64,000 nt of DNA, taken from assembly GCF_017357105.1 (NCBI RefSeq), contig NZ_CP071596.1:3410001-3474000 (forward strand), written 5' to 3'. This document shows, in pieces, positions 1-64,000 of the stretch; within the stretch, counting starts at the first letter, position 1; every line of letters starts with the position of its first letter. Position numbers and translations under genes: made by a program. Under the pieces are notes generated by a model, which was given only the letters and a program-made list of their open reading frames with translations, ran no database searches and was not told where the DNA came from. This stretch comes from Natronosalvus caseinilyticus. GTDB lineage: Archaea > Halobacteriota > Halobacteria > Halobacteriales > Natrialbaceae.

Positions 1-244
1 CGACGTGGTCGAGGGCCATGTCGAACCCGTAGTAGCGCTCCAGCTCGTCGCCCGTCGCGGTCGGTCGAACCTTGAGCATCGCGTACCCCTCGCGGTTCTG
101 GGCGACGGCCGCCGTGGTCCCGTCGCGGTCGAACTCGAGCACCCGTTCGTCGTCCGTCTCGCTGTAGGTCGCGGTGATGCCGTTCGCTTCGGCACGCGTT
201 TCGGCGTCAGCGTCGCCATCGCCTTCCGCTCGCTCGTCGGTCAT
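1..244 (-). CDS. DUF7111-like haloarchaeal protein, N-terminal part
   Basis: The gene runs off the left edge, so only about 81 N-terminal residues are visible. They begin MTDERAEGDGD, an acidic leader, followed by a compact beta-rich stretch with TATYSETDDERVLEF and REGYAMLKVRP. The pattern resembles the haloarchaeal family I know as DUF7111, whose function is unknown; the name is from memory. The start is an ATG, and an AT-rich box (cgatactttc on the minus strand) lies about 30 bases upstream, as expected for a leaderless transcript. It is divergent from the cupredoxin gene, and the 160 bases between them carry both promoters. Confidence 0.7.
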   Translation of the reverse strand, partial: MTDERAEGDGDADAETRAEANGITATYSETDDERVLEFDRDGTTAAVAQNREGYAMLKVRPTATGDELERYYGFDMALDHV

Positions 245-404
245 ACGACGCGATTTCGGGGGGTAGGTACGCGAAAGTATCGGTTCTGGTCTCCTGGACA
301 GGCGATTGACTCGTCTCGACGGTAGTGTCGAACCACATGATAATCATTCCTTGACGAGAGTATGGATCCCGTACTTATTCGACCGGCTCTCGAGTGTCGA
401 CCCG

Positions 405-1076
405 ATGACGCGCTCGAGACTCGTTTCGCGACGCCAATTCGTGGTCCTCCTCGGAGCGACTACGGGGTCGTCGCTCGTGGCCGGGTGTCTGGCAGAGGAG
501 GAGCCTGAATCCGACGACGGTCCGGCGAACGAACGCGACGACACGACAACCGAAGCGAACGATTCCGACGAGTCCCCGACCGGTGAGAACGAAACGGACG
601 GCGACGAATCCAATAGCGACGGCGAGACAACAGAGGACGACGGCCGATCCGACTCCGAATCCGACGCAGACAGAGATACCGAGGATGGCGACAGCGATGG
701 AGCGGAGGAAACGGATGGTTCCGGCGAGACGGCCCCGACGGACGTCGACGAGTTCGTCTTCGAAGCCCGGACGTCTCACTTCACGGGGCTCGAACCGTCC
801 GCCATCGCCGACGAACGAAATCCGACGCTCGTGCTCACTGAAGGGGAGCGGTACACGATCACCTGGCACAACGCGGACGGACACGTGCACAACGTCGAAA
901 TCCGTGACGAAAACGAGGACGTCGTCCGGGACTACCGAACTGAACCAACGGATGCCGAGTCACAGTCGCTCACGTTCGAGGCGACCGCCGACGCGGCGGC
1001 GTACGTCTGCGACCTACACGACTCCTGGGGCCAGCGCGGGTCCATCGACGTCGTTTCCGACGGTGGCGGTGCGTAG
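405..1076 (+). CDS. Tat-exported lipoprotein with cupredoxin (halocyanin-like) domain, Gln axial ligand
   Basis: This 223-residue protein probably carries electrons or copper at the outer face of the membrane. Twin arginines (R9 R10) precede a hydrophobic stretch and a lipobox LVAGC with Cys28, so a Tat-exported, lipid-anchored protein is likely. Residues 29-115 are a Ser/Glu/Asp/Thr-rich linker. Residues 118-220 form a type I copper fold with H162 (HVHNVE), C202 and H205 (YVCDLH). The position usually held by the axial Met, eight after the Cys, is Gln210 (SWGQRG). The ATG at 405 is preferred over the upstream TTG because it gives a clean Tat signal. Confidence 0.85.
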   Translation: MTRSRLVSRRQFVVLLGATTGSSLVAGCLAEEEPESDDGPANERDDTTTEANDSDESPTGENETDGDESNSDGETTEDDGRSDSESDADRDTEDGDSDGAEETDGSGETAPTDVDEFVFEARTSHFTGLEPSAIADERNPTLVLTEGERYTITWHNADGHVHNVEIRDENEDVVRDYRTEPTDAESQSLTFEATADAAAYVCDLHDSWGQRGSIDVVSDGGGA

Positions 1077-1158
1077 TCGGTGCTCGAGGGTTGGTGAACG
1101 CGCACGCGAACATGTTGTCACGCGAGAAAACCCGGACACGAGAGTACGGTATACGAGA

Positions 1159-1191
1159 GTACGAACAGCGTACGAACAGCGTACGAACAGC
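1159..1191 (+). repeat. 11-bp perfect tandem repeat, three copies
   Basis: The unit gtacgaacagc occurs three times head to tail. It is preceded by two copies of gagagtacg separated by a short spacer that contains gtatac. The array lies between the cupredoxin gene and the membrane HExxH gene. The repeat may be simple replication slippage or a cluster of binding sites. Confidence 0.85.
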
Positions 1192-1299
1192 GAGCGCGAC
1201 CGCAAGCGTACTCGAGTCGATCACCGCCCGCCGAAACGCGACAGCCGTCCGAATCGATACCCCTAACTCGTTCGTCACGAACTGCCACCTGTCGCAGCC

Positions 1300-2262
1300 G
1301 TGACCGCTACCGACGATCGATCGTCCTATCAGCACCTCGCGAGCCTGCGGGCTCCGCGGTCGGCTGCTGGCCGCTGGGCGCTCTGCTCGGCGGTCGCATT
1401 CCTGTACAGCTGGTACGTCGCACTCGACCTCCACGGCGCCGCTCTCGGCCGTCCGTTCGACGGCGTCGTCGTCGATCCGTCGGCCCTGGCGAGCGGACTC
1501 GAGGTCGTCGCGCTCGTCGTCGGCGCGTTCTTCGTCGTGGCCGTTCCCCACGAACTCCTCCACGGCGTGGTCATGCGTCACTTCGGCGGCCGACCACGCT
1601 ACGGCGTTCGGACGGCCCGGTTCGGGATTCCCTACGCCTACGCCGAGACGCGAACCGACTACGGCCGCAATCAGATGGTCGCCATCCTGGTCGCTCCCGT
1701 CGTCGTCATCTCGGTCGTCGGATTCGCGCTCGCGGTCGCCCTGGGCGCTCGATGGCCGCTCGTCCTCCTCGCCGCCAACGTCGCGGGATCCGTCGGGGAC
1801 TGCTGGATGGCCAGCCGGCTGCTTGAGTACCCCGAGTGCGTTCGCGTCGGGCCGGTGCCTGCCGATGGGGGCGGAGACGAGGACGGCGACGGAAACGAAG
1901 ACAGAAACGAAGACGTAGACGGGGACGAGAACAGGGACGGAGCACTCGCAATCTACGGCCGTTCTACAGGCTCACAGTCGAGGCCACCCGCTCGAGTCGC
2001 CCACTCCTTTCTCGTCGGAACCGTCGGGACGGTCGTCGCAACCGCGCTGGGGGTCGTCGTCCTCGTGTTCGTCTCGCTCGCGTTCGATTCGGGGGCCGTC
2101 GTGCTCGGCGACGGCGACGGGAACTGGCTCCTCTTCCGTCACGAACCGACGGCCGACCGGGGCGTACTGATCGAGGTCGGCCACCGGGTCGTCGCGGCGC
2201 TCGGAGCGATCGGTGGAATCCTCTGGCTCGGCGTCGGCAGGGGACTCGAGGCGCCACGCTGA
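1300..2262 (+). CDS. Membrane HExxH protein, DUF3267-like putative metalloprotease
   Basis: The 320-residue protein has hydrophobic segments near 25-42, 62-85, 125-150 and 155-170, then two more near the C-terminus. HELLH at residues 84-88 sits at the end of a transmembrane helix, the arrangement of DUF3267-type putative intramembrane zinc metalloproteases. A very acidic, Asn/Gly-rich insert encoded near 1860-1950 separates the core from the last two helices. Substrate and true activity are unknown. The start is GTG, with no obvious Shine-Dalgarno sequence. Protease activity is inferred from the motif and topology alone. Confidence 0.65.
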   Translation: MTATDDRSSYQHLASLRAPRSAAGRWALCSAVAFLYSWYVALDLHGAALGRPFDGVVVDPSALASGLEVVALVVGAFFVVAVPHELLHGVVMRHFGGRPRYGVRTARFGIPYAYAETRTDYGRNQMVAILVAPVVVISVVGFALAVALGARWPLVLLAANVAGSVGDCWMASRLLEYPECVRVGPVPADGGGDEDGDGNEDRNEDVDGDENRDGALAIYGRSTGSQSRPPARVAHSFLVGTVGTVVATALGVVVLVFVSLAFDSGAVVLGDGDGNWLLFRHEPTADRGVLIEVGHRVVAALGAIGGILWLGVGRGLEAPR

Positions 2263-2374
2263 GCGCTCGTCGAGTTCGATGATCGATCATCGTGTGGGGT
2301 CGGAGCGCACGAGCGCTGGGGTTCCCAGACCGGCAGAGACCTGTTCAGGACAACTCAGATCTATACAGACCAGC

Positions 2375-3331
2375 TCAAACCAGCTTCTTGACGAGGCCGT
2401 AGGCGGCATCCCGGAGACTGTCGGGAAGGAAGCGCGCGTAGAGGCCGTACTCAGCGAGCGGGCCGACCGGGTACCGGGCCGGCGGCTCTGGACACGTCCC
2501 CGCGTGGACGATGGCCGCAGCGACGTCCTCGGGGTCGGAGGCGAGCGGCCCGCCACCGCCGACGAGCTGGCTCTCCTCGATGATCTCGTAGAGCGACTCG
2601 TAGGCTGACGTTTGGTCGTCCGGCACTTCCTCCTCGACCCGCTCGGTGAACGAGGTCTCGACCGGCCCTGGTTCGATCACCACGACGTCGATTCCGAACC
2701 CCTCGACCTCCGCGCGGAGCGCGTCGCTCATCGCCTCGAGTGCATGTTTCGATCCCGAGTAGGGGCCGGTGCCGGCGAAGGAGAGGCGACCGAGCACGGA
2801 GGAAACGTTGACGATCCGGCCGGATCCCTGCGCTCGCATGTGCGGAAGCGCCGCGCGAGCGAGGCGGTGCGGGCCGTAGACGTTCACGTCGAACTGATGG
2901 TGGAGGTCAGCCGTCGACGTGTCCTCGATCGGCCCCATCTGGGCGTAGCCGGCGTTGTTGACCAGACAGTCGATCGCGCCGCCGACGTCGACCGTTCGCT
3001 CGACGACGCGAGCAACCTGGCCGGGGTCGGTGACGTCCAGTTCGAGCGTCTCACACCCGGCGTCGGCGAGGTCCTCGATGTCGGCCGTGTCGCGAGCGGT
3101 CGCGACGACCCGCCAGTTCTCGTCCAGGAACGCGCGGGCGGTCGCCTTGCCGATTCCCGAGGAGCAGCCGGTGATCAGGACGCACCGCTTTCGCGTGTAC
3201 CCTTCGGTGTCTCGAGCGGCTTCGTCTGTCCCCGTGCGGGACGCGTCTCCGGCCCGGTCGATACCCTCGCGGTCGGCGGATGGCTCGTCGGTGGCCACCC
3301 TGTCTGCGTCGTCCGCCGCTGCCTTCGTCAT
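2375..3331 (-). CDS. Short-chain dehydrogenase/reductase (SDR)
   Basis: A classical SDR of 318 residues, acting as an NAD(P)-dependent oxidoreductase on an unidentified alcohol or ketone. An acidic N-terminal extension of about 55 residues precedes the Rossmann fold. The nucleotide-binding motif is TGCSSGIG, followed by NNAGYA, a catalytic Ser in VNVSSV and the YSGSK Tyr/Lys pair. The ATG at 3331 is chosen because an AT-rich element (atactta) lies about 27 bases upstream. The reading frame is open further upstream, but that stretch is arginine/proline-rich and not halophilic in character. It is divergent from the LysE exporter. Confidence 0.9.
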   Translation of the reverse strand: MTKAAADDADRVATDEPSADREGIDRAGDASRTGTDEAARDTEGYTRKRCVLITGCSSGIGKATARAFLDENWRVVATARDTADIEDLADAGCETLELDVTDPGQVARVVERTVDVGGAIDCLVNNAGYAQMGPIEDTSTADLHHQFDVNVYGPHRLARAALPHMRAQGSGRIVNVSSVLGRLSFAGTGPYSGSKHALEAMSDALRAEVEGFGIDVVVIEPGPVETSFTERVEEEVPDDQTSAYESLYEIIEESQLVGGGGPLASDPEDVAAAIVHAGTCPEPPARYPVGPLAEYGLYARFLPDSLRDAAYGLVKKLV

Positions 3332-3492
3332 AGGAGACTGATTCGAGCGAGGGGGCCTAAGTATCGACGGTTTGTCGCGCTGCGTGGAATCGCTCGAATG
3401 AGGAGGGACTCGAGACAGGCGAGGACGAACTCGAGGCGAAAACGGGCGACCCCGACGAACTTTTATCGCTGCCGACACGAGAGACGGTAGCT

Positions 3493-4173
3493 GTGTCGCC
3501 GACTCTCACCTCACTCGCTGCGGGCGTCGTCTTCGGAATCGCTCTCGCCGCACCGCCCGGCCCGATGAACGCGATCATCGCCGAGGAGAGCGTGCTTCGA
3601 GGCTGGGGCGCCGGATTCAGGGCCGGCCTCGGGGCGATGATCGCCGACGTCCTCTTTCTCGTCCTCGCGTTTGTCGGCGTCGTCGCCGTCGTCGAGCGCT
3701 ACGGCGCCCTCCAGTCGGTACTCTACCTCCTCGGGGGCGTCCTCATGCTCGTCTTCGCGGTCGGCGCCTGGCGGGAGGCCCGCGGCGCCGCGTCGTTCAC
3801 CGACGACCTCGAGGCGGGAGCGACCGGCTTCCAGAAGGCGTTCGTCCTCGCTGCGACGAACCCGTTCCAGATCGGCTTCTGGCTCACCGTTGGCGTCGGC
3901 CTCATCAAGCCGGGCACGCTCGACGTGCTCGCCCACGTTCCCGGGATCGGCGATGCGCTCGCCGGATCGTTCGTCGTCGAGACCGGCAGTTTCGCCCTCC
4001 TGGTCGGCTTTTTCGGTGGAATCGTCCTCTGGATTACGACCTACCCGGCGGCGCTGGCCCGAGCCGGTCGACGCGTCGACGCCTTCGCCCCCGCGGTAGC
4101 CCTGGTGAGCGGCCTCGTTCTCGCCGGATTTGGCGTCCTGTTTCTCGGCCTCGGCGTGATGGGCCTCGTGTGA
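3493..4173 (+). CDS. LysE/RhtB-family amino acid exporter
   Basis: This 226-residue membrane protein has six predicted helices. Its N-terminus (GIALAAPPGPMNAIIAEES) carries the PPGP signature of the LysE/RhtB superfamily, which exports amino acids or small metabolites. The substrate cannot be told from sequence. A GTG start is used, with ttttatcg about 30 bases upstream as a likely TATA element. The PAP2 gene follows on the same strand but has its own promoter, so co-transcription is not required. Confidence 0.85.
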   Translation: MSPTLTSLAAGVVFGIALAAPPGPMNAIIAEESVLRGWGAGFRAGLGAMIADVLFLVLAFVGVVAVVERYGALQSVLYLLGGVLMLVFAVGAWREARGAASFTDDLEAGATGFQKAFVLAATNPFQIGFWLTVGVGLIKPGTLDVLAHVPGIGDALAGSFVVETGSFALLVGFFGGIVLWITTYPAALARAGRRVDAFAPAVALVSGLVLAGFGVLFLGLGVMGLV

Positions 4174-4204
4174 GAAGGGTGTCCGTCGTTCCGGTTGGAA
4201 CAAG

Positions 4205-4214
4205 CGTTTATAGG
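4205..4214 (+). promoter_or_regulatory. TATA box of the PAP2 gene
   Basis: cgtttatagg is centred 28 bases before the ATG at 4237. That spacing implies a leaderless transcript and decides the start over the TTG at 4195. Confidence 0.6.
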
Positions 4215-4236
4215 CTCCATCGTGAACGTGGAAGCG

Positions 4237-5142
4237 ATGAGCCCTGGAACCGACGTGATCCAGCCAGTCCAGTCGACAGTCCCGGACTGGCAGGCCATCC
4301 TGGTCGCCCTGCTCACCCAGCTCGGCGACGTCTGGTTCGTCGCCGTCGTCCTCCTGGGGCTGTACTGGTTCCACCCGTCGAAACGCCGCCAGGTCGCCAC
4401 GCTCGCCGGGGTGATGCTCTCGGGAATCGGCATCTACCGCGGCTTCAAGGCACTGTTCGCGATTCCCCGCCCGGACGAGCCGCTCCGGGACCCGGAGACG
4501 GTCTCGACGATGGTCCAGCCGCTGTACGAGGCGACGGCGACCGCGACCGGGTATGGCTTCCCGAGCGGGCACGCCACGACGAGCACGATCCTCTACTTCG
4601 GCTTGGCGGGCGTCCTCGCCGTCGGAAGCCGACGGACGCGATACGCCGCTGCCGCCGCCCTCGTCGCCACCGTCTCGGCGACTCGCGTCGTCCTCCGTGT
4701 CCACTACCTCCAGGACGTCGTCGCCGGCGTTGCCCTGGGATTGACGCTGCTGGCCGGGACGCACCTCGTCCTCTCTCGCGTCGACACCGACGAACCCGCA
4801 GCGACCTTCGGGCTGGCCATCCTGTGTAGCGGGTTCTACCTGTACACCAGCGCCGCCGAACCGGACGCGATACTCCTGGCCGGAGCCACCCTTGGCGCGT
4901 TCGTCGGCTGGCAGGCGACCCGTTTCGACGGCAGCCGAATCCGGATGACGCCGTTCGGTCACCCCGTCTCGGGTCGCGCGCTGATCGCGGCGCTGTCGCT
5001 GGGCGCGGCACTCCTCGCCGTCGTGACGGTTACCCGGGTGCCCGCGCTGGCCGCGAGTCTCGTCGCGGGCCTGTTCACGGCGTTCGCGATCGGTGCACCC
5101 GTCGTGCGCCCCTCGAGCCTCGAACGTCTCGTTCCGGCGTGA
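4237..5142 (+). CDS. PAP2-family membrane phosphatase
   Basis: An integral membrane phosphatase of 301 residues, probably acting on phospholipid or isoprenoid phosphates. The three-part PAP2 signature is intact: KALFAIPRP (K-x6-RP), GFPSGHATT (PSGH) and SATRVVLRVHYLQD, which is close to SR-x5-H-x3-D with the first position relaxed. Several extra hydrophobic segments after the catalytic core suggest 8-10 helices in all. The in-frame TTG at 4195 lies upstream of the TATA box, so the ATG at 4237 is preferred. Confidence 0.88.
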   Translation: MSPGTDVIQPVQSTVPDWQAILVALLTQLGDVWFVAVVLLGLYWFHPSKRRQVATLAGVMLSGIGIYRGFKALFAIPRPDEPLRDPETVSTMVQPLYEATATATGYGFPSGHATTSTILYFGLAGVLAVGSRRTRYAAAAALVATVSATRVVLRVHYLQDVVAGVALGLTLLAGTHLVLSRVDTDEPAATFGLAILCSGFYLYTSAAEPDAILLAGATLGAFVGWQATRFDGSRIRMTPFGHPVSGRALIAALSLGAALLAVVTVTRVPALAASLVAGLFTAFAIGAPVVRPSSLERLVPA

Positions 5143-5202
5143 TCTGGGTTGATTATTAGAGAAAACATATAGTGGCTGGCGAATAACTGGCTATCTGAAG
5201 GT

Positions 5203-6870
5203 ATGGTTTCGTCGAGCACCCGTTTCGTCACCAGTCTCCTCTTCGTCTTCGTCGTGACCACGGCCAGTGTCGTGGGGATCGTCGCCGGAACCGCGATAGC
5301 GGTGGCCACGGGAGACGACGACATCGACGGCTCGAGCGTGGGTACGCTGCTCGAGTCGACGACTCTGCCAGTCGACGATCTGGACGACGATCCGGACGAC
5401 GATATCGAAGAGACGAACGAGACGGTCAACGAGACGACGGACTCGGACGAAAACGTAACTGACGGAAACGTAACCGACGGGAGTGAGAACACCACCGACG
5501 CCGTCGAAGACGAAACCGACGACACAGTCGACACCGACGAAAATCAAACCGACGACGTCGATGGGACGGCTGAATCCGACGAAACCGTGACCGACGATGG
5601 AGACGACGTGGTTGCAGACTCGAGTGACACGCTCGAAAACACGACTGACGGAACTACTGAGACAGTCGACGACACGACGGCCTCGACGGAGATGGTAGTC
5701 GAAACGACAGAAAACACTACCGAATCCGTCGAGGATACCACGAACGATACTACCGAAACCGTCGAGAACACGACTAACGAGACGGTCGACGCGATCGAGG
5801 ACACCACGACCACCGACGCCGTAAACGAACTCGAGACCACGACTACGACCACGCTCTCGGGCACTTCCCTGCTCGAGACGCGACTCGACGCCGACGTGAG
5901 CGTCGACGCGTCCGCCGATGACGTGAAATTCGATGACGACGCAGACGAATCGCTCGAGGGTACTGGGACGGCGGTCGACGGGGAAAGTGACGGGACCGAA
6001 GCCACTGAGGGGGACGGGGATCGAAATGACGACGCCACGACCACCACCGACGATAGCGGGTCCGGATTCGGCTCCGCTTCGAGTCCCGAGACGCAACACG
6101 CCGTCAACGGTGTGCTCGTTGGGTTACTCGGGGCGGTAGCCGTGTCGGGAATGGGGGTTAGTGCTGGTGCCGGCGCGGGTGCCGGCGCCGGCGCCGGGAC
6201 GAGCGCAACGAACGCCGTCGCCAGCTGGACCGGCAGCCAGCCTCGTCGATGGCTGGCCGCGCTCCGGAACGCCCTCCCGGTCGAGGCGCTGGCCCTGCTC
6301 CGGTACAGCCGGTACGACGACTCGGATCCGCTCGAGAACGATCACCGGCGAACCGTCTTCGACACGATCACCGAGGAGCCGGGACTGTACCTCTCGGCGC
6401 TCAGCGACCGGAGCGGCGTCGCCCTGTCGACCGTTCGCCACCACGTCCGGGTGCTCGAGGACGAGAACCTGCTCACCTCAGTCAAGGTCGGGGGCAAGCG
6501 ACGCTACTTCCCGATCGAGGCGGACGGGGCAGACGGGATGGACGGAGTGGGCAGGACGGACGGGACGGACGGGGCCGACCACGAGCGATACGCCATCCTC
6601 GCCGAACCGGCCCGCCGACGAGTGCTCGAGGAGCTGGCCGCACTCGAGCACGCGTCCAACGGACGCCTCGCCGAGGCGCTCGACCTCGATCCGAGCACTG
6701 TCTCCCACCACCTCACGACGCTCGAAGAGGCGGGCTTCGTCGTCCGCGAGCGAGATGGCCGGGCCGTCCGCAATCGACTCTCCGAGGACGCCAGGTCGGC
6801 CCTGCTCGAGGCCGAAGGCGACGTCGACTCGAGCGACCCGGCGTCGGCTCCGGCTCCGGCGGACGACTGA
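5203..6870 (+). CDS. Membrane-tethered regulator: sequon-rich exterior stalk, TM helix, two winged-helix domains
   Basis: The 555-residue protein begins with a hydrophobic segment (about 7-34, signal or anchor). A long low-complexity stalk of Thr, Asp, Glu and Asn follows, to about residue 290, with 11 N-x-S/T sequons that I counted. A second hydrophobic helix (about 300-323) ends in an alternating Ala/Gly run. Two ArsR-type winged helices follow: residues 382-442 (STVRHHVRVLEDENLL) and 462-540 (STVSHHLTTLEEAGFV). The layout suggests an exported, glycosylated sensor with cytoplasmic DNA-binding domains. This is inference; ligand and targets are unknown. An acatatag element lies about 34 bases upstream. 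Confidence 0.8.
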   Translation: MVSSSTRFVTSLLFVFVVTTASVVGIVAGTAIAVATGDDDIDGSSVGTLLESTTLPVDDLDDDPDDDIEETNETVNETTDSDENVTDGNVTDGSENTTDAVEDETDDTVDTDENQTDDVDGTAESDETVTDDGDDVVADSSDTLENTTDGTTETVDDTTASTEMVVETTENTTESVEDTTNDTTETVENTTNETVDAIEDTTTTDAVNELETTTTTTLSGTSLLETRLDADVSVDASADDVKFDDDADESLEGTGTAVDGESDGTEATEGDGDRNDDATTTTDDSGSGFGSASSPETQHAVNGVLVGLLGAVAVSGMGVSAGAGAGAGAGAGTSATNAVASWTGSQPRRWLAALRNALPVEALALLRYSRYDDSDPLENDHRRTVFDTITEEPGLYLSALSDRSGVALSTVRHHVRVLEDENLLTSVKVGGKRRYFPIEADGADGMDGVGRTDGTDGADHERYAILAEPARRRVLEELAALEHASNGRLAEALDLDPSTVSHHLTTLEEAGFVVRERDGRAVRNRLSEDARSALLEAEGDVDSSDPASAPAPADD

Positions 6871-7003
6871 TCGCTCGACGACGACTGCGGACTGCCGCGT
6901 CGCGTGCTCGCGAACACGTACAGCGGCCGCGTCCGTCGGTTTCCCCGAAAGGGTTATCCGGGGCTCGGTCGTACCGGGGCCCAATGATCGTGCCTCGAGG
7001 ACC

Positions 7004-7012
7004 GGGAGGTGA
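7004..7012 (+). promoter_or_regulatory. Strong Shine-Dalgarno of topA
   Basis: gggaggtga lies six bases before the GTG at 7019. It is one of the few clear ribosome-binding sites in a window dominated by leaderless genes, and it fixes this start. Confidence 0.7.
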
Positions 7013-7018
7013 GACGCC

Positions 7019-9505
7019 GTGGAGCTGATTATCACGGAGAAGGACAACGCGGCGAGACGAATCGCGGAGATTCTGAGCGGCGAGTCCGCCGACGCGACCC
7101 GCGAGAACGGCGTGAACGTCTACGAGTGGGGCGGCAAGCGCTGCGTCGGGCTGTCGGGCCACGTCGTCGGCGTCGACTTCCCGCCGGAATACTCGGACTG
7201 GCGGGACGTCGAGCCCGTCGAACTCGTCGACGCCTCGATCGAGAAGACGCCCACGAAGGAGAACATCGTCGCGACGCTTCGCATCCTGGCCCGCCAGGCC
7301 GGCCGCGTGACCATCGCGACCGACTACGACCGCGAGGGCGAACTCATCGGCAAGGAGGCCTACGAAATCGTTCGCGAGGTCAACGAAGAGGTGCCGATCG
7401 ACCGCGTTCGCTTCTCTTCGATCACCGAAAACGAAGTCCAGAGCGCCTTCGCCGAACCCGACGAGATCGACTTCGACCTCGCGGCGGCGGGCGAGGCGCG
7501 CCAGATCATCGACCTGGTCTGGGGAGCCGCGCTCACCCGGTTTCTCTCGCTGTCGTCGGGCCAGCTCGGCAACGACTTCATCTCCGTCGGCCGGGTCCAG
7601 AGCCCCACCCTCAAGCTGATCGTCGACCGCGAGCGCGAGATCGAAGCCTTCGACCCCGAGACCTACTGGGAGCTATTCGCCGACCTGATCAAGAACGACG
7701 ATCCGTTCGAGGCCCAGTACTTCTACCTCGACGAGGACGACAACGAGGCCGAGCGTGTCTGGGAGGAATCGGCGGCAGAGGGCGCCTACGAGACGCTCTC
7801 GAGCGCCAGTTCCGCGACGGTCACGTCGGTCAACGCGCGGACGCGGACGGACACGCCGCCGGCACCGTTCAACACGACCCAGTTCATCCGGGCGGCGAGC
7901 GCTATCGGCTTCTCTGCGAAGCGGGCCATGTCCATCGCAGAAGACCTCTACACCGCCGGGTACATCACCTATCCGCGGACTGACAACACGGTCTACCCCG
8001 ACGACCTCGAGGCCGAGGAGTTGCTCGACTCGTTCGTCGGTCACCCCGTTCTGGGCGAGTCCGCCGAGGACCTGCTCGAGGGCGACGGCGACCTCGTGCC
8101 CACGGAGGGTGACGAGGAGACGACCGACCACCCGCCCATTCACCCGACCGGCGAGATTCCAGCCCGCGGCGGAGACGTCGACGAGGACGAGTGGCGAGTC
8201 TACGAACTGGTCGTCCGCCGCTACTACGCGACGGTCGCCGAGCCGGCGATCTGGGAGCACCTCAAGGTGGTCGCCGAGGCCGGCGGCTGCCAACTCAAGG
8301 CTAACGGCAAGCGCCTCGTCGAAGCGGGCTACCACGACGTCTACCCGTACTTCAACACCTCCGAGAACTACGTCCCGGCCGTCGAGGAGGGCGAGGAACT
8401 CGCCATCGGCGACGTCGAACTCGAGGAGAAGGAGACCCAGCCGCCGCGGCGATACGGCCAGTCGCGGCTCATCGAGACCATGGAGGACCTCGGCATCGGG
8501 ACGAAGAGTACCCGGCACAACACCCTCGAGAAGCTCTATGACCGGGGCTACATCGAGAACGACCCGCCGCGACCGACCCAGCTCGCGATGGCAGTCGTCG
8601 ACGCCGCGGAGAACTACGCCGACCGCGTCGTCAGCGAGGAGATGACGGCCCAGCTCGAGGCCGACATGGACGCCATCGCGACGGGCGAGGCCACGCTCGA
8701 AGACGTCACGGACGAATCCCGCGAGATGCTCGAAGCCGTCTTCGAGCAGCTGCGGGCCTCCCGCGACGAGGTTGGCGATCACCTCCGCAAGTCATTGAAG
8801 GCGGACAAGCGACTGGGCCCGTGCCCCGACTGCGGTGAGGACCTGCTCGTTCGCCGGAGCCGCTACGGCTCGTACTTCGTCGGCTGCGACGGGTACCCCG
8901 ACTGCGAGTTCACCTTGCCGCTCCCCTCGACGGGCAAGCCCCTGATCCTCGAGGAGACCTGCGACGAGCACGACCTCCACGAGGTGAAGATGCTCGCCGG
9001 GCGACAGACGTTCGTTCACGGCTGCCCGCTCTGTAAGGCCGAAGAGGCCGGCGAAGGGCCGGTGCTGGGAACGTGTCCCGACTGCGGTGATGAACACGGC
9101 GGCGAACTCGCGATCAAGACGCTTCAGAACGGCTCGCGGCTGGTCGGCTGTACCCGCTACCCCGATTGTGAGTACTCACTACCCCTCCCGCGCCGGGGGG
9201 ACATCGAGGTCACCGACGAGCGCTGTGACGAACACGACCTGCCCGAACTCGTCGTCCACAACGGCGACGAGCCCTGGGAACTGGGCTGTCCCATCTGTAA
9301 CTACCGCGAGTTCCAGGCTCGAGAGGCCGAGAGCGGATCGGCCCTCGAGTCGATCGAGGGAATCGGCGCCAAGACCGTCGAGAAACTCACCGCGGCCGGG
9401 ATCGAATCGATCGACGACCTGCTCGAGGCCGATCCGGAGTCGCTCGCCAGTGCGGTCGAGGGCGTGAGCGAAGATCGTGTCCGGACCTGGCAGACGGCGG
9501 CCTGA
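7019..9505 (+). CDS. topA: DNA topoisomerase I (type IA)
   Basis: This enzyme relaxes DNA by transient cleavage of one strand through a 5'-phosphotyrosine. The 828 residues show an N-terminal TOPRIM domain (ITEKDNAARRIA, ATDYDREGELIG), the active-site Tyr318 in GYITYPRTD, and the domain IV motif SVGRVQSPTL. The C-terminus carries several Cys4-type zinc elements (CPDCGEDLL, GCDGYPDCEF, GCPLCK, CPDCGDEHGG, GCPICNY) and a helix-hairpin-helix (IEGIGAKTVEKLTAAGI). The length fits haloarchaeal TopA. The GTG start is supported by the strong Shine-Dalgarno sequence. Confidence 0.96.
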   Translation: MELIITEKDNAARRIAEILSGESADATRENGVNVYEWGGKRCVGLSGHVVGVDFPPEYSDWRDVEPVELVDASIEKTPTKENIVATLRILARQAGRVTIATDYDREGELIGKEAYEIVREVNEEVPIDRVRFSSITENEVQSAFAEPDEIDFDLAAAGEARQIIDLVWGAALTRFLSLSSGQLGNDFISVGRVQSPTLKLIVDREREIEAFDPETYWELFADLIKNDDPFEAQYFYLDEDDNEAERVWEESAAEGAYETLSSASSATVTSVNARTRTDTPPAPFNTTQFIRAASAIGFSAKRAMSIAEDLYTAGYITYPRTDNTVYPDDLEAEELLDSFVGHPVLGESAEDLLEGDGDLVPTEGDEETTDHPPIHPTGEIPARGGDVDEDEWRVYELVVRRYYATVAEPAIWEHLKVVAEAGGCQLKANGKRLVEAGYHDVYPYFNTSENYVPAVEEGEELAIGDVELEEKETQPPRRYGQSRLIETMEDLGIGTKSTRHNTLEKLYDRGYIENDPPRPTQLAMAVVDAAENYADRVVSEEMTAQLEADMDAIATGEATLEDVTDESREMLEAVFEQLRASRDEVGDHLRKSLKADKRLGPCPDCGEDLLVRRSRYGSYFVGCDGYPDCEFTLPLPSTGKPLILEETCDEHDLHEVKMLAGRQTFVHGCPLCKAEEAGEGPVLGTCPDCGDEHGGELAIKTLQNGSRLVGCTRYPDCEYSLPLPRRGDIEVTDERCDEHDLPELVVHNGDEPWELGCPICNYREFQAREAESGSALESIEGIGAKTVEKLTAAGIESIDDLLEADPESLASAVEGVSEDRVRTWQTAA

Positions 9506-9572
9506 GACGTTCGCCGAGAGTCGGCAGGTGCGGCCCCGGAACTCGAGATCGAATCGACGCGACCGTCCGAGC

Positions 9573-10358
9573 TCAGTAGTGTCCCATCACGCCGAGCCGC
9601 CGGGCCCGCCGAACCAGGAGGTGAAAGACTGCGTAGCCGACCAGCAGATAGGCCACGCCGTTGAGCACGAGGGCCACCAGCTCGAGCCCGGACATCGCCC
9701 AGAGAGGGACACCGTCGATCATCGCTCGGTAGAGCAGGTCGCTCCCGAGGCTGAAGGGGACGATCACCAGTACGGTCGAGTCCAGCGCGCCAGGGGCGGC
9801 AATCAGGCCGATGAAGGCGAACTGGAGGAGCTGCTGGACGTTCTCGATCCGCTTGTACAGCAGGGAGAGTCCGGCGAAGAGAAAGCCCAGCCCGATCGCC
9901 GGGAGGATCGTGACGAGCACGAGCGGGACGATCGTCAGCGGGTCGACGGTGAGCGTCCGGTCGGTCGTCAGCAGCATGATCGCGAGCAGAGCGATGGCAA
10001 TGGCGATGCTGAAGACCACGTTGAAGAGCGTCTTCGCGAGCAATACCCGGCCAATCCCGAACGGCGACATGAACAGCTGCTCGAGGGTGCCCCACTGGGC
10101 TTCCCGCATCACGTTACCGGCGACGTCGAAGTAGGCGGCCGTCACCGCGAGAAAGAGGAAGAAACCGACGACGAGTCCGTCGAGGGTGCCGTCGAAGGCG
10201 GGGCCGGCGGCGGCCTGCCCGCCGAAGAAAATCACGGCGAAAAACAGGTAGAAGCCGACCAGCATCATCGTCGTGTTGATCCAGTATCGGCGCAAGAGGA
10301 TGAGCTGTTTCTCGAAGATGGCTCTCGTCAGTCCGATGTAGCCAGCTCGCCCGCTCAT
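9573..10358 (-). CDS. ABC-2 type transporter permease
   Basis: The 261-residue membrane subunit has about six hydrophobic segments and the usual ABC-2 layout: a charged N-terminus, a first helix with FYLFFAVIFFGG, and a core with PFGIGRVLLAKTLFNVVFS. Its ATG overlaps the end of the upstream ATPase gene by four bases (ATGA), so the two are translationally coupled and form one exporter. The substrate is unknown; drug, polysaccharide and lipid exporters all share this fold. Confidence 0.85.
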   Translation of the reverse strand: MSGRAGYIGLTRAIFEKQLILLRRYWINTTMMLVGFYLFFAVIFFGGQAAAGPAFDGTLDGLVVGFFLFLAVTAAYFDVAGNVMREAQWGTLEQLFMSPFGIGRVLLAKTLFNVVFSIAIAIALLAIMLLTTDRTLTVDPLTIVPLVLVTILPAIGLGFLFAGLSLLYKRIENVQQLLQFAFIGLIAAPGALDSTVLVIVPFSLGSDLLYRAMIDGVPLWAMSGLELVALVLNGVAYLLVGYAVFHLLVRRARRLGVMGHY

Positions 10359-11521
10359 CGTGCCCCTCCGTCGTCGACCGGTACGTCCCCACTCGGTGTG
10401 GCGCTCCGCTGGTGGCCGGCGTCGACGCCGTTGCGGCCGTACTCGCCATCGTCGTCGCCATCGTCACCACTCGCTTCGCCAGTCACCTCGAGGAAGACGT
10501 CCGCGAGGTCGGGCTCGACGGTCTCGACGCCGAGGAACGTACAGTTCGTCCGTTCGAGAACGGCCACGAGGTCGTAGAACGCGTCGTCCTGGAGCGCCAC
10601 CTCGAACGACTGCTCCGGGCCGCGTTCGGTCCACTCGTCGACGCCGAACCGTTCCGCGAGGGTCCGCTTCGCCGCGTCCGGTACCGGGGCCTCGAGCGTG
10701 AACCGGTAGGAGCGAGACTGAAACACGTTGACCAGTTCGTCGACCGTCCCGTCGGCCACGATCCGGCCGTCGTTCACGATGATCACCCGATCACAGACGG
10801 CCTCGATCACGTCCATGTCGTGACTCGAGAGGACGACCGTTCGGGACTCCCGTTCGACGAGGTCGCGGAGCTGGCGGCGCAACTCGAGGGAATGCTCGAC
10901 GTCGAGACCCAGCGTCGGCTCGTCGAGGAACGCGATCGGGGTGTCCCGAATCAGAGTGCAGGCGAGCGATACCTGCTGTTTCATCCCGCGAGAGAGTTCG
11001 TTGACCGTGGTGTCCGCTTTCGCGGTGAGCCCGACTTGCTCGATGAGGGCGTCAATCCGGTCGGCGTCGGCCGGTCGATCGGCCAGGCGGGCGAAAAAGC
11101 GGAGGTTCTCCCGGACGGTGAGCCGCCAGTAACTGTTTCGCGCGCCCTCGAGCATGGCGCTGACCGAACGATAGCTTGCGCGCGGGTCGTCGATGGGATC
11201 GGTGCCGTCGAGACGAACCGTCCCCGAGTCGGGGATGATCAGCCCCAGCAAGAGCTTGATGATGGTGGTCTTGCCGGCCCCGTTCGGTCCCAGCAGGCCG
11301 ACGACAGTTCCGCGCTCGATTTCGAGGTCGATCTCGTTGACGGCCCTGACAGCGGCGTCGCCATCGCCGTACGTCTTCGTGAGGCCGGTCGCCGAGAGAA
11401 TCGGCTCGCTCGACCGGGAATCGGCCGTCGGTTCGTCGCTCGAGGATCGACTCGCTCGAGAGTCGTGATCGGCTCCCGGCGAGGGCTCGAGACGGCCAGA
11501 TGATTGGTTCATTGACAGCAT
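10355..11521 (-). CDS. ABC transporter ATP-binding protein (ABC-2 exporter)
   Basis: This 388-residue ATPase partners the downstream permease. Residues 1-40 are a Ser/Asp-rich tail. The ATPase core has Walker A GPNGAGKTT, a degenerate signature LSRGMKQQ, Walker B IAFLDEPTLGLD and the H-loop VVLSSHDMD. A C-terminal extension after about residue 275 is typical of ABC-2 ATPases. An aaatagtt element lies about 25 bases before the ATG at 11521, supporting that start over the ATG three codons later. The operon's own promoter is in the 550-base gap. Confidence 0.92.
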   Translation of the reverse strand: MLSMNQSSGRLEPSPGADHDSRASRSSSDEPTADSRSSEPILSATGLTKTYGDGDAAVRAVNEIDLEIERGTVVGLLGPNGAGKTTIIKLLLGLIIPDSGTVRLDGTDPIDDPRASYRSVSAMLEGARNSYWRLTVRENLRFFARLADRPADADRIDALIEQVGLTAKADTTVNELSRGMKQQVSLACTLIRDTPIAFLDEPTLGLDVEHSLELRRQLRDLVERESRTVVLSSHDMDVIEAVCDRVIIVNDGRIVADGTVDELVNVFQSRSYRFTLEAPVPDAAKRTLAERFGVDEWTERGPEQSFEVALQDDAFYDLVAVLERTNCTFLGVETVEPDLADVFLEVTGEASGDDGDDDGEYGRNGVDAGHQRSATPSGDVPVDDGGAR

Positions 11522-12071
11522 CTCCGTCGCCGATTGTCGTAACTATTTCCCGAAGTCGTTCCGGAGGGATTGCAGCCATCGCGGCTCCGTCGGGCGGGCC
11601 GATGTCGCACACCAGACCGCTGGCAATCTGCGGACAATCGCGTTCCCCGCGCGGAATCGGCCGTCGATCACGTTCGCAGCGCGGAGTCGACCACCGTTCT
11701 TTGGCCGTCGATGGCGCCACCGGGAGGTGAATCCAAAATATATTGGCCATTGAGTTTTGAGGAATGCCGATAATGAGAGGATTGCAGGGAATCAGAGACG
11801 CACGGTGTGTCACCATCCTTCGCTGCTCGCGCTGAAAGCGGTTCTATCGACGGCTTCGTTCGCTAGAATCGGTTCAATCGATGATGCGAACGGGAACGGC
11901 GGTGCTCGCGGGTGAGAACCGCTCGACTCTACTGGAAACGAATCTCGGCAGGAACTCTCGAGATTGTCGATAATCATCAAATTATTGATCAGTGGTCGCG
12001 AGATTTATCAACTAGAGCCACCATTTGTGACGCGTGCCTGCAATCGAAGACGAGAACGGGGTGATTCTTCC
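11522..12071. other. 550-base non-coding interval between ABC operon and response regulator
   Basis: I see no credible gene here. It holds the ABC operon promoter near 11546 on the minus strand. An AT-rich stretch (ccaaaatatattgg) lies near 11740, and a partly palindromic gataatcatcaaattattgatc near 11970. A likely TATA box for the regulator gene (gatttatcaac, near 12002) would give it a short leader of about 35 bases. Confidence 0.5.
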
Positions 12072-12644
12072 GTGAGCGACGAACCCGAGGTTCTCGTCGT
12101 CGACGACGAGTCTCGTCTCGCGGATCTCTTTGCGGCCTGGCTTGGAGCGGACCGTCCCGTCGCCACCGCCTACGACGGCGAGGAAGCCCTCGAGAAGATG
12201 ACCGACTCTGTCGAGGTCGTGCTCCTCGACCGTCGCATGCCGGGGCTCTCCGGCGACGAAGTCCTCCAGCACATCCGTAACGATGGATACGACTGTCGCG
12301 TCGTGATGGTCACGGCCGTCGACCCCGACTTCGACATCATCGAGATGGGCTTCGACGACTATCTGGTCAAGCCGGTCTCGAAGGACGAACTCCTCGAGAT
12401 GGTCCAGGAGGTATCGACCCGATCCGAGTACAAGACCGACATCCAGGAGTACTACGCCCTGGTCTCGAAGAAAGCGCTCCTCGAGTCCGAGAAGGCCGAC
12501 CGCGAACTCACAGATCACGAGGAGTACCAGGAACTCACAAATCGTGTCGAGACGCTCCGGGATCAGGTCGACGAGACGATTTCCGGAATGTCCACCCACG
12601 ACGACTTCGTCGGCGCGTTCCAGGACCTCCAGACCGAAAACTGA
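12072..12644 (+). CDS. HalX-domain response regulator
   Basis: The 190-residue two-component receiver has the acidic pocket VVDDE at the N-terminus, phosphoacceptor Asp53 (LLDRRMPG) and the conserved Lys100 (YLVKPV). The C-terminal 70 residues are helical and match the haloarchaeal HalX output domain (YYALVSKKALLESEK). There is no DNA-binding helix-turn-helix. The GTG at 12072 begins exactly where receiver domains start; the upstream frame is basic and unlike a halophile protein. It converges with a histidine kinase 37 bases away, a possible partner. Confidence 0.9.
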   Translation: MSDEPEVLVVDDESRLADLFAAWLGADRPVATAYDGEEALEKMTDSVEVVLLDRRMPGLSGDEVLQHIRNDGYDCRVVMVTAVDPDFDIIEMGFDDYLVKPVSKDELLEMVQEVSTRSEYKTDIQEYYALVSKKALLESEKADRELTDHEEYQELTNRVETLRDQVDETISGMSTHDDFVGAFQDLQTEN

Positions 12645-12681
12645 GCGTGTCACTTCTGCTTTCAGACCGAAATCCGAACGG

Positions 12682-14646
12682 TTACTCCTCGACCGCGAAC
12701 TCGAACTCGAACCTCGCGCCACCCTCCTCGCTCTCGACCGCGCTGACCGACCAGCCGTGGCCGTGGGCGACCTCCCTGACGACCCAGAGGCCGAGACCGA
12801 TTCCCTCCGAACCGGTCGACACGGACGAGTCGAAGACCTCGTTGCGGATCGATTCGGGTATCCCGTGGCCGTCGTCGGCGACGTAGAAGCCATCGACTGC
12901 GCCGTCGCGCTCGAGTCGGCCGACACTGATCGTGAGCGGACTCGCATCGTCGGTCGACCCGTGTTCGATCGCGTTACGAAACAGGTTCTCGAGCAACCGG
13001 AGCATCGGCGACCGATCCGCCTCGAGCGTCACCGACGATTCGACGGTCAGGGTCGCGTTCTCGACGGTGACGTTCTCCCAGGCCTCCCTGGCGACAGTCT
13101 CGAGGTCGATCGGTTCGAGGTCGCTCGCCCACTCGCCTTCGCGCGCGACGGCGAGCACGTCGGCGATGATCGCCTCCATGCGCTCGAGTCCGTCGCGGAC
13201 CTGCGCGAAATCGTCCGGGGCGCCCGTCTCCTCGGCGAGGGAGAGATACCCCTGCGCGACGCCGAGCGGGTTGCGAAGGTCGTGGCTGACGATCCGGGCG
13301 AACGCATCGAGACGCTCGTTTTGCTCGCGGAGTTTGCGTTCGCGTCGCTTTCGATCAGTGACGTCGCGAACTACCCCGACCGTGCCGCGGAAGGTGTCGT
13401 CGTCGCCGACGACCGCCGCCTGTGTCTCGCAGGGAATTCGCTCGCCGGCCTTCGTCTCGAGGATCGTCTCGAAGGTCGTCGCCGTCTCGTTCGAGTCGGG
13501 CAATCGTTCGAGGGGGTGTCGGGACGCACCGTCCTGGACCTGGCGTTCGTCGTCTGGCTCCTCGAACAGGAGTGAGTGGTGCTCCCCGAGGAGCCCTTCC
13601 CTGGTGTGGCCAGTCATCTCGACGAGCGCGTCGTTGACCGTCGTGAAGTGGCCGTCGGCGTCGACGACGTACATCCCGTCGCCGGCCGTCTCGACCAGTC
13701 GTTCGTACCGGCGAAGCGACTGCGTTTGCTGGGAGAGTTGGCCCCGGATCGCGATCGACTCGAGGGCGTAGGACGCGGTTTCGGCCACCGAATCGATCGC
13801 CTCGCGTTCGCGTTCGCTCAACGGGACGTCGGCGTAGACCACGAGGACGCCGTACCGATCGTCCTCGGTCGCCAGCGGGGCGACCGCAACGGAGGTCGCC
13901 CCGCGTTCGACGGCGACCTCTCCGAACGGAATCGCCGTTACCGTCGACAGTTCGTCGAGTCCGCGGCGGACGGTGGACGTTCGCGACCGGAGCACGTACT
14001 CGAGCAGCGGGTGCGAGCCGTCCCCGATCGAAAACGTTCGCTGGAGCGGCCAGTCGACGGCCGCGCCGGTGGGTATCCAGGGAAGAATCGCCCGCTCGCC
14101 GGGGTCGTACTCGCCGACCCAGGCGAACAGGTAGCGGTCGCGGGTCGTAAACGGCTCTCGAATCGCCCGCTCGATCTCGCTCGCGGTCCGGGCGTCCGCG
14201 AGGCGGCGTTTCACACGATTGGTGACGAGCGCGACCTGGGCGGCGCCGTCCTTGAGGTGTGCCGCGACCGCACTGGTGAGCGCATCTGGTTGCTCGAACG
14301 TCGGCAGGTCGGTGGTGTCGTCGACGCCCTCGAGGTGATCGTCGTCGTGATCGCCGCCCTCCGGAGCGTCGACCCCGTCGCGGTAGCCGAACACGGGCGT
14401 CCCCGGCCACCGCGTCTCGACGGTCTCGAGCAGCGACGGCACCTGGGAGACGGTCTCCACGTCGAGGACGACGACGCCGACCCGTTCGTGCTCGAGTCGC
14501 TCGATTGCGGCGGCGTTCGTCCGGGCGAGCACGACGTTGACGCTCGCGTCGGCGAGCGCTCGAGTGAGGGCGGCTCGCGTTTCCAGATCGCCGCTCACAC
14601 AGAGCACGCGAGGGCGGTCTCGAGCTGATTGGGTATCGACGGTCAT
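12682..14646 (-). CDS. Multidomain histidine kinase: receiver-like, GAF, PAS, HisKA, HATPase
   Basis: The 654-residue protein appears soluble. Residues 12-90 resemble a receiver with a possible phosphoacceptor Asp62 (VVLDVE), but the usual paired acids are reduced. A GAF domain of the bacterio-opsin-activator type spans about 160-300. A PAS domain covers 312-432 (RLVETAGDGMYVVDADG), and HisKA has His455 in SHDLRNP. The HATPase shows LFRNAIEHG, DDGHGIP and GLGLWVV. It would sense a cytoplasmic signal and phosphorylate an unlinked or neighbouring regulator. The adjacent HalX regulator is a natural candidate, though the genes are convergent. Confidence 0.92.
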   Translation of the reverse strand: MTVDTQSARDRPRVLCVSGDLETRAALTRALADASVNVVLARTNAAAIERLEHERVGVVVLDVETVSQVPSLLETVETRWPGTPVFGYRDGVDAPEGGDHDDDHLEGVDDTTDLPTFEQPDALTSAVAAHLKDGAAQVALVTNRVKRRLADARTASEIERAIREPFTTRDRYLFAWVGEYDPGERAILPWIPTGAAVDWPLQRTFSIGDGSHPLLEYVLRSRTSTVRRGLDELSTVTAIPFGEVAVERGATSVAVAPLATEDDRYGVLVVYADVPLSEREREAIDSVAETASYALESIAIRGQLSQQTQSLRRYERLVETAGDGMYVVDADGHFTTVNDALVEMTGHTREGLLGEHHSLLFEEPDDERQVQDGASRHPLERLPDSNETATTFETILETKAGERIPCETQAAVVGDDDTFRGTVGVVRDVTDRKRRERKLREQNERLDAFARIVSHDLRNPLGVAQGYLSLAEETGAPDDFAQVRDGLERMEAIIADVLAVAREGEWASDLEPIDLETVAREAWENVTVENATLTVESSVTLEADRSPMLRLLENLFRNAIEHGSTDDASPLTISVGRLERDGAVDGFYVADDGHGIPESIRNEVFDSSVSTGSEGIGLGLWVVREVAHGHGWSVSAVESEEGGARFEFEFAVEE

Positions 14647-14847
14647 TCGAGAGGAGCTCCTGCGCTCGATGTGAGACTGGTATCGACGGCGAACGGGGCT
14701 GGCCGGGCGCTACTGGCGGGACTCCTCACGGTGTTGGTACCTCGTGCGTCACGATACTAAATTGCTCTTGCGGTGACGTCTCGATGCGAGCGAGGAACCG
14801 TCGAAAACCGTGGCAACTTTGCGCCGCCGCCACGGAACGACGTACGA

Positions 14848-16284
14848 ATGCGCCAGGCCCACCCCATAGAGCAGGCCGTCGGCATCGAGCACTACGTCTC
14901 CGAGACCGACGGCATCGGCGGTCGCCTCCGCGACCGCGACGAGCACTTCCGGGTCCGCGAACTCGAGCGGTTCCCCACGGAGCCGGTCGACGCCTCGACC
15001 GACGCCTACCCGCACCTGGTCTTCCGGGCGACGCTCCGTGGCTGGGACACGAACGACTTCGCGCGACGGCTCTCGAACGAACTCGGCGTCTCCCGCGAGC
15101 GGGTGTCCTGGGCGGGAACCAAGGACAAGCGGGCGATCACGACGCAGCTGTTCTCGGTCTACGGCGCCGACCCCGCGGACCTCCCCGACCCCAACCGCGC
15201 CGACATCGACGTGCTGGGCCGGGCCGGGCGCTCCCTCGAGTTCGGCGACCTGGCGGGCAACGCGTTCGAACTGGTCGTGAGCGACCCGGACGAAGGCGCG
15301 CTCGAGCGAGTCGAGGCGATCACGGACGAGTTGGCGGCGTTTGCGGGGCTCGAGGGCGAGAACGGGGGTGGAGTTGGGAGCGACGACAGTGAGCCAACCA
15401 TCGGCGTCCCCAACGTCTTCGGCCAGCAACGCTTCGGGAGCAAGCGACCCATTACCCACGAGGTCGGCCTCGAAATCGTCCGCGGTGACTGGGAGGGTGC
15501 CGTCATGGCCTACCTCGGCCGACCGACGGAGGCGGAACCCGAGGACACCCAGTCCGCGCGGGCGTTCGTCGAGGAGACTCGCGACTGGCAGGAGGCGCTC
15601 GAGCGCTTTCCGAATCGCCTCCAGTACGAGCGCTCGATGCTCCACGAGCTCGCTGAAGGCGGCGATGACGGGAGCGGGGAGGGCGAGAGCGGAGACGTTG
15701 AGAGCGGAGACGGCGACGGCAGCGAGAACCCGTCCCCCGAGACGTTCCGAAACGCCCTCGAGCGACTCCCTTCGAACCTCCAGCGGCTGTTCGTCCACGC
15801 CGCCCAGTCGTTCGTCTTCAACCGCATCCTGAGCGAGCGGCTCGCGGCCGGCCTCCCGTTCGACTGTCCGGTCGCCGGCGACGTCGTCTGTTTCGCCGAT
15901 CGCGACGCGCCGGAGGGCCTCGAGTTGCCCGACGTCGACCGCAGTCAACGCGTCGACGAGCGCCGGGTGCGGTCGGTGACTCGCCACTGCGAGCGCGGCC
16001 GGGCGTTCGTCACCGCGCCGCTGGTCGGTACCGAGACGACGCTGGCCGACGGAGAACCGGGCGAGATCGAACGACAGGTGCTCGCGGATCTCGACCTCGA
16101 GCCCGCGGATTTCGAGTTACCTGGGGAGTTCGATTCGACCGGAACCAGGCGAGCGATCCTCGTTCGGACGCCGCTCACCGTCGACGCGGGTCCGCTGACG
16201 TTCTCGTTCTCGCTCCCGAAAGGCTCGTACGCGACGGTCGTGATGCGCGAGTACCTCAAGAGCGACCCGCTCGCACTCGGGTGA
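14848..16284 (+). CDS. truD: tRNA pseudouridine synthase D
   Basis: TruD isomerises a uridine to pseudouridine in tRNA (U13 in E. coli). The 478-residue protein shows the family core GWDTNDF, the catalytic motif [10 protein letters not shown] with Asp93 as nucleophile, and [13 protein letters not shown]. An acidic insertion encoded near 15650-15745 lies in the TRUD insertion domain and is probably halophile-specific. It begins at the ATG of [16 protein letters not shown]; the in-frame extension upstream is basic and unlikely. The next gene is convergent. Confidence 0.95.
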
Positions 16285-16378
16285 GATTGGTCTCACCAGG
16301 CCGGCTTACGGCTCACTACTCGTGACTCGCGCCTCGCGACTCGTGAACCGGCGTCCAGGCACCCTCGAGGACGAGCCC

Positions 16379-16645
16379 TCAGACCTCGTCGTCGGGATCG
16401 TGTGCCGCTTCCATCCGTTTCGCCTCGGCGGCGTACCGTTCCTGCAGTTCGGACTCCTCGACGGTGCCGAGGTCGTCGACCGAGACGTCTTTAGCGGCCG
16501 TCACCGCACCCAGCGCCTGCGAGGCGATTTCCTTTCGGTAGACCCGGTTCCCCTCGAGCGTCGCGTACTTGAGAATCACGAGGTCGCGATCGGTGTAGCC
16601 GCGTTCGACGAGCCACGCGCGTACGTCGCCGGACTCTGGTGGCAT
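16379..16645 (-). CDS. Small conserved haloarchaeal protein of unknown function
   Basis: I do not recognise the family. The 88-residue protein begins MPPESGDVRAWLVERGY and continues with TDRDLVILKYATLEGNRVYRKE. It is predicted to be alpha/beta at the N-terminus and helical at the charged C-terminus. No Cys pairs or membrane segments are visible. Codon usage is typical of the genome and the composition is mildly acidic, so it looks real. An in-frame ATG at 16657 would add MYGR. It is convergent with truD. Confidence 0.7.
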   Translation of the reverse strand: MPPESGDVRAWLVERGYTDRDLVILKYATLEGNRVYRKEIASQALGAVTAAKDVSVDDLGTVEESELQERYAAEAKRMEAAHDPDDEV

Positions 16646-16824
16646 GCGTCCGTACACGAGGCGGTTACTGATACCTGTTCCCCTGTCCCCTGACAGCGCC
16701 GGTGGAGACAGTACCCGCGACTCGCGCCAGAGCCGACCCCCCGGGCCGATGATCCGCTCTGGACACCGTTACGGTCCCAGCCTCGAAACACCGCAGTTTT
16801 AGGCGCTCGACGGCAATCACGTCC

Positions 16825-17547
16825 ATGGAGTGTCGCCACTGCGGATCGCCCCTCGAGAAACCCGGCGACTTCTGTCTCGTCTGTCGCACCGGGAACACCG
16901 ACACGGTGGTCCTCGAGGCCGCTCGCGACCGGGCGACGCTGACGATGCTCGACGACGAGACGCGGCTGGGAGAGACGACGATCACGACGGCGCCCGAGGA
17001 GGGCGACCTCGAGGTCGTCGAGTTCAGAAACTTCGCGAGCCTGCTCGGGGACGAACTCCGCCGAAAGCGCCCCGAAGAGGTCTACGCCGCGGGCGATCGG
17101 GACGTGATCCAGGCGGTTCGCGAGGACACTCACTACGCGTTCTACCGGGTCGAGGACGACGACCCCGTCGCGGCCGTCCTCGAGCGACGCGGCGACCGGG
17201 CGCTCGACGTGGTCGAGACGGCGCCGGCGGACAAACTCGGCGGGAGCCACACGACCCTCATCGGCGGACGGACGGGCATGCGAGCGATCCAGACCGTCGC
17301 GGGCCACCCCCACGTCAAGAAGGTGATCCCCGGTCCCATCGACGCCGGCGGCACCGGCTCGCAGTCGGGGCTCCGGGCGAAGGTCACGCGGGCGGACGAC
17401 GGCGGCAACGTCCGCATGCTCCTGCGCGACGGCTCGAGCGTCCAGGAGAACCGGATCGTGACGACGGCCCGCGACCGCGAACTGGGCGAGGTCGTCCGCG
17501 AGGATCTAAACGAGGCGTTGCTCGAGGCGGGCTTGCGCGAGGAGTGA
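16825..17547 (+). CDS. DUF2103 predicted metal-binding protein
   Basis: The 240-residue protein starts with a zinc-ribbon (MECRHCGSPLEKPGDFCLVC; Cys at 3, 6, 17 and 20). A middle domain follows. The conserved C-terminal block, with GGSHTTLIGGRTGMRAIQ and HPHVKKVIPGPI, identifies the archaeal DUF2103 family. Its molecular role is unknown; basic residues in the conserved block suggest nucleic-acid contact, which is inference. The sequence ttttaggcg about 26 bases before the ATG could be the TATA box. Confidence 0.88.
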   Translation: MECRHCGSPLEKPGDFCLVCRTGNTDTVVLEAARDRATLTMLDDETRLGETTITTAPEEGDLEVVEFRNFASLLGDELRRKRPEEVYAAGDRDVIQAVREDTHYAFYRVEDDDPVAAVLERRGDRALDVVETAPADKLGGSHTTLIGGRTGMRAIQTVAGHPHVKKVIPGPIDAGGTGSQSGLRAKVTRADDGGNVRMLLRDGSSVQENRIVTTARDRELGEVVREDLNEALLEAGLREE

Positions 17548-17597
17548 CGGGCTGTGCGGCTCGAGGGGATTCGAGGCGACCCTTCGCTTCGCATGAG

Positions 17598-17619
17598 TGT
17601 TGTATGGTAACATATAACA
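17598..17619. promoter_or_regulatory. 22-base imperfect inverted repeat, possible operator
   Basis: tgttgtatg and catataaca pair with one mismatch around a gtaa centre. It lies in the 250-base gap after the DUF2103 gene, about 180 bases before the next start. Confidence 0.35.
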
Positions 17620-17798
17620 TTCTCCATCACGTAGCGAGTCAGAGTGCCCGTACCGACGTTCCGTCGTCGAGGGAGGTGGCGCCGTGGCGGGCGCAAGATA
17701 GGAGAGGATCATGACAACGACAGAAGCGAGAACACCGACACTGTGGAAGCCGAATCGTACGACAGCGTTCCGTCGGGACGCTGTTCCGAGGGGACGGG

Positions 17799-18200
17799 AT
17801 GGCCGAACATAATCTCGTCGTGTACGTCGACCGCTCGGCGGTACGGGAGGGGGCGATGGACGACCTCGAGCCAGCGATGGCGGAGCTGGCCGACTTCGTC
17901 GAGGCGAACGTTCCGGATATTCTGGCCTACAACGTCTACTTCAGCGGGGACGAAGAGCAGATGACGGTAATTCACGTGCACGACGACCAGAGTTCGCTAG
18001 AGCGACACATGGAGGTCGCCGGACCGAAGTTCCCGCCGATCGGGGAGTTCGTGGACATGGAATCGATCGACGTGTACGGCTACCTGGACGACGAACTCGT
18101 CCGCCAGCTACGAGCGAAGGCCTCGGAGCTCGGGAACGGACGGGTGTCGGTCCACGACGTTCACCGCGGCGTCGGTCGCATTATTGACGAGAGCGTTTGA
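17799..18200 (+). CDS. Small protein with possible dimeric alpha/beta-barrel (ABM-like) fold
   Basis: The 133-residue protein reads like a ferredoxin-fold dimeric barrel: a beta strand LVVYVDRS, a helix, a beta hairpin ([19 protein letters not shown]), then a helix with LERHMEVAG. This resembles antibiotic-biosynthesis-monooxygenase-like domains, but I see no catalytic residues and make no functional claim. The C-terminus ([16 protein letters not shown]) is amphipathic. It stands alone between the DUF2103 gene and the ribosomal cluster. Confidence 0.75.
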
Positions 18201-18302
18201 CGGAACGTCCAAGAACGGCCACCTCGAGAGATCGAGACGAAAGGACGAATCAGACCGGACTGAAGCAGACCTTCCGTGAAAGACGACGAGCCCAACTCAA
18301 CA

Positions 18303-18312
18303 CCTTTATCAG
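18303..18312 (+). promoter_or_regulatory. TATA box of the L37Ae operon
   Basis: cctttatcag is centred about 30 bases before the ATG at 18338. This fixes the ribosomal protein start and rejects a 47-residue upstream extension. Confidence 0.65.
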
Positions 18313-18337
18313 AACGAGGTGGGTAGAAACCGATACT

Positions 18338-18610
18338 ATGGCCGAAAAGAAGCGAGGCAAGGTCGGGAGTGCCGGCCGATTCGGAGCGCGATACGGACGC
18401 GTCGCTCGACGACGCGTCTCGGAGATCGAACACGACATGCAGTCCTCGAAGGTCGACGGCGACGACGTCAAACGCCTCGGCCCCGGCATCTGGGAGAACG
18501 AGGAGACCGGCGAGGTCTTCACCGGCGGCGCCTACCGTCCCCAGACCCCGGCCGGCGAAACCGTCCGTCGCTCGATCCGGGCCGCACTCGGCGAGGACTC
18601 CGACGAGTAG
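18338..18610 (+). CDS. rpl37ae: 50S ribosomal protein L37Ae lacking zinc-finger cysteines
   Basis: The N-terminus has the L37Ae hallmarks [20 protein letters not shown], and the C-terminus has [23 protein letters not shown]. In between, the family normally carries a Cys4 zinc ribbon. Here the 90-residue protein has none; the stretch reads [24 protein letters not shown]. The fold may therefore be held by acidic or salt contacts instead of zinc. It heads a conserved cluster with rpoP and pcc1, and it is the only L37Ae gene seen here. Confidence 0.92.
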
Positions 18611-18638
18611 TCCGACAACCCAGACCACACCACCTCAC

Positions 18639-18773
18639 ATGAGTTACAAGTGCTCCCGCTGCAAACGCGACGTACAGCTCGACGAGTACGGGGGCGTCCG
18701 CTGTCCCTACTGCGGCCACCGCGTACTCCTCAAAGAGCGCAGTCGAGACGTCAAGACCGTCGACGTCAACTAG
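18639..18773 (+). CDS. rpoP: DNA-directed RNA polymerase subunit P
   Basis: This 44-residue RNA polymerase subunit corresponds to eukaryotic Rpb12. It has a Cys4 zinc ribbon with C5, C8, C22 and C25 (CSRCKRD and [10 protein letters not shown]), so zinc binding is retained here although it is lost in the preceding L37Ae. It lies 28 bases after rpl37ae and 10 bases before pcc1, almost certainly in one transcript. Confidence 0.96.
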
Positions 18774-18783
18774 GCATTTTCCG

Positions 18784-19131
18784 GTGTTTCCCCACGACGC
18801 CACCCTCGAGTTCGAGTACGAGTCGCCGACTCGAGCGACGACCGTCGCCGAGGCCGTCGCCCGCGAGGTCGGCGAGATCGACGACGACCGTTCGCGGACG
18901 ACGATCGACTGCGACGCGGAGACGGTGGCGGTTTCGATCCTCGCCCGTGACCTGACGGCGCTCCGCGCGGCGCTCAACACCTGGTTCTCGCTGGTCGACG
19001 TCGCGGAGCGAGCGACGATAGTCGGGGAGCGATACCGGTACCAGAGCCGGAGCCTCGAGACGATCGAGGCGGACGAGACGGATCGTTCGGGTGGCGACGA
19101 CAGCCACGACAGCCACGACGGCGATGGCTGA
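18784..19131 (+). CDS. pcc1: KEOPS complex subunit Pcc1
   Basis: Pcc1 is the dimerising subunit of KEOPS, which makes the t6A modification at A37 of ANN-decoding tRNAs. The 115-residue protein shows the Pcc1 pattern: a strand LEFEYESP, a helix TVAEAVAREVGEI, paired strands, and the helix LTALRAALNTWFSLVDVAE. The His/Asp/Ser-rich tail is not conserved. The start is GTG, 10 bases after rpoP. Its last eight bases overlap the start of the next gene (atggctga), suggesting coupled translation. Confidence 0.88.
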   Translation: MFPHDATLEFEYESPTRATTVAEAVAREVGEIDDDRSRTTIDCDAETVAVSILARDLTALRAALNTWFSLVDVAERATIVGERYRYQSRSLETIEADETDRSGGDDSHDSHDGDG

Positions 19132-19904
19132 CGACGCCACCTGCTCACCGTTCGAGCCGTCCCCGAACGAAGACTCGACGGCCCAACCCATCGATACCTG
19201 GCAGTTGACGCCGACGAACTCGAGACTTCTCCGCGCGTTGCTGTACGCCTCCTGGACTATTTCGGGCGGGTTCGTCGTCTTGCTCTCCGCGCTCGCCGCG
19301 TTTTCTCGCTCTCGAGGCAGTGGTTCCTTCGCGCGCAGGTTCGACGCCAGTGCTGGCAGTCGGTGTGGTCCTAATCGCCGCCTTCGTCGTCACCCTCTCC
19401 GGATTTGGCTGGCTCCTCGCGCGACTCGTTCGCTGGAAACACAGCCGGACCTTCCTCCGACTTCGCGCGCCGGAACCGAGCGATCCGACCCGATCCGTCG
19501 TCGAGCACGCGCCGATCCGATCGCTCGTCGCGTTCGCCGGCGCTGGCGCCGTGATCCACGCTGGCGGCTTCGGACTCGTGCTCGGTCTCGAGCGATCCTC
19601 GTTCTGGTACCTGCTCCCCGTCGGCGGTGTGTATGCGACCTTCGTCGCCGTTCGCTGGTGGCTGCCAACCGCCGGTCGCCTCACCGACGACGTGCTCGTC
19701 GTGACGTCGTTTCCCCACGAGAGGGCTGTCGGCAGTCGCTGGTTCGGTGCGCTCGAGACGACGCTCGAGGCCGATCGTGCATCCATTCAGCGCGTTCGGG
19801 CGCGGTCGCTCGGCGAGACGACGCTCGTGTGGCTCGACCATGATCGATCCGCATCCGTCGTCGCGGCCGTCCCACCGTCCGTTCGCGACCGTCTCGAGGG
19901 GTGA
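19124..19904 (+). pseudogene. Four-helix membrane protein gene interrupted by a frameshift
   Basis: Two reading frames together make one plausible protein. The first runs from the ATG at 19124 (MADDATCSPFEP) through a membrane helix (LYASWTISGGFVVLLSALAAF). From about 19302 the coding signal moves one base forward and continues (LALEAVVPSRAGSTPV, LAVGVVLIAAFVVTLSG) to the stop at 19904. Removing one t from the tttt run at 19301-19304 joins them exactly. It is either a recent inactivating slip, programmed, or a sequencing error. The family is unknown, with about four helices. It lies between pcc1 and pfdB. Confidence 0.75.
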
Positions 19905-19963
19905 CGTGACTCCCGTCGAACGCGACGGCGGGAGGCGAATCGACTCACGAGACGCAAAGCTTG

Positions 19964-19973
19964 GCTTTATCAG
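19964..19973 (+). promoter_or_regulatory. TATA box of the prefoldin beta operon
   Basis: gctttatcag is centred 28 bases before the ATG at 19996, implying a leaderless transcript for pfdB and the DUF3194 gene. Confidence 0.6.
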
Positions 19974-19995
19974 TGCGGAGGGCAACCGTCGAGAC

Positions 19996-20391
19996 ATGCA
20001 AGGCAATCTGCCACCGGAGGCACAGGAGAAGATCGAACAGCTCCAGGACCTGCAAGAGACGGCCCAGACCGTCGCCGTCCAGAAGCAGGAAGCCGAATCC
20101 TCGCTCGACGACGCGCAGGCCGCCCTCGAGGAACTCGAGGACGTCGACGACGACACCACGATGTACCGCCAGGTCGGCGAACTGTTCGTCCAGACCGAGT
20201 ACGACGAGGCCCAGGAGCAGCTCGAGGAGAAAACCGACACCCTCGAGATCCGCCTCGAGACCCTCGAGAAGCAAGAAGAGCGCGTCCAGACGCAGTTCGA
20301 GAGCCTGCAGGAAGAGCTGCAGAACTTGCTGGGCGGTGGCGGCATGGGCGGGCCCGCCGGTCCGGGCGGCCCGGGCGCCGGCGGCGCGTAG
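19996..20391 (+). CDS. pfdB: Prefoldin subunit beta
   Basis: Prefoldin is a hexameric jellyfish-shaped chaperone that passes unfolded proteins to the thermosome. The 131-residue subunit has the expected coiled coil, the beta-hairpin region ([17 protein letters not shown]) and a second coiled coil ([19 protein letters not shown]), then a flexible Gly/Pro-rich tail. The C-terminal tail is longer than in many family members. Its TAG is followed at once by the ATG of the DUF3194 gene, so the two are in one operon. Confidence 0.95.
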
Positions 20392-20652
20392 ATGCCGGCG
20401 AGCGAGTCGGAACCGGACGACGAGACGGTCGTCCAGACCGCCTCAGACGCCGCCGAAGACGTCATCTTCTCGGCGTACAAGCAATCTTCCGTCCGTGATT
20501 ACGACGTCACCGTCGTCTTCGAAGACGGCGTCCTCGAGGTGGACGTCTACCTGAACGTGCCGGACGACGCCGGCGAACGGAATCCCGATGCCGTTGCGGA
20601 CGAGGCGGCCCTCGCTGCCCGGTCGGCGGTCGACGACCTGTTCGGCGAGTGA
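20392..20652 (+). CDS. DUF3194 protein
   Basis: This 86-residue protein follows pfdB with no gap. It has a helix (VVQTASDAAEDVIFSAYKQ) followed by two strands (DYDVTVVFEDGVLEVDVYLN) and a C-terminal helix with EAALAARSAVDDLF, matching the DUF3194 family that commonly accompanies prefoldin beta in archaea. The function is unknown; context suggests a role near protein folding or translation. Confidence 0.85.
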   Translation: MPASESEPDDETVVQTASDAAEDVIFSAYKQSSVRDYDVTVVFEDGVLEVDVYLNVPDDAGERNPDAVADEAALAARSAVDDLFGE

Positions 20653-21059
20653 CGGCGCCTCGGCCGGTTTTTGGCGTAGTAACCAGTGATGAACAGTAGT
20701 GACCGTTCGTCCAGATATGCGATTCGATAACACACTACCCCAACGGTTTTTACGGTACCCGTCGAGATTCGAGTCGAGACGAATGGAGACCCTTTCTTTT
20801 CACTGAACCGGGATTCTCGCTCGACGGGGCCGCTGCGGCGCGTTCGGCTCCCGTCCGTAGCGGCATCGGTCGATCGCTAGTCCATTGCTAATCGGTCGCA
20901 AGTCGCTCGCACGCTGATCCGCGACTCGTTCACGTCGAGAACCCCGGACTCGAGGAGGCCTCGAGCGGCGGCGCTCCTATTCGCGTAGATTGCGACGAAT
21001 CCAGCGCCGCCGAACCGTTTCCGACCAGGTCTGAACGACCTGGTACCCACCATCGACAC
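20653..21059. other. 407-base non-coding interval before hflX
   Basis: No gene is apparent on either strand. The stretch contains the run ggtttttacgg near 20745 (possible TATA or terminator) and a perfect 8-bp hairpin just before hflX, listed separately. The seven-codon frame starting at 20783 is too short to call. Confidence 0.5.
21024..21044. promoter_or_regulatory. Perfect hairpin or operator just upstream of hflX
   Basis: accaggtc and gacctggt form an 8-bp perfect inverted repeat around tgaac, ending 15 bases before the ATG at 21060. It could be a repressor site or an RNA stem near the ribosome entry site. Confidence 0.5.
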
Positions 21060-22385
21060 ATGTCACGACCGAGTGCAAACCCGTCCACGAACCGCCCGCC
21101 AAAACCCGCCGTCGTCGCCCGCGAGCCGACGACGCCGATCGAAACGGCCGAAATTGAATCGCTCGCCCAAAGTGCTGGCTACGGCGTCGTCGACACGATT
21201 ACCCAGTCCGGGCACCCCGATTCGGGGTCGTACCTCGGGGCGGGTCGGCTCGAAGACCTGGCCGAAACGGTCGCCTCGAGCGACGCGTCGACGGTCGTCG
21301 TCGACGACCGGCTCACCCCGGGTCAACACCACGCCATCGAATCGACGCTTCCCGACGAGACGAGCGTCCTGGATCGCTACCGACTCGTCCTCGACATCTT
21401 CGAGGCGGGGGCGAGTTCTCGCCGGGCGAGCCTCCAGGTCGAACTCGCCCAGCTTCGTTACGACCTGCCCCGACTGATCGCCGCGAGCGACGAGGGAATG
21501 TTCAACCGGTTTACCGAGAGCGGGACGCCGGTCTACGACGTCCGCGACCGAATCTCGCGACTCGAGCGTCGACTGTCCGAATGCCCGGATCCGGCCGAGC
21601 AGTTCCGCGAGCGTCGCCGCGAGGAGGGCTTCGACCTCGTGACCATCGCCGGCTACACGAACGCCGGGAAGTCGACGCTGTTGCACCGGCTGGCGGACGA
21701 GCTGTCGTTCGAGTCGTCCGGGTCTGCCGGCGTCGCTGATGACGACCCCCTCGACGGCTCGAACAAACACGCCACCGCCAGCGTCGCGGACCGTCTGTTC
21801 GAGACGCTCGAGACCACGACCCGCCGGGCCACGATTGGCGGCCGACCCGTGCTCGTCACGGACACTGTCGGCTACGTCGACGAGTTGCCACACGATCTCG
21901 TCGCGTCGTTCAGCGCGACCCTCTCGGAGGCAAGCGCGGCCGACGTCGTCGTCCTGGTGGTCGACGCGAGCGACGACCTCGAGACCGTCGAGGAACGGCT
22001 CCAGGTGTCCCTCGACGTCCTCGCCGAACAGGACGTCGACGCCGATCGGATCGTCACCGCGCTGAACAAGATCGATCGCCTCGAGTCCGGCGAACGGGAG
22101 GCTCGCGTCGCCCTCGCCACCGACGCGGGTCTGGACCCGACCCCGGTCAGCGTTCGCGAGGGGACGAACCTCGAGGCGCTTCGAGAACGCATCCAGGACT
22201 ACCTGCCGACGGAACGCCTCCGCCTCGAGATGCCTACGGGTGACGAGGCGATGGCGCTGATCTCGCGAGCCTACGATCGGACGGCCGTCGAGGACGTCAC
22301 GTACCGCGACGAGACGGTCGTCCTCGAGTGCACGGGCCGTCCGGCGGTTCTCGAACGGCTTCGGGGGGCCGCTGACCGGATGTAG
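21060..22385 (+). CDS. hflX: GTPase HflX
   Basis: HflX is a ribosome-binding GTPase; in bacteria it rescues or splits stalled 70S ribosomes. The 441-residue protein has the HflX N-domain (LTPGQHHAIES, SSRRASLQVELAQLRYDLP), then the G domain with G1 GYTNAGKST at 198-206, G3 DTVGY and G4 NKID. An insertion after G1 (SFESSGSAGVADDDPL) is acidic. A hairpin lies just upstream of the ATG and could regulate it. The gene converges with the DnaJ-domain gene. Confidence 0.94.
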   Translation: MSRPSANPSTNRPPKPAVVAREPTTPIETAEIESLAQSAGYGVVDTITQSGHPDSGSYLGAGRLEDLAETVASSDASTVVVDDRLTPGQHHAIESTLPDETSVLDRYRLVLDIFEAGASSRRASLQVELAQLRYDLPRLIAASDEGMFNRFTESGTPVYDVRDRISRLERRLSECPDPAEQFRERRREEGFDLVTIAGYTNAGKSTLLHRLADELSFESSGSAGVADDDPLDGSNKHATASVADRLFETLETTTRRATIGGRPVLVTDTVGYVDELPHDLVASFSATLSEASAADVVVLVVDASDDLETVEERLQVSLDVLAEQDVDADRIVTALNKIDRLESGEREARVALATDAGLDPTPVSVREGTNLEALRERIQDYLPTERLRLEMPTGDEAMALISRAYDRTAVEDVTYRDETVVLECTGRPAVLERLRGAADRM

Positions 22386-22391
22386 CTACCC

Positions 22392-23105
22392 TCAGGGTTC
22401 CTTCCGGTCGCGTTCGCGCTCGCGCTCGTACGGCACCCGATCGAGCGTCTCGCGAAGCCCCGGGCGAATGTCGAACAGGTACCGCTCCCTGCTCCCATCG
22501 GGCCCCGGCTGGGTGTAGACCACCTTCTCGATGGAGACGCCCTCGGGGACGGTCTGGGTGACGACGACCGCGTCGAGCGCCAGGTCCGGCGGAATCTCGG
22601 CGTCGGTACCACACCAGCGCGAGGGGAGGTTCGCGGCGGGTGGGCGAAGGACGTTCGACCCCTGGTAGAGGAATCCGTCGTCGCCGACGAAACTGGTGTT
22701 CGAGCGTCCACGCCACGCGAGGGGCCGGTCACCGGTGTTGTGTGCGGTGAAAAATGCGGCCGTCACCCTCGTCCCGAACTCGAGGGGGTGCTCGAGGAGC
22801 CTTCCGAGGGCGACGCCGTCGACGAGGCCGACGAGCGACAGCGTCAGGAGCGAGCCGTCGACCGTCGGACCGATCGGTGGCGTGCCGTCTCGAGTCGTCG
22901 GGTCGTAGTACTCGACGTGTACGCCGTCCGGTGGGGCGTGCTGCTCGCCCGTGATCGTCTCGTAGGCACGCTTGATTCGCAGAAACCGCGCTCGAGAGCC
23001 ACCCTGGTCGGGATGGTGCCGCTTGAGGAGGGCCCGATAGGCACGTCGGACCTCCTCGGTGTCGGCCTCCGGCGACACCCCGAGGACCTCGTAGTGGCTC
23101 TCCAT
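22392..23105 (-). CDS. J-domain protein with unknown C-terminal beta domain
   Basis: The N-terminal 65 residues are a full J domain (YEVLGVSPEADTEEVRRAYR, then the HHPD motif) that would stimulate DnaK. The remaining 170 residues are predicted mostly beta, with ALGRLLEHPLEFGTRVTAAFF and GRSNTSFVGDDGFLYQG. They lack the Cys-rich region and peptide-binding domains of DnaJ proper. The protein is therefore a type III J protein with an unrecognised domain. The ATG at 23105 gives MESHYEVLGV; ctttttacc about 28 bases upstream is a likely TATA box. Confidence 0.85.
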   Translation of the reverse strand: MESHYEVLGVSPEADTEEVRRAYRALLKRHHPDQGGSRARFLRIKRAYETITGEQHAPPDGVHVEYYDPTTRDGTPPIGPTVDGSLLTLSLVGLVDGVALGRLLEHPLEFGTRVTAAFFTAHNTGDRPLAWRGRSNTSFVGDDGFLYQGSNVLRPPAANLPSRWCGTDAEIPPDLALDAVVVTQTVPEGVSIEKVVYTQPGPDGSRERYLFDIRPGLRETLDRVPYERERERDRKEP

Positions 23106-23177
23106 ATACCACACTGAAAGTCACTCGGTAAAAAGAGTGTTCCGTCCGCCGGATTGGCAGGACGGTCTCGTGAGATT

Positions 23178-23462
23178 TCAGTCTGTGAGGGACTCGAGGG
23201 ATATCTGACCGGTGCTGTCGACGGTGACCTGGCGGCCACAGTACTGAAACTGCACGGTGACCTCGTTTTGCTGCCGGGTCGGTGACGTCGGTTCGAGCAA
23301 CTGATCGAGCGCCTGCGGATCGATCGCCTCTTGAAGCGGCGGGTAGGTCGGTGGTGCGAGTTCCTCGACGGGTACGTTCTCCGCGTGAGCCACCGCCTCG
23401 ACGACGGCGAGGCTAGGTGCTGTCTGAAACGGCGAAGCCATGGTGTCTTCCCCCGACCCCAT
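23178..23462 (-). CDS. HalOD1-domain small protein
   Basis: This 94-residue protein matches the haloarchaeal HalOD1 output domain: a helix with SLAVVEAVAHAENVPVEEL, the motif PPLQEAIDPQALDQLL, and two strands (VTVQFQYCGRQVTVDSTGQI). HalOD1 occurs alone or fused to signalling modules; its target is unknown. A TATA-like cttaatac lies 29 bases before the ATG at 23462, so that start is preferred over the internal ATG seven codons later. Confidence 0.85.
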   Translation of the reverse strand: MGSGEDTMASPFQTAPSLAVVEAVAHAENVPVEELAPPTYPPLQEAIDPQALDQLLEPTSPTRQQNEVTVQFQYCGRQVTVDSTGQISLESLTD

Positions 23463-23491
23463 ACGTATTCCCACGTTCCCGAGTCCCTGTA

Positions 23492-24427
23492 TTAAGCCTG
23501 TCCTTCCTCGCTGAGTCGCGCCTTCCGGCGACGGCGGTCGACCGTGGTCCACCCGATTCCAGTGAGCACGACGAGTCCGCCGACGACCGTCGCTACGTCG
23601 GGGATCTCACCGAGGAGGGCGAGCGCCAGCACGGTCGAGCCGACCGGTTCGCCGAGCCAGGCGACGCTCACGACGACCGACTCGAGGTACTTCAGTGCCC
23701 AGTTCGAGACGGTGTGGCCCAGGATACCGGGCCCGACGGCCATCGCGAGGAAGAGTGCCCACTCTCGAGGCGGGTAGGCGACGTAGTCGTGGCCCTGGAC
23801 GCCGACGAGGACGAAGAGCGTGACCGCGCAGGCGGCGTAGACGACAGTGACGTAGGGAAACAGCGAGACGCGCTGACGGATCGAACGCCCTGCGAGGACG
23901 TAGCCGGCGACCGTCACCGCGCCGAAGAGCGCGAGCGCGTTCCCGTAGAGTGTCGCGTCCGCGACCGGGGCCTGCCCGGCGTCGCCGAACGACATGACGG
24001 CCGCGCCGGCGATGGCGACGACGATGCCGACGACCGTCGTTCTCGTCACCCGTTCGTGCAGGACGAGCGCGGCGCCGGCGGCGACGAACAGCGGCTGAGT
24101 CTGGACGAGCGTGACGCTAGCGGCCACGCTCGTGTACGACAGGCTCTCGAACCACGACGCGAAGTGGGCCGCGAGGGCGACCCCCGCGACGGTCGCGCCG
24201 AGGAGGTCACGTCTCGAGAGCCGATCGAACTCCTCGCGGTGGAATCCCAGCGCGATCGGGGCGACGATCGCCGTCGTGAACAGCACGCGGTAAAACGCCG
24301 CGACCGAACTCGGGGCGGCGCTCCAGCGGATCAAGATTGCGCTCGTGCTCGCCGCGAGGACGGCGAACGCGAGCGCAGCCCCCGGGACGACCTCGAGGTC
24401 GCCGCCGTCGCAGACGTCTGGAATCAC
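23492..24427 (-). CDS. DMT-superfamily (EamA) transporter
   Basis: The 311-residue protein has ten predicted helices arranged as two EamA repeats (ASTSAILIRWSAAP in the first and WALKYLESVVVSVAWLGEP in the second). DMT transporters export metabolites or amino acids; the substrate here is unknown. The GTG at 24427 is chosen because ctatagca lies 27 bases upstream. The ATG 16 codons earlier would begin upstream of that promoter. Confidence 0.88.
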   Translation of the reverse strand: MIPDVCDGGDLEVVPGAALAFAVLAASTSAILIRWSAAPSSVAAFYRVLFTTAIVAPIALGFHREEFDRLSRRDLLGATVAGVALAAHFASWFESLSYTSVAASVTLVQTQPLFVAAGAALVLHERVTRTTVVGIVVAIAGAAVMSFGDAGQAPVADATLYGNALALFGAVTVAGYVLAGRSIRQRVSLFPYVTVVYAACAVTLFVLVGVQGHDYVAYPPREWALFLAMAVGPGILGHTVSNWALKYLESVVVSVAWLGEPVGSTVLALALLGEIPDVATVVGGLVVLTGIGWTTVDRRRRKARLSEEGQA

Positions 24428-24508
24428 GTGACTCAGATTCGAGGGGAGTGCTATAGGGGTAGCGAAACCGGACAACGTGGGCGACGCCGGATCAGTGCAC
24501 GAAGGGCG

Positions 24509-24988
24509 TTACTCGAGCGCGCGTCGCGTTCGCCTGTGACGGTCCCGAAACATCCCCTCGAAGCCGACTCGCGAACACGGCGCTACCGCCTCGCCGAGGG
24601 ACCCACCCGGCAGAGCGTACTCAATCCTGTCACGTAGTACCGTCTGCTCGCCGTCGGCGAAAAACGAGTGCGTGTGGACCCAGGTGGCGAACGGCCCGTG
24701 AACCATCTCGTCGCTGAAGTACGCTCGTCCCGGGCGAGAATCTCGCTCGAGGATGACCGACGTCCAGTGAACGCGGGGACCCACGCCAAATGGGCGGATC
24801 GACATCGAAATTTCCGCGTCCTCCTCGAGAATGTCGGGATTTCGTTCGCCGTCGGGCCCCATCACTGCCTCGACTCGCAGGTTCAGCCACGGCGGGGTCA
24901 CGGCCTCGAGTCCCGAGACGCGCGAGTGAAAATCCCAGACCTCCTCGAGGGGTGCGTCGATGCGGATCGATCGCTCGTAGGTTGCCAT
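24509..24988 (-). CDS. SRPBCC-superfamily (START-like) lipid/ligand-binding protein
   Basis: A 159-residue protein of the SRPBCC fold. It begins TYERSIRIDAPLEEVWDFH, the typical first strand and helix of polyketide-cyclase-like members, and ends in the long helix GMFRDRHRRTRRALE. Such proteins bind hydrophobic ligands. This group is often called ligand-binding SRPBCC or cell-division inhibitor-like, and I cannot assign a ligand. An AT-rich element (actattttcc) sits about 27 bases upstream of the ATG. Confidence 0.82.
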   Translation of the reverse strand: MATYERSIRIDAPLEEVWDFHSRVSGLEAVTPPWLNLRVEAVMGPDGERNPDILEEDAEISMSIRPFGVGPRVHWTSVILERDSRPGRAYFSDEMVHGPFATWVHTHSFFADGEQTVLRDRIEYALPGGSLGEAVAPCSRVGFEGMFRDRHRRTRRALE

Positions 24989-25136
24989 GGCGGGGGATAC
25001 GACGCCTCGAGGGAAAATAGTTCGACTATTGACGGCGGTTCACTCGCCAGCAGTTCTCGGAAAGCCACGGCCGGTACATCGCCACCAGTTCTCGAGAAGC
25101 GTCCGGAGAGAGCCGTGTACGGGCCTCGAGGGGGCC

Positions 25137-25565
25137 TCACTTCAGCCGTTCCTGCAAAAACGACGGATGTGCCGCGGTCACACCCTCGATCTGGAGAATC
25201 TCCGTCGCGATTACGTCCCCGAGTTCGTCGCCGTTGGCCGCCCGCACTTCGGCCATCAGCATGTGGTCGCCGCTCGAGGTGTACAGCGATTCGACCTCGT
25301 CGAGGGCCTTGAGCGCCCGGGTCGCCTCGACGTAGCGCTCGCTGGCGACGTCGATGCCGACCAAGGCGATGGTCTGGCTCGAGAGCTTCTTGGGGTCGAC
25401 GTCCGCCGAGTAGCCGACGATGACGCCGTCCTCCTCGAGCTGGTTGATGTACTTTCGAACCGTGGGCTTCGAGACCTCGGCTCGCGAGGCGATCTCGGCG
25501 TAGGACGCCTGGGCGTCCTCCTCGAGGACCTCGAGAATGCGATCTTCCGTCGGGCGGGTGCTCAT
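25137..25565 (-). CDS. Lrp/AsnC-family transcriptional regulator
   Basis: The 142-residue regulator has an N-terminal helix-turn-helix (YAEIASRAEVSKPTVRKYINQL) and a C-terminal RAM ligand-binding domain (TIALVGIDVASERYVEA, SGDHMLMAEVRA). Members usually sense amino acids and form octamers. The ATG at 25565 fits the family start, and a strong AT-rich promoter (aaaagatattttt) lies 28 bases upstream. It is divergent from a small membrane-protein gene, with about 110 bases between the starts. Confidence 0.93.
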   Translation of the reverse strand: MSTRPTEDRILEVLEEDAQASYAEIASRAEVSKPTVRKYINQLEEDGVIVGYSADVDPKKLSSQTIALVGIDVASERYVEATRALKALDEVESLYTSSGDHMLMAEVRAANGDELGDVIATEILQIEGVTAAHPSFLQERLK

Positions 25566-25587
25566 ACCCACTCTTTTGCTCGGGCGG

Positions 25588-25600
25588 AAAAATATCTTTT
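25588..25600 (-). promoter_or_regulatory. TATA box of the Lrp-type regulator
   Basis: On the minus strand this reads aaaagatattttt, about 28 bases before the ATG at 25565. It is the most AT-rich promoter in this part of the window. Confidence 0.6.
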
Positions 25601-25674
25601 GTATCTGAAAAGCCGAGTTTCGGCCGACGTGTCTACCGGCGGACTTATTCGCACCGACGACAGAACGGACGTCG

Positions 25675-25992
25675 ATGGTCGCCTTCGACGTCGCTATGGG
25701 ACTCTTCTGGGTCGGGTGCGGGCTCGTCATCCTGGTCCCCGCCTGGCTCATCGCCGTCCGTGGTCGGGCCGACCTCCACGTCCACTACGACGACAGCGTC
25801 GACCCCGCCTACGTCTCGCGTCGAGCGGGGACGACCGCCCTGCTCATGGGCGTCGTGACGATCGCGTACGGACTCGCCCAGATCCGGTTTGGTTACCAGC
25901 CGCTGGCGTTCGGCGGGTTGCTCGTCACGTTGCTCGTCCTGGCGTCGCTCACGAAGCGATTCGCCCAGGGCTGGGGCTGGCACGACGAGTGA
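25675..25992 (+). CDS. Three-helix small membrane protein
   Basis: The 105-residue protein has three predicted membrane helices: GLFWVGCGLVILVPAWLIAV, ALLMGVVTIAYGLAQ and GGLLVTLLVLASL. A short hydrophilic loop contains ADLHVHYDDSVDPAYVSRR. It is similar in layout to DUF3784-like proteins, with no function known to me. A likely TATA element (acttattcg) lies about 27 bases before the ATG. Confidence 0.72.
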   Translation: MVAFDVAMGLFWVGCGLVILVPAWLIAVRGRADLHVHYDDSVDPAYVSRRAGTTALLMGVVTIAYGLAQIRFGYQPLAFGGLLVTLLVLASLTKRFAQGWGWHDE

Positions 25993-26027
25993 ACCGATCG
26001 GCTCGGGGGCAACCGAGGCCCTCGAGA

Positions 26028-26243
26028 TCAGGCGTACTTCGGCCGCTCGCCAGTGACCTGGATCGAGCCGTCGACGATCGGATCCTCGGCGTCCTCGCTG
26101 TAGGTGTACTGGCCGGTCGAGTCACAGAGCGTACACTGGTACGTCTCCATGATCTCGTTGATCAGTTCCCCATCCTCGAAGAAGACGCGGCTCTGGGTAA
26201 TCTGCAGGAACTGCGCGGTCTCACAGTTGGTACACTCTATCAT
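26028..26243 (-). CDS. Small zinc-ribbon protein
   Basis: The 71-residue protein has two CxxC pairs, CTNC near the N-terminus and CTLC about 35 residues later, predicted to hold one zinc. Between them lie acidic strands (SRVFFEDGELINEIMETYQ). Haloarchaea encode many such small zinc-finger proteins of mostly unknown function. The ATG giving MIECTNC is preferred; ataacta about 31 bases upstream fits a TATA box. Confidence 0.8.
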   Translation of the reverse strand: MIECTNCETAQFLQITQSRVFFEDGELINEIMETYQCTLCDSTGQYTYSEDAEDPIVDGSIQVTGERPKYA

Positions 26244-26506
26244 AGCTGGCGACACACTGAGATCACTCGTAGTTATCCAGCGAGTACCGCGTTCGACGCG
26301 CTCGCTATGCGCTCGCTACCGTTGACGGCAGATATTCTCGAGCCTCGGGTGGGATTCACTCGAGCGATCGCGTGAGGCTAGCCTCGCTCGAGCAAACCCA
26401 GGATTCGAGCCGTCTCCTCGCCGTTAGCCGCCCCTACTCGAGCGAAGGCGGTCGTTTACCGGGGCGTCGATACTCGCGACTCGAGCCAAAAAATCGATCA
26501 CTCGAG

Positions 26507-27562
26507 TCAGATCTCGACCGGAATTCGCTCGCCACGTCGCGCCGAGGCGTAGGCCGCTTCGGTCAGCGCCGTCACGGCGAGGGCGTCCCGGGCCGTCGCC
26601 GGCGGTTCGTGCCCCTCCAGGACACTCTCGAGAAACGCGTCCGCGCGTGAGCGCTCTCGACGCGGGTCGATGTAGGGGTGGTACTCCGCGCTCTCGGTGT
26701 CGATTTCGAAGACGCGTCGGGATCGCCACTGCTTGCCTTCGAGGTAGACGGCGCCCTCGTCGTCCCAGACGTGAATGTGCTCGCGGACCGCCGGGGCGTC
26801 GCCGAGGAACGAGAACGAGCCGGTGGCGCCGTTTGTGAACCGAACGTCGAGGTGTGCCCGTCGATCGATCCGCTGCTCGTCGTCGTGGAAGTCCATGCTG
26901 GCCCGGACGGATTCAGGCTCGAGGCCCGTCGACCAGAGGACGCCGTCGAGCACGTGACTGCCGGTGTCGTAGAGGAAGCCGCCGCCGGAGAGGTCGGGAT
27001 CGAGCCGCCAGGTGCCTGTGGAGTCCTCGATCCAGCCCTGGGTGATCGAGGCGGTGAGCCAGGTGGGGTCGGTTCCGTCCTCGCTCTCGGGGGCGAAGCG
27101 GTCTCGAGCCGTCCGAAACGCCGTCTGGAGGTGGCGCTGGTAGCCGACCATCAACACTTCCTCGCCCCCTTCGCTCCGGTCAGCGAGGTCGCGCGCGTGC
27201 TCGAGATCCGTCGTGAGCGGTTTGTCGCAGTAGACGTGGAGTCCCTGGTCGAGAGCGGCGACCACCTGTTCGTAGTGGAGCGTGTGGGGCGTCCCGACCA
27301 GGACGGCGTCCAGCGGCGCAGCCTCGAGCATGGCCGTGTAGGACTCGTACCGGTGAGACTCGTCGACGGCGAATTGGTCGCCGACGGACGCCAGCCGGTC
27401 GGTGTCCAGGTCGCAGACGGCGGCCACTTCGGCGTCGGGATGGCGGTTGAACTGATCGCCGACGTACGAGCCGATGTAGCCGAGGCCGACGATGCCGATG
27501 CGAAGCGGTTCCGCGTGGGTACTAGCAGTCGTCACAGGGGTCTCCACACCGTCGACCGACAT
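26507..27562 (-). CDS. Gfo/Idh/MocA-family oxidoreductase
   Basis: This NAD(P)-dependent dehydrogenase of 351 residues has the Rossmann motif IGIVGLGYIGSYVGDQF and the catalytic-domain signature CDKPLTTD, with EKP replaced by DKP. The C-domain follows, with GGGFLYDTGSHVLD. Members oxidise sugars, inositols or related compounds; the substrate is not predictable here. It begins MSVDGVETP at 27562. The gene is divergent from the glutaredoxin-like gene, 79 bases apart. Confidence 0.9.
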   Translation of the reverse strand: MSVDGVETPVTTASTHAEPLRIGIVGLGYIGSYVGDQFNRHPDAEVAAVCDLDTDRLASVGDQFAVDESHRYESYTAMLEAAPLDAVLVGTPHTLHYEQVVAALDQGLHVYCDKPLTTDLEHARDLADRSEGGEEVLMVGYQRHLQTAFRTARDRFAPESEDGTDPTWLTASITQGWIEDSTGTWRLDPDLSGGGFLYDTGSHVLDGVLWSTGLEPESVRASMDFHDDEQRIDRRAHLDVRFTNGATGSFSFLGDAPAVREHIHVWDDEGAVYLEGKQWRSRRVFEIDTESAEYHPYIDPRRERSRADAFLESVLEGHEPPATARDALAVTALTEAAYASARRGERIPVEI

Positions 27563-27641
27563 GGGTGTTTGGCCGGACGCAAAACCGGACGGTTCCGCCG
27601 TCACCCGCGACGTTTTTGGTGAGCCACACGAAGCCTCGCTC

Positions 27642-27881
27642 ATGTCGATCACGCTCTACCAGCTCGAGGGCTGCCCGTTCTGTGAAACGGTCGCCGACGC
27701 GCTCGATGACGCCCAGGTCAGCTACGAAACGGTGTGGACGGAGGCGATGCACTCCGGACGCGACGAGGTCAAGCGAATCTCCGGTCAGCGCGGCGTCCCG
27801 GTGCTCGTCGACGAGGACCGCGGGGTCACGATGGCCGAATCGGACAACATCCTCGAGTACGTTGATCGAACGCTCGCCTGA
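27642..27881 (+). CDS. Glutaredoxin-like protein
   Basis: The 79-residue thioredoxin-fold protein has the active site CPFC (11-14) after the strand ITLYQLEG. The cis-Pro motif GVPVLVDEDRGVTM and the final helix ESDNILEYVDRTL resemble glutaredoxin and the N-domain of glutathione S-transferases. Haloarchaea use gamma-glutamylcysteine, so the reductant is probably not glutathione. The start is ATG. Confidence 0.88.
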   Translation: MSITLYQLEGCPFCETVADALDDAQVSYETVWTEAMHSGRDEVKRISGQRGVPVLVDEDRGVTMAESDNILEYVDRTLA

Positions 27882-28451
27882 CCGATTCGAGAGCCGTAGG
27901 AACCGGCTACGTGATGGTAGCCGGTGCCTGTCGCCAGTCGGCACGGGCTACGCGCTCGTGTGCCACTGAATAACAAAGGGGGAAACGGTCGTCGGTGACG
28001 ATGCGGGGAACACACGCCCCGTCGGGTGCGCGATCGGTGCAAAACCCGTCGCCGACTCGACGTTCGCTCGGACGTCGCGGCCGACGGGACGACGCGCTGA
28101 CAGTCGAGTGCTGTGTCCGTGCCCGTAACTCGAACGTGGACTCGCCCCCGCTTCGAGTACGCTCATGTCTCTCACCAGGGCGGGCTCCCCGCCCCCGCCC
28201 GGTTTCGACCGAACGCACTATCACGAGCCATCGCCAGACAGCGCCTCGGGTGGTGGTGTGGCTCCTGGCAGAATCGTTATGGCGATGTGGCAGGTCCGTA
28301 ACGCCAGCCGTTATCTGCCTATTCTGCCGTCACACTTCTCGAGAACCGGATCCACCGCCGTCTCGAGTCCGAGACGAGCGCTATCTCGCTCGCTAAAATA
28401 CGCATTTCACCTTCCGTGATTTATAGGGGAACCCGGGTACAACCCCCGCAT
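27882..28451. other. 570-base non-coding interval before Tat lipoprotein
   Basis: Open frames here are basic and Arg/Ser/Pro-rich, unlike the acidic proteome, so I see no gene. A GC-rich stem (gggcgggctccccgcccccg) lies near 28178, and imperfectly repeated gttatggcg/cgttat motifs lie near 28276-28315. An untranslated RNA is possible but unproven. The right end holds the promoter of the lipoprotein gene. Confidence 0.45.
28418..28427 (+). promoter_or_regulatory. TATA box of the Tat lipoprotein gene
   Basis: gatttatagg is centred 29 bases before the ATG at 28452, supporting a leaderless transcript and that start. Confidence 0.65.
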
Positions 28452-29231
28452 ATGCAGATCACTCGGCGACGGATGTTGACCGCAGCGAGCATCGCAAGCG
28501 TCTCGGCGATCGGCGGCTGCCTCGGAGAGAGTAGCGACCCGGGTGCAGGAAACGGAAACGGAAACGGAGACGACGAAAACGACACCGACGACGGGAACGA
28601 AACCGGAACAGGGAACGATTCGAACGACACCGACGACGGATCGAACGACACCGAGAACGGCAACGGAGACGACGCGGACAGCGGCAACGGAGACGACGAC
28701 ACGGAGAACGACTCGAGCGACGACAGTCAATCCACGGAGGTCGGCGACGAGGTCACCGACTACGAAACCGTCCAGTACGAGGCGAACGACGGAGAGACGA
28801 CCGCTGTACCGTTCTCGAGCCGCGAGGAAGCGGAGTCTCACCTCGACCTCGAGTCCCGACAGGACGACGAACGCAGCGCCATCACGGACCTCCTCGAGGC
28901 GACGGACTTCGAGGCGGACTCGCTCGTCGCGCTCGAGACCCAGGGGAGTAACGGGTGCTCCGAACTCCAGTTGAAGTCACTCGAGGTGACGACCGAGGAC
29001 GGCATCTCGATGGCCGCGGCGGCGGTCGACACCAGTAGCGACGACGAGATGTGCACACAGGAGATCACCAACCTTGGGCTGCTGGTCCATGTCAGCTACG
29101 ACGGTGAGGCGCCCTCCAGCGGCAAGGCGACGATTACCGATGGACAGGGCGGCCAGCAAGGCGTCGGCTGGAGTTCCGCGAGCGACTCGACGGAAAGCGG
29201 ATCCAACGAATCGGCGAGCGACGACGAGTAG
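28452..29231 (+). CDS. Tat-exported lipoprotein with Asn/Gly/Asp-rich linker
   Basis: The 259-residue protein opens MQITRRRMLTAASIASVSAIGGCLG: twin arginines, a hydrophobic core and a lipobox Cys23. A low-complexity Asn/Gly/Asp/Thr segment (about 25-100) forms a flexible stalk. The C-terminal half is a compact domain with VPFSSREEAESHLDLE and GCSELQLKSLEVTTEDG, and two Cys that could pair. I do not recognise the domain. It is probably a surface-anchored substrate-binding or sensor protein. Confidence 0.83.
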   Translation: MQITRRRMLTAASIASVSAIGGCLGESSDPGAGNGNGNGDDENDTDDGNETGTGNDSNDTDDGSNDTENGNGDDADSGNGDDDTENDSSDDSQSTEVGDEVTDYETVQYEANDGETTAVPFSSREEAESHLDLESRQDDERSAITDLLEATDFEADSLVALETQGSNGCSELQLKSLEVTTEDGISMAAAAVDTSSDDEMCTQEITNLGLLVHVSYDGEAPSSGKATITDGQGGQQGVGWSSASDSTESGSNESASDDE

Positions 29232-29249
29232 GAGAGAAAGCGGCTCCGT

Positions 29250-29942
29250 TCACTCGAGGGACTGGTCGACCGCTCGCGCCCGCGCTCGCTCGTCGTCGCT
29301 CGCCTCGAGCCACCACGCGAGACGATCGATCTCGAGCGGCCGATAGCTGGTCGTCAGCGAGAGCCACTCACACGACGCCAGCGTCCGCAGCGGCTCGCTC
29401 GTCTCGATTACGGCCGTCCGGGAGTCGTCCTCAACGGACTCGAGCAGCGATTCGAGTGCGGCGTTCGGCCTGGCCGTGTCGATTCCGGCGAGCTGGCGAA
29501 GGTACTGGAACGAGGTCGGGCCGACGCCCGAGACGTCGCCGACCGGATCCCGGTCGTACCGATAGACGTCGGCTTCAGCGGCCCACGACCACAGCGCCTC
29601 GGTGTCGGAGGGCTCCGGTCGGTTCGCGAGGACGCGGGCCACCGCACAGAACACGCGACATTTTCGGTCGGCGTGAAAGACCTCCTGGAGTCGCTCGTCG
29701 TCGGGTTCGAGGTCGGCGACGCCCGAAAACGACGTCACCTCGCCGGGCTCGAGGAGACGCTCCTCGGCGGCTTCGACGACCGATCTTGTCTCGGATCCGC
29801 CACCCGTGGCCGCCGTCGCCGCCGTGAGGGCTAACATCGGCTCGTCGCCGGCCGGTCGCTCGAACGAGCGAAACGAATCGGCCAGCGACGTACATGGGAC
29901 GCCGTCGGCGAACCGATCGAGCACCGCCTGGGGAGAGGCCAT
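29250..29942 (-). CDS. Unrecognised 230-residue protein with helix-hairpin-helix-like segment
   Basis: This protein is predicted mostly helical. The segment DVSGVGPTSFQYLRQLAGID resembles a helix-hairpin-helix of the kind in DNA-repair glycosylases, preceded by FHADRKCRVFCAVARVLANR. No catalytic Asp/Lys pair is evident, so I do not call it a glycosylase. The ATG at 29942 is supported by a TATA box (tatttatcc) about 31 bases upstream. A much longer frame upstream is arginine-rich antisense to the next gene and is rejected. Confidence 0.75.
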   Translation of the reverse strand: MASPQAVLDRFADGVPCTSLADSFRSFERPAGDEPMLALTAATAATGGGSETRSVVEAAEERLLEPGEVTSFSGVADLEPDDERLQEVFHADRKCRVFCAVARVLANRPEPSDTEALWSWAAEADVYRYDRDPVGDVSGVGPTSFQYLRQLAGIDTARPNAALESLLESVEDDSRTAVIETSEPLRTLASCEWLSLTTSYRPLEIDRLAWWLEASDDERARARAVDQSLE

Positions 29943-29968
29943 AATTCTCGTCAGCGACAACACAGCCG

Positions 29969-29978
29969 GGATAAATAG
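29969..29978 (-). promoter_or_regulatory. TATA box of the 230-residue protein gene
   Basis: On the minus strand the sequence reads ctatttatcc, about 30 bases before the ATG at 29942. It decides this short form over a longer upstream frame. Confidence 0.55.
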
Positions 29979-30007
29979 GTGTACCGCCCACGCTACCCCT
30001 TCGACAC

Positions 30008-30988
30008 CTACGGCTCCTCGGGTGCGCCGTTCGTAATCGTCGTGTGTGCCCCGATGAGCGCCCCCGCGAGGTCCATGTTCTCGAGGCGCGTCTGCTCGTC
30101 GATGATCGAACGGCGGATATCGGCGTGACGAATCTCTGCCTGCGGGAAGATGACCGCGTGATCGAGCGTCGTGTTCTCGAGGACCGCATCGTCCATCACG
30201 TGGACGTTCTCGCCGAGGGTCGTCTCCTCGAGGACCGCCGACTCCGCGACGTAGTTGTCGCCGTCGAGGAACCAGGCGACGGCGTCGAGGTAACTGTCGG
30301 GGGTGCCGATGTCGAACCAGGCGCCCTCGAACGTGAACGCGTGGGTCGGCTGGCGATTCTGCAGCCACTGGATGAACCAGCCGGGTTCGTCCGGGTTGTT
30401 CCCCTCTTCGAGGTACGTCGAGAGCAAGGAGAGATCCTCGCGGGGGAACGCGTAGCAGGCGATCGAGACCAACGTACTCTTCGGATCGTCCGGTTTCTCC
30501 TGGAAGTCGACGACACGTTCGCCCTCGAGTTCGACGAGGCCGTAGGATTTGGCCTTCTCACGCGACCCGACATCGTAGGCCGCGAGCGTCGGCGTCCCCT
30601 GCGCCTCAAAGTAGTCGACGAAGTCGGCGACGTCGAAACTGATGAGGTTGTCCCCGGCGATGACCACCAGGTCATCGTTGACGTTCTCGCGCTCGATGAG
30701 CTGGGCGAGCGCGCCGACGACGCCGAACTTCTCGTCCTCTGCTGTGGTGTCTTCGACGGACAGGCGTGGTTTCTCGAAGTCCGACGCCGCGAGGTGAGCC
30801 TCGAACTCCGCTTCGAAGCGCTCGTTCGTGCTGACGAACACCTCGTCGATCCGCTCGTCGGCCTCGAGATCGGCGAAGATCCGGTCGATGACGGTCGAGT
30901 CGCCGATCGGGAGAAACATCTTCGGTCGATGTTTGGTAATCGGCCACAGCCGAGTCGCGTATCCTCCGGCGAGAACGACGGCCTTCAT
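30008..30988 (-). CDS. Sugar-phosphate nucleotidyltransferase
   Basis: The 326-residue enzyme transfers a nucleotide to a sugar phosphate, probably making dTDP-, UDP- or GDP-sugars for surface glycans. The N-terminal pyrophosphorylase signature MKAVVLAGGYATRLWPIT and RPKMFLPIGDSTVIDRI are clear, with the substrate loop VVIAGDNLISFD. The C-terminus has left-handed beta-helix repeats (LEETTLGENVHVMDDAVLEN, ADIRRSIIDEQTRLEN). The base specificity is not clear. The ATG at 30988 matches the family start. Confidence 0.92.
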   Translation of the reverse strand: MKAVVLAGGYATRLWPITKHRPKMFLPIGDSTVIDRIFADLEADERIDEVFVSTNERFEAEFEAHLAASDFEKPRLSVEDTTAEDEKFGVVGALAQLIERENVNDDLVVIAGDNLISFDVADFVDYFEAQGTPTLAAYDVGSREKAKSYGLVELEGERVVDFQEKPDDPKSTLVSIACYAFPREDLSLLSTYLEEGNNPDEPGWFIQWLQNRQPTHAFTFEGAWFDIGTPDSYLDAVAWFLDGDNYVAESAVLEETTLGENVHVMDDAVLENTTLDHAVIFPQAEIRHADIRRSIIDEQTRLENMDLAGALIGAHTTITNGAPEEP

Positions 30989-31066
30989 ACACTCGCAATT
31001 CACCAGCAGGGTGTAAGACACTTGCCCTTTCTCGAGCAACGGAATTCGCGAGTCCCCGTAGTTGTC

Positions 31067-31420
31067 CTATAATTCTCGGTTCTCGTCGGGCGTCGACTGA
31101 GAGTGACGTTCGACGACCGCCTCGAGCACGATCCCCGCCTCGAACCCGCCTCGTTCGGCTGCCTTCTCTCGTCGGCGTTCCTCGAGTTCCTCGGTCGACC
31201 AGCCCTCGTGGACGCAGCACGCCCGAACCACCTCGAGGACGTCGGCGAGTTCGTCCAGACTCCGGTCCTCGCGATACTCGGCGCACTCCTCCTCGAGTTT
31301 CGCGAGCAACCGCCTATCGTACTCCTCGTCGTCGGCGACGTGGGTGATCGGTCGCTCGTCGTTGGCCTCGACGATCGTCGGGATTTCGTCGCGGACCAGT
31401 TTGTCGTAGATGCGCGGCAT
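31067..31420 (-). CDS. MazG/PRA-PH-like nucleotide pyrophosphohydrolase
   Basis: The 117-residue protein begins MPRIYDKLVRDEIPTIVEAN and carries the acidic helical motif LEEECAEYREDRSLDELADVLEVV, as in all-alpha NTP pyrophosphohydrolases. Metal-binding acids are the E-E-x-x-E cluster and the E-x-x-D pair. It is probably a house-cleaning enzyme, or a phosphoribosyl-ATP hydrolase relative; I cannot choose. It lies beside the nucleotidyltransferase gene. Confidence 0.85.
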   Translation of the reverse strand: MPRIYDKLVRDEIPTIVEANDERPITHVADDEEYDRRLLAKLEEECAEYREDRSLDELADVLEVVRACCVHEGWSTEELEERRREKAAERGGFEAGIVLEAVVERHSQSTPDENREL

Positions 31421-31519
31421 ACGCCTGCGGTCGAACGGGAACCACTCGAGCGTGTCGACTCGGGGCGGTCGAAAGCGAACTTCTATAACCGACGAGGCGT
31501 TCAGTCACGACGAACCGCC

Positions 31520-31810
31520 ATGCGAGAAGCCGACGAAACGACGCGTCAACGCCTCGCCGACGCGCTCCGGGACGAACCGGCGACCCCGAGCGCGCTCGCG
31601 ACCCGACTCGACCTGACGGCGGGGGCCGTGCTCCGCCACGCCGAACACGTCGCCCGCTCGGTCGACGGGACTGACGAGCAGTTTCTCGTGGCCCCGCCCG
31701 CCTGTCGCGAGTGCGGCTTCGACGCGTACGACGACCTGTTGAATCTCCCCTCTCGGTGCCCCGAGTGCAAGAGCGAAGCCGTCGACGAACCGACGTTCAC
31801 CATCGAGTAG
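31520..31810 (+). CDS. Winged-helix zinc-ribbon regulator
   Basis: The 96-residue protein combines a helix-turn-helix (TPSALATRLDLTAGAVLRHAEH) with a Cys4 zinc ribbon (CRECGFDAYDD and CPECKSEAV). This is a familiar archaeal small transcriptional regulator form. ttctataacc about 34 bases before the ATG is a likely TATA box, slightly further than usual. Targets are unknown. It is divergent from the MazG-like gene. Confidence 0.87.
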   Translation: MREADETTRQRLADALRDEPATPSALATRLDLTAGAVLRHAEHVARSVDGTDEQFLVAPPACRECGFDAYDDLLNLPSRCPECKSEAVDEPTFTIE

Positions 31811-32164
31811 TCGGCCGCCCGGGCGGCGTACGGGGCGTATTCGGGCTACAGCGCTGGCGGGTCGACCCGCGCTGGCGTGTGCCCAAGTCGATACGGATAT
31901 CAGTCGTCGCACCGACAATCGGGGTATGAACGATCGAGTGAACGATTACCGAGCGTCTGCGATAGGCGTCGCTCGGGGCCGCCATCGCCGGTTTCGTTTC
32001 CGTTTCGGTTTCCGTTCCAGCAGACGCCGCTTCACTCGAGTGCAGGTTGGCTCGCGTTCTCGTTCCTGTTTCCGTTTCAGTCCCTCTTCCCGTTTCAACC
32101 CCTTACACAGCACACGACAGTGGCGCTCACGAGCGCGAACCCGCACTAATTCCGGAGGGAAACG
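31811..32164. other. 354-base non-coding interval with pyrimidine-rich repeats
   Basis: Between about 31985 and 32105 the plus strand is dominated by variants of cgtttc and gtttcc, repeated irregularly. Open frames here are basic and unconvincing. The complementary strand resembles the gaaacg repeats that encode Asn/Gly/Asp linkers in nearby lipoproteins, so this may be a decayed linker or slippage tract. A Shine-Dalgarno for the next gene ends it. Confidence 0.45.
32154..32158 (+). promoter_or_regulatory. Shine-Dalgarno of the DUF7344 gene
   Basis: ggagg lies six bases before the ATG at 32165, indicating a transcript with a leader rather than a leaderless one. Confidence 0.6.
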
Positions 32165-32548
32165 ATGACGCAACCTCCCGGACCCGACCCTAACCCCGAC
32201 TCCGACCCACACGAGGCCTGTTCGGAACTGGCGTTCGACCTCCTCGAGTGGATCGGCGATCAGCCGGAGTCGGCGGCGGCGATTGACGAAACGCTCCGGG
32301 CAGTGGCCGCCGAGCGCCGGCGGCTGTTGCTCTCCGTACTCGACGAACACGGACAGGAGCTGACGTTACCGGACGCGGCCGAGGAAGTCGCCCAGTGTGA
32401 AACCGGCAAGTCCATCACCGAACTGTCGGCCGAACGCGTTGCCAACGTCTACATTTCGCTGTATCACGACCACCTGCCCCGACTGGTCGACGCCGGATTG
32501 CTCGAGTACGACCAGGAACGGGACCTGGTCGCGCCGGCCTCGTTTTGA
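32165..32548 (+). CDS. DUF7344-type winged-helix protein
   Basis: The 127-residue protein has an acidic Pro-rich leader, then a compact winged helix: AAERRRLLLSVLDEHGQELT, then LPDAAEEVAQ and the recognition region VYISLYHDHLPRLVDAGLLEYD. This is the haloarchaeal DUF7344 pattern, thought to be a DNA-binding domain. It is convergent with the pab-like operon, ending 10 bases before pabC. Confidence 0.82.
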   Translation: MTQPPGPDPNPDSDPHEACSELAFDLLEWIGDQPESAAAIDETLRAVAAERRRLLLSVLDEHGQELTLPDAAEEVAQCETGKSITELSAERVANVYISLYHDHLPRLVDAGLLEYDQERDLVAPASF

Positions 32549-32557
32549 CCCCTCTCG

Positions 32558-33457
32558 TCACTCGTAATGAGCCCGTTCGACTCGCTCGTCGAACAATCTG
32601 GCCAGGAGCGACGTCACCGGCCGCTCACGGTCGTCGCCCTCACCGAGGGCGATCCCATCGACTCGATCGACCGGACGCACCTCCCACGTCGTGTTCGTTA
32701 GAAAGACCTCGTCGGCCTGGCGGACGTCCTCCGGCCGGAATCGGCCCTCGTCGATCGGAATCCCGGCCTCGGCCGCGAGTTCGAGGACGACACGCCGGGT
32801 GATGCCGGGGAGGACCGGTCCCTCCGTCGTCGGCGTATGCAACCCGCCGTCGTCGACGAAGAAGACGTTACTCGTCGCCCCCTCGGCGACGTCCCCCTCG
32901 AGGTCGCGAACGAGCGCCTCGTCGGCGTCGTGAAGTTCCTGCCGCGCGAGGATGCCGTTCAGGTAGTTGTGCGTTTTCGCGCCCGCCGGGAGCGCGGCGT
33001 CCGGGATTCGCCGCACTTTGACCGTCTGGAGCGTGGCCGGACCGTCCCACACTGGCTCGCCCTCGAGGCCGCCCCTGGGGAGCGGTTTGACGTACACCAC
33101 GACCGTCGGGTCGACCTCGGGCCGGGGAGCGAGCGTGCCGGGCTGGACGCCGCGGGTGATCGACAGCCGGACGTAGGCGTTCGCGAGGTCGTTAGCAGCG
33201 AGAGTCGCCTCGATTCTGTCGAGCAGTTCCTGGCGCGAGAAGCCGTGCTCGAGCCCGAGCGACTCGCAGGTTCGCTCGAGGCGGTCTGCGTGGGCCTCCC
33301 ACTCGAAGATCGAACCACCGTAGGCCCGCAGGGTCTCGAAGGCACCGTCGCCGTAGCGAAAGCCCCGGTCGTCGACGCTGACGGTCGCCTCGGAGGCGGA
33401 GACGAGTTCGCCGTCGAGGTGGTACAGGCGCTCGCTCGTGAGTTCGTCCTCAGACAT
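32558..33457 (-). CDS. pabC: Class IV aminotransferase, probable aminodeoxychorismate lyase
   Basis: The 299-residue PLP enzyme has the fold-type IV layout with catalytic Lys161 in AGAKTHNYLN, and the conserved RGFRYGDGAFETLR near the N-terminus. Next to a chorismate amidotransferase pair, the best guess is aminodeoxychorismate lyase, which releases p-aminobenzoate for folate. Branched-chain and D-amino acid transaminases share the fold, so context carries the call. It follows pabA with a 20-base gap. Confidence 0.85.
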   Translation of the reverse strand: MSEDELTSERLYHLDGELVSASEATVSVDDRGFRYGDGAFETLRAYGGSIFEWEAHADRLERTCESLGLEHGFSRQELLDRIEATLAANDLANAYVRLSITRGVQPGTLAPRPEVDPTVVVYVKPLPRGGLEGEPVWDGPATLQTVKVRRIPDAALPAGAKTHNYLNGILARQELHDADEALVRDLEGDVAEGATSNVFFVDDGGLHTPTTEGPVLPGITRRVVLELAAEAGIPIDEGRFRPEDVRQADEVFLTNTTWEVRPVDRVDGIALGEGDDRERPVTSLLARLFDERVERAHYE

Positions 33458-33477
33458 CGTTACCCTCAGAGTTGTCT

Positions 33478-34188
33478 TTAGACATTGTGGCCTCTGGCGT
33501 CGTACTCGGCGGCAAAGGTACAGAACGTCTGGATCATCTGCCTGCCGATCTCGAGGGAGATGCGGTCGCTGTCCGTGTACGCTCGACTCGAGTGATCTGG
33601 GTCCTCGTCCGACTCGTCGCCGGGTTCGCTATCGGCTGTCCCCGTCAGAATGCTCTCGGGGTGGAACTGAACGCCGAGGTGCGGGCGGTCGCGGTGGCGA
33701 ACGGCCATCAACACGTCGCGCTCGTCGGTCGTCCACGCCGTCTCGAGCAGGTCGTCCGGAAGCGACTCCCGCTCGACGGCCAGCGAGTGGTACCGGCCAA
33801 CCCGGAGTCGCGTCGGGAGCCCCTCGAAGATTCCCTCGCCCGTGTGCTCGATCGTCGAGGGCTTGCCGTGGACCACCTCCGGGGCGTGGACGACCGGCGC
33901 GCCGTTGGCCGCACACAGCGCCTGGTGGCCCAGACAGACCCCGAGGGTAGGGTACGCGAGCTCGGCGAACAGGTCAGTCGTGACGCCCGCGTCTGCCGGC
34001 GTTCCGGGTCCCGGCGAGACCACGATGCCGGTCGGGTCGAGCGCGCGGACGTCCTCGAGGGTGATCGCGTCGTTTCGGCGGACGACGACCTCGTCCGCGG
34101 ACTCTCCGACGTACTGGACGAGGTTGTAGACGAAGGAGTCGTAGTTGTCGACGACGAGGATGCGGGTCGAGTGGTCGAGATCAGTCAT
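33478..34188 (-). CDS. pabA: Glutamine amidotransferase subunit of chorismate-utilising enzyme
   Basis: The 236-residue class I glutaminase supplies ammonia to its partner. It shows [19 protein letters not shown] at the start, the nucleophile in GVCLGHQAL, the [10 protein letters not shown] motif and the His/Glu pair in GVQFHPES. An acidic insertion (GDESDEDPD) follows. TrpG and PabA cannot be separated by sequence alone. The start overlaps the end of pabB by eight bases. Confidence 0.9.
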
Positions 34189-35899
34189 CGCGATCACCGC
34201 CGTCGGCGTTCTCGACTTCGATACCGCTACCGGCCTCACCGCCGGCCTCGAGCGTCATCGTCACCCGCTCGTCCAGCGCCGCGTCGATCGCGTTCAGCAA
34301 GGCCTGGGCCTTCGCGAGCGTTTCGTCGTACTCGCGCTCGGGCTCGGAGTCGTGGACGATCCCGGCGCCCACCCGGAGGTGGTACGCCTCGGCGTGGCGG
34401 ACGAGCGTTCGGATGACGATGTTTATTGTCGCCCGACCGTCGAACCCGAAGATGCCGACGCCGCCGGTGTACGGCCCGCGTCGGGTCGCCTCGAGTTCGT
34501 CGATGATCGCCATTGTCCGGGGCTTGGGCGCCCCCGTGATCGTCCCGCCGGGGAACGTCGCCGCGATCGCGTCGCCGAGGGTCGCGTTGGGTCGGAGGCG
34601 CCCGGTGACGTTCGAGACGAGGTGCATGACCTCGGAGTACCGATCGACCCGGCGGTACTCCTCGACCTCGACGCTTCCGTAGGTACAGACCTTCCCGAGG
34701 TCGTTTCGTTCGAGGTCGACCAGCATCGCGTGTTCGGCGCGTTCCTTCTCGTCACCGCGGAGGTCGGCCTCGAGTGCCGCGTCCGCCGCCGGATCCTCGC
34801 CCCGGGGACGGGTTCCAGCGATGGGTTCGGTGCGGACGGAGGCGCCGTCGCGCTCGAGGAGGAGTTCCGGGCTCGCGCTCACCAGGTCCGTGGATCGCCC
34901 CTCGAGCAAACAGGAGTACGGGGCCGGGTTCACGGTCCGAAGCGCCTCGTAGGCGGCGACGGGATGCACCGCCGCGGGGGCGACGAGACGCTGCGAAATG
35001 TTCGCCTGGAACGTGTCGCCGTCGCGAACGTACTGCTTGACCCATCGAACGCGGTCGGCGAACGCGTCCCGGCCGCAGGTGCTCTCGAAGGTCGCCTCCG
35101 TCGCGTCGGCCGGTGGCGGGCCGACGGTGGGGTCGCCCTCGAGCGCTCGTCGGGCGAGCTCGAGCGCCTGCGAGCGAGCGTGCTCGTAGGTTTTCTCTAA
35201 CTCGCCCGTCGAATCCCCCTCCTCGAGCGTCGAGGCGTCGATAGACGGACAGGCCGTCACCCTGAGTCGTACGCGGTCGTCCGGGTCGACCGGACACTCC
35301 CACGCCGCAAGTCGGTCGTACACGCCCACCTCGAGTCTGGGCAGTCCGCGGTCGTCGACGGCGCTCCCCGGCAGGTCCTCGAGTTCGCGGGCGACGTCGT
35401 AGGAGAGCCAGCCGACGACGCCGCAGGGGTAGGGCACGTCGCAGTCCCCACGGACGAGCGACGTGCCCTCGAGCAGTCCCTCGAGGGCAGCGAGTGTCGG
35501 CGACTGTGATTGTGATTGTGACTTCGACTGTGACGCCGCTCTCGTAACGGGCTCCTCGACGGTTTCCGGCGAGTCGAGGCGCTCCGAACCCGAGGACGAC
35601 CGATCGCGGAGCACAGCCGCATCCGGCCCGACGATCAGCCGCTTGACGGGGTCGACCCCGAAGTAGCCCCAGCCCGATTGGCCGCCGGTCGTCTCGAGGA
35701 AGGCGCCGGGAGCCGACTCGCGCCGAGCTCGGCGATAGGCGAGAAAGGGGTCGTTGACGGTGACCGCGACTTCGACGGGGAGACGAATTCGGCCCGCTCC
35801 CCGCACTCCGGGTGAGCGACCGTCGCCGGCGTCGATACGAACCGTCCTGACGGCCTCGAGGAACGCCTCCTCGTCCGTGACGACGCGCGGCTTGTTCAT
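34181..35899 (-). CDS. pabB: Chorismate-binding synthase component I (PabB/TrpE type)
   Basis: The 572-residue enzyme aminates chorismate. The chorismate-binding domain has [12 protein letters not shown], the signature [26 protein letters not shown] and [14 protein letters not shown]. The N-terminal half carries [17 protein letters not shown]. The PIAGT form is typical of anthranilate synthases, whereas E. coli PabB has PIKGT; the linked lyase gene argues for p-aminobenzoate. The function could therefore be either. The ATG gives [13 protein letters not shown]. This is the first gene of the operon. Confidence 0.85.
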
Positions 35900-36025
35900 G
35901 CTCGAGTCGAGGTACGGGTGGCCTAACGCTTTTGCGGTTCTCACGTCAGTTCGAGTTCGTATCGGCTCGCCCCTGCACTGTCGGCGTCACTCGAGGCAGA
36001 GAGGAAAACCGAACGACGAGTCGAG

Positions 36026-36709
36026 TTATCGGACTTCCGCCCGGTCGATCCAGCCCTGGAGTCGCTTCGCGGAGATGTCCGTGTCCTCCGAGAGCGAATC
36101 GGCGTCTGCCGTCGCGAGGTCGGCGACGGTTTCGACGCCGGCACCCTCGAGTCGGTCAGCGTAGGCGGGGCCGATGCCCTTGATGACGTCGACCGGTTCC
36201 TGACTGTGATCGTCCGGCACCTTGCTGGCCTCGGGGGTGGCGTCCTCGGTGGTCGGTCCCGTGGCTTCGGCCGGTTCGGCGGCTTCGTCGACGTCGTCGG
36301 GAACCTCGGTCATCGCGTCGGTCGAACTCGAGGCATCGGTGCCGGCAGCGGCCGTTTTCGCGGCCTCGTCCGTGTCGGTCGATTCAGCTGTTTCGTCCGA
36401 TTCGACTGTGGCGTCTTCGGTTTCGTCGGCTTCGTCGGCGGGTTCGCTTTCCGCTTCGACGATCGGTTCGTCCGCGACGTCTTCCGCTTCGGCGTCTTCG
36501 TCCTCACCAACGTCTTCGTCAGACGAACCAGTCGTCGATTCGGTCGTTCCCTCCTCCGTCGGCGCCCCGGAATCGGTCGACGTCTCCGCCGCATCCTGGC
36601 CTCGTTTGCGTTCGATTGTGACACCACCGTCACGGCCCTCTGTTGACCGAGCGTCGGCGTCGCTGTCACCGATGCCGAGAAGCGACTGTAGCTTCTGCAG
36701 GAGTCCCAT
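36026..36709 (-). CDS. Helix-hairpin-helix protein with long acidic linker
   Basis: The 227-residue protein starts with a short hydrophobic amphipathic helix (MGLLQKLQSLLGIGD). A region of about 145 residues rich in Glu/Asp/Ala/Thr follows. It ends with one HhH domain (VIKGIGPAYADRLEGAGVE and ISAKRLQGWIDRAEVR). HhH domains usually contact DNA or other proteins, and the linker may act as a spacer. A tttaagta promoter element lies about 27 bases before the ATG. The function is unknown. Confidence 0.82.
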   Translation of the reverse strand: MGLLQKLQSLLGIGDSDADARSTEGRDGGVTIERKRGQDAAETSTDSGAPTEEGTTESTTGSSDEDVGEDEDAEAEDVADEPIVEAESEPADEADETEDATVESDETAESTDTDEAAKTAAAGTDASSSTDAMTEVPDDVDEAAEPAEATGPTTEDATPEASKVPDDHSQEPVDVIKGIGPAYADRLEGAGVETVADLATADADSLSEDTDISAKRLQGWIDRAEVR

Positions 36710-36796
36710 TATCGGAGGGTAGTTACCACCGCTACTTAAAGTCGTCTGATATCGGACAGTTGCCGGTACGCACACGGATTGCGACAGGTAGTGCCG

Positions 36797-37606
36797 TTAG
36801 AGTCGCGACCGAAGTGTCTCGTTCATCCGGTCGACCGGCGCCTCGAGCCCCGTCCACCGCTCGAACGCCTCGACGCCCTGGTAGAGCAACATCCACGCAC
36901 CGTCGACGGTCGCCGCACCGGCGTCCGCCGCCTCCTGGAGGAGGCGCGTCTTCAGCGGGCTGTACACCGCGTCCATCACCGTCAGTTCGCCGTGAAGGGC
37001 GTCCGCCGGGATCGGCGACACGTCCTCGTCCATCCCGACGCTGGTCGCGTTGACCAGCACGTCCGTATCCGGGACCACGTCGGGGAGACTGTCGAGGCCG
37101 CCGGCGGTCGCGCCGGGGACGACTGCGGCGAGTTCCTCGGCGCGCGACACCGTCCGGTTCACCACCGTCACCTCCGCCCCTTCGTCGGCGAGTCCGAACG
37201 CGATGGCCCGACCGGCCCCGCCGGCGCCGACCACGACCGCCGACGCTCCCTCGAGGGCGACATCGTGTTCGCGGAGCGCGCGGACGGCGCCGACGGCATC
37301 GGTGTTGTACCCCGCGGGTGGCCCGTCCGGCGAGAAGTCGATCGTGTTCACCGCGCCGATCCGCGCTGCCAGCGGGTCTGGCTCGACGAAGGCCAGCGCG
37401 TCCTGCTTGAACGGAATCGTCACGTTGCAGCCGGCGATTCCGAGCGCCCGCGCGCCGTCGATGGCCCGCTCGAGCGCGTCCGGGTTCGCGTCCGGCTCGA
37501 ACGTGACGTACCTGGCGTCGACGTCGAGCGCGTCGTAGGCTGCTTCGTGCATCGGCGGCGAGAGCGAGTGGCCAACCGGATTCCCGAGGAGACCGAAGAC
37601 CTGCAT
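36797..37606 (-). CDS. aroE: Shikimate dehydrogenase
   Basis: AroE reduces 3-dehydroshikimate to shikimate with NADPH. The 269 residues have the substrate motif [17 protein letters not shown], catalytic Lys67 (NVTIPFKQD), catalytic Asp103 (GYNTDAVG) and the nucleotide loop [12 protein letters not shown]. The length is typical. A TATA element (gttataccc on the minus strand) lies about 27 bases upstream. It makes precursors for the chorismate used by the nearby pab-like operon, but the two are separate transcripts. Confidence 0.95.
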
Positions 37607-37629
37607 GCGCGTGAGTGGTTCCCGGGCGG

Positions 37630-37636
37630 GTATAAC
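37630..37636 (-). promoter_or_regulatory. TATA box of aroE
   Basis: On the plus strand this is gtataac, about 27 bases upstream of the ATG at 37606, again implying a leaderless transcript. Confidence 0.6.
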
Positions 37637-37742
37637 GGGTGTGACTCCGGCAGGCTTTCCTGACGATCCAGTGATCCGGTAGTCCGCACCGACCGCGTTT
37701 CACACGCCTTATACCACCGTCTCGAGTACCACCCTGGTATCG

Positions 37743-38687
37743 ATGGTCGACGGAACACTCCTCTCCGCACTCTTGCTCGCTCTCGGCGCCGGCGCGCTCT
37801 TCGGCGGAGCCGAACTCCTCGTCAAGGGCGCCGGCAACCTCGCGCTCGGTCTCGGCCTCCGGGCGGCCACCGTCGGCGTCACCGTCGTGGCCTTCGCGAC
37901 GACTGCCCCCGAACTGTTCGTCGCCATTCTGGGTGCCCTCGACGTCTCGTCGGACGTCGGCTTCGGGACGGTCGTCGGCTCGAACATCGCCAACATCGCC
38001 CTCGTCCTGGGCGTCTCCGCGCTCATTCGACCGCTCTCGATCAGCGACGCGATGATGCGTCGCCACGTCCCGTTCATGGTCCTCGCGGCCGTCTTGCTCC
38101 CCGTGCTCGCCCTCGACGGGCGGATCGGGAAACTCGAGGGAGGAATACTGCTGGCCGTGCTGGCCGGGTTCACCGGGTATCTGCTCCACACCGTGAACTC
38201 GAGCCCCGAGGCCGCCGAGATGCCCGACGGGGGCCGGGACGGCGTCGCCCCGCGCGACGTCGCGTTCGTCCTTGCCGGACTGGTCACCCTGCTCGTCGGC
38301 TCTCGCTGGCTGATCTCCGGTGGCTCCTCGCTCCTGCTGGCGATGGGCGTCTCCGAGTTCGTCGTCGGGGTGACGGTGCTCGCGCTCGGGACGTCCCTGC
38401 CGGAACTCGCCGCCTCGGCCGTCGGGGCCGCACGCGGGGAGACCGAGTTCACCGTCGGCAACGTCGTCGGCTCGAACATCTACAACATCGTCGCCGTACT
38501 GGGGCTACTCGCCGTCGCCGTGCCGATTACGGTCACGGACGCCGTGCTCCGGTTCGAACTCCCGCTCGTGGTCGCGTTCACGCTCGTGCTCGTCGGCATG
38601 ATGTGGCGCGGACGTCAATTGACCCGAGTCGACGGGGCCGTCCTCGTCGTTTCGTACGCCGTGTTCATCCGGTTCCTGTTCGTTTGA
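37743..38687 (+). CDS. CaCA-family calcium/sodium antiporter
   Basis: The 314-residue protein has ten helices as two inverted alpha repeats: VAFATTAPELFV with GSNIANIALVLG, and ALGTSLPELAAS with GSNIYNIVAVLG. The paired acidic residues that bind calcium are present in both repeats (APEL and LPEL). The Ser of the first repeat that is usual before the Pro-Glu is Thr here. It probably extrudes Ca2+ in exchange for Na+ across the membrane of a salt-loaded cell. Confidence 0.9.
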   Translation: MVDGTLLSALLLALGAGALFGGAELLVKGAGNLALGLGLRAATVGVTVVAFATTAPELFVAILGALDVSSDVGFGTVVGSNIANIALVLGVSALIRPLSISDAMMRRHVPFMVLAAVLLPVLALDGRIGKLEGGILLAVLAGFTGYLLHTVNSSPEAAEMPDGGRDGVAPRDVAFVLAGLVTLLVGSRWLISGGSSLLLAMGVSEFVVGVTVLALGTSLPELAASAVGAARGETEFTVGNVVGSNIYNIVAVLGLLAVAVPITVTDAVLRFELPLVVAFTLVLVGMMWRGRQLTRVDGAVLVVSYAVFIRFLFV

Positions 38688-38771
38688 CCCGTCTTCCGGA
38701 CCGATTTCTTCGATTTACTCGAGCCCGCGACAATCCCGTAGATTGATGCGTCCCTGGGCGAAGTCCTCAGC

Positions 38772-39827
38772 GTGCAACGCGCCGTCGCGGACGACGACTG
38801 GGTAGCCGATCTCGGCGAGCGCCTGCCCGTGTCGCCGCTCTCGGCACTCGGCCTCCTGCTCGCGGCGACCATCGGCTTTCGCATCGCCGTCGAGAACGCC
38901 TCGAGCCGGGCGCTCCTCGAGAGCGCGTTCCCGCTGCTCGCGGCGACGGCCGTCGTCCTCGCCGACCGACGACTGGTTGCGGGCGGCGTCGGCGTCCGCG
39001 ACCGCTTCACCGTCTTCGCCTACGGCCTCGGCGGCTTCCTGGCGGCCGCACTCGTCACTGCGCTCCACCTGCACGTCCTCCGCCTCGACGGGGCCGGCGT
39101 CACGACGCCGCTGTACCTGACCCTCATGAGCGGGACCGTCGGGGTCGCTGCCGGAACCGTTGCCGGACTCTACGAAATCCGCCAGCGATCGGCCGTCCGC
39201 GAGGCCAGACGCCAGCACGCGCGCCTCGAGGAGTTCGCGAGCGTCGTCTCCCACGACCTGCGGAACCCGCTGAGCGTGGCCCAGGGCCGGCTCCAGGAGA
39301 CCTATCGAACGGGCGACCCGAGCCACCTCGAGGCGGTCGATCACTCCCTCGAGCGGATGGACGAGTTGATCGACGACTCACTGTCGATCGCCCGAAACGG
39401 CACGCAGGTCACCGACCGGGAGCCGGTTCAACTCGTGGACCTCGCCTCGGAGGCGTGGGCCGTCGTCGAAACGGGCGACTCGAGCTACGAACTCTCGAGC
39501 AACCGGACGATTCGAGCCGATCCGACGCGAGCGAAACGACTGCTCGAGAACCTCTTTCGGAACGCGATCGAACACGCCGGACCGGATACCGTGATTCGAA
39601 TCGGCACGCTCAAAAACGGCTTCTACGTCGAGGACGACGGTCCGGGCATTCCCGCGGACCGCCGCGAAGCCGTCCTCGAGCAGGGGGTCTCCTCTTCGAC
39701 CGACGGCTCCGGACTCGGGCTCGCCATCGTTCGCGCCATCGCCGACGCTCACGGCTGGGACGTCGCGGTTACCGAGAGCCCCACTGGCGGCGCTCGATTC
39801 GAGTTCACGGGCGTCCAGGGCAGGTGA
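38772..39827 (+). CDS. Membrane histidine kinase with four-helix N-terminus
   Basis: The 351-residue sensor has four hydrophobic helices (about 21-41, 49-65, 78-101, 112-133) and no PAS domain, so it may sense the membrane itself. HisKA has His161 in VVSHDLRNPLSVAQG; the ATPase has LFRNAIEHAG, DDGPGIP and GSGLGLAIV. No response regulator lies beside it, a common situation in haloarchaea. The start is GTG. Confidence 0.9.
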   Translation: MQRAVADDDWVADLGERLPVSPLSALGLLLAATIGFRIAVENASSRALLESAFPLLAATAVVLADRRLVAGGVGVRDRFTVFAYGLGGFLAAALVTALHLHVLRLDGAGVTTPLYLTLMSGTVGVAAGTVAGLYEIRQRSAVREARRQHARLEEFASVVSHDLRNPLSVAQGRLQETYRTGDPSHLEAVDHSLERMDELIDDSLSIARNGTQVTDREPVQLVDLASEAWAVVETGDSSYELSSNRTIRADPTRAKRLLENLFRNAIEHAGPDTVIRIGTLKNGFYVEDDGPGIPADRREAVLEQGVSSSTDGSGLGLAIVRAIADAHGWDVAVTESPTGGARFEFTGVQGR

Positions 39828-39928
39828 CGACGTTCACTGCCCGTTACCGAAGCGAATTTCAGTAACCCGCGTTACAGAAATGAATTTCAGATTATACTTA
39901 TGCAGGTGTCGGTCCTACTACTACGTGT

Positions 39929-40183
39929 ATGATGCCACACTACCCCCACCCCGAGCGCGTCCACGTCGCGTCGGTGCCGCGTCTCGTCGTCTCCCTGGCC
40001 ATCCTGGTCGGGTTCGTCGGGTTCCTGATCGCGCTGTCGTACCCGGTTCCGGCGCTGGCAGCGGTCGGCGGCGCCGTCGGGGCGCTCACGGTCGCTCGAC
40101 TCGTGCGAACGGCGCGGTCCCTCGAGACGGTCCGTCTGCCGGGAACGAAGCGCCGATACCGACTTAGCCTGGCCAGACACTGA
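39929..40183 (+). CDS. Two-helix small membrane protein
   Basis: The 84-residue protein is His/Pro-rich at the N-terminus (MMPHYPHPERVHVASVP), with helices VVSLAILVGFVGFLIALSY and PALAAVGGAVGALTVARL, then a basic tail. I do not recognise a family. Genomic codon usage and composition look real. An AT-rich element (attatactta, about 32 bases upstream) may be its TATA box. Confidence 0.65.
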   Translation: MMPHYPHPERVHVASVPRLVVSLAILVGFVGFLIALSYPVPALAAVGGAVGALTVARLVRTARSLETVRLPGTKRRYRLSLARH

Positions 40184-40240
40184 GCCCGAACCGACTTCCG
40201 AACGTATAGTTGGCGTTCGCTTTTCGACATCGTCACTCGG

Positions 40241-40369
40241 CCTCGAGAACGTAATCGATCAGCGCCGAGTCACGATTCCTCGTCCTCGAGAACGTAATCG
40301 ATCAGCGCCGAGTCACGATTCCTCGTCCTCGAGAACGTAATCGATCAGCGCCGAGTCACGATTCCTCGT
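40241..40369 (+). repeat. 43-bp perfect tandem repeat, three copies, at and beyond a channel gene's 3' end
   Basis: Copies are 40241-40283, 40284-40326 and 40327-40369, and they are identical. The last copy overlaps the end of the K+ channel gene (stop at 40356). Read on the minus strand, every copy encodes SALIDYVLEDEES and then TGA, matching the channel's C-terminus NSALIDRILEDEES. The segment with stop codon has been duplicated downstream of the gene. The 43-bp period is not a multiple of three, so no fusion reads through. Confidence 0.95.
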
Positions 40370-41543
40370 CCTCGAGTATCCGATCGATCAGTGCCGAATT
40401 GTCGCTCCCGAGGGCCGAGCGAACCAGCAGGCTCCCGCCCAGGACGGCCGGGCTGATCACGGCGTCCGCGCCCGCCCGTTCGAGTTTGGTCGTGTTCTCC
40501 CGATCGGTCGCGGCCGCGACGATTCGCAGGTCTGAGGCGAGTTCGCGCGCGGTGAGTACCGAGAGCGCGTCCTCGGCATCGTGATTCGTCGCGACGACGA
40601 CGGCCGCCGCGCGCTCGATGTGAGCGCGCTCGAGGGGTGCTTCGTCGCTCGGGTCACCCGTCACGACGGGGATGTCCCGTTCGGCGAGCTCGGTCGCCGC
40701 TTCACGGTCCTTCGTGACGATGACGAACGAGCGGCCGGCCGCGTTGAGTTCGTCGACGATCGGTTCGGTCAACTCGCCATAACCGAGGACGAGGATGTGG
40801 TTCTCGAGGAGTTCGAGCTGTGATTCTGTCATCTTTCCGAGTGTCTTCGTGATCCGCGCCTGAATCGCCGGGCCGACCAGCGCCCCGATGGCGATACCGA
40901 AACTGGCGACGCCGAGGACGACGACGGACATGGTGAACAGCTGTGCGTCCGGCGAGGTCGGGCCGATGTCGCCGTAGCCGACGGTGCTCGAGGTGACGAG
41001 CGTGAAGTAAAAGGCGTCGAGGAGGTTCGAGATGCCGTCGAAGTCCTCCCGGAGGGCGAACGCGCCGAAGGTGCCGTAGGCCTGGACACCGACGAGCGCC
41101 CCGCCCGCTGCTAGCTGGGTCGTCGTCAGCCCGAGTTCGCGGTCGAACTGTCGGCGAGTGACGAGCACCGTCGGGAGCGAAATCAGCGAGAGGACGACCA
41201 GCGGAATCGAGTAGGGACTCGCCTGGAGGAGCCCCTGGATCGCCGTCATCGGGAGCAAGACGACGGTTGCGTACCAGCCGACTCGCAGCCCGCGTCGGAG
41301 CGCGAGCGCGCTCGCGACCATCAGAAACCCTGTCAGCGCGCCGGTGAAGCCGACGCCCTGCTGGACGATCGACGGAACGTAGGTAGCGACGGGCCCGAAG
41401 TCCGCGGCCGGTTGCTCGATGTTGACGATGCCGGTCGCGACCGACAATAGGGCAACGGCCAGCGAGAGAAGCACCGCCGCTCGCGTCCCGACGATCCAGG
41501 TCCAGTTCTGTGGCAATCGCCGGGCCACACGCTCACCGACCAT
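40356..41543 (-). CDS. K+ channel protein with RCK (TrkA-N) domain
   Basis: The 395-residue channel has several N-terminal membrane helices (about 20-165), a pore with selectivity filter TVGYGD at 187-192, and a final helix. A cytoplasmic RCK/TrkA-N Rossmann domain (NHILVLGYGELTEPIVDEL) would bind nucleotide or ions to gate it. A possible minus-strand TATA element (cgtttaatcg) lies about 26 bases before the ATG. Its stop codon lies within the third copy of a tandem repeat. The two membrane paralogs on its right are divergent from it. Confidence 0.92.
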   Translation of the reverse strand: MVGERVARRLPQNWTWIVGTRAAVLLSLAVALLSVATGIVNIEQPAADFGPVATYVPSIVQQGVGFTGALTGFLMVASALALRRGLRVGWYATVVLLPMTAIQGLLQASPYSIPLVVLSLISLPTVLVTRRQFDRELGLTTTQLAAGGALVGVQAYGTFGAFALREDFDGISNLLDAFYFTLVTSSTVGYGDIGPTSPDAQLFTMSVVVLGVASFGIAIGALVGPAIQARITKTLGKMTESQLELLENHILVLGYGELTEPIVDELNAAGRSFVIVTKDREAATELAERDIPVVTGDPSDEAPLERAHIERAAAVVVATNHDAEDALSVLTARELASDLRIVAAATDRENTTKLERAGADAVISPAVLGGSLLVRSALGSDNSALIDRILEDEES

Positions 41544-41727
41544 ACTCGAGGTGTCGTCGGCCAGCGATTAAACGAACACGGTTTCAGGGCGGGTTGCGCC
41601 GACCATTCGTCGCTCTCGGCGATTCGAGGCGCCCACACTGGCTCGAGGTGACGCCACTCCTCGACGTGCACTCGAGGCGCTCGCCGCGGTCGGTACTGGT
41701 TTATCCGATCCGTGACTGTCCCAACCT

Positions 41728-43011
41728 ATGGCAACGCTCCTGCTCGAGATACTCCTCGGCCTGTACCTGGGACTGTTGACCGGCATCGTGCCCGCGTTCG
41801 CCGCCGGCTCGCTCGGCTTCCTGGTCCGGTACTTCACCGGCGTCGGCCTCCCCGGCTTCGGTGTCGTGGTGATGGCCCTGTCCATCGCGAGCGTTCAGGG
41901 CGGCCTCCTCGGGCTAGTGGAACCCGACATCGCCCAGTCGCCCCGCCTGCTCGTCGCCGTCCTGGTCGTGTTGATGCTCGCGCTGTACGCCCACAACCAG
42001 GGGGACAAACTCGGCGCCGAACTCCCGCGACACCTTTCGCTGACGGCGCTCCGCCAGCGAACGCTCTCGGCGGACGTCGTCGAGTTCGTCGGCAGCGTGG
42101 GCCAGGTGACCGTCCGACCCACCGGCGAGATTCACGACCTCGAGGGGTACCCGCCGCTGTCGCCCGCGCTTCGATCGACGCTGAAGAGCGGATCGTGGCG
42201 ATTCCCCGCCGACCTCCCGCTTTCGGAACTGGCGGTTCGCCTCGAGGAGCGGCTCCGAACCGATCACGACCTCGCCGACGTCGACGTCTCGATCGACGAG
42301 CGGGGGCAGGCGACGATCGCCGCCGCGCCGCCTACGAGCGGCCTCTCGAAACGGATTCCCGACGGCCACCGAGCAGTTTCGATCACGACACTCGTTCCAA
42401 CCGGGACGGCTCGCGGCGACGAGGTCGTCGTCGACGCCGATGGCGAGACCATTGAGGGCACTGTCTGTAGCGTCCGAACGGCGGTCGACGAGTCGCTTTC
42501 GGCCGACGACGCGACTGAGGACCCCGCGGCCGACGACGTGATCGACACGCCCTCGAGCGACGACGAACCCGTTACCCCGCCCACAGCGACTGCTCCCCGG
42601 CTCGCCACCGCCGGGGGTACCGGCCGAATCACGGTCTCCCTGCCCCGACGTCGCGCGAAAACTGTCCTCGGCGCCGAGTCGGCCCGCCTCACGGTGTGCG
42701 CTCGAGCGACCGAAGACGCGTTCGAGGCGTTTTCGCGCCTCCGAGAGGCCGGCTACGCGATCAGACGGATCGTGCTCCGGACCGTCGACGCGGCTCGACG
42801 ACTCGATTCCGAGGAAAGCAGCCTCGTCTGTCTCGCCCACCGGCGGCCGGACGCGGGCGACGCCGACACCGCACGAAACTGGCAGTTCGGTACCGGCGTC
42901 GAGGGCCCGCTCGAGCCGGGCGACGAGGTGTACGTCGCCGGTCGCGAGCCCGACATCGAGGCGTTCCTCGAGCCGGAGACGCGAGCGAGCGTCACCGAGG
43001 GGGCGCGATGA
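41728..43011 (+). CDS. Membrane protein with TrkA-C-like soluble domains, first of two paralogs
   Basis: Three hydrophobic segments (about 3-33, 42-64, 72-88) precede a long cytoplasmic part. Residues 126-200 (EIHDLEGYPPLSPALRSTL) are homologous to 148-223 of the next gene. The C-terminus (GPLEPGDEVYVAGREPDI) resembles an RCK-C/TrkA-C domain. The 427-residue protein overlaps the next gene by four bases (ATGA). A TATA box (ggtttatccg) lies about 26 bases before the ATG. A role with the divergent K+ channel is a reasonable guess. Confidence 0.8.
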   Translation: MATLLLEILLGLYLGLLTGIVPAFAAGSLGFLVRYFTGVGLPGFGVVVMALSIASVQGGLLGLVEPDIAQSPRLLVAVLVVLMLALYAHNQGDKLGAELPRHLSLTALRQRTLSADVVEFVGSVGQVTVRPTGEIHDLEGYPPLSPALRSTLKSGSWRFPADLPLSELAVRLEERLRTDHDLADVDVSIDERGQATIAAAPPTSGLSKRIPDGHRAVSITTLVPTGTARGDEVVVDADGETIEGTVCSVRTAVDESLSADDATEDPAADDVIDTPSSDDEPVTPPTATAPRLATAGGTGRITVSLPRRRAKTVLGAESARLTVCARATEDAFEAFSRLREAGYAIRRIVLRTVDAARRLDSEESSLVCLAHRRPDAGDADTARNWQFGTGVEGPLEPGDEVYVAGREPDIEAFLEPETRASVTEGAR

Positions 43012-44252
43012 TCGACGCCACGCTCACGAACGGGGGCCTCCTCGTCGGCGGAATCGATCTCGTGACGACGGGAACGTCGGAACTCGTCCTCGACGCGGTC
43101 GTGCGGATTCTCGGGTTCGTCGTCCTCTCGGGGGCCATCGGCGCCGCCGTGGCGTTCGTCTACCGGTGGTACAGCGGCGACGGCATCCCGGACGGCGTCG
43201 CGGTCCTGTCGGGACTGGTCGCGGTCGCCCTGTGGCTGAACACCCAGACGGCGTTGCAGTCCGCGATCCTCGGGAACGCCGACGTGCTCGACCCGGAGAC
43301 GGCTATCTTCACCGTCGCGTCGTTCGTCGTCAGTGCGATCGCGGCCGACGTCGGCCGCCGAACGGGCGACGGACTGGCGGCAGACGTCGGCACCGTCGCC
43401 ACCGCCCGAACCATCGACGACGTGAGCCAGCTGGTCAGGTCGGCCGGGCGGGTCATCACCATCGACCTCCCCGACGAGATCGAGGACGCCGAGGGCTACG
43501 ATCCGGTCGACGACGAGACGAAAGCCACCGTCGCCGGGCAGACGCTGCTGTTTCCCCGCGGACTCACTGTCGCTACCCTGCGCGACCGCCTCGTCGACCG
43601 GCTCGAGGCCGATTACGGCATCGGCTACGTCGACCTCGAGGTGAGCCAGGACGGCACGGTCGACCACCTCGCGGTCGGGAGCGTTCCGTCTGGAATCGGG
43701 CCGACGCTCGCGCCGGGATCGGTCGCCGTAGCGGTTCGCGCCGATCCGGCCCCGGACGCCAGCCCCGGCGACGTCGTCGAGGTCTGGTCTGCCGACGGCC
43801 CGGACAGTCGCCGAGTCGCGACGGCCGACCTCCGGGCGACTGCCGGGGACGTCGTCACGCTCGCAATCGGTGAGGACGACGCCGCCAGCCTCGACCCGGG
43901 TCTCGAGTTCCGGCTCGTGACGCGTCCCAGCACGGCCGACGCGAGTCGGGGGCTTCGGGCACTGTTGCGAACGGCCGACACGACCGTCGCAACGGTCTCG
44001 GTCGAGGCCGATGGCCCCCTGGTCGATGCTCGAGTCGACGTGCTGCCTGGACTCCCGCTCGTGCTCGAATCGTCGAAAGGCGGTCGCGCGGGGACGACTA
44101 CGGTCCCTGCGCTCGTGCCGTTCCCCGACGGCGACCGGTACCTCGAGGCCGGTGACACGTGTTACATCATGGGTCGGCCGGACGAACTGGCCCAGGCCCG
44201 GTTTCGAGAGCGGGTGCCGGAGCAGGAACGAGAGCAAGAACGGGAGCGGTAG
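43008..44252 (+). CDS. Membrane protein with TrkA-C-like soluble domains, second paralog
   Basis: The 414-residue protein has three hydrophobic segments (about 31-52, 62-80, 98-113), then a soluble region whose residues 148-223 match the paralog before it (EIEDAEGYDPVDDETKATV). It ends in a TrkA-C-like domain (YLEAGDTCYIMGRPDELAQA) and a charged Arg/Glu tail. The start overlaps the upstream stop, so the two are made together and probably act together. Confidence 0.8.
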   Translation: MIDATLTNGGLLVGGIDLVTTGTSELVLDAVVRILGFVVLSGAIGAAVAFVYRWYSGDGIPDGVAVLSGLVAVALWLNTQTALQSAILGNADVLDPETAIFTVASFVVSAIAADVGRRTGDGLAADVGTVATARTIDDVSQLVRSAGRVITIDLPDEIEDAEGYDPVDDETKATVAGQTLLFPRGLTVATLRDRLVDRLEADYGIGYVDLEVSQDGTVDHLAVGSVPSGIGPTLAPGSVAVAVRADPAPDASPGDVVEVWSADGPDSRRVATADLRATAGDVVTLAIGEDDAASLDPGLEFRLVTRPSTADASRGLRALLRTADTTVATVSVEADGPLVDARVDVLPGLPLVLESSKGGRAGTTTVPALVPFPDGDRYLEAGDTCYIMGRPDELAQARFRERVPEQEREQERER

Positions 44253-44284
44253 CTACTTGCCTCCAGCGACGATAGCGACGATAT

Positions 44285-44584
44285 ATGACCACGTCCACAT
44301 CCACCTCTCTGGAATGGAAGCTGTTCGCGGACCTCGCCGAGCACGCGGGTGACCGCGAGGTGACCGTGGCCGCCGAACCCGGCGACACCGTCGGAGACGC
44401 CCTCGACGCCCTGCTCGAGGACCGACCGGCGCTGGCCGAGCGCGTCCTCGAGGACGGCGAGTTGCGTTCCCAGATCAACCTCCTTCGCAACGGTGCCGAC
44501 GTCCGGTCACAGGAGGAGGGACTCGAGACGGAACTCGAGGCGGGGGACGAACTGGCGCTGTTTCCGCCGGTTAGCGGCGGCTGA
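44285..44584 (+). CDS. samp1: Ubiquitin-like small archaeal modifier protein SAMP1 (MoaD family)
   Basis: The 99-residue protein is a beta-grasp fold ending in PPVSGG, so the C-terminal Gly-Gly can be adenylated by an E1-like enzyme. In Haloferax, SAMP1 serves both as a protein modifier and as the sulfur carrier for molybdopterin. MoaD-type length and the pattern LFADLAEHAG and GDELALFPPVSGG agree. A moeA gene begins at the far end of this window, but I see no moaE or E1 gene here. Confidence 0.9.
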   Translation: MTTSTSTSLEWKLFADLAEHAGDREVTVAAEPGDTVGDALDALLEDRPALAERVLEDGELRSQINLLRNGADVRSQEEGLETELEAGDELALFPPVSGG

Positions 44585-44660
44585 TCGGGTTCGGGTCGGG
44601 GTCAGGATAGAAACCGGAAGCTGGGGCCGGACCCGGGAGCCACTTACGAAATTTCGCGAG

Positions 44661-44795
44661 TCACAACAGGAGCGTCAACACCAGTCGAATCGCCGCTCCA
44701 GCGACGAGCGCGACGGTCAACAGCGCCGTCGTGATCACGACGACCGGCGGAAGTTGTTTCTCCTCGTAGGTAAACAGGGCGTCTCCGAGCGACAT
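44661..44795 (-). CDS. 44-residue single-helix membrane protein
   Basis: This is a short but convincing frame: MSLGDALFTYEEKQLPPVVV, then a strongly hydrophobic helix (ITTALLTVALVAGAAIR) and the tail LVLTLLL. Its N-terminus is acidic and haloarchaeal in style. A possible TATA element (gttaacta) lies about 28 bases upstream. I recognise no family; it is convergent with SAMP1. Confidence 0.6.
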   Translation of the reverse strand: MSLGDALFTYEEKQLPPVVVITTALLTVALVAGAAIRLVLTLLL

Positions 44796-44932
44796 ACTCG
44801 AGGGTCCGAGTCTCGATAGTTAACCCTTTCGTCGTTGCTCAGCGGATTCGATTCGTCAGTGGACGGCCTCTCGGCCGGTAGAAACTGGCCGACGAACGGC
44901 CTCGGGGCGTGCGCCAGTACCGAGTCGTGCCC

Positions 44933-45931
44933 TCACTCGAGCTGCCCGTGAGAGCCGCTAAGATCTATCTCGAGGACGAAATCCGGCTCGTCCGAGATCG
45001 GCGCCCCCGCGAACGAGGCGTCGCTGACGGCCCCGACCGTTTCGGGGATCAGGACGCGCGTCCGGTCGGCCTCGAGTCGAGCGGCGTCCCTGGCAATCGC
45101 GGCGAACAGCGAGCGGGCGGCATCCTCGTCGTCCCAGGCGCTAACGCCGTACTCGACCCAGTGTTCGGTCTCGCCCGCCTCCGTCTCCCGGTCGTAGGTC
45201 CGGTTCCGGTAGCTCACGCCGGCGACGCCGCTCGGCCGATCGACCGTGAACACGCCCTCGTCGGCGGCGAACCGCTCGAGGTCCGCTCGAATGAGTTCTC
45301 GCAGGGCCCACGACTCGTCCGGGTCGAGCGCCAGTCCCCGGAGGTGGTCTCGAGCCGCGCTCTGGTTCCAGTAGCGCCACGCCCGTGCCGCGTTGTCGGC
45401 GGTCGACACCGGATCGGGACCGGACACATCGGAGTCGGGGGCAGGGTGCGCCCAGCGGAACTCCGTCGCGGGTTCGTATCCGGCCGACCGGGACGCTCCG
45501 AGCGCGGGTGCGTTCCAGGAGAAGATCATCAGGCGGCCGACGGTCGCTCCGCGTTCGCGCGCCCAGTCGAAACACGCCCGATTGAGGCGCTGGCTGAGGC
45601 CGCGACGGCGGTAGTCGCCGTGGATTCGTAGCCCCTGGAACCAGGCCTCGTCGGACGAGAGCATGACCGCCTGGACGAGTCCGGCGACTGCCACGTCGTC
45701 GCCGCCGGCGTCGCTCCTATTCGCGTCCACGAGGAACGTCCGCTTGTGGTCCTCGTCGGGGTCCTCGAGCCAGTCCGGGTAGACGTACTGGAGGTAGTCC
45801 CCGCCGCGGTCGGTCCAGATGTCGCTCGTCAGTTCGACGACCGCGTCCTGGTCCTCGAGCGTCGCCTGCCGAATCTCGAGGTCGTCGTCGGCGTCGGTCC
45901 CGTCGCCAGGTCTGGTGTGGCTGTCGCGCAT
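44933..45931 (-). CDS. GNAT-family N-acetyltransferase
   Basis: The 332-residue protein has a GNAT fold in its first half, with the acetyl-CoA loop LRIHGDYRRRGLSQRLNRAC. A second, diverged domain follows (about 170-332), so it is larger than a single GNAT domain. The substrate is unknown. It starts 3 bases after gatD on the same strand, which suggests a functional tie to GatD or to tRNA-Gln formation, though that is not proven. Confidence 0.88.
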   Translation of the reverse strand: MRDSHTRPGDGTDADDDLEIRQATLEDQDAVVELTSDIWTDRGGDYLQYVYPDWLEDPDEDHKRTFLVDANRSDAGGDDVAVAGLVQAVMLSSDEAWFQGLRIHGDYRRRGLSQRLNRACFDWARERGATVGRLMIFSWNAPALGASRSAGYEPATEFRWAHPAPDSDVSGPDPVSTADNAARAWRYWNQSAARDHLRGLALDPDESWALRELIRADLERFAADEGVFTVDRPSGVAGVSYRNRTYDRETEAGETEHWVEYGVSAWDDEDAARSLFAAIARDAARLEADRTRVLIPETVGAVSDASFAGAPISDEPDFVLEIDLSGSHGQLE

Positions 45932-45934
45932 GGC

Positions 45935-47209
45935 TCACCGCTGGCTCTCCCACGAGACGGATCGCTCCTGAATCTCGCCCGCGAGCGAGGTCCGCATGGC
46001 CTCCTCGAGGTCGTCCGCGTTCGCCAGTGCCCACATGAGCTTCACCTTCGCGGTTCCCGGCAGCATGTCCTCGCCCTCGAGGACGCCCGCCGCGAGCAGG
46101 TCTCGGCCCGTGTCGTAGACGCGGTCACAGACCCGCCCCTCGAGACACTGGCTGGTCACGACGACCGTCGTGCCCTCCTCGACCAGTTCCTCGACCTTTG
46201 GAATCAGATCGGTGTGGACGTGGCCGAGCCCGGTTCCCTCGAGGACGAGACCCGACGACTCTGCGGCGACGTCGAGGAAGGCGGGGTCCATGCCGGGGGT
46301 GAACTTGACCAGTTCGACGTCCTCCTCGAGGTCGGCCTCGACGGCGAGGTCGACCGCGTCGCGTTCGCGGTACTTCCCCTGAAAGGAGACCGTTTCGTCG
46401 TCGTAGTCGACCTCGCCAACCGGTTCGGCGCCGACGGTTTCGAAGGCGTCCCGGCGCGACGTGTGGTTCTTTCGGACCCGAGTTCCGCGGTGGAGCGCAC
46501 AGGTGGTGTCGCTCTCGCTCGCGTGCATACAGACGAGCACCTCCGCGCAGTCGCTTTTCGCGGCCTCGACGGCGCAGACGGCGTTCATCACGTTGTCCGA
46601 GGAAGGGCGATCCGCGGAGCGCTGGCTGCCGGTGAAGACGACGGGAACCGGCGTCTCGAGCATGAACGCGAGTGCCGACGCGGAGTACTGCATCGTGTCC
46701 GTGCCGTGCATGACGACGACGCCGTCGGCGCCATCTTCGATCTCCTCGGCGACGGCCTCGGCGAGGTCCTGCCAGATCGGCGGTTCCATGTTCTCCGAGA
46801 GGATGTTGGCGACGACCCGGCCGCGGTAGTTCGCTCGGCCCGCCAGGTCGGGGACCGCCCGGAGGACGTCCTCGGCGTCGAACTGGGCCGTGACGGCGCC
46901 CGTCCGGTAGTCGACCGTCGAGGCGATAGTGCCGCCGGTCGAGATGAGTGCGATGGTGGGGAGGTCCTCGTCGAACTCGATCTCGGACTCGGAGCTCGCA
47001 TCGGACTCCGCCTGGGCTCCCTCGACGTCGTAGACGTCCTCGGCGAGCACCTCGAGATCCGCCTCCTCGCGGTCGATACCGACGTTGTACCCGCCCTCGA
47101 GTTTCACCACGACGTGCTCGTCGGTGCTCGAGGGGAGCAGTACGCCCTCGTACGTCCGGCCCGCACGATCGACGCGGATTCGATCGCCGGGGGCTGGGGT
47201 CTGGCTCAT
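45935..47209 (-). CDS. gatD: Glutamyl-tRNA(Gln) amidotransferase subunit D
   Basis: GatD is the glutaminase of the archaeal GatDE enzyme, which converts Glu-tRNA(Gln) to Gln-tRNA(Gln). The 424-residue protein has an N-terminal barrel (GDRIRVDRAGRTYEGVLLP) and an asparaginase-type domain with the catalytic Thr in IALISTGGTIAS, MHGTDTMQYSASALAF, and the Lys/Asp region further on. GatE is not in the window. The ATG gives MSQTPAPGD, and a longer upstream extension is rejected. Confidence 0.94.
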   Translation of the reverse strand: MSQTPAPGDRIRVDRAGRTYEGVLLPSSTDEHVVVKLEGGYNVGIDREEADLEVLAEDVYDVEGAQAESDASSESEIEFDEDLPTIALISTGGTIASTVDYRTGAVTAQFDAEDVLRAVPDLAGRANYRGRVVANILSENMEPPIWQDLAEAVAEEIEDGADGVVVMHGTDTMQYSASALAFMLETPVPVVFTGSQRSADRPSSDNVMNAVCAVEAAKSDCAEVLVCMHASESDTTCALHRGTRVRKNHTSRRDAFETVGAEPVGEVDYDDETVSFQGKYRERDAVDLAVEADLEEDVELVKFTPGMDPAFLDVAAESSGLVLEGTGLGHVHTDLIPKVEELVEEGTTVVVTSQCLEGRVCDRVYDTGRDLLAAGVLEGEDMLPGTAKVKLMWALANADDLEEAMRTSLAGEIQERSVSWESQR

Positions 47210-47322
47210 GGTGATCGCTTTCGCGTCGTCGGACTTGAAAGCACGCTTTCGGGCCGGGTGACGGTGTTCAGCTCGTAGACGATTGCGCTCGTTTACCCGG
47301 AACCCCACACGTTGGGCAGGGG

Positions 47323-47330
47323 GATATACA
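47323..47330 (+). promoter_or_regulatory. TATA box of a universal stress protein gene
   Basis: gatataca is centred about 30 bases before the GTG at 47357, which selects that start over an earlier ATG. Confidence 0.5.
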
Positions 47331-47356
47331 AGCCGCTGGCACTCGAACGGGAACGC

Positions 47357-47788
47357 GTGGCCCCGGAACACGTGCTCGTCCCGCTGGATGGCTCACCGTT
47401 AGCCGTCGATGCGCTCGCACACGCGCTCGAGACGTTCGACTCACCCATCACTATATTGAACGTCGTGACGCCGCTCGACGCGACCATGAGCGAAGGCGGC
47501 GTGCTGGAGGCCGACGAGGAGCGACTCGAGGCAGCGCGCGCCCACGCCGAGGAGTCGATTCGGCGCGCCCGTCGCCAGGTTTCGGCGGAGGAGCGGCCGA
47601 TCGAAACGGTCGTCGAGACCGGCGAACCGGCCGAAACGATCCTCGCGTACGTCGACACCGAAGACGTCGATCACGTCGTGCTGGGCGGTCACGGCGGCCC
47701 CAGGATGGGTACCGTTCGCCGCCTGCTCGGCACCGTGGCGACGACCGTGGTCGGCGAGGCGCCCGTGTCGGTCACGGTCGTCCGGTGA
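47357..47788 (+). CDS. Universal stress protein (UspA family)
   Basis: The 143-residue UspA-fold protein begins MAPEHVLVPLDGSPLAVDAL and ends with the nucleotide-loop motif GGHGGPRMGTVRRLLGTVAT. ATP binding is likely from that motif. The GTG start gives the family N-terminus and fits the TATA box. It is convergent with a phosphate-type permease gene. Confidence 0.88.
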   Translation: MAPEHVLVPLDGSPLAVDALAHALETFDSPITILNVVTPLDATMSEGGVLEADEERLEAARAHAEESIRRARRQVSAEERPIETVVETGEPAETILAYVDTEDVDHVVLGGHGGPRMGTVRRLLGTVATTVVGEAPVSVTVVR

Positions 47789-47816
47789 CGAACGTCCGGT
47801 GACGGTAACCCTGTCC

Positions 47817-49073
47817 TCAACTCGTCCCGAGAAGCGACGACAACAGCCGGTAGAGTCCGAATCCGATTCCGATAGACGTGACCAGCGTGAGCACCCAGAA
47901 GAGTACCGTCACCCCGATTTTTCGCCGGGAGACGCCGGCAGATCCGGCGGCCAGTCCACCGCCGATCACGCCCGAGATGATGATGTTGTTGAACGAAATC
48001 GGAATGCCCAGCGCGATCGCCGCCTGGGCGATGACGAACCCCGGCACGAGCGCTGCAATCGAGCGCCGAACCCCGAGTTGGGCGTACTCCCGCGACGTCG
48101 CCTGCAGCAATCGCGGCGCCCCCATCCACGCCCCCGCCAGGATTCCGGACGCGCCGATGACGAGCAACACGACGCTCGGAAGTCCGAGTTCGGTCCCGTA
48201 GAGCGCCTCGAGCGGCCCCGTCGCCAGGCCGACCTGGCTGCCGCCGCTACTGAACGCGACGATCCCGCCCAGGACGAGCAGGAAGGACCGAATACCCCGT
48301 TCGACCGACGCGACCACTTTCCGACGGATGAACTGAAAGCCGAGGCCAGCGAACGCGGCGGTTGCACCGACGACGGACGGGTCGACGCCGAGGACGGTCG
48401 GACTCCCGAGCGCGTGTGAGACCAGTTCCGCAACCGATCCCTGCGAGCGGGCGGGATGGGGAATCACGCCGAGTCGAATATTGGCGAGAATGCCCGCGAC
48501 GACGGCCGCCAGCACCGGAACGCCGACGGTTTCCGGAATGTCGTCTCTGCGGAGGAGTTTCGCCGTCAGGAACGCGATTCCGCCCGACGACGGCGGGACG
48601 AGCACCCAGAACGTAACGATTCGTCGATACGTGCCGAACGCCGGGTCGCCGCCGAGCGAGAGGCCGACGCCGACCATCGCGCCGGTCGTCGCGAAGGCGG
48701 CCGGAACCGGATAGCCGGAGTAGACGCCGAACGACATGAACGTCGCGGCGACCAGCAGTCCCGTCGTCGCGGCCAGTGGGGTGATCATGGCACCGCGAAT
48801 GAGTTCGGCCCCGACCGTCTCGGAGATGCTCCCGCCCTGCGTGACGGCACCCGCTGCGGCGAGTATTCCGATCAGGAAGGCGGCTCGGAGCGTCGAAACC
48901 GCGTTGGCACCGATCGCGGGCGCGAACGGGGGCGAGTTGCTGTTCGCACCGAGTGACCACGCCATGAACAGGCAGGCGATCGTCGCGAGTCCGACGAACG
49001 TCCAGAACGTCAACGTCGCCGCCGGGACGACCGTCAGCGCCAGCATCGTCGCCACCGTTACCCTCGTCTCCAC
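47817..49073 (-). CDS. PiT-family inorganic phosphate transporter-like permease
   Basis: The 418-residue protein has 10-12 helices. The first signature is SLGANSNSPPFAPAIGANAV, a variant of the PiT GANDVAN motif, and a second half-repeat occurs near LGIPISFNNIIISGVIGGG. PiT proteins couple phosphate, or sulfate, to a cation. The GTG at 49073 overlaps the upstream stress-protein gene by 16 bases; the ATG nine codons later would avoid overlap. Flanking stress proteins suggest coordinated expression. Confidence 0.85.
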   Translation of the reverse strand: METRVTVATMLALTVVPAATLTFWTFVGLATIACLFMAWSLGANSNSPPFAPAIGANAVSTLRAAFLIGILAAAGAVTQGGSISETVGAELIRGAMITPLAATTGLLVAATFMSFGVYSGYPVPAAFATTGAMVGVGLSLGGDPAFGTYRRIVTFWVLVPPSSGGIAFLTAKLLRRDDIPETVGVPVLAAVVAGILANIRLGVIPHPARSQGSVAELVSHALGSPTVLGVDPSVVGATAAFAGLGFQFIRRKVVASVERGIRSFLLVLGGIVAFSSGGSQVGLATGPLEALYGTELGLPSVVLLVIGASGILAGAWMGAPRLLQATSREYAQLGVRRSIAALVPGFVIAQAAIALGIPISFNNIIISGVIGGGLAAGSAGVSRRKIGVTVLFWVLTLVTSIGIGFGLYRLLSSLLGTS

Positions 49074-49966
49074 AATCCCCTGAGTTTCTCGAGACGAGAC
49101 GGGCTAACGACGGTACCCGAACGCGCGAGGATGACCGTCTCGTCGATTCGAGGGATGACCCGCTGAGGGATCGACCCAACGAGTCGCCGCTGAATCGCCC
49201 CCTGGCGCGTTACGCCGAAGACGAGCACGTCGTGATCGGGTGCCAGTTCCGCGATCGTCGCGGGAACGTCCTCGCCGGTTCGAACCGCCGTCTCGACCCG
49301 GATATCGGGACCGAAGGCGGAATCGGGCGCATCCTCGAGCAACTGCACCCCTGCCTCGAGGTGGTCGCGCGCGGCGTCCTCGTCGACGTCCGGTTCGACG
49401 ACCGAGAGGAGGTGCACCGTCGCGTCGTTGCGGGCGGCGATCGCCTTCGCCGCGAGCGTCGCCGGTCGAACGTGGGGGCCGCCGGCCACCGGCACCAGGA
49501 TCGAATCGACGCCGTTCGCTTCGTAGCCGATTCGCTCGACGTAGAGGTCACACTGTGCGTTCTCGATGAGTTGGTCGAGGTTCGTGCCGAGGATCGCGTC
49601 GGTTCGACGCCGACTGTCGTGCCACCCGATGACGAGCGCGCGCGCGTCGGTGCGTCTGATCGCCTCGAGCACGCCGTCGGCGATCGTCCGACCGACGACG
49701 ATCTCGCGTTCGATCGGAACGTCCTCGGGGGCCACCGTGATTGACGCGTCGAGGAGTTCCTGGGTATCCTGGGCGAAGCGTTCGACGATCGTTTCGTCCT
49801 TGTATACCGAGAACGGCGAGGAACTGGGTTTGACGGCGACCGAAACGATCGTGACGTGGCTCTCGAGGAGGCGGGCGAGGTCGCTGGCGGTCCGGACCAG
49901 TTGCTCGGCGTGCTGGGGGTTCGCCACCGCGACCAGCACCGGTCTGGACTCCGGAGAGTAGTCCAT
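49058..49966 (-). CDS. Double universal stress protein
   Basis: The 302-residue protein contains two UspA-fold repeats (VLVAVANPQHAEQLVRTAS at the start, SILVPVAGGPHVRPATLAAK in the middle). It runs directly into the permease gene, so it may regulate that transporter; this is inference. The ATG at 49966 gives MDYSPESRPV. ccttttcatc about 27 bases upstream is a possible TATA box. Confidence 0.88.
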   Translation of the reverse strand: MDYSPESRPVLVAVANPQHAEQLVRTASDLARLLESHVTIVSVAVKPSSSPFSVYKDETIVERFAQDTQELLDASITVAPEDVPIEREIVVGRTIADGVLEAIRRTDARALVIGWHDSRRRTDAILGTNLDQLIENAQCDLYVERIGYEANGVDSILVPVAGGPHVRPATLAAKAIAARNDATVHLLSVVEPDVDEDAARDHLEAGVQLLEDAPDSAFGPDIRVETAVRTGEDVPATIAELAPDHDVLVFGVTRQGAIQRRLVGSIPQRVIPRIDETVILARSGTVVSPSRLEKLRGLWRRG

Positions 49967-50114
49967 CGAGACTAGTTCGACGGATGGTGATGAAAAGGTA
50001 TGGTCTCCTTGACGGTGTCTCGAGGACGACCTGACGGCTACCGTGGACATCGAACCGCCGTACCGAGCTCCAGACGTGGTGATGATTCCAAACCGTGAAA
50101 CGCACTGGAACGGT

Positions 50115-50327
50115 TCACAGACCGGTGTAAGAGCGGAACGCGTATCCAAGAAAGACGAGCCCCAGCACGACGCCGGACAGGGCGATGAGCCCGCCGATAA
50201 ATCGCATCGTGGTCGTCATGACCGGCGGATACTCCGGCTGGGGCTCGAGATTCGCCACGAGCACGAACACGAGTGCACTCGCTCCGAGAGCGAAACAGCC
50301 GAACGTGAGAAAGGCGAGCGTACTCAT
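50115..50327 (-). CDS. Two-helix small membrane protein
   Basis: The 70-residue protein is two hydrophobic helices (LAFLTFGCFALGASALVFVL and FIGGLIALSGVVLGLVFLGY) joined by a loop with EPQPEYPPVMTTTM. It lies 13 bases after a winged-helix regulator gene on the same strand, so it is probably in that operon. No family is recognised. Confidence 0.75.
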   Translation of the reverse strand: MSTLAFLTFGCFALGASALVFVLVANLEPQPEYPPVMTTTMRFIGGLIALSGVVLGLVFLGYAFRSYTGL

Positions 50328-50340
50328 CGCGGTGAGGGGG

Positions 50341-50763
50341 TCACGCCTCCGTCGAGCTATCGTACAGCCGTTCGAACGCCCACTCGCCGCGGATCAGTTC
50401 GTCGACGCCCTCGATGAGCGTGACCTCGCCGAACACGGTCGCCCGATAGTACGTGTACAGCCCGTCCTGGTCATGTTCCGTACGTTGGCGTTTCTGGAGG
50501 AGTCCCACGTCCACGAGTTCGTTGAGGTGGTAGCGGAGGGTGCTGTCGTCGATCCCGATCGCTTCCTCGAGTTCCTTCAGGCTCATGTCGCCACCGTGGA
50601 CGAGTCGGTACAGGATCTCGTAGCGGATTCGGTGGCCGATTGCGACGTGCATCGCGAGGTACTCCTCGAGGCGGAGGACGCTGGGTTCTGGAAGCAGGTC
50701 TTCTACGTTCTTCGGGTCTTCCGGAGGGTCCCCGCCAGTCCCATGCACACGATCGGTTCCCAT
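50341..50763 (-). CDS. ArsR-type winged-helix regulator
   Basis: The 140-residue regulator has an acidic leader, then the winged helix AIGHRIRYEILYRLVHGGDM, MSLKELEEAIGIDDSTLRYHL and DVGLLQKRQR. There are no Cys ligands of the classical metal-sensing kind. The following small membrane gene, 13 bases away, may be its operon partner. Its ligand is unknown. Confidence 0.87.
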   Translation of the reverse strand: MGTDRVHGTGGDPPEDPKNVEDLLPEPSVLRLEEYLAMHVAIGHRIRYEILYRLVHGGDMSLKELEEAIGIDDSTLRYHLNELVDVGLLQKRQRTEHDQDGLYTYYRATVFGEVTLIEGVDELIRGEWAFERLYDSSTEA

Positions 50764-50831
50764 CTACGAGTGGCTACGAAGGGTGGTTTCTTCAGTGTTA
50801 TTGCCTCTCGAACCGTCGAGAAGTCCGGTTT

Positions 50832-52595
50832 TTATTTCTCCTCGACGTGGCGAATCTCACAGGCCACGCCGCGCGTGCTCTCGACCATCTCGCGGCCGAA
50901 CATCTCGGCGCGACCGATACCGAACGCCTTCGGCCCTTCCACGACGACCTCGTCGCCCACGCGGATGTCCTCGTCGGCGTCGACGACCCCCGGCGCCAGG
51001 ACGCTTCCCTGCGGGACGAAGCCGTCGATCTCGAGGAGCTTCGTCGGCGCGTCGCTCGCGACCCAGCGTCTCGCGCCCTCCAGCGTGAACGACAGGGTGC
51101 CGTACTGGGGGACCATCGTCGCCAGTTGCGTCTCCTCGGAATCGATATCCCGAATCTGGAGTCGCGGATAGCGACTCGTCGTCCGGAACTTCTCGAAGAG
51201 GTCGTCGCCGGCACCGTCGCCGAGGAGGTAGTCCGCGAGTGCCCGGACGGTGTTGTGCTCACGTTCGCGCTTCTGGTACGCGGGTTCGCCGGAGAGGGCG
51301 TCGCTCAGATTCGCCAGGGACTCGTCGTCGATCGGGTGGGCACCCCGGTCGATGGTATAGGTCACCTCGAGGTCGAGTTCGGCCTCGACGCGCTCGACGA
51401 TGTCGCGGTAGCCCTCGTCGGGGACGTGGGCGACGATTCGCGGGTACGCGTTTCGCTCGAGGTAGCGCCGAAGGACGCGGGCGACGAACCCTTTCTCGTC
51501 CTCGGACCACCGCCCCGTGACGACGGTGTCGTAGTGCTGGGCCGGGTAGGTCGTCTCGAGTTCCTGGGGGACGACGCCGATGGGCGAGGTCATCGAGACC
51601 AGATGACCGCGCCACTGGATCGCCCGGTGGAACTGGCTGTGGCTCTGGGACTCGCTGTAGGGTTTGCGGGCCGAGCAGGGCACGAGCACGAGCGGCGCGT
51701 CGAACCGGTTGCGGTAGCGGCTGGTCACGCGGTCGGCGAAGCGCTGGATCTCGACGCGCCGGAGGGTGTCCTCGGTCGCGGCGTCGAGGTTCGCTTCCCG
51801 GAGGATGGGCGTTCGCTCCTCGAGGTAGGTCCACTGGGAGTCGAGTTCGCGCATCGCGGCGGTGAGCCACTGTTCCTGGCGAGCCTGGCCCTCGACGTAG
51901 TCGCGCAGACGACCGTCCCGGATCCGCTGGCGGACGATCGCGAGTTCCGCGTCCAAGGCGTTCCGGTTGTGTTCGGCGCAGTCCGCTCGCGTGAACTCCT
52001 CGCGGGGCGTCTGGCAGGCCGGGCACGAACACGGCAGTTCCTCGAGGTCCTCGAGGAAGTACTCGCTCTCGGTGGTGAGGTACTTCCCCTGGGTGCCCTT
52101 GATCGTCGCTCTGGCGGCGTCGAAGCAGTCGACGCCCGCGTAAGCGAGCAGGGCGACGTTCCGGGGCGTCGCGACGCCCGAGAAGACCAGTGCGGTGTCG
52201 GCCGGGATGGTCTCCCGGACCGACACCACGGCCTCGACGAGCGCGGCCCCGTGACCGACGACCGACTGCACGTCGGAGACGGCGTAGGCGTCGGTCCCCT
52301 CGTCGGCAGGGCTGGCGCTCAAGATTACGGCGACGCTCGGATAGGAGACGTCGGGGTAGTCGACGGCGAACGATTCGCGAACGGGCTCGGCCGTCCCACC
52401 GGGGAAGCCGCGGTGGGGCAGGACGGTCAGCGAAGACTCGTCGCCGTCCGGAACGCCGCGGTTGGCCGCCCACAGCGACCCGCCGTCCTCGAGCAGGTCG
52501 CCGACGAGCGCCGGGGTCGTCCGCGGCGTCTCGAGGCGGAGTTCCCCCAGGCGCGCGGCCCCGTCGCGCGCGTGGACTTCGAAGTAGTCGGTCAT
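50832..52595 (-). CDS. arcS: Archaeosine synthase ArcS
   Basis: ArcS converts preQ0 at position 15 of tRNA to archaeosine. The 587-residue protein is a TGT-like paralog that lacks the queuosine-type active centre and instead has the conserved PCSARKPYSESQSH motif. A Cys cluster (CSCPACQ and TRADCAEH) may bind zinc. The C-terminal PUA domain has FVPQGSVLAPGVVDADEDI. It begins MTDYFEVH; the alternative start two codons earlier is a GTG. Confidence 0.93.
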   Translation of the reverse strand: MTDYFEVHARDGAARLGELRLETPRTTPALVGDLLEDGGSLWAANRGVPDGDESSLTVLPHRGFPGGTAEPVRESFAVDYPDVSYPSVAVILSASPADEGTDAYAVSDVQSVVGHGAALVEAVVSVRETIPADTALVFSGVATPRNVALLAYAGVDCFDAARATIKGTQGKYLTTESEYFLEDLEELPCSCPACQTPREEFTRADCAEHNRNALDAELAIVRQRIRDGRLRDYVEGQARQEQWLTAAMRELDSQWTYLEERTPILREANLDAATEDTLRRVEIQRFADRVTSRYRNRFDAPLVLVPCSARKPYSESQSHSQFHRAIQWRGHLVSMTSPIGVVPQELETTYPAQHYDTVVTGRWSEDEKGFVARVLRRYLERNAYPRIVAHVPDEGYRDIVERVEAELDLEVTYTIDRGAHPIDDESLANLSDALSGEPAYQKREREHNTVRALADYLLGDGAGDDLFEKFRTTSRYPRLQIRDIDSEETQLATMVPQYGTLSFTLEGARRWVASDAPTKLLEIDGFVPQGSVLAPGVVDADEDIRVGDEVVVEGPKAFGIGRAEMFGREMVESTRGVACEIRHVEEK

Positions 52596-52677
52596 ATCCA
52601 CACTCGAGCGCGGCGGGTGAAAGAGGCTGTCGATACGGGTCGAACGCCGGGACGCGAAAATCGTGGGTTAGGGTGGC

Positions 52678-53148
52678 TTACTCGAGTTCGACGGTCACTT
52701 GCCCGTCGAAGGTGAGCATGATCGTCTGGGCGAGACTGCCGAAGAGGGCCTTCCCGGTCCGGGAGCGCTTGCGGCCGACGAGGAAGATGTGATCACAGCC
52801 GTGTTCCTCGGCGGCGTCGAGAATGGCCGTCGCCTCCGTGTTCGCGTCGACGATTTTCGGGACGACGGTGAAGTCGACCTCGCCCTCGACGGTCTCGAGT
52901 GCTTCCCGTGCCAGCTGGCCGGTATTGTGGAGGAGACGATTTTCGATCGTGTCCGTGCCGTAGGCAGCGACGTGAGCGTCGCTGACCTGGCCGATGGCCT
53001 CGCGCTCGGCGTCGACCTCGTCCGTCGTGGTCATGGGAAGCAAGACGAGTTCGGCGTCCGCTCCGGCGGCGAGTTCGCCAGCAGTCTCGAGCAGCGATCG
53101 ATGTCGGTCCGTGTCGTCGACGACGACGAGTCCTGTGTTCATATTCAT
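52678..53148 (-). CDS. Universal stress protein-like
   Basis: The 156-residue protein has a Usp-like fold: LVVVDDTDRHRSLLETAGELA, and near the end GCDHIFLVGRKRSRTGKALF with FGSLAQTIML. A strong AT-rich promoter (aaatattatc) lies 24-28 bases before the ATG at 53148, which is preferred over the ATG two codons later. Confidence 0.88.
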   Translation of the reverse strand: MNMNTGLVVVDDTDRHRSLLETAGELAAGADAELVLLPMTTTDEVDAEREAIGQVSDAHVAAYGTDTIENRLLHNTGQLAREALETVEGEVDFTVVPKIVDANTEATAILDAAEEHGCDHIFLVGRKRSRTGKALFGSLAQTIMLTFDGQVTVELE

Positions 53149-53166
53149 TGATACGCTCGGGATTGT

Positions 53167-53176
53167 GATAATATTT
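53167..53176 (-). promoter_or_regulatory. TATA box of a stress protein gene
   Basis: On the minus strand it reads aaatattatc, about 24 bases before the ATG at 53148. Confidence 0.5.
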
Positions 53177-53355
53177 GCGTGAATACACGACTCATGGGGA
53201 ACAGTATCGTACGTCTGTGAGCACCTCACGGGGTTGGGGAGTGGTGACACGATCGAATGAACCACGGAAAGTCGTGTCAGAATTCACAGATTGGGTGCCT
53301 GCCTGTCTCTCGCGCCAACCCAACGACTTTCTCGATTCGAGTCCTGCCAACGGGT

Positions 53356-54744
53356 ATGACCACACCGACGGAACCGGACGACTCGAGTCGGCTCGAGCGA
53401 GCGCTCGGATGGGCCTGGTCCGACGACCAACCATGGGAGCTGTTGACCGCGCTCACCCAGCTCGAGAACCGCATGGGTGGATCCCCTGGAGAACGGGCAG
53501 CGGCCGACCTCGTCGCCGAGGCGTTCGAACGCGTCGGCGTGGCGAACGTCGGTCTCGAGTCGTTTCCGATCCAGTACTGGGAACGCGGGGAGACGACCTT
53601 CGTCGTCACTGATCCCGTCGAGCGCGAGTTCGAGGCACTCGCGCTGCCGTACGCCCCGGCGGCGGACCTCGAGGCGCCGCTGGTCGACGTCGGCTACGGA
53701 ACCCCGGAGGAAATCGACGCCGCGGGCAAGGCCGTCGAGGGAGCTATCGTCGTCGCGAGCACGACCACCCCGGCCGGCCAGCGGTTCGTCCACCGCATGG
53801 AGAAGTTCGGCCACGCGGTCGACGCCGGCGCGGCCGGGTTCGTCTTCGCCAACCACGTTCCCGGACAACTGCCACCGACCGGGTCGTTACGGTTCGACCG
53901 TGAGGCAGCCATCCCCGGAATCGGCGTCAGCGCGGAGACTCACGACTGGTTGACGGAGTACGCCAATTCGCCGACGAGTGGTGCGGACGAATCCGCGAAC
54001 GCCCGGGCCAACCTCCGCGTCGAGGCGACGACCACGGACGGCTCGAGCCAGAACGTCGTCGGCACCCTCGGCCCCGATACCGACGATGAACTCCTAATGC
54101 TCGCTCACTACGACGCCCACGACGTCGCCGAAGGGGCCCTCGACAACGGTTGTGGCGTCGCGACGATCCTCGGGGCAGCTTCGATCCTCGCCGACGTCGA
54201 ATCGGATCTCGGGTGTCGGGTCCGCGTCGCGGCCGTCGGCTGCGAGGAAATTGGACTACTGGGCGCCGAAGCCCTGGCCGAGCGCCTCGACCTCGAGTCA
54301 ATCCGCGCCGTCGTCAACGTCGACGGGGCGGGTCGGTTCCGGAACCCGCAGGCGTACTCCCACGCTTCAGAAGAGATGCGTGCGCTGGCGACCGAAGTCG
54401 GGGAACGCTACGGTCAGCCCGTCGTCCACGAGACGGATCCGCACCCGTTCAGCGATCACTGGCCCTTCCTCCGGGCCGGCGTGCCCGCCCTCCAGTTACA
54501 CAGCGAACCGGCGGGCGGCGGCGAGCGAGGGCGTGGCTGGGGACACACGGCCGCCGACACCCGCGATAAAGTCGATGTGCGGAATATTCGAACGCACGCC
54601 ATGCTCGCAGCCCTCCTGGTTCGCACACTCTCGAGGCGAACCCCGTCACGAATCGACGCCACGGATCTTCGGGAGGCGTTTCGAGAACAGCACTACGAAC
54701 CGGGAATGCGCGCGTCGGATACCTGGCCTCGCGCCTGGGATTGA
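53356..54744 (+). CDS. M28-family zinc aminopeptidase
   Basis: The 462-residue hydrolase has an N-terminal region with a PA-like inserted domain (about 80-200), then the co-catalytic metal centre: H251 (LAHYDAHD), D263 (LDNGCG), E297/E298 (CEEIGLLG), D323 (VNVDGAGR) and H397 (GWGHTAADT). All M28 ligands are present. No signal peptide is seen, so it is probably cytoplasmic. Its substrate is unknown. A two-copy 19-bp direct repeat follows its stop codon. Confidence 0.9.
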   Translation: MTTPTEPDDSSRLERALGWAWSDDQPWELLTALTQLENRMGGSPGERAAADLVAEAFERVGVANVGLESFPIQYWERGETTFVVTDPVEREFEALALPYAPAADLEAPLVDVGYGTPEEIDAAGKAVEGAIVVASTTTPAGQRFVHRMEKFGHAVDAGAAGFVFANHVPGQLPPTGSLRFDREAAIPGIGVSAETHDWLTEYANSPTSGADESANARANLRVEATTTDGSSQNVVGTLGPDTDDELLMLAHYDAHDVAEGALDNGCGVATILGAASILADVESDLGCRVRVAAVGCEEIGLLGAEALAERLDLESIRAVVNVDGAGRFRNPQAYSHASEEMRALATEVGERYGQPVVHETDPHPFSDHWPFLRAGVPALQLHSEPAGGGERGRGWGHTAADTRDKVDVRNIRTHAMLAALLVRTLSRRTPSRIDATDLREAFREQHYEPGMRASDTWPRAWD

Positions 54745-54784
54745 AACAGGGCGCCCCTCGAGATGAACAGGGCGCCCCTCGAGA
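54745..54784 (+). repeat. 19-bp direct repeat, two copies, just after the M28 stop
   Basis: aacagggcgcccctcgaga occurs at 54745-54763 and 54766-54784, with a 21-base period. Each copy contains the palindrome gggcgccc. They lie between convergent genes and could pair as a terminator. Confidence 0.8.
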
Positions 54785-54801
54785 CCGGTTGCTGACACCG
54801 A

Positions 54802-55440
54802 TCAGGCGTCCGGGGCACCCTCGAGAATCGCCACCCCACTCGAGGCGCCGATTCGCTCGGCGCCGGCGTCGATCATGTCCAGGGCTTCCTCGTAACTTCC
54901 GACGCCGCCGCTCGCCTTGACGGGGAGGTACTCGCTCATCAACTCCACGTCCTCGACGGTGGCGCCACCGTCCGCGAACCCGGTCGACGTCTTGACCATC
55001 GTCGCGTCGGCCGCCTTCGCCGCCTCGCAGGCCGCACGTTTCTCCTCGTCGGTCAGCAGCGCCGTCTCGATGATCACCTTCACGGGGATGGGAACGGCTG
55101 CGACCAGTTCCTCGAGTTCGGCCTCTACCGCGTCCGTCTCACCGGCTTGCAGGAGGCCGACGTTGATCACCACGTCGAGTTCGTCGGCGCCGGCCTTCCA
55201 GGCGAGTTCGCCCTCGAGGTGTTTTACCTCGTGGTCGTGCTGGCCGTGCGGGAAGCCGATGACGGTCGCGAGCGTTACCTCGGGATGTGAGTCTGCCGCG
55301 TCTCCGACCGCGTACGGCGGAATACAGGCGTTCATCCCGTGTTCTGAAGCCTCGTCAAGCACGCGTTCGACGTCTGTCGGCGTCGTCTCGGGGCCGAGGA
55401 CGGTGTGGTCGATCAGGGGTGCGAGTTCGCTGCGGTCCAT
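54802..55440 (-). CDS. deoC: Deoxyribose-phosphate aldolase
   Basis: DeoC cleaves 2-deoxyribose 5-phosphate into glyceraldehyde 3-phosphate and acetaldehyde. The 212-residue barrel has Schiff-base Lys150 (MVKTSTGF), the conserved Lys175 (VKASGGV) and an Asp near 90 (DVVINVG). The length is typical. A strong TATA element (ctttttatcc) lies 27 bases before the ATG. Confidence 0.95.
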
Positions 55441-55460
55441 ACCGGCCCGACTCGCTCGCG

Positions 55461-55470
55461 GGATAAAAAG
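55461..55470 (-). promoter_or_regulatory. TATA box of deoC
   Basis: On the minus strand ctttttatcc, centred 27 bases before the ATG at 55440, again implying a leaderless transcript. Confidence 0.65.
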
Positions 55471-55581
55471 GCGTCCGGTAGTGAGCGGTCTCCGGTCCGA
55501 CGTTCGTGGCAGTTATCTCGAGGCTCGAGTTCGCGTTCGCGTTCGCCGGCGGTCACCACAGGGCCTCGAGTCAGCCGGCAG

Positions 55582-56082
55582 TCACCGCGAGACGGCGACC
55601 TCGAGGTCGTCGCGCTCGACGGCGAGTCGGAACGTTGGAACCGTCCGGTACTCGACCTCGACGACATCCTTGCGCCGGAGGCTCTGAAGGCCGGATCGGA
55701 CGTCCTCGACGTCGGGGTCGACGTCGAACGCGTCCCGGAGGGCGTGGAGGACGGCGACGACGCTCTGGGAACGCTCCCCGGGCTCGGCGAGCACCTCGAC
55801 GATTTGCGCCTGGAGTTCGGGGACGCGGATCCGCGAGGGGGGTCCCTCGCCTTCCTCGCTAACGACGCCGGGTTCGACGTCGACCAGGTCCGCCGCCTCG
55901 GGGGTCGCCCGGATCAGGCTGTTGTCGTCCCGGAAGTAGTACTCACCCAGTTCGTTCTCGAGGAACTGGTGGACCTCGCTCCCGCTCTCGAGGTTCCACC
56001 GATCCTGCAACTCGCTGTTTTTCGTCGGCTGTAACTCCACCACGTCCGCCAGTCGTTCGCGAGCCTCCTCGGAGAGCGTCAT
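55582..56082 (-). CDS. DUF5797 protein
   Basis: The 166-residue protein opens MTLSEEARERLADVVELQPT, followed by NSELQDRWNLESGSEVHQFL. That is the haloarchaeal DUF5797 pattern as I remember it. It is helical and winged-helix-like at the N-terminus, and the C-terminal half has RSGLQSLRRKDVVEVEYRT. The function is unknown. A possible TATA element (caaaaatag) lies about 33 bases upstream. Confidence 0.82.
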   Translation of the reverse strand: MTLSEEARERLADVVELQPTKNSELQDRWNLESGSEVHQFLENELGEYYFRDDNSLIRATPEAADLVDVEPGVVSEEGEGPPSRIRVPELQAQIVEVLAEPGERSQSVVAVLHALRDAFDVDPDVEDVRSGLQSLRRKDVVEVEYRTVPTFRLAVERDDLEVAVSR

Positions 56083-56390
56083 CCTCGTATCACCTCGACG
56101 TACGGGCGTCCGCTATTTTTGCGTTGCGTCACGGGGACGGGACTCGAGGCTGGCCGCTGTGTCGGCCGATACGACGCGAACAGCATGGGTTCGAAATGAG
56201 AGCGCTCGAGGGGAAACAGTACGGGTACGCCTCCACTGTGTTCAATACTATAAAATCTATTGTAATACACACAGGACTTCGAACCGGTCGGCTGTCACAC
56301 CGAGCAATTCCAATGTTCAGAGCATCCCAGGTTTGGAGAATTCGGTGTTCAGAATCCAGGCTACGGCTCGAGTTGTCCAGATAACCCGGA
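56083..56390. other. 308-base AT-richer non-coding interval
   Basis: No gene is apparent. The middle holds an AT-rich tract (tactataaaatctattgtaa near 56243) that could act as a promoter in either direction, with no credible gene downstream of it on the plus strand. The two halves of a broken repeat (gtgttca) occur near 56239 and 56343. The DUF5797 promoter lies at the left end. Confidence 0.5.
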
Positions 56391-57242
56391 CTACGACTCG
56401 AGTGCATCAACGCGCGAGAAGACGAACTCTCGCAACAGCTTCCCGGCCAGCGAGGCGGCCTGCCCGTCGTCGCGGTCGTTGACCTCCACCGCGTCGAACC
56501 CGGTGGCGTGTGGCGCGACAGTCCGCACGACGTCGCGCATCGTCCGGGGATCGAGGCCGAACGGTTCCATCGTCCCCGTGCCCGGCGCGTAGGCCGGGTC
56601 GGCGCCGTCGATGTCGACGCTGAGATACGCTTCCCGACCCTCGAGGCGGTCCTCGAGTTCGGGGACGAAGTCGGCCGCCTCGTCGGGCGAAACGACGGTC
56701 ACGTCGTCCTCGCTCGCCCGCTCCCACTCCTCCTCGCTGCCCGTCCGCGCGCCGATGATGATCGCCTCCTCGACGTCGATGTCGGGCGCGTCATCGTAGT
56801 CGTCAGGATCGAGAATGCGGCGGGTCACACAGGCGTGACTGAGCGGATTGCCGTCGTACTCGCTCCGCAAGTCGAGGTGGGCGTCCAGACAGACGAACAC
56901 GTCCGCGTCGACCGCGCCCGCACCTGCCGCCGAGACGGTGTGCTCGCCGCCGAGCAATAGGGGGACGGCGTCGTCCCAGTGGACGTCGCGCAGGGTGCCC
57001 TCGAGGAACTCGAGGTACTCGTCCACCGCGTCCCACGCTCGAATATCGCCCGCGTCGTGGACGGCGCAGTCGGTGAATCGCCGGTCCGTCCGGTGGTCGT
57101 AATCGTCGAACGTCTCCGAAAAATGGCGGATGCGTCGGGGACCGAAGCGAGTCCCCGGCGCGAAGGTCGTCGATGCGTCGAGGGGCGCACCGACGACCAC
57201 GAAGTTCGCCTCCGTTCGATCGGCGGTCGCCCCCGGGTACAT
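56391..57242 (-). CDS. speB: Agmatinase-like ureohydrolase
   Basis: The 283-residue ureohydrolase has the manganese motifs: GGEHTVS with His101 (Glu100 replaces the usual Asp), DAHLDLR with D120, H122 and D124, and SVDIDGADPAYAPGTG with D210 and D212. It would release urea from agmatine or a related guanidino compound. Its ATG shares one base with the aIF5A stop, so both are in one operon. In haloarchaea, agmatine has been proposed as a donor in aIF5A modification. Confidence 0.88.
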   Translation of the reverse strand: MYPGATADRTEANFVVVGAPLDASTTFAPGTRFGPRRIRHFSETFDDYDHRTDRRFTDCAVHDAGDIRAWDAVDEYLEFLEGTLRDVHWDDAVPLLLGGEHTVSAAGAGAVDADVFVCLDAHLDLRSEYDGNPLSHACVTRRILDPDDYDDAPDIDVEEAIIIGARTGSEEEWERASEDDVTVVSPDEAADFVPELEDRLEGREAYLSVDIDGADPAYAPGTGTMEPFGLDPRTMRDVVRTVAPHATGFDAVEVNDRDDGQAASLAGKLLREFVFSRVDALES

Positions 57243-57616
57243 CAGACGATCTTGCGCTGGCCTTCCATCTCGAGGTACTCGATGTTGTCGTCGGGGGACG
57301 CGTCGACGTCCTCGGGGATGCGCATGGTGATGGTCTCGTAGGACTCGAGGTCCATAACCTGCATGTCGTCGCCGTCGACGGAGACGATCTGACCCTGTTT
57401 GCGGTTGATGATCGGGACCCAGATCTTCGCGTCGACGGGCTGGGATAGCGAGCGTCGCTTGCCGTCGAAGACGCCCCGGGCCTCGATTCGGGCCTTGGCG
57501 CTGCCGTGTTTGCCGGGCTTAGCCGTCGAGTAGGAGTCGATTTTACACGCTGCGTCGTCGATCAGGACGTAGCCGCCTTCTCCGAGGTCGCGAACTTCTT
57601 TCTGTTGCTTCGCCAT
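57242..57616 (-). CDS. eif5a: Translation factor aIF5A
   Basis: aIF5A promotes peptide-bond formation on stalled ribosomes and carries the hypusine-type modification. The 124-residue protein has the conserved Lys36 in [12 protein letters not shown], an SH3-like N-domain and an OB-fold C-domain ([19 protein letters not shown]). It is transcribed with an agmatinase-like gene. A TATA element (cctttatcac) lies 28 bases before the ATG. Confidence 0.96.
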
Positions 57617-57638
57617 ACAGCGGGGTAATCAATCGAAC

Positions 57639-57648
57639 GTGATAAAGG
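57639..57648 (-). promoter_or_regulatory. TATA box of the aIF5A operon
   Basis: On the minus strand cctttatcac, about 28 bases before the ATG at 57616. It implies a leaderless transcript for the aIF5A-agmatinase pair. Confidence 0.65.
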
Positions 57649-57726
57649 GATTGAATCGCGCTCTGAGACGAATCGGCGGCCTCGAGCGGTCGATCGACCC
57701 GGACAGCGGGGACTGCACATTGCGTC

Positions 57727-57873
57727 TCAGGTTGCGCTGATCCGCGGCGCCACGAGGTACTCCACGTCGCCGCCTCCGTCAGTAAACTTGTAGTGGATCA
57801 ACAACGGCTGTCTGGTTCCCCGCTCGAAATCGACGTCGACGACGGGCGAATCCAGTCGAGAGTGACGAGCTTT
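57727..57873 (-). pseudogene. Orphan coding remnant lacking a start codon
   Basis: A frame of about 48 codons reads LDSPVVDVDFERGTRQP, LLIHYKFTDGGG and DVEYLVAPRISAT before TGA. It looks like genuine haloarchaeal protein sequence, but no ATG, GTG or TTG opens the frame early enough. A GTG directly after the aminotransferase stop, at 57877, is in a different frame, so a single-base shift could once have joined them. It may be a decayed gene, a frameshifted small gene or a C-terminal fragment. Confidence 0.4.
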
Positions 57874-57877
57874 TCAC

Positions 57878-58972
57878 TTACTCGATCACGCGACCCACGC
57901 GCTCGAGTCCTTCCTCGAGTTCCCCGGTCGGAAGGCCGAACCCGATACGGAAGTAGTCCTCGAAGCCGAAGAGGTCGCCCGGTGCGAGCACCACGCTCTC
58001 CTCCTCGACGACCGTTCGGCAGAACTCGGTCCCGTTCTCGAAGCCGTCGGGAATCGTCACGAATCCGTTGACGCCGACGGGGTCGTACCACTCGAGGTCG
58101 TGGGCGTCGACGAACTCGCGAACGCGGTCGCGGTGGGTCGCCGCGAGGGTGCGGTTCTCCTCGAGGATGTCGTCCTCTTGCTCGCCGAGGGCCTGTTTCG
58201 CGACGTGCTGGCCGAAGATGGATGGCGAGATCGTCGTGTAGTCCTTCCAGGTCCAGGCGGCCTCGATCACCTCGCGGTCGCCGACGAGCCAGCCGAAGCG
58301 GGTCCCGGCGAGGCCGTAGGCTTTCGTGAGACTCGTCGTCGAGAGTCCGTGCGGTCCGAGGCTGGCGACCGGCGGCAGCGGGTCGTCGGCGAGCAGGCGG
58401 TAGACCTCGTCACAGAGCAGGTAAGCGTCGTTGTCCGCCGCCAGGTCGTAGAGCGCCTCGACTCGTTCGAGCGGATGGTACCGCCCCGTGGGATTGTTCG
58501 GGTTGTTGAGGACGATCACCCGGGTGTCGGGGCGGATCGCGTCGGCGACCGCGTCGACGTCGAGTTCCCACGTCGGCGGCTCGAGCGAGACGCGCGTGAC
58601 CTCGCCGACGGCCTCGGGGACGGCGTGGAGCGCCTGGTAGGTGGGCGTGACGACGACGGCGTGGCCGTCGCCAGTTGATCGCGACGACCTCGCCGACGCG
58701 TCGGCGCCGAGCAGCGACAGAAACGCCAGGAAGTTCGCCTCCTGGGTGCCGACGGTGAAGAGCACCTCGTCGGCCTCTCGGTCGTAGCGGTCCGCGACTT
58801 CGGCCCGGAGGTCGGGGTCGCCGTCGGTGGGAATCACGTACCCCAGGTCGCCGGGGTCGGTGTCGAAGCGACTCGCCGGCAGGCTTCGAATCCCGCTCTC
58901 GGCGAGCATGACGTCCGCCTCGTGTTCGTACTCGGCGAACCAGCGCTCGAGGCCGAAGGGTTCGATGTGCAT
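57878..58972 (-). CDS. Fold-type I PLP aminotransferase
   Basis: The 364-residue class I/II aminotransferase has the PLP Lys217 (TTSLTKAYGLAGTRFGW), NNPNNPTGRY, and the cofactor Asp in LLCDEVYRL. Its substrate pair is unknown; the N-terminus MHIEPFGLERWFAEYEHEAD is shared with several halophile aspartate-type enzymes. The start is the ATG giving MHIEPFGL; extensions upstream are basic. Confidence 0.9.
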   Translation of the reverse strand: MHIEPFGLERWFAEYEHEADVMLAESGIRSLPASRFDTDPGDLGYVIPTDGDPDLRAEVADRYDREADEVLFTVGTQEANFLAFLSLLGADASARSSRSTGDGHAVVVTPTYQALHAVPEAVGEVTRVSLEPPTWELDVDAVADAIRPDTRVIVLNNPNNPTGRYHPLERVEALYDLAADNDAYLLCDEVYRLLADDPLPPVASLGPHGLSTTSLTKAYGLAGTRFGWLVGDREVIEAAWTWKDYTTISPSIFGQHVAKQALGEQEDDILEENRTLAATHRDRVREFVDAHDLEWYDPVGVNGFVTIPDGFENGTEFCRTVVEEESVVLAPGDLFGFEDYFRIGFGLPTGELEEGLERVGRVIE

Positions 58973-59056
58973 GCCAAAATGAGGGAGACGAGACGGCAAA
59001 GAGCCACCGACTCGTTCACAGAGAAATCCGAATTGCTCCACCGGAACCTGACTCGC

Positions 59057-60139
59057 CTACCCGCGAAACCCGACCCGCTCGTCGCCCGCCGCCGGCTCGA
59101 GCGGACTCGGCGGCAACTCGGTGGCGACCTCGAGGTCGTTGTAGACACCGGGGGCGACGTCGTTTGGGCCGTCGGGGTAGTACAGCGCGGCCAGCAACTG
59201 AATCTGTCCGCGGCCGACGCCGAGTTCGAACTGCCCGCCGCCGTAACACCGAATCCCGTGCTCCTCGCAGTAGGCGATCGTCTCGAGCAGCGACTCGAGC
59301 GAGCCGAATCGGGAGGGCTTGACGTTCAGCCAGCGGGGCTCCCACGGCAGCGCCTCGACGTCTTCGACCCCGTGAATCGGGGCGTCCCAGGAGAGCCGGT
59401 TCCGGACCTCCGGGGCCTCGAGCAGCGGGCGCGTCTCCTCGGTCACGCCCGGATCCTCGATCACGGCCTTCGGGAACGACTCGAGCACGCGTTCGTAGAA
59501 CTCCGGATCCGCCGGCACGTCCACCTCGGTTCCCTCGTACTGTCCCTTCAGGTCGAGGATGCGAACCGTGTCGGTCGTCACCAGGTCGTCGATGACCTCG
59601 TCGGTCCACTCGGGCGTCGGATCGAGCTTGAACTCGAGGGACGGAACGGCGTCGCGAAGGCGCTCGACCCGTTCGGTTGACGGCGGCTCCCCGAGGCGGG
59701 TGCTCGCAACGAAGCGGAGCGGGTTCGGTTCGCGATCGAGTGCATCCCCGAGCGAGGTTCCGGCCTGGCGGAGCGCCAGGTCGAGCGCCGCGCTCTCGAG
59801 CGCCCAGCGACGGTAGTCCCGGAAGTCCTTGCGGTCGGGTGGGCCCGCCGGAAACAGGTCCAGGTCCTCGAGGCGATCGGAGAACGACGTCAGCGTGAAC
59901 TCGCCCTCGATGTCGTCGGTTGGCAACCCGACCCGGTGGAGGGCGTCGTGTTCCTCGGCGTCGTAGGTAACGTCTTCCCCGCGTCCCGTAACCTGCTCAC
60001 TACTCGAGTGCGGTCCCGAGAGCGCGACCTCGGTCGTCACCCGCGTAAAATCGCTCGACGTGTCCCGCTCGAGTCGCTCGAGTTCGACGTCGTCAACGTG
60101 TACCTCGAGGTCGGCGAGACGGTCGAAGTCCGTATCCAT
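59057..60139 (-). CDS. Enolase-superfamily protein
   Basis: The 360-residue protein has the C-terminal barrel pattern of the enolase superfamily (LEFKLDPTPEWT, KAVIEDPGVTEETRP, WLNVKPSRFGSLES). An acidic N-terminal capping domain precedes it. The Lys and Asp/Glu set is only partly visible, so I cannot name o-succinylbenzoate synthase, a racemase or another activity. It lies between the aminotransferase and a UbiB kinase gene, all on the minus strand. Confidence 0.78.
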   Translation of the reverse strand: MDTDFDRLADLEVHVDDVELERLERDTSSDFTRVTTEVALSGPHSSSEQVTGRGEDVTYDAEEHDALHRVGLPTDDIEGEFTLTSFSDRLEDLDLFPAGPPDRKDFRDYRRWALESAALDLALRQAGTSLGDALDREPNPLRFVASTRLGEPPSTERVERLRDAVPSLEFKLDPTPEWTDEVIDDLVTTDTVRILDLKGQYEGTEVDVPADPEFYERVLESFPKAVIEDPGVTEETRPLLEAPEVRNRLSWDAPIHGVEDVEALPWEPRWLNVKPSRFGSLESLLETIAYCEEHGIRCYGGGQFELGVGRGQIQLLAALYYPDGPNDVAPGVYNDLEVATELPPSPLEPAAGDERVGFRG

Positions 60140-60230
60140 ACGTCTCGTTGGGATGCCAGACCGATGAACGTTCGTGCGCTCGTGCGCTTGCAGCACTCGA
60201 GGCTGGCCAATCGCCACTGACTGGCCTCGA

Positions 60231-61895
60231 TTACTCCTGCTCCCGACGCTGCCTGAGATTCTGGCGCGTGAACTGCGGTTTCGTCGAGATGGAACTCGGC
60301 GTCCGGAACGACCAGTAGAGGACGATCGAGAGGACGGCCGAAAAGATCGCCGCGACGACCGCCGCGATGGGTGCGTCGAGCGCGTAGAGCACCCCCATCG
60401 AGAACAGCGACATGGTCAGGAGCATGCCGTAGACCAGTCGCTTCGCCAGGGTGGCGAACACCTGATCGCTGTCCTCGACCCCAACCCGGACGAACTGGTC
60501 GTCCCGGTCGAAACGGTCGAGCGTCCGCTCGAGTTTCGGCGGGATCCTGACCGCGGATCGACTGGCGTCCCTGACCTCGCCCGCAGTGTCCTCGAGGACC
60601 CGCTGGATCGACTCCTCGCGGTAGCCCTGTTCGGTCAGGTAGTCCGTCGCCGTGGCGATGAAGTCGAAGTCGGGGTCGAGGGTCACGCAGACGCCCTCGA
60701 CCACGGTCGCCACCCGAAGCACGAGCGCGAGGTTCTTCGGGAGGCGGAACGGAAACTCGTAGATCGAGTCCTCGATCTGGCCCACGATCTGCTGGACGCG
60801 ATACTGCTCGATGTCCTCGCCGCGCGCGTCGGCGATGGCGAGTTCCATCACGTCGGCCATCACGGCCCGATCGGCCTCGGGACTCAGCGTCCCGATCGCG
60901 ATGAGGGAATCGAGGATTGCATCGATATCCTGGTTGGCGATCGCGATGTAGAACTCGACAATCCTGTCCTGGACAAAGGCGTCGACGCGGCCGCTCATTC
61001 CGAAGTCGTAGAAGACGATCCGTCCGTCGTCGGTCACCGCCAGGTTTCCGGGGTGAGGATCGGCGTGAAAGACCCCGTCGTCGATGATCATCTGGAGGTA
61101 CGACCGCTGGAGGTTCTCTGCGACCTGCTGGCGGTCGACTCCCTTCGCGTCGAGTTCGTCGACGCGGTTGATCTTCGTCCCGCCGAGGTACTCCATCGTC
61201 AGGACCCGGTCGCTCGAGTAGCCCTCGTACACCTCCGGGATGAGAAACCGATCGTCGTCGGCGAAGTTCGAGCGAATCTCGGCGAGCATCCGGGCCTCGC
61301 GATGGTAGTCCATCTCCTCGCGAATCGTCTTCGCGAACTCGTCGGCGAGGTTCTCGAGGGAGAACGACCGGGACTCGTCGACGAACCGGATCAGTACCGG
61401 GAGCGACCACCGGACCACCCGGAGGTCGGCCTCGACGAGGGCCTCGATTCCCGGCCGCCGGATCTTCACGGCGACGTCGTCGCCGCCGATCGATGCGCGG
61501 TAGACCTGTCCCAGGCTGGCACCGCTGATTGCGTCGGTATCGAAGTCCTGAAAGCGGGTCTCGACCGGGCCGATGTCCTCCTCGAGCACGACTCGCGCGT
61601 CGGCCCAGTCGGCCGGTGGTACCTCGTCCTGGAGGGCCGAGAGCACGTCGATGTACGCCGGGGGGAGGACGTCCGGTCGCGTCGAGAGCAACTGCCCGAG
61701 TTTGATGAACGTCGGACCGAGGGTGAGCAACGACTCGAGCAGGACTTCCGCGCGCTCGCGGTGGGTCTCCGAACCGACGCGGCGTGGCCGTCCGAAGACG
61801 ATCCAGCGACGGCGGTCGCGGGCGTACGCCAGTAACAGCGGCAGGAAGTGCCACGCGACGACGACGAACCGTCGATACGCGCGAAGGGTGCCCAG
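60231..61895 (-). CDS. ABC1/UbiB-family atypical kinase, uncertain start
   Basis: The protein has the UbiB hallmarks: the KxGQ motif (TFIKLGQLLSTRPDVLP), the Ala-rich loop (SGASLGQVYRA), the Lys in VAVKIRRPG, HADPHPGN and the DFG motif in YDFGMSG, then two membrane helices at the C-terminus. Coding sequence continues in frame well before the first TTG (61730) with GTLRAYRRFVVVAWHF. No standard start opens it. A CTG at 61895 is one choice; alternatively a GTG at 61905 would join if one base were removed. Confidence 0.85.
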   Translation of the reverse strand: MGTLRAYRRFVVVAWHFLPLLLAYARDRRRWIVFGRPRRVGSETHRERAEVLLESLLTLGPTFIKLGQLLSTRPDVLPPAYIDVLSALQDEVPPADWADARVVLEEDIGPVETRFQDFDTDAISGASLGQVYRASIGGDDVAVKIRRPGIEALVEADLRVVRWSLPVLIRFVDESRSFSLENLADEFAKTIREEMDYHREARMLAEIRSNFADDDRFLIPEVYEGYSSDRVLTMEYLGGTKINRVDELDAKGVDRQQVAENLQRSYLQMIIDDGVFHADPHPGNLAVTDDGRIVFYDFGMSGRVDAFVQDRIVEFYIAIANQDIDAILDSLIAIGTLSPEADRAVMADVMELAIADARGEDIEQYRVQQIVGQIEDSIYEFPFRLPKNLALVLRVATVVEGVCVTLDPDFDFIATATDYLTEQGYREESIQRVLEDTAGEVRDASRSAVRIPPKLERTLDRFDRDDQFVRVGVEDSDQVFATLAKRLVYGMLLTMSLFSMGVLYALDAPIAAVVAAIFSAVLSIVLYWSFRTPSSISTKPQFTRQNLRQRREQE

Positions 61896-61910
61896 GTTAG
61901 CTCACCCGGG

Positions 61911-62318
61911 TTAGATGTCTCCGTTCCCGTCTCTGTCGGCGTCTCCGGCGGCCGAGTCCTCGGAATCGCTCACGACGTCGATCGGCGTCCGGTCGGTTCC
62001 CTCCCGTTTCGGCAGTGCGAGTTCGAGCACCCCGCGGTCGACGCTCGCCGCGGCGTCGGATTCCGTCGCGTCGTCGGGTAGCGGGAGGTCGACGTCAACG
62101 AAGAGGGGGCGGTTCTCCTCGAGGTAGTGGTACTCCTCGGGAAGATTCTTCTGGCGGCGAGCCTCGATCCGGATGCGGCCGTCTTCGACGGCGACATCCA
62201 CGGTTTCGGCGGAAACCCCTGGCACGTCGAGTACGAGGAGGTAGGATTCGTCGCTTTCGAGGAGATCGAAGAACGCGGCGTCGGAGAGGTCCCGGAGGGC
62301 GTCGCGCAGCGCTGACAT
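61911..62318 (-). CDS. Hsp20/alpha-crystallin-type small heat shock protein
   Basis: The 135-residue protein is an alpha-crystallin domain: ESYLLVLDVPGVSAETVDVA, the strand GRIRIEARRQKN, and the ending VDRGVLELALPKREG. Small heat shock proteins hold unfolding proteins in assemblies. The C-terminal tail is acidic and has no IxI motif that I can see. Its stop codon lies a few bases before the UbiB kinase coding region. Confidence 0.9.
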   Translation of the reverse strand: MSALRDALRDLSDAAFFDLLESDESYLLVLDVPGVSAETVDVAVEDGRIRIEARRQKNLPEEYHYLEENRPLFVDVDLPLPDDATESDAAASVDRGVLELALPKREGTDRTPIDVVSDSEDSAAGDADRDGNGDI

Positions 62319-62463
62319 AGTGACAGGTTCGAACGCCGTGACGAAAAAGGCCGCGGTCCCGACCGACCGTTTCCGTGCCGACTCACCGTACCTGTCTCGA
62401 CCAATTATCCCGTACTGACCCACCGTTCCCGTATCGACCAACGTCTCCATACCCACGAACGGA

Positions 62464-63288
62464 TCAGAGGCCGCCGGCGCCGACGGCGAGAGAGATAACG
62501 GTGAACAGGACGCCCGCGAGCGTCGAAAGCAGTCCTCGGACCGCGACGCGGCGTGCCGCACGGCGCTCGCTCACGTCGAAGAGCAGAAACGGCGGGCCGA
62601 ACAGGCGGTGGCGAACGCAAGCCAGCAGGCCCGATTCCGGCGGGATCGACCGCTCGACGACGGCGTTCACCTGTCCCGTCTCTCGAGAGGCCGTCGTGTC
62701 GCGCCGAGCCGTCCCGAGCAGGTGGACCGACTCCCCGACGTCCAGCCGGCGCTCGAGGTAGCGCCGATCCCGTCCGGTCGAAATCTCGAGCGGCCCGAGT
62801 GAGAGGCTCGTGTTCTCGTCGGAGACGTCCTCGTCGCGCTCGATGTAGCGTGCGATCGGCACCGGCGGCGCCTCGCCTCCCTCGACGCGAATCCGCGCGT
62901 CCTCAGTGAGCCGCAGGTCCGCCCCTCGCGGGTCGACCAGGACGTTCCCCGACTCGTCCTCGAGACGGAACGGCACGACCAGGGTCCCGCCGTCGATTTC
63001 GACCCACTTCGTGGTACTTCCGTTGTTGGTCGACTTCCGGCGTTTCTCCTCGACGGCGTACTCGACGGCGACACAGGCCGTCTCGGTGAACGGCGACTCG
63101 AGGACGTCGTCCCAGGCGAGTACGGTTCCGGACAGTTCGACGGACCCGCCGTTGGGCGTGTCGAGCACCGTGTGCGGGTCGCGTGCGAAGATGCGATAGG
63201 CGAAGCCCAGTTCGCGGAGGCCGTAGCCGAGAAGGACGAGGCCCAGGAGCACACCGAGGGCGGCCAGAGAGAGGACCAGGACGGACAT
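62464..63288 (-). CDS. GIDE-domain membrane protein (MUL1/E3-like, without RING)
   Basis: The 274-residue protein has an N-terminal helix (VLVLSLAALGVLLGLVLLGY), an extended beta domain with GGSVELSGTVLAWDDVLESP and FTETACVAVEYAVEEKRR, and a C-terminal hydrophobic helix (TLAGVLFTVISLAVGAGGL). The middle resembles the GIDE domain of mitochondrial E3 ligase MUL1, but no RING domain is present. Archaeal members have no demonstrated ligase role that I know. The ATG gives MSVLVLSL. Confidence 0.72.
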   Translation of the reverse strand: MSVLVLSLAALGVLLGLVLLGYGLRELGFAYRIFARDPHTVLDTPNGGSVELSGTVLAWDDVLESPFTETACVAVEYAVEEKRRKSTNNGSTTKWVEIDGGTLVVPFRLEDESGNVLVDPRGADLRLTEDARIRVEGGEAPPVPIARYIERDEDVSDENTSLSLGPLEISTGRDRRYLERRLDVGESVHLLGTARRDTTASRETGQVNAVVERSIPPESGLLACVRHRLFGPPFLLFDVSERRAARRVAVRGLLSTLAGVLFTVISLAVGAGGL

Positions 63289-63379
63289 GTTCGGATTCCA
63301 ATTTGTAGGCGAGGACAAAAGTCGTCGGGTTCGCCGCCGACCCGCACGTTTTTCCTCCTCGGCCGTCCCTCTATGCGGT

Positions 63380-64000
63380 ATGAAGGGTGCCGACCACGAC
63401 CGCACGGAGTCAGGGTTCAGAGTCAGAACCCGCGTCGACGACGCCCAATCGACCCTCGAGGCCGCCCTCGAGGAGCGAAGCGTCCGGTGTGACCGGGAAC
63501 GCGTGACGCTCTCACGCGCCGACGGCCGCGTCCTGGCCGAGCCGATCACCGCCGACGTCGACGTCCCCCACTACGAGCGAGCGGCGATGGACGGCTACGC
63601 CTTGCGAGCGGCCGACACGTTCGGTGCGAGCGAACGCTCACCCGCGGTCTTGGCCCTCGAGGAGCAGCCCGACCCCGAAACCGCGCTCCCCCCGAAAACG
63701 GCCCGTCGGGTCCACACCGGGAGCGCCGTCCCCGCCGACGCCGACGCGGTCGTCATGCTCGAACACGCCGAATCGCTCGGGGCGACGGGCGAACTCGAGG
63801 TGCTCGACGCTGTCGCCGAGGGCGAAAACCTCGCGCCCGTCGGGGAAGACGTCGAGGCCGGCCAGAACCTGTACGAACCGGGCCATCGACTGCGCCCCTC
63901 GGACCTCGGCCTCCTTCGGTCGGCGGGGACCGACCGGCCACTCGTCTCGAGTCGGCCGTCCGTCGGCGTCGTGCCGACGGGCGAGGAGGTCGTCCAGGCC
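63380..64000 (+). CDS. moeA: Molybdopterin molybdenumtransferase MoeA, N-terminal part
   Basis: The gene runs off the right edge, so about 207 residues are visible. They include the MoeA hallmarks: REVLAEPITA-like ADGRVLAEPITADVDVP, ERAAMDGYALRA, GSAVPADADAVVMLE, and VGVVPTGEEVV at the end. MoeA inserts molybdate into the cofactor. The ATG at 63380 gives MKGADHDRTE; an ATG at 63373 is in another frame. SAMP1/MoaD occurs elsewhere in the window but is not linked. Confidence 0.93.
   Translation, partial: MKGADHDRTESGFRVRTRVDDAQSTLEAALEERSVRCDRERVTLSRADGRVLAEPITADVDVPHYERAAMDGYALRAADTFGASERSPAVLALEEQPDPETALPPKTARRVHTGSAVPADADAVVMLEHAESLGATGELEVLDAVAEGENLAPVGEDVEAGQNLYEPGHRLRPSDLGLLRSAGTDRPLVSSRPSVGVVPTGEEVVQA

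Follow-up and report, generated by a model that had tools for sequence, protein, structure and literature searches.

What kind of protein joins an export helix, a long stalk, a second membrane helix and two winged helices (wHTHs) in a single chain, and on which side of the membrane would each part lie? The question is raised by one gene in the window, by which we mean the whole stretch of 64,000 nucleotides of Natronosalvus caseinilyticus DNA that was analysed. Positions 5203-6870 of its + strand, on which all the parts of this gene described below lie, form one open reading frame with an ATG start that encodes 555 amino acids, and this frame proved to be real and to have the layout that the first-pass annotation had given it, namely helix, stalk, helix and two wHTHs. 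Hydropathy is maximal at residues 9-27 (KD 2.36) and 304-322 (KD 1.90), with the next non-overlapping segment reaching 0.86, and together with the domain matches it bore out the membrane-tethered order. With the helices called by hydropathy alone, the product is a predicted two-helix membrane protein with a C-terminal wHTH pair. Its export or anchor helix (residues 1-36; 5203..5310) has a Sec-type look, with R7 and a hydrophobic core at residues 9-27; AlphaFold2 models a helix at residues 4-29, and relatives have one at an equal position. At the other end, the chain closes with an acidic tail (residues 536-555; 6808..6867) whose final letters are PADD. Among the 35 members of our alignment A2, the C-terminal residue is D in 32 and E in 3, and Natrialbaceae typically end in PADD; two loci outside A2, L064 and L076, have a C-terminus that is neither D nor E.

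The two winged helices are of different types. The first, which together with a preceding YSRYDDSDPLE motif spans residues 368-442 (6304..6528), matched the Pfam family HTH_HVO_0163_N (PF24266) at residues 379-442 with 48.1 bits against a gathering cut-off of 31, and the second (residues 459-535; 6577..6807) matched the NCBIfam ArsR/SmtB model NF033788 with 85.6 bits against a cut-off of 55, as well as the Pfam HTH_20/ArsR family at residues 466-515. Hence, where two ArsR-type winged helices had been read at first, two winged helices there are, and the second is of ArsR type, but the first belongs to the HVO_0163_N type. AlphaFold2 modelled the pair mostly with pLDDT above 90, and a Foldseek comparison placed the second wHTH nearest to CzrA and SmtB, the match to CzrA having Z 14.7 and rmsd 1.7 over 94 residues (VIA; rows within Z 1 count as tied). 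A cysteine-based metal site is one of the site types of ArsR/SmtB proteins, and metal sensing by this route was rejected because the 555-residue protein contains 0 Cys. A paralogue in the window's own genome (L002) consists of a 197-aa open frame with the wHTH pair and, by eye, neither a membrane helix nor export parts, which favours the pair as a cytoplasmic DNA-binding module.

We found homologues with an identical domain order across many genera, so that the layout is beyond chance. Relatives at E<=1e-20 were present in 65 of the 125 genomes of the window's family, the Natrialbaceae, and with the wHTH part alone as query they appeared in 36 of 195 genomes sampled across the order, a sample that took in the family itself. 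Scanning with the wHTH alignment A1, built from 18 hand-picked ORFs, gave 63 named loci, which belong to Natrialbaceae and further Halobacteria, plus a single record titled Actinarchaeum halophilum. A 72-row tree, midpoint-rooted for drawing only, grouped the window protein with its congeners (97/92) inside a Natrialbaceae branch (90/89) that includes all 13 rows with gas vesicle genes at the locus. Two further alignments combined the window protein with 34 of 42 stretches (A2) or 16 of 36 (A3). A survey of charge and KD retained 70 stalked members and skipped 22 (7 in which the first helix was not found, 14 in which the segment rule failed and 1 with a short stalk); in three of the members retained (L035, L039 and L041) the frame runs too far upstream, which inflates their stalk figures in the survey, and the count of sequon contexts was made without them, on 67 members, 60 of them with at least 4 Asn. 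One locus, L097 from Halostagnicola sp. A56, begins by eye like an FAD-dependent oxidoreductase, which may point to a gene fusion, to rearranged DNA or to a faulty assembly; it was excluded from A2 and A3 and included in the charge survey, the tree and the sequon-context count. In addition, 16 named loci (L127, L129-L133, L135-L138, L141, L142 and L144-L147) make up a short class of 226-304 aa, mostly with a single signal-like helix that a short linker joins to the wHTH pair and with no clear second helix; one of them, L146, has no obvious helix in its listed frame. In this layout the first helix could act as an anchor of unusual orientation; if instead the signal were cleaved, the wHTHs of the short class would lie outside.

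The most distinctive part of the protein is its stalk (residues 37-296; 5311..6090), an acidic, Thr-rich low-complexity segment of 260 residues, 77% of them D, E, T, S, N or G and only 3 of them K or R. All 11 N-X-S/T sequons of the chain, starting at residues 72-192, fall within it, and the rest of the chain has 0. Shuffling the stalk 20,000 times yielded 3.96 +/- 1.61 sequons and never 11, and the excess was significant in such shuffles (P<0.01) in 41 of the 70 surveyed members. We compared how often Asn stands in a sequon context with how often Asp or Glu does: in the window's stalk, 11 of 13 Asn did so versus 32 of 89 Asp/Glu (p=0.001). Pooled over the 67 members, the figures were 493 of 687 (72%) versus 1449 of 4165 (35%) in the stalk, and 16 of 216 (7%) versus 273 of 2249 (12%) in the wHTH half, pooled values that overstate the certainty, as kindred sequences and repeats are not independent. 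Member by member, Asn exceeded Asp/Glu in the stalks of 56 of the 60 proteins with at least 4 Asn, with p<0.05 in 38 of the 60. The notion that the sequons merely follow from composition was not supported by the shuffles and by the Asp/Glu context control, with the caveat of non-independent repeats; the 11-residue periodicity of the window's stalk is slight (match 0.21 versus 0.14 expected). A gene for an archaeal oligosaccharyltransferase is present in the same genome (861 bits against a cut-off of 450), and because of this gene and the sequon contrast, we read the stalk as probably exported and N-glycosylated. Sequons are not obligatory, because 10 of the 70 members carry 0-2 of them, and glycosylation would not be universal, nor is a stalk of purely acidic character, given that some stalks are free of sequons (L106, L107 and L111) and others rich in K/R (L105, L112 and L120).

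Does the stalk contain a sensor? AlphaFold2 gave it pLDDT block means of 29-46 with secondary structure absent, and it therefore looks disordered in so far as a structureless, low-confidence model can indicate; a folded sensor domain was found neither among the Pfam matches listed nor in the stalk model. A disordered exterior in place of a folded sensor had been proposed from the first reading, and the structureless model agrees with it, although the sequon-rich character ascribed to this exterior is not shared by all relatives. Compared with five congeners, the stalk had dN/dS ratios of 0.34-0.59 and 95-182 gap columns, and its type varied by genus, from NETTD-like repeats to DDPDDP, SDTSDSPDD and PPDDxGPP. 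The sequence of the stalk thus drifts freely, and a long low-complexity stalk persists. At the extreme, two chains of about 1532 (L104) and about 762 residues (L092) share an equal wHTH end, a sign that stalk length is very free.

The asymmetry between the two halves of the chain bears on orientation. All 70 of the 70 surveyed members carry more K+R on the C-terminal side of the second helix than on its N-terminal side, a sign rather than a proof as the segment after the helix is the longer one, and the concentration of sequons on the stalk side is the stronger of the two indications. Together they lend computational support to the orientation proposed at the outset, with the stalk predicted outside and the wHTH pair inside. 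One could also imagine export of the whole chain, so that the wHTH pair would bind DNA outside the cell, at its surface, as the obvious signal-like helix standing alone in the short class might suggest. This we consider extremely unlikely in view of the K+R excess in all stalked members, the paralogue that has no export parts and the rarity of sequons in the wHTH half, where 16 of 216 Asn in the pooled members and 8 of 66 in the short class stand in a sequon context.

In the stalk-out orientation, the second membrane helix (residues 297-325; 6091..6177) would connect the two sides. Between the window and five congeners, its dN/dS was 0.05-0.24 at 79-97% identity, compared with 0-0.13 for the first wHTH and 0.05-0.30 for the second, ratios that, like those of the stalk, are rough for the three distant congeners, in which dS is high. 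By this measure, conservation of the helix is roughly on a level with that of the first winged helix. It carries a small303-x3-G307-x2-G310 pattern, and in A2 position 303 was Gly, Ala or Ser in 88% of 32 residue-bearing rows, position 307 Gly in 84% of 31 rows and position 310 Gly in 85% of 34 rows. Mean residue area, on a scale to which the threshold of 172 in PMC10269533 does not strictly apply, was 153 over residues 304-322 and 177 over the first helix. The membrane helix with an Ala/Gly run that had been annotated at first is indeed there, but the run (about residues 320-333) lies after the hydrophobic core and not within it. Residues 326-367 (6178..6303) take in this run and a basic amphipathic juxtamembrane segment, with 4 K+R, against 0 in residues 297-325, and with helices in the AlphaFold2 models. 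We regard the conserved membrane helix, rather than the sequence of the stalk, as the candidate signalling element.

These observations can be combined in a reading that we hold with moderate confidence, in which the protein is a one-component transmembrane transcription regulator with its stalk outside that signals through association of its Gly-rich helix. The N-terminal helix would direct the chain to the Sec route, and the exported stalk would stay disordered, polyanionic and probably N-glycosylated, serving as a charged spacer, while the Gly-rich second helix would span the membrane and the HVO_0163-type and ArsR-type winged helices would remain cytoplasmic and, tethered there, engage the DNA. 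Most likely, helix association through the small-x3-G pattern would then respond to the state of the membrane or the cell surface, for instance by stalk brushes repelling each other or packing under the S-layer, and a change in this putative dimerisation would alter how the tandem wHTHs engage their DNA. A sensing role of the stalk itself, with surface crowding, salt or S-layer integrity as its input, would be hypothetical, as it was in the first reading. We favour signalling by helix association because the exterior lacks a recognised fold and because the residue area of residues 304-322 is lower than that of the first helix. Several findings speak against it: KD of the second helix was at least 1.6 in 38 of the 70 members but below 1.6 in 32, some of them weak (0.8-1.4); AlphaFold2 models the second helix as a short stretch (300-315) with low confidence; the 16 loci of the short class have no clear second helix; and some members have sequon-free or K/R-rich stalks. 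A bolder extension holds that envelope crowding, glycosylation or tension is read by a glycan brush free of defined sequence and passed through the Gly-packed helix to the wHTHs. The stalk seems to be conserved only as a disordered charged polymer, loaded with sequons in many members, and we offer this extension tentatively, as rather unlikely.

The same helix could serve in other ways. A rhomboid-type or site-2 protease might cut it after a surface signal and so free the wHTH pair by regulated intramembrane proteolysis. Rhomboids prefer helix-destabilising substrates, and both the richness of the helix and the following stretch in Gly, Ala and Ser and the strong conservation of the helix would suit such a cut, as would the existence of a paralogue with no visible membrane helix. 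However, a protease gene was not seen among the annotated neighbours, which are part of all neighbours, and transmembrane transcription regulators (TTRs) are described in PMC10269533 as acting from the membrane; we therefore judge proteolytic release unlikely. Alternatively, the protein may be a passive tether that holds chromosomal sites at the membrane and senses nothing, with the stalk as a spacer from the S-layer. Such a tether would be at ease with the missing folded sensor, as far as the listed Pfam matches and the model go, and with a stalk that drifts in sequence and persists as a long low-complexity segment, but the patchy presence of the gene, matched at E<=1e-20 in 65 of the 125 genomes of the family, is more in keeping with an accessory regulator than with a chromosome anchor, and the constraint on the helix would seem to go beyond an anchor's need, which leaves a purely passive role distinctly improbable.

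If the protein regulates transcription from the membrane, which genes might it control? In the window, the gene is flanked upstream by one for a PAP2-superfamily protein and downstream by one for a topoisomerase that carries Toprim and Topoisom_bac domains; another neighbouring ORF (306-1076) looks by eye like an exported halocyanin-type lipoprotein, with an acidic Thr/Asn-rich spacer of stalk-like composition. Among 15 Natrialbaceae loci viewed with 8-kb flanks (L086-L100), gas vesicle genes were called in 13 and mutS in 10, the gene lay between the two in 8, and gvpO, where called, faced the regulator gene. In other haloarchaeal families, the gene is often near dcd (dCTP deaminase), as at L106, L107, L112, L113, L116, L118, L119, L121, L122 and L124.

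Control of the adjacent gas vesicle cluster would be compatible with a stalk-out regulator, and it is attractive in that the gene lies within 10 kb of a GvpA/J match, among the matches listed and taking the best listed family place per genome, in 44 of 65 family genomes. Most haloarchaeal clusters have no gvpDE regulators and the expression timing of those of Natrinema pellirubrum, Natrialba magadii and others is not known, according to the review PMC4390858. Of the 59 genomes that have both mutS and the gene, 42 have them no more than 5 kb apart. Yet mutS and gvp lie within 15 kb of each other in 35 of the 42 same-contig genomes that lack the gene (no match at E<=1e-20) as well as in 47 of the 50 that have it, and relatives in other families often sit near dcd instead. 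Moreover, four genomes with no listed GvpA/J match have retained the gene, and in the window's genome it lies 241 kb from the nearest gvp match listed, with mutS and gvp still within 4 kb of each other. Because the mutS-gvp linkage persists without the gene, the proximity to gas vesicle genes is probably inherited gene order and weak functional evidence; we set the link aside as a functional one and rate control of the gas vesicle cluster very unlikely.

The gene might also act on its own promoter. A putative, weak core promoter, consisting of an A-rich BRE-like stretch and CATATA, can be read at 5159..5171, and letters resembling GAAAA..GTATTA occur at a similar place in many relatives. Four of 15 promoters compared (L086, L094, L095 and L100) carry a GTGACNGTCAC-like palindrome (at most 1 mismatch) about 60 bases before the start, where it adjoins the A-rich BRE-like stretch and a GTATTA-like region that is found in most of the 15; the palindrome is absent from the remaining 11 promoters, and the upstream DNA of the window differs. 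We regard it as a possible autoregulatory site, a candidate from sequence comparison.

Well-studied membrane-bound regulators are thought to sense via a folded domain. A widespread archaeal family with no recognisable outside sensor, a drifting stalk and a conserved helix would provide a clean test of whether the state of the membrane or surface alone can drive transcription, and the difference in sequon use between two halves of a single chain may offer a computational topology marker in haloarchaea. Proteins of the ToxR/CadC type, with which our protein would share DNA binding from the membrane, have an OmpR-type wHTH at the N-terminus and, in the periplasm, a folded domain, whereas here the wHTHs are C-terminal and of HVO_0163 and ArsR types and the outside part is predicted to be disordered, a plan that is not ToxR-like. 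With the ArsR/SmtB repressors CzrA and SmtB, the protein shares the fold of its second wHTH and a sequence model above the cut-off, and it differs from them in being free of cysteine and in having a further wHTH and a membrane anchor on the same chain. The HVO_0163 family (PF24266) has the same type of first HTH, above the gathering score, but its best members reach 115-122 bits compared to 48 here, and 19 of its best 30 are open frames of 170-220 aa, the others being longer, to which the present protein adds stalk and membrane helices. HVO_0163 itself is described in PMC10294847 as an ArsR-type protein that increased after hypochlorite. ArnR and ArnR1 of Sulfolobus acidocaldarius, the archaeal case that has been studied, are membrane-bound one-component HTH regulators that, according to PMC6396743, have an N-terminal HTH, a putative HAMP and sensor region and two C-terminal transmembrane segments; the order is reversed here, and no HAMP or sensor domain was found among the 25 of 30 Pfam matches listed.

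We found no description of the stalked family in the open-access papers searched. A published counterpart is the TTR class (PMC10269533, Demey et al. 2023), whose transmembrane regions were predicted by TMHMM and in which TTRs with low-surface-area helices carry fewer sensory domains, so that direct modulation by the membrane was suggested. Our protein has a predicted DNA-binding domain and, on hydropathy only (KD 2.36 and 1.90), at least one transmembrane region, and by analogy it fits this class, for which gene regulation from the membrane would be predicted. Shared with the TTRs are the union of a DNA-binding domain and a membrane helix in one chain and low-area helices that may read the membrane, while the C-terminal tandem of haloarchaeal wHTHs, the long, probably disordered and sequon-rich exported stalk and the combination of an export helix with a second helix set our protein apart. 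Overall, the stalked regulator family is real and conserved, and it is a variation on the published TTR class.
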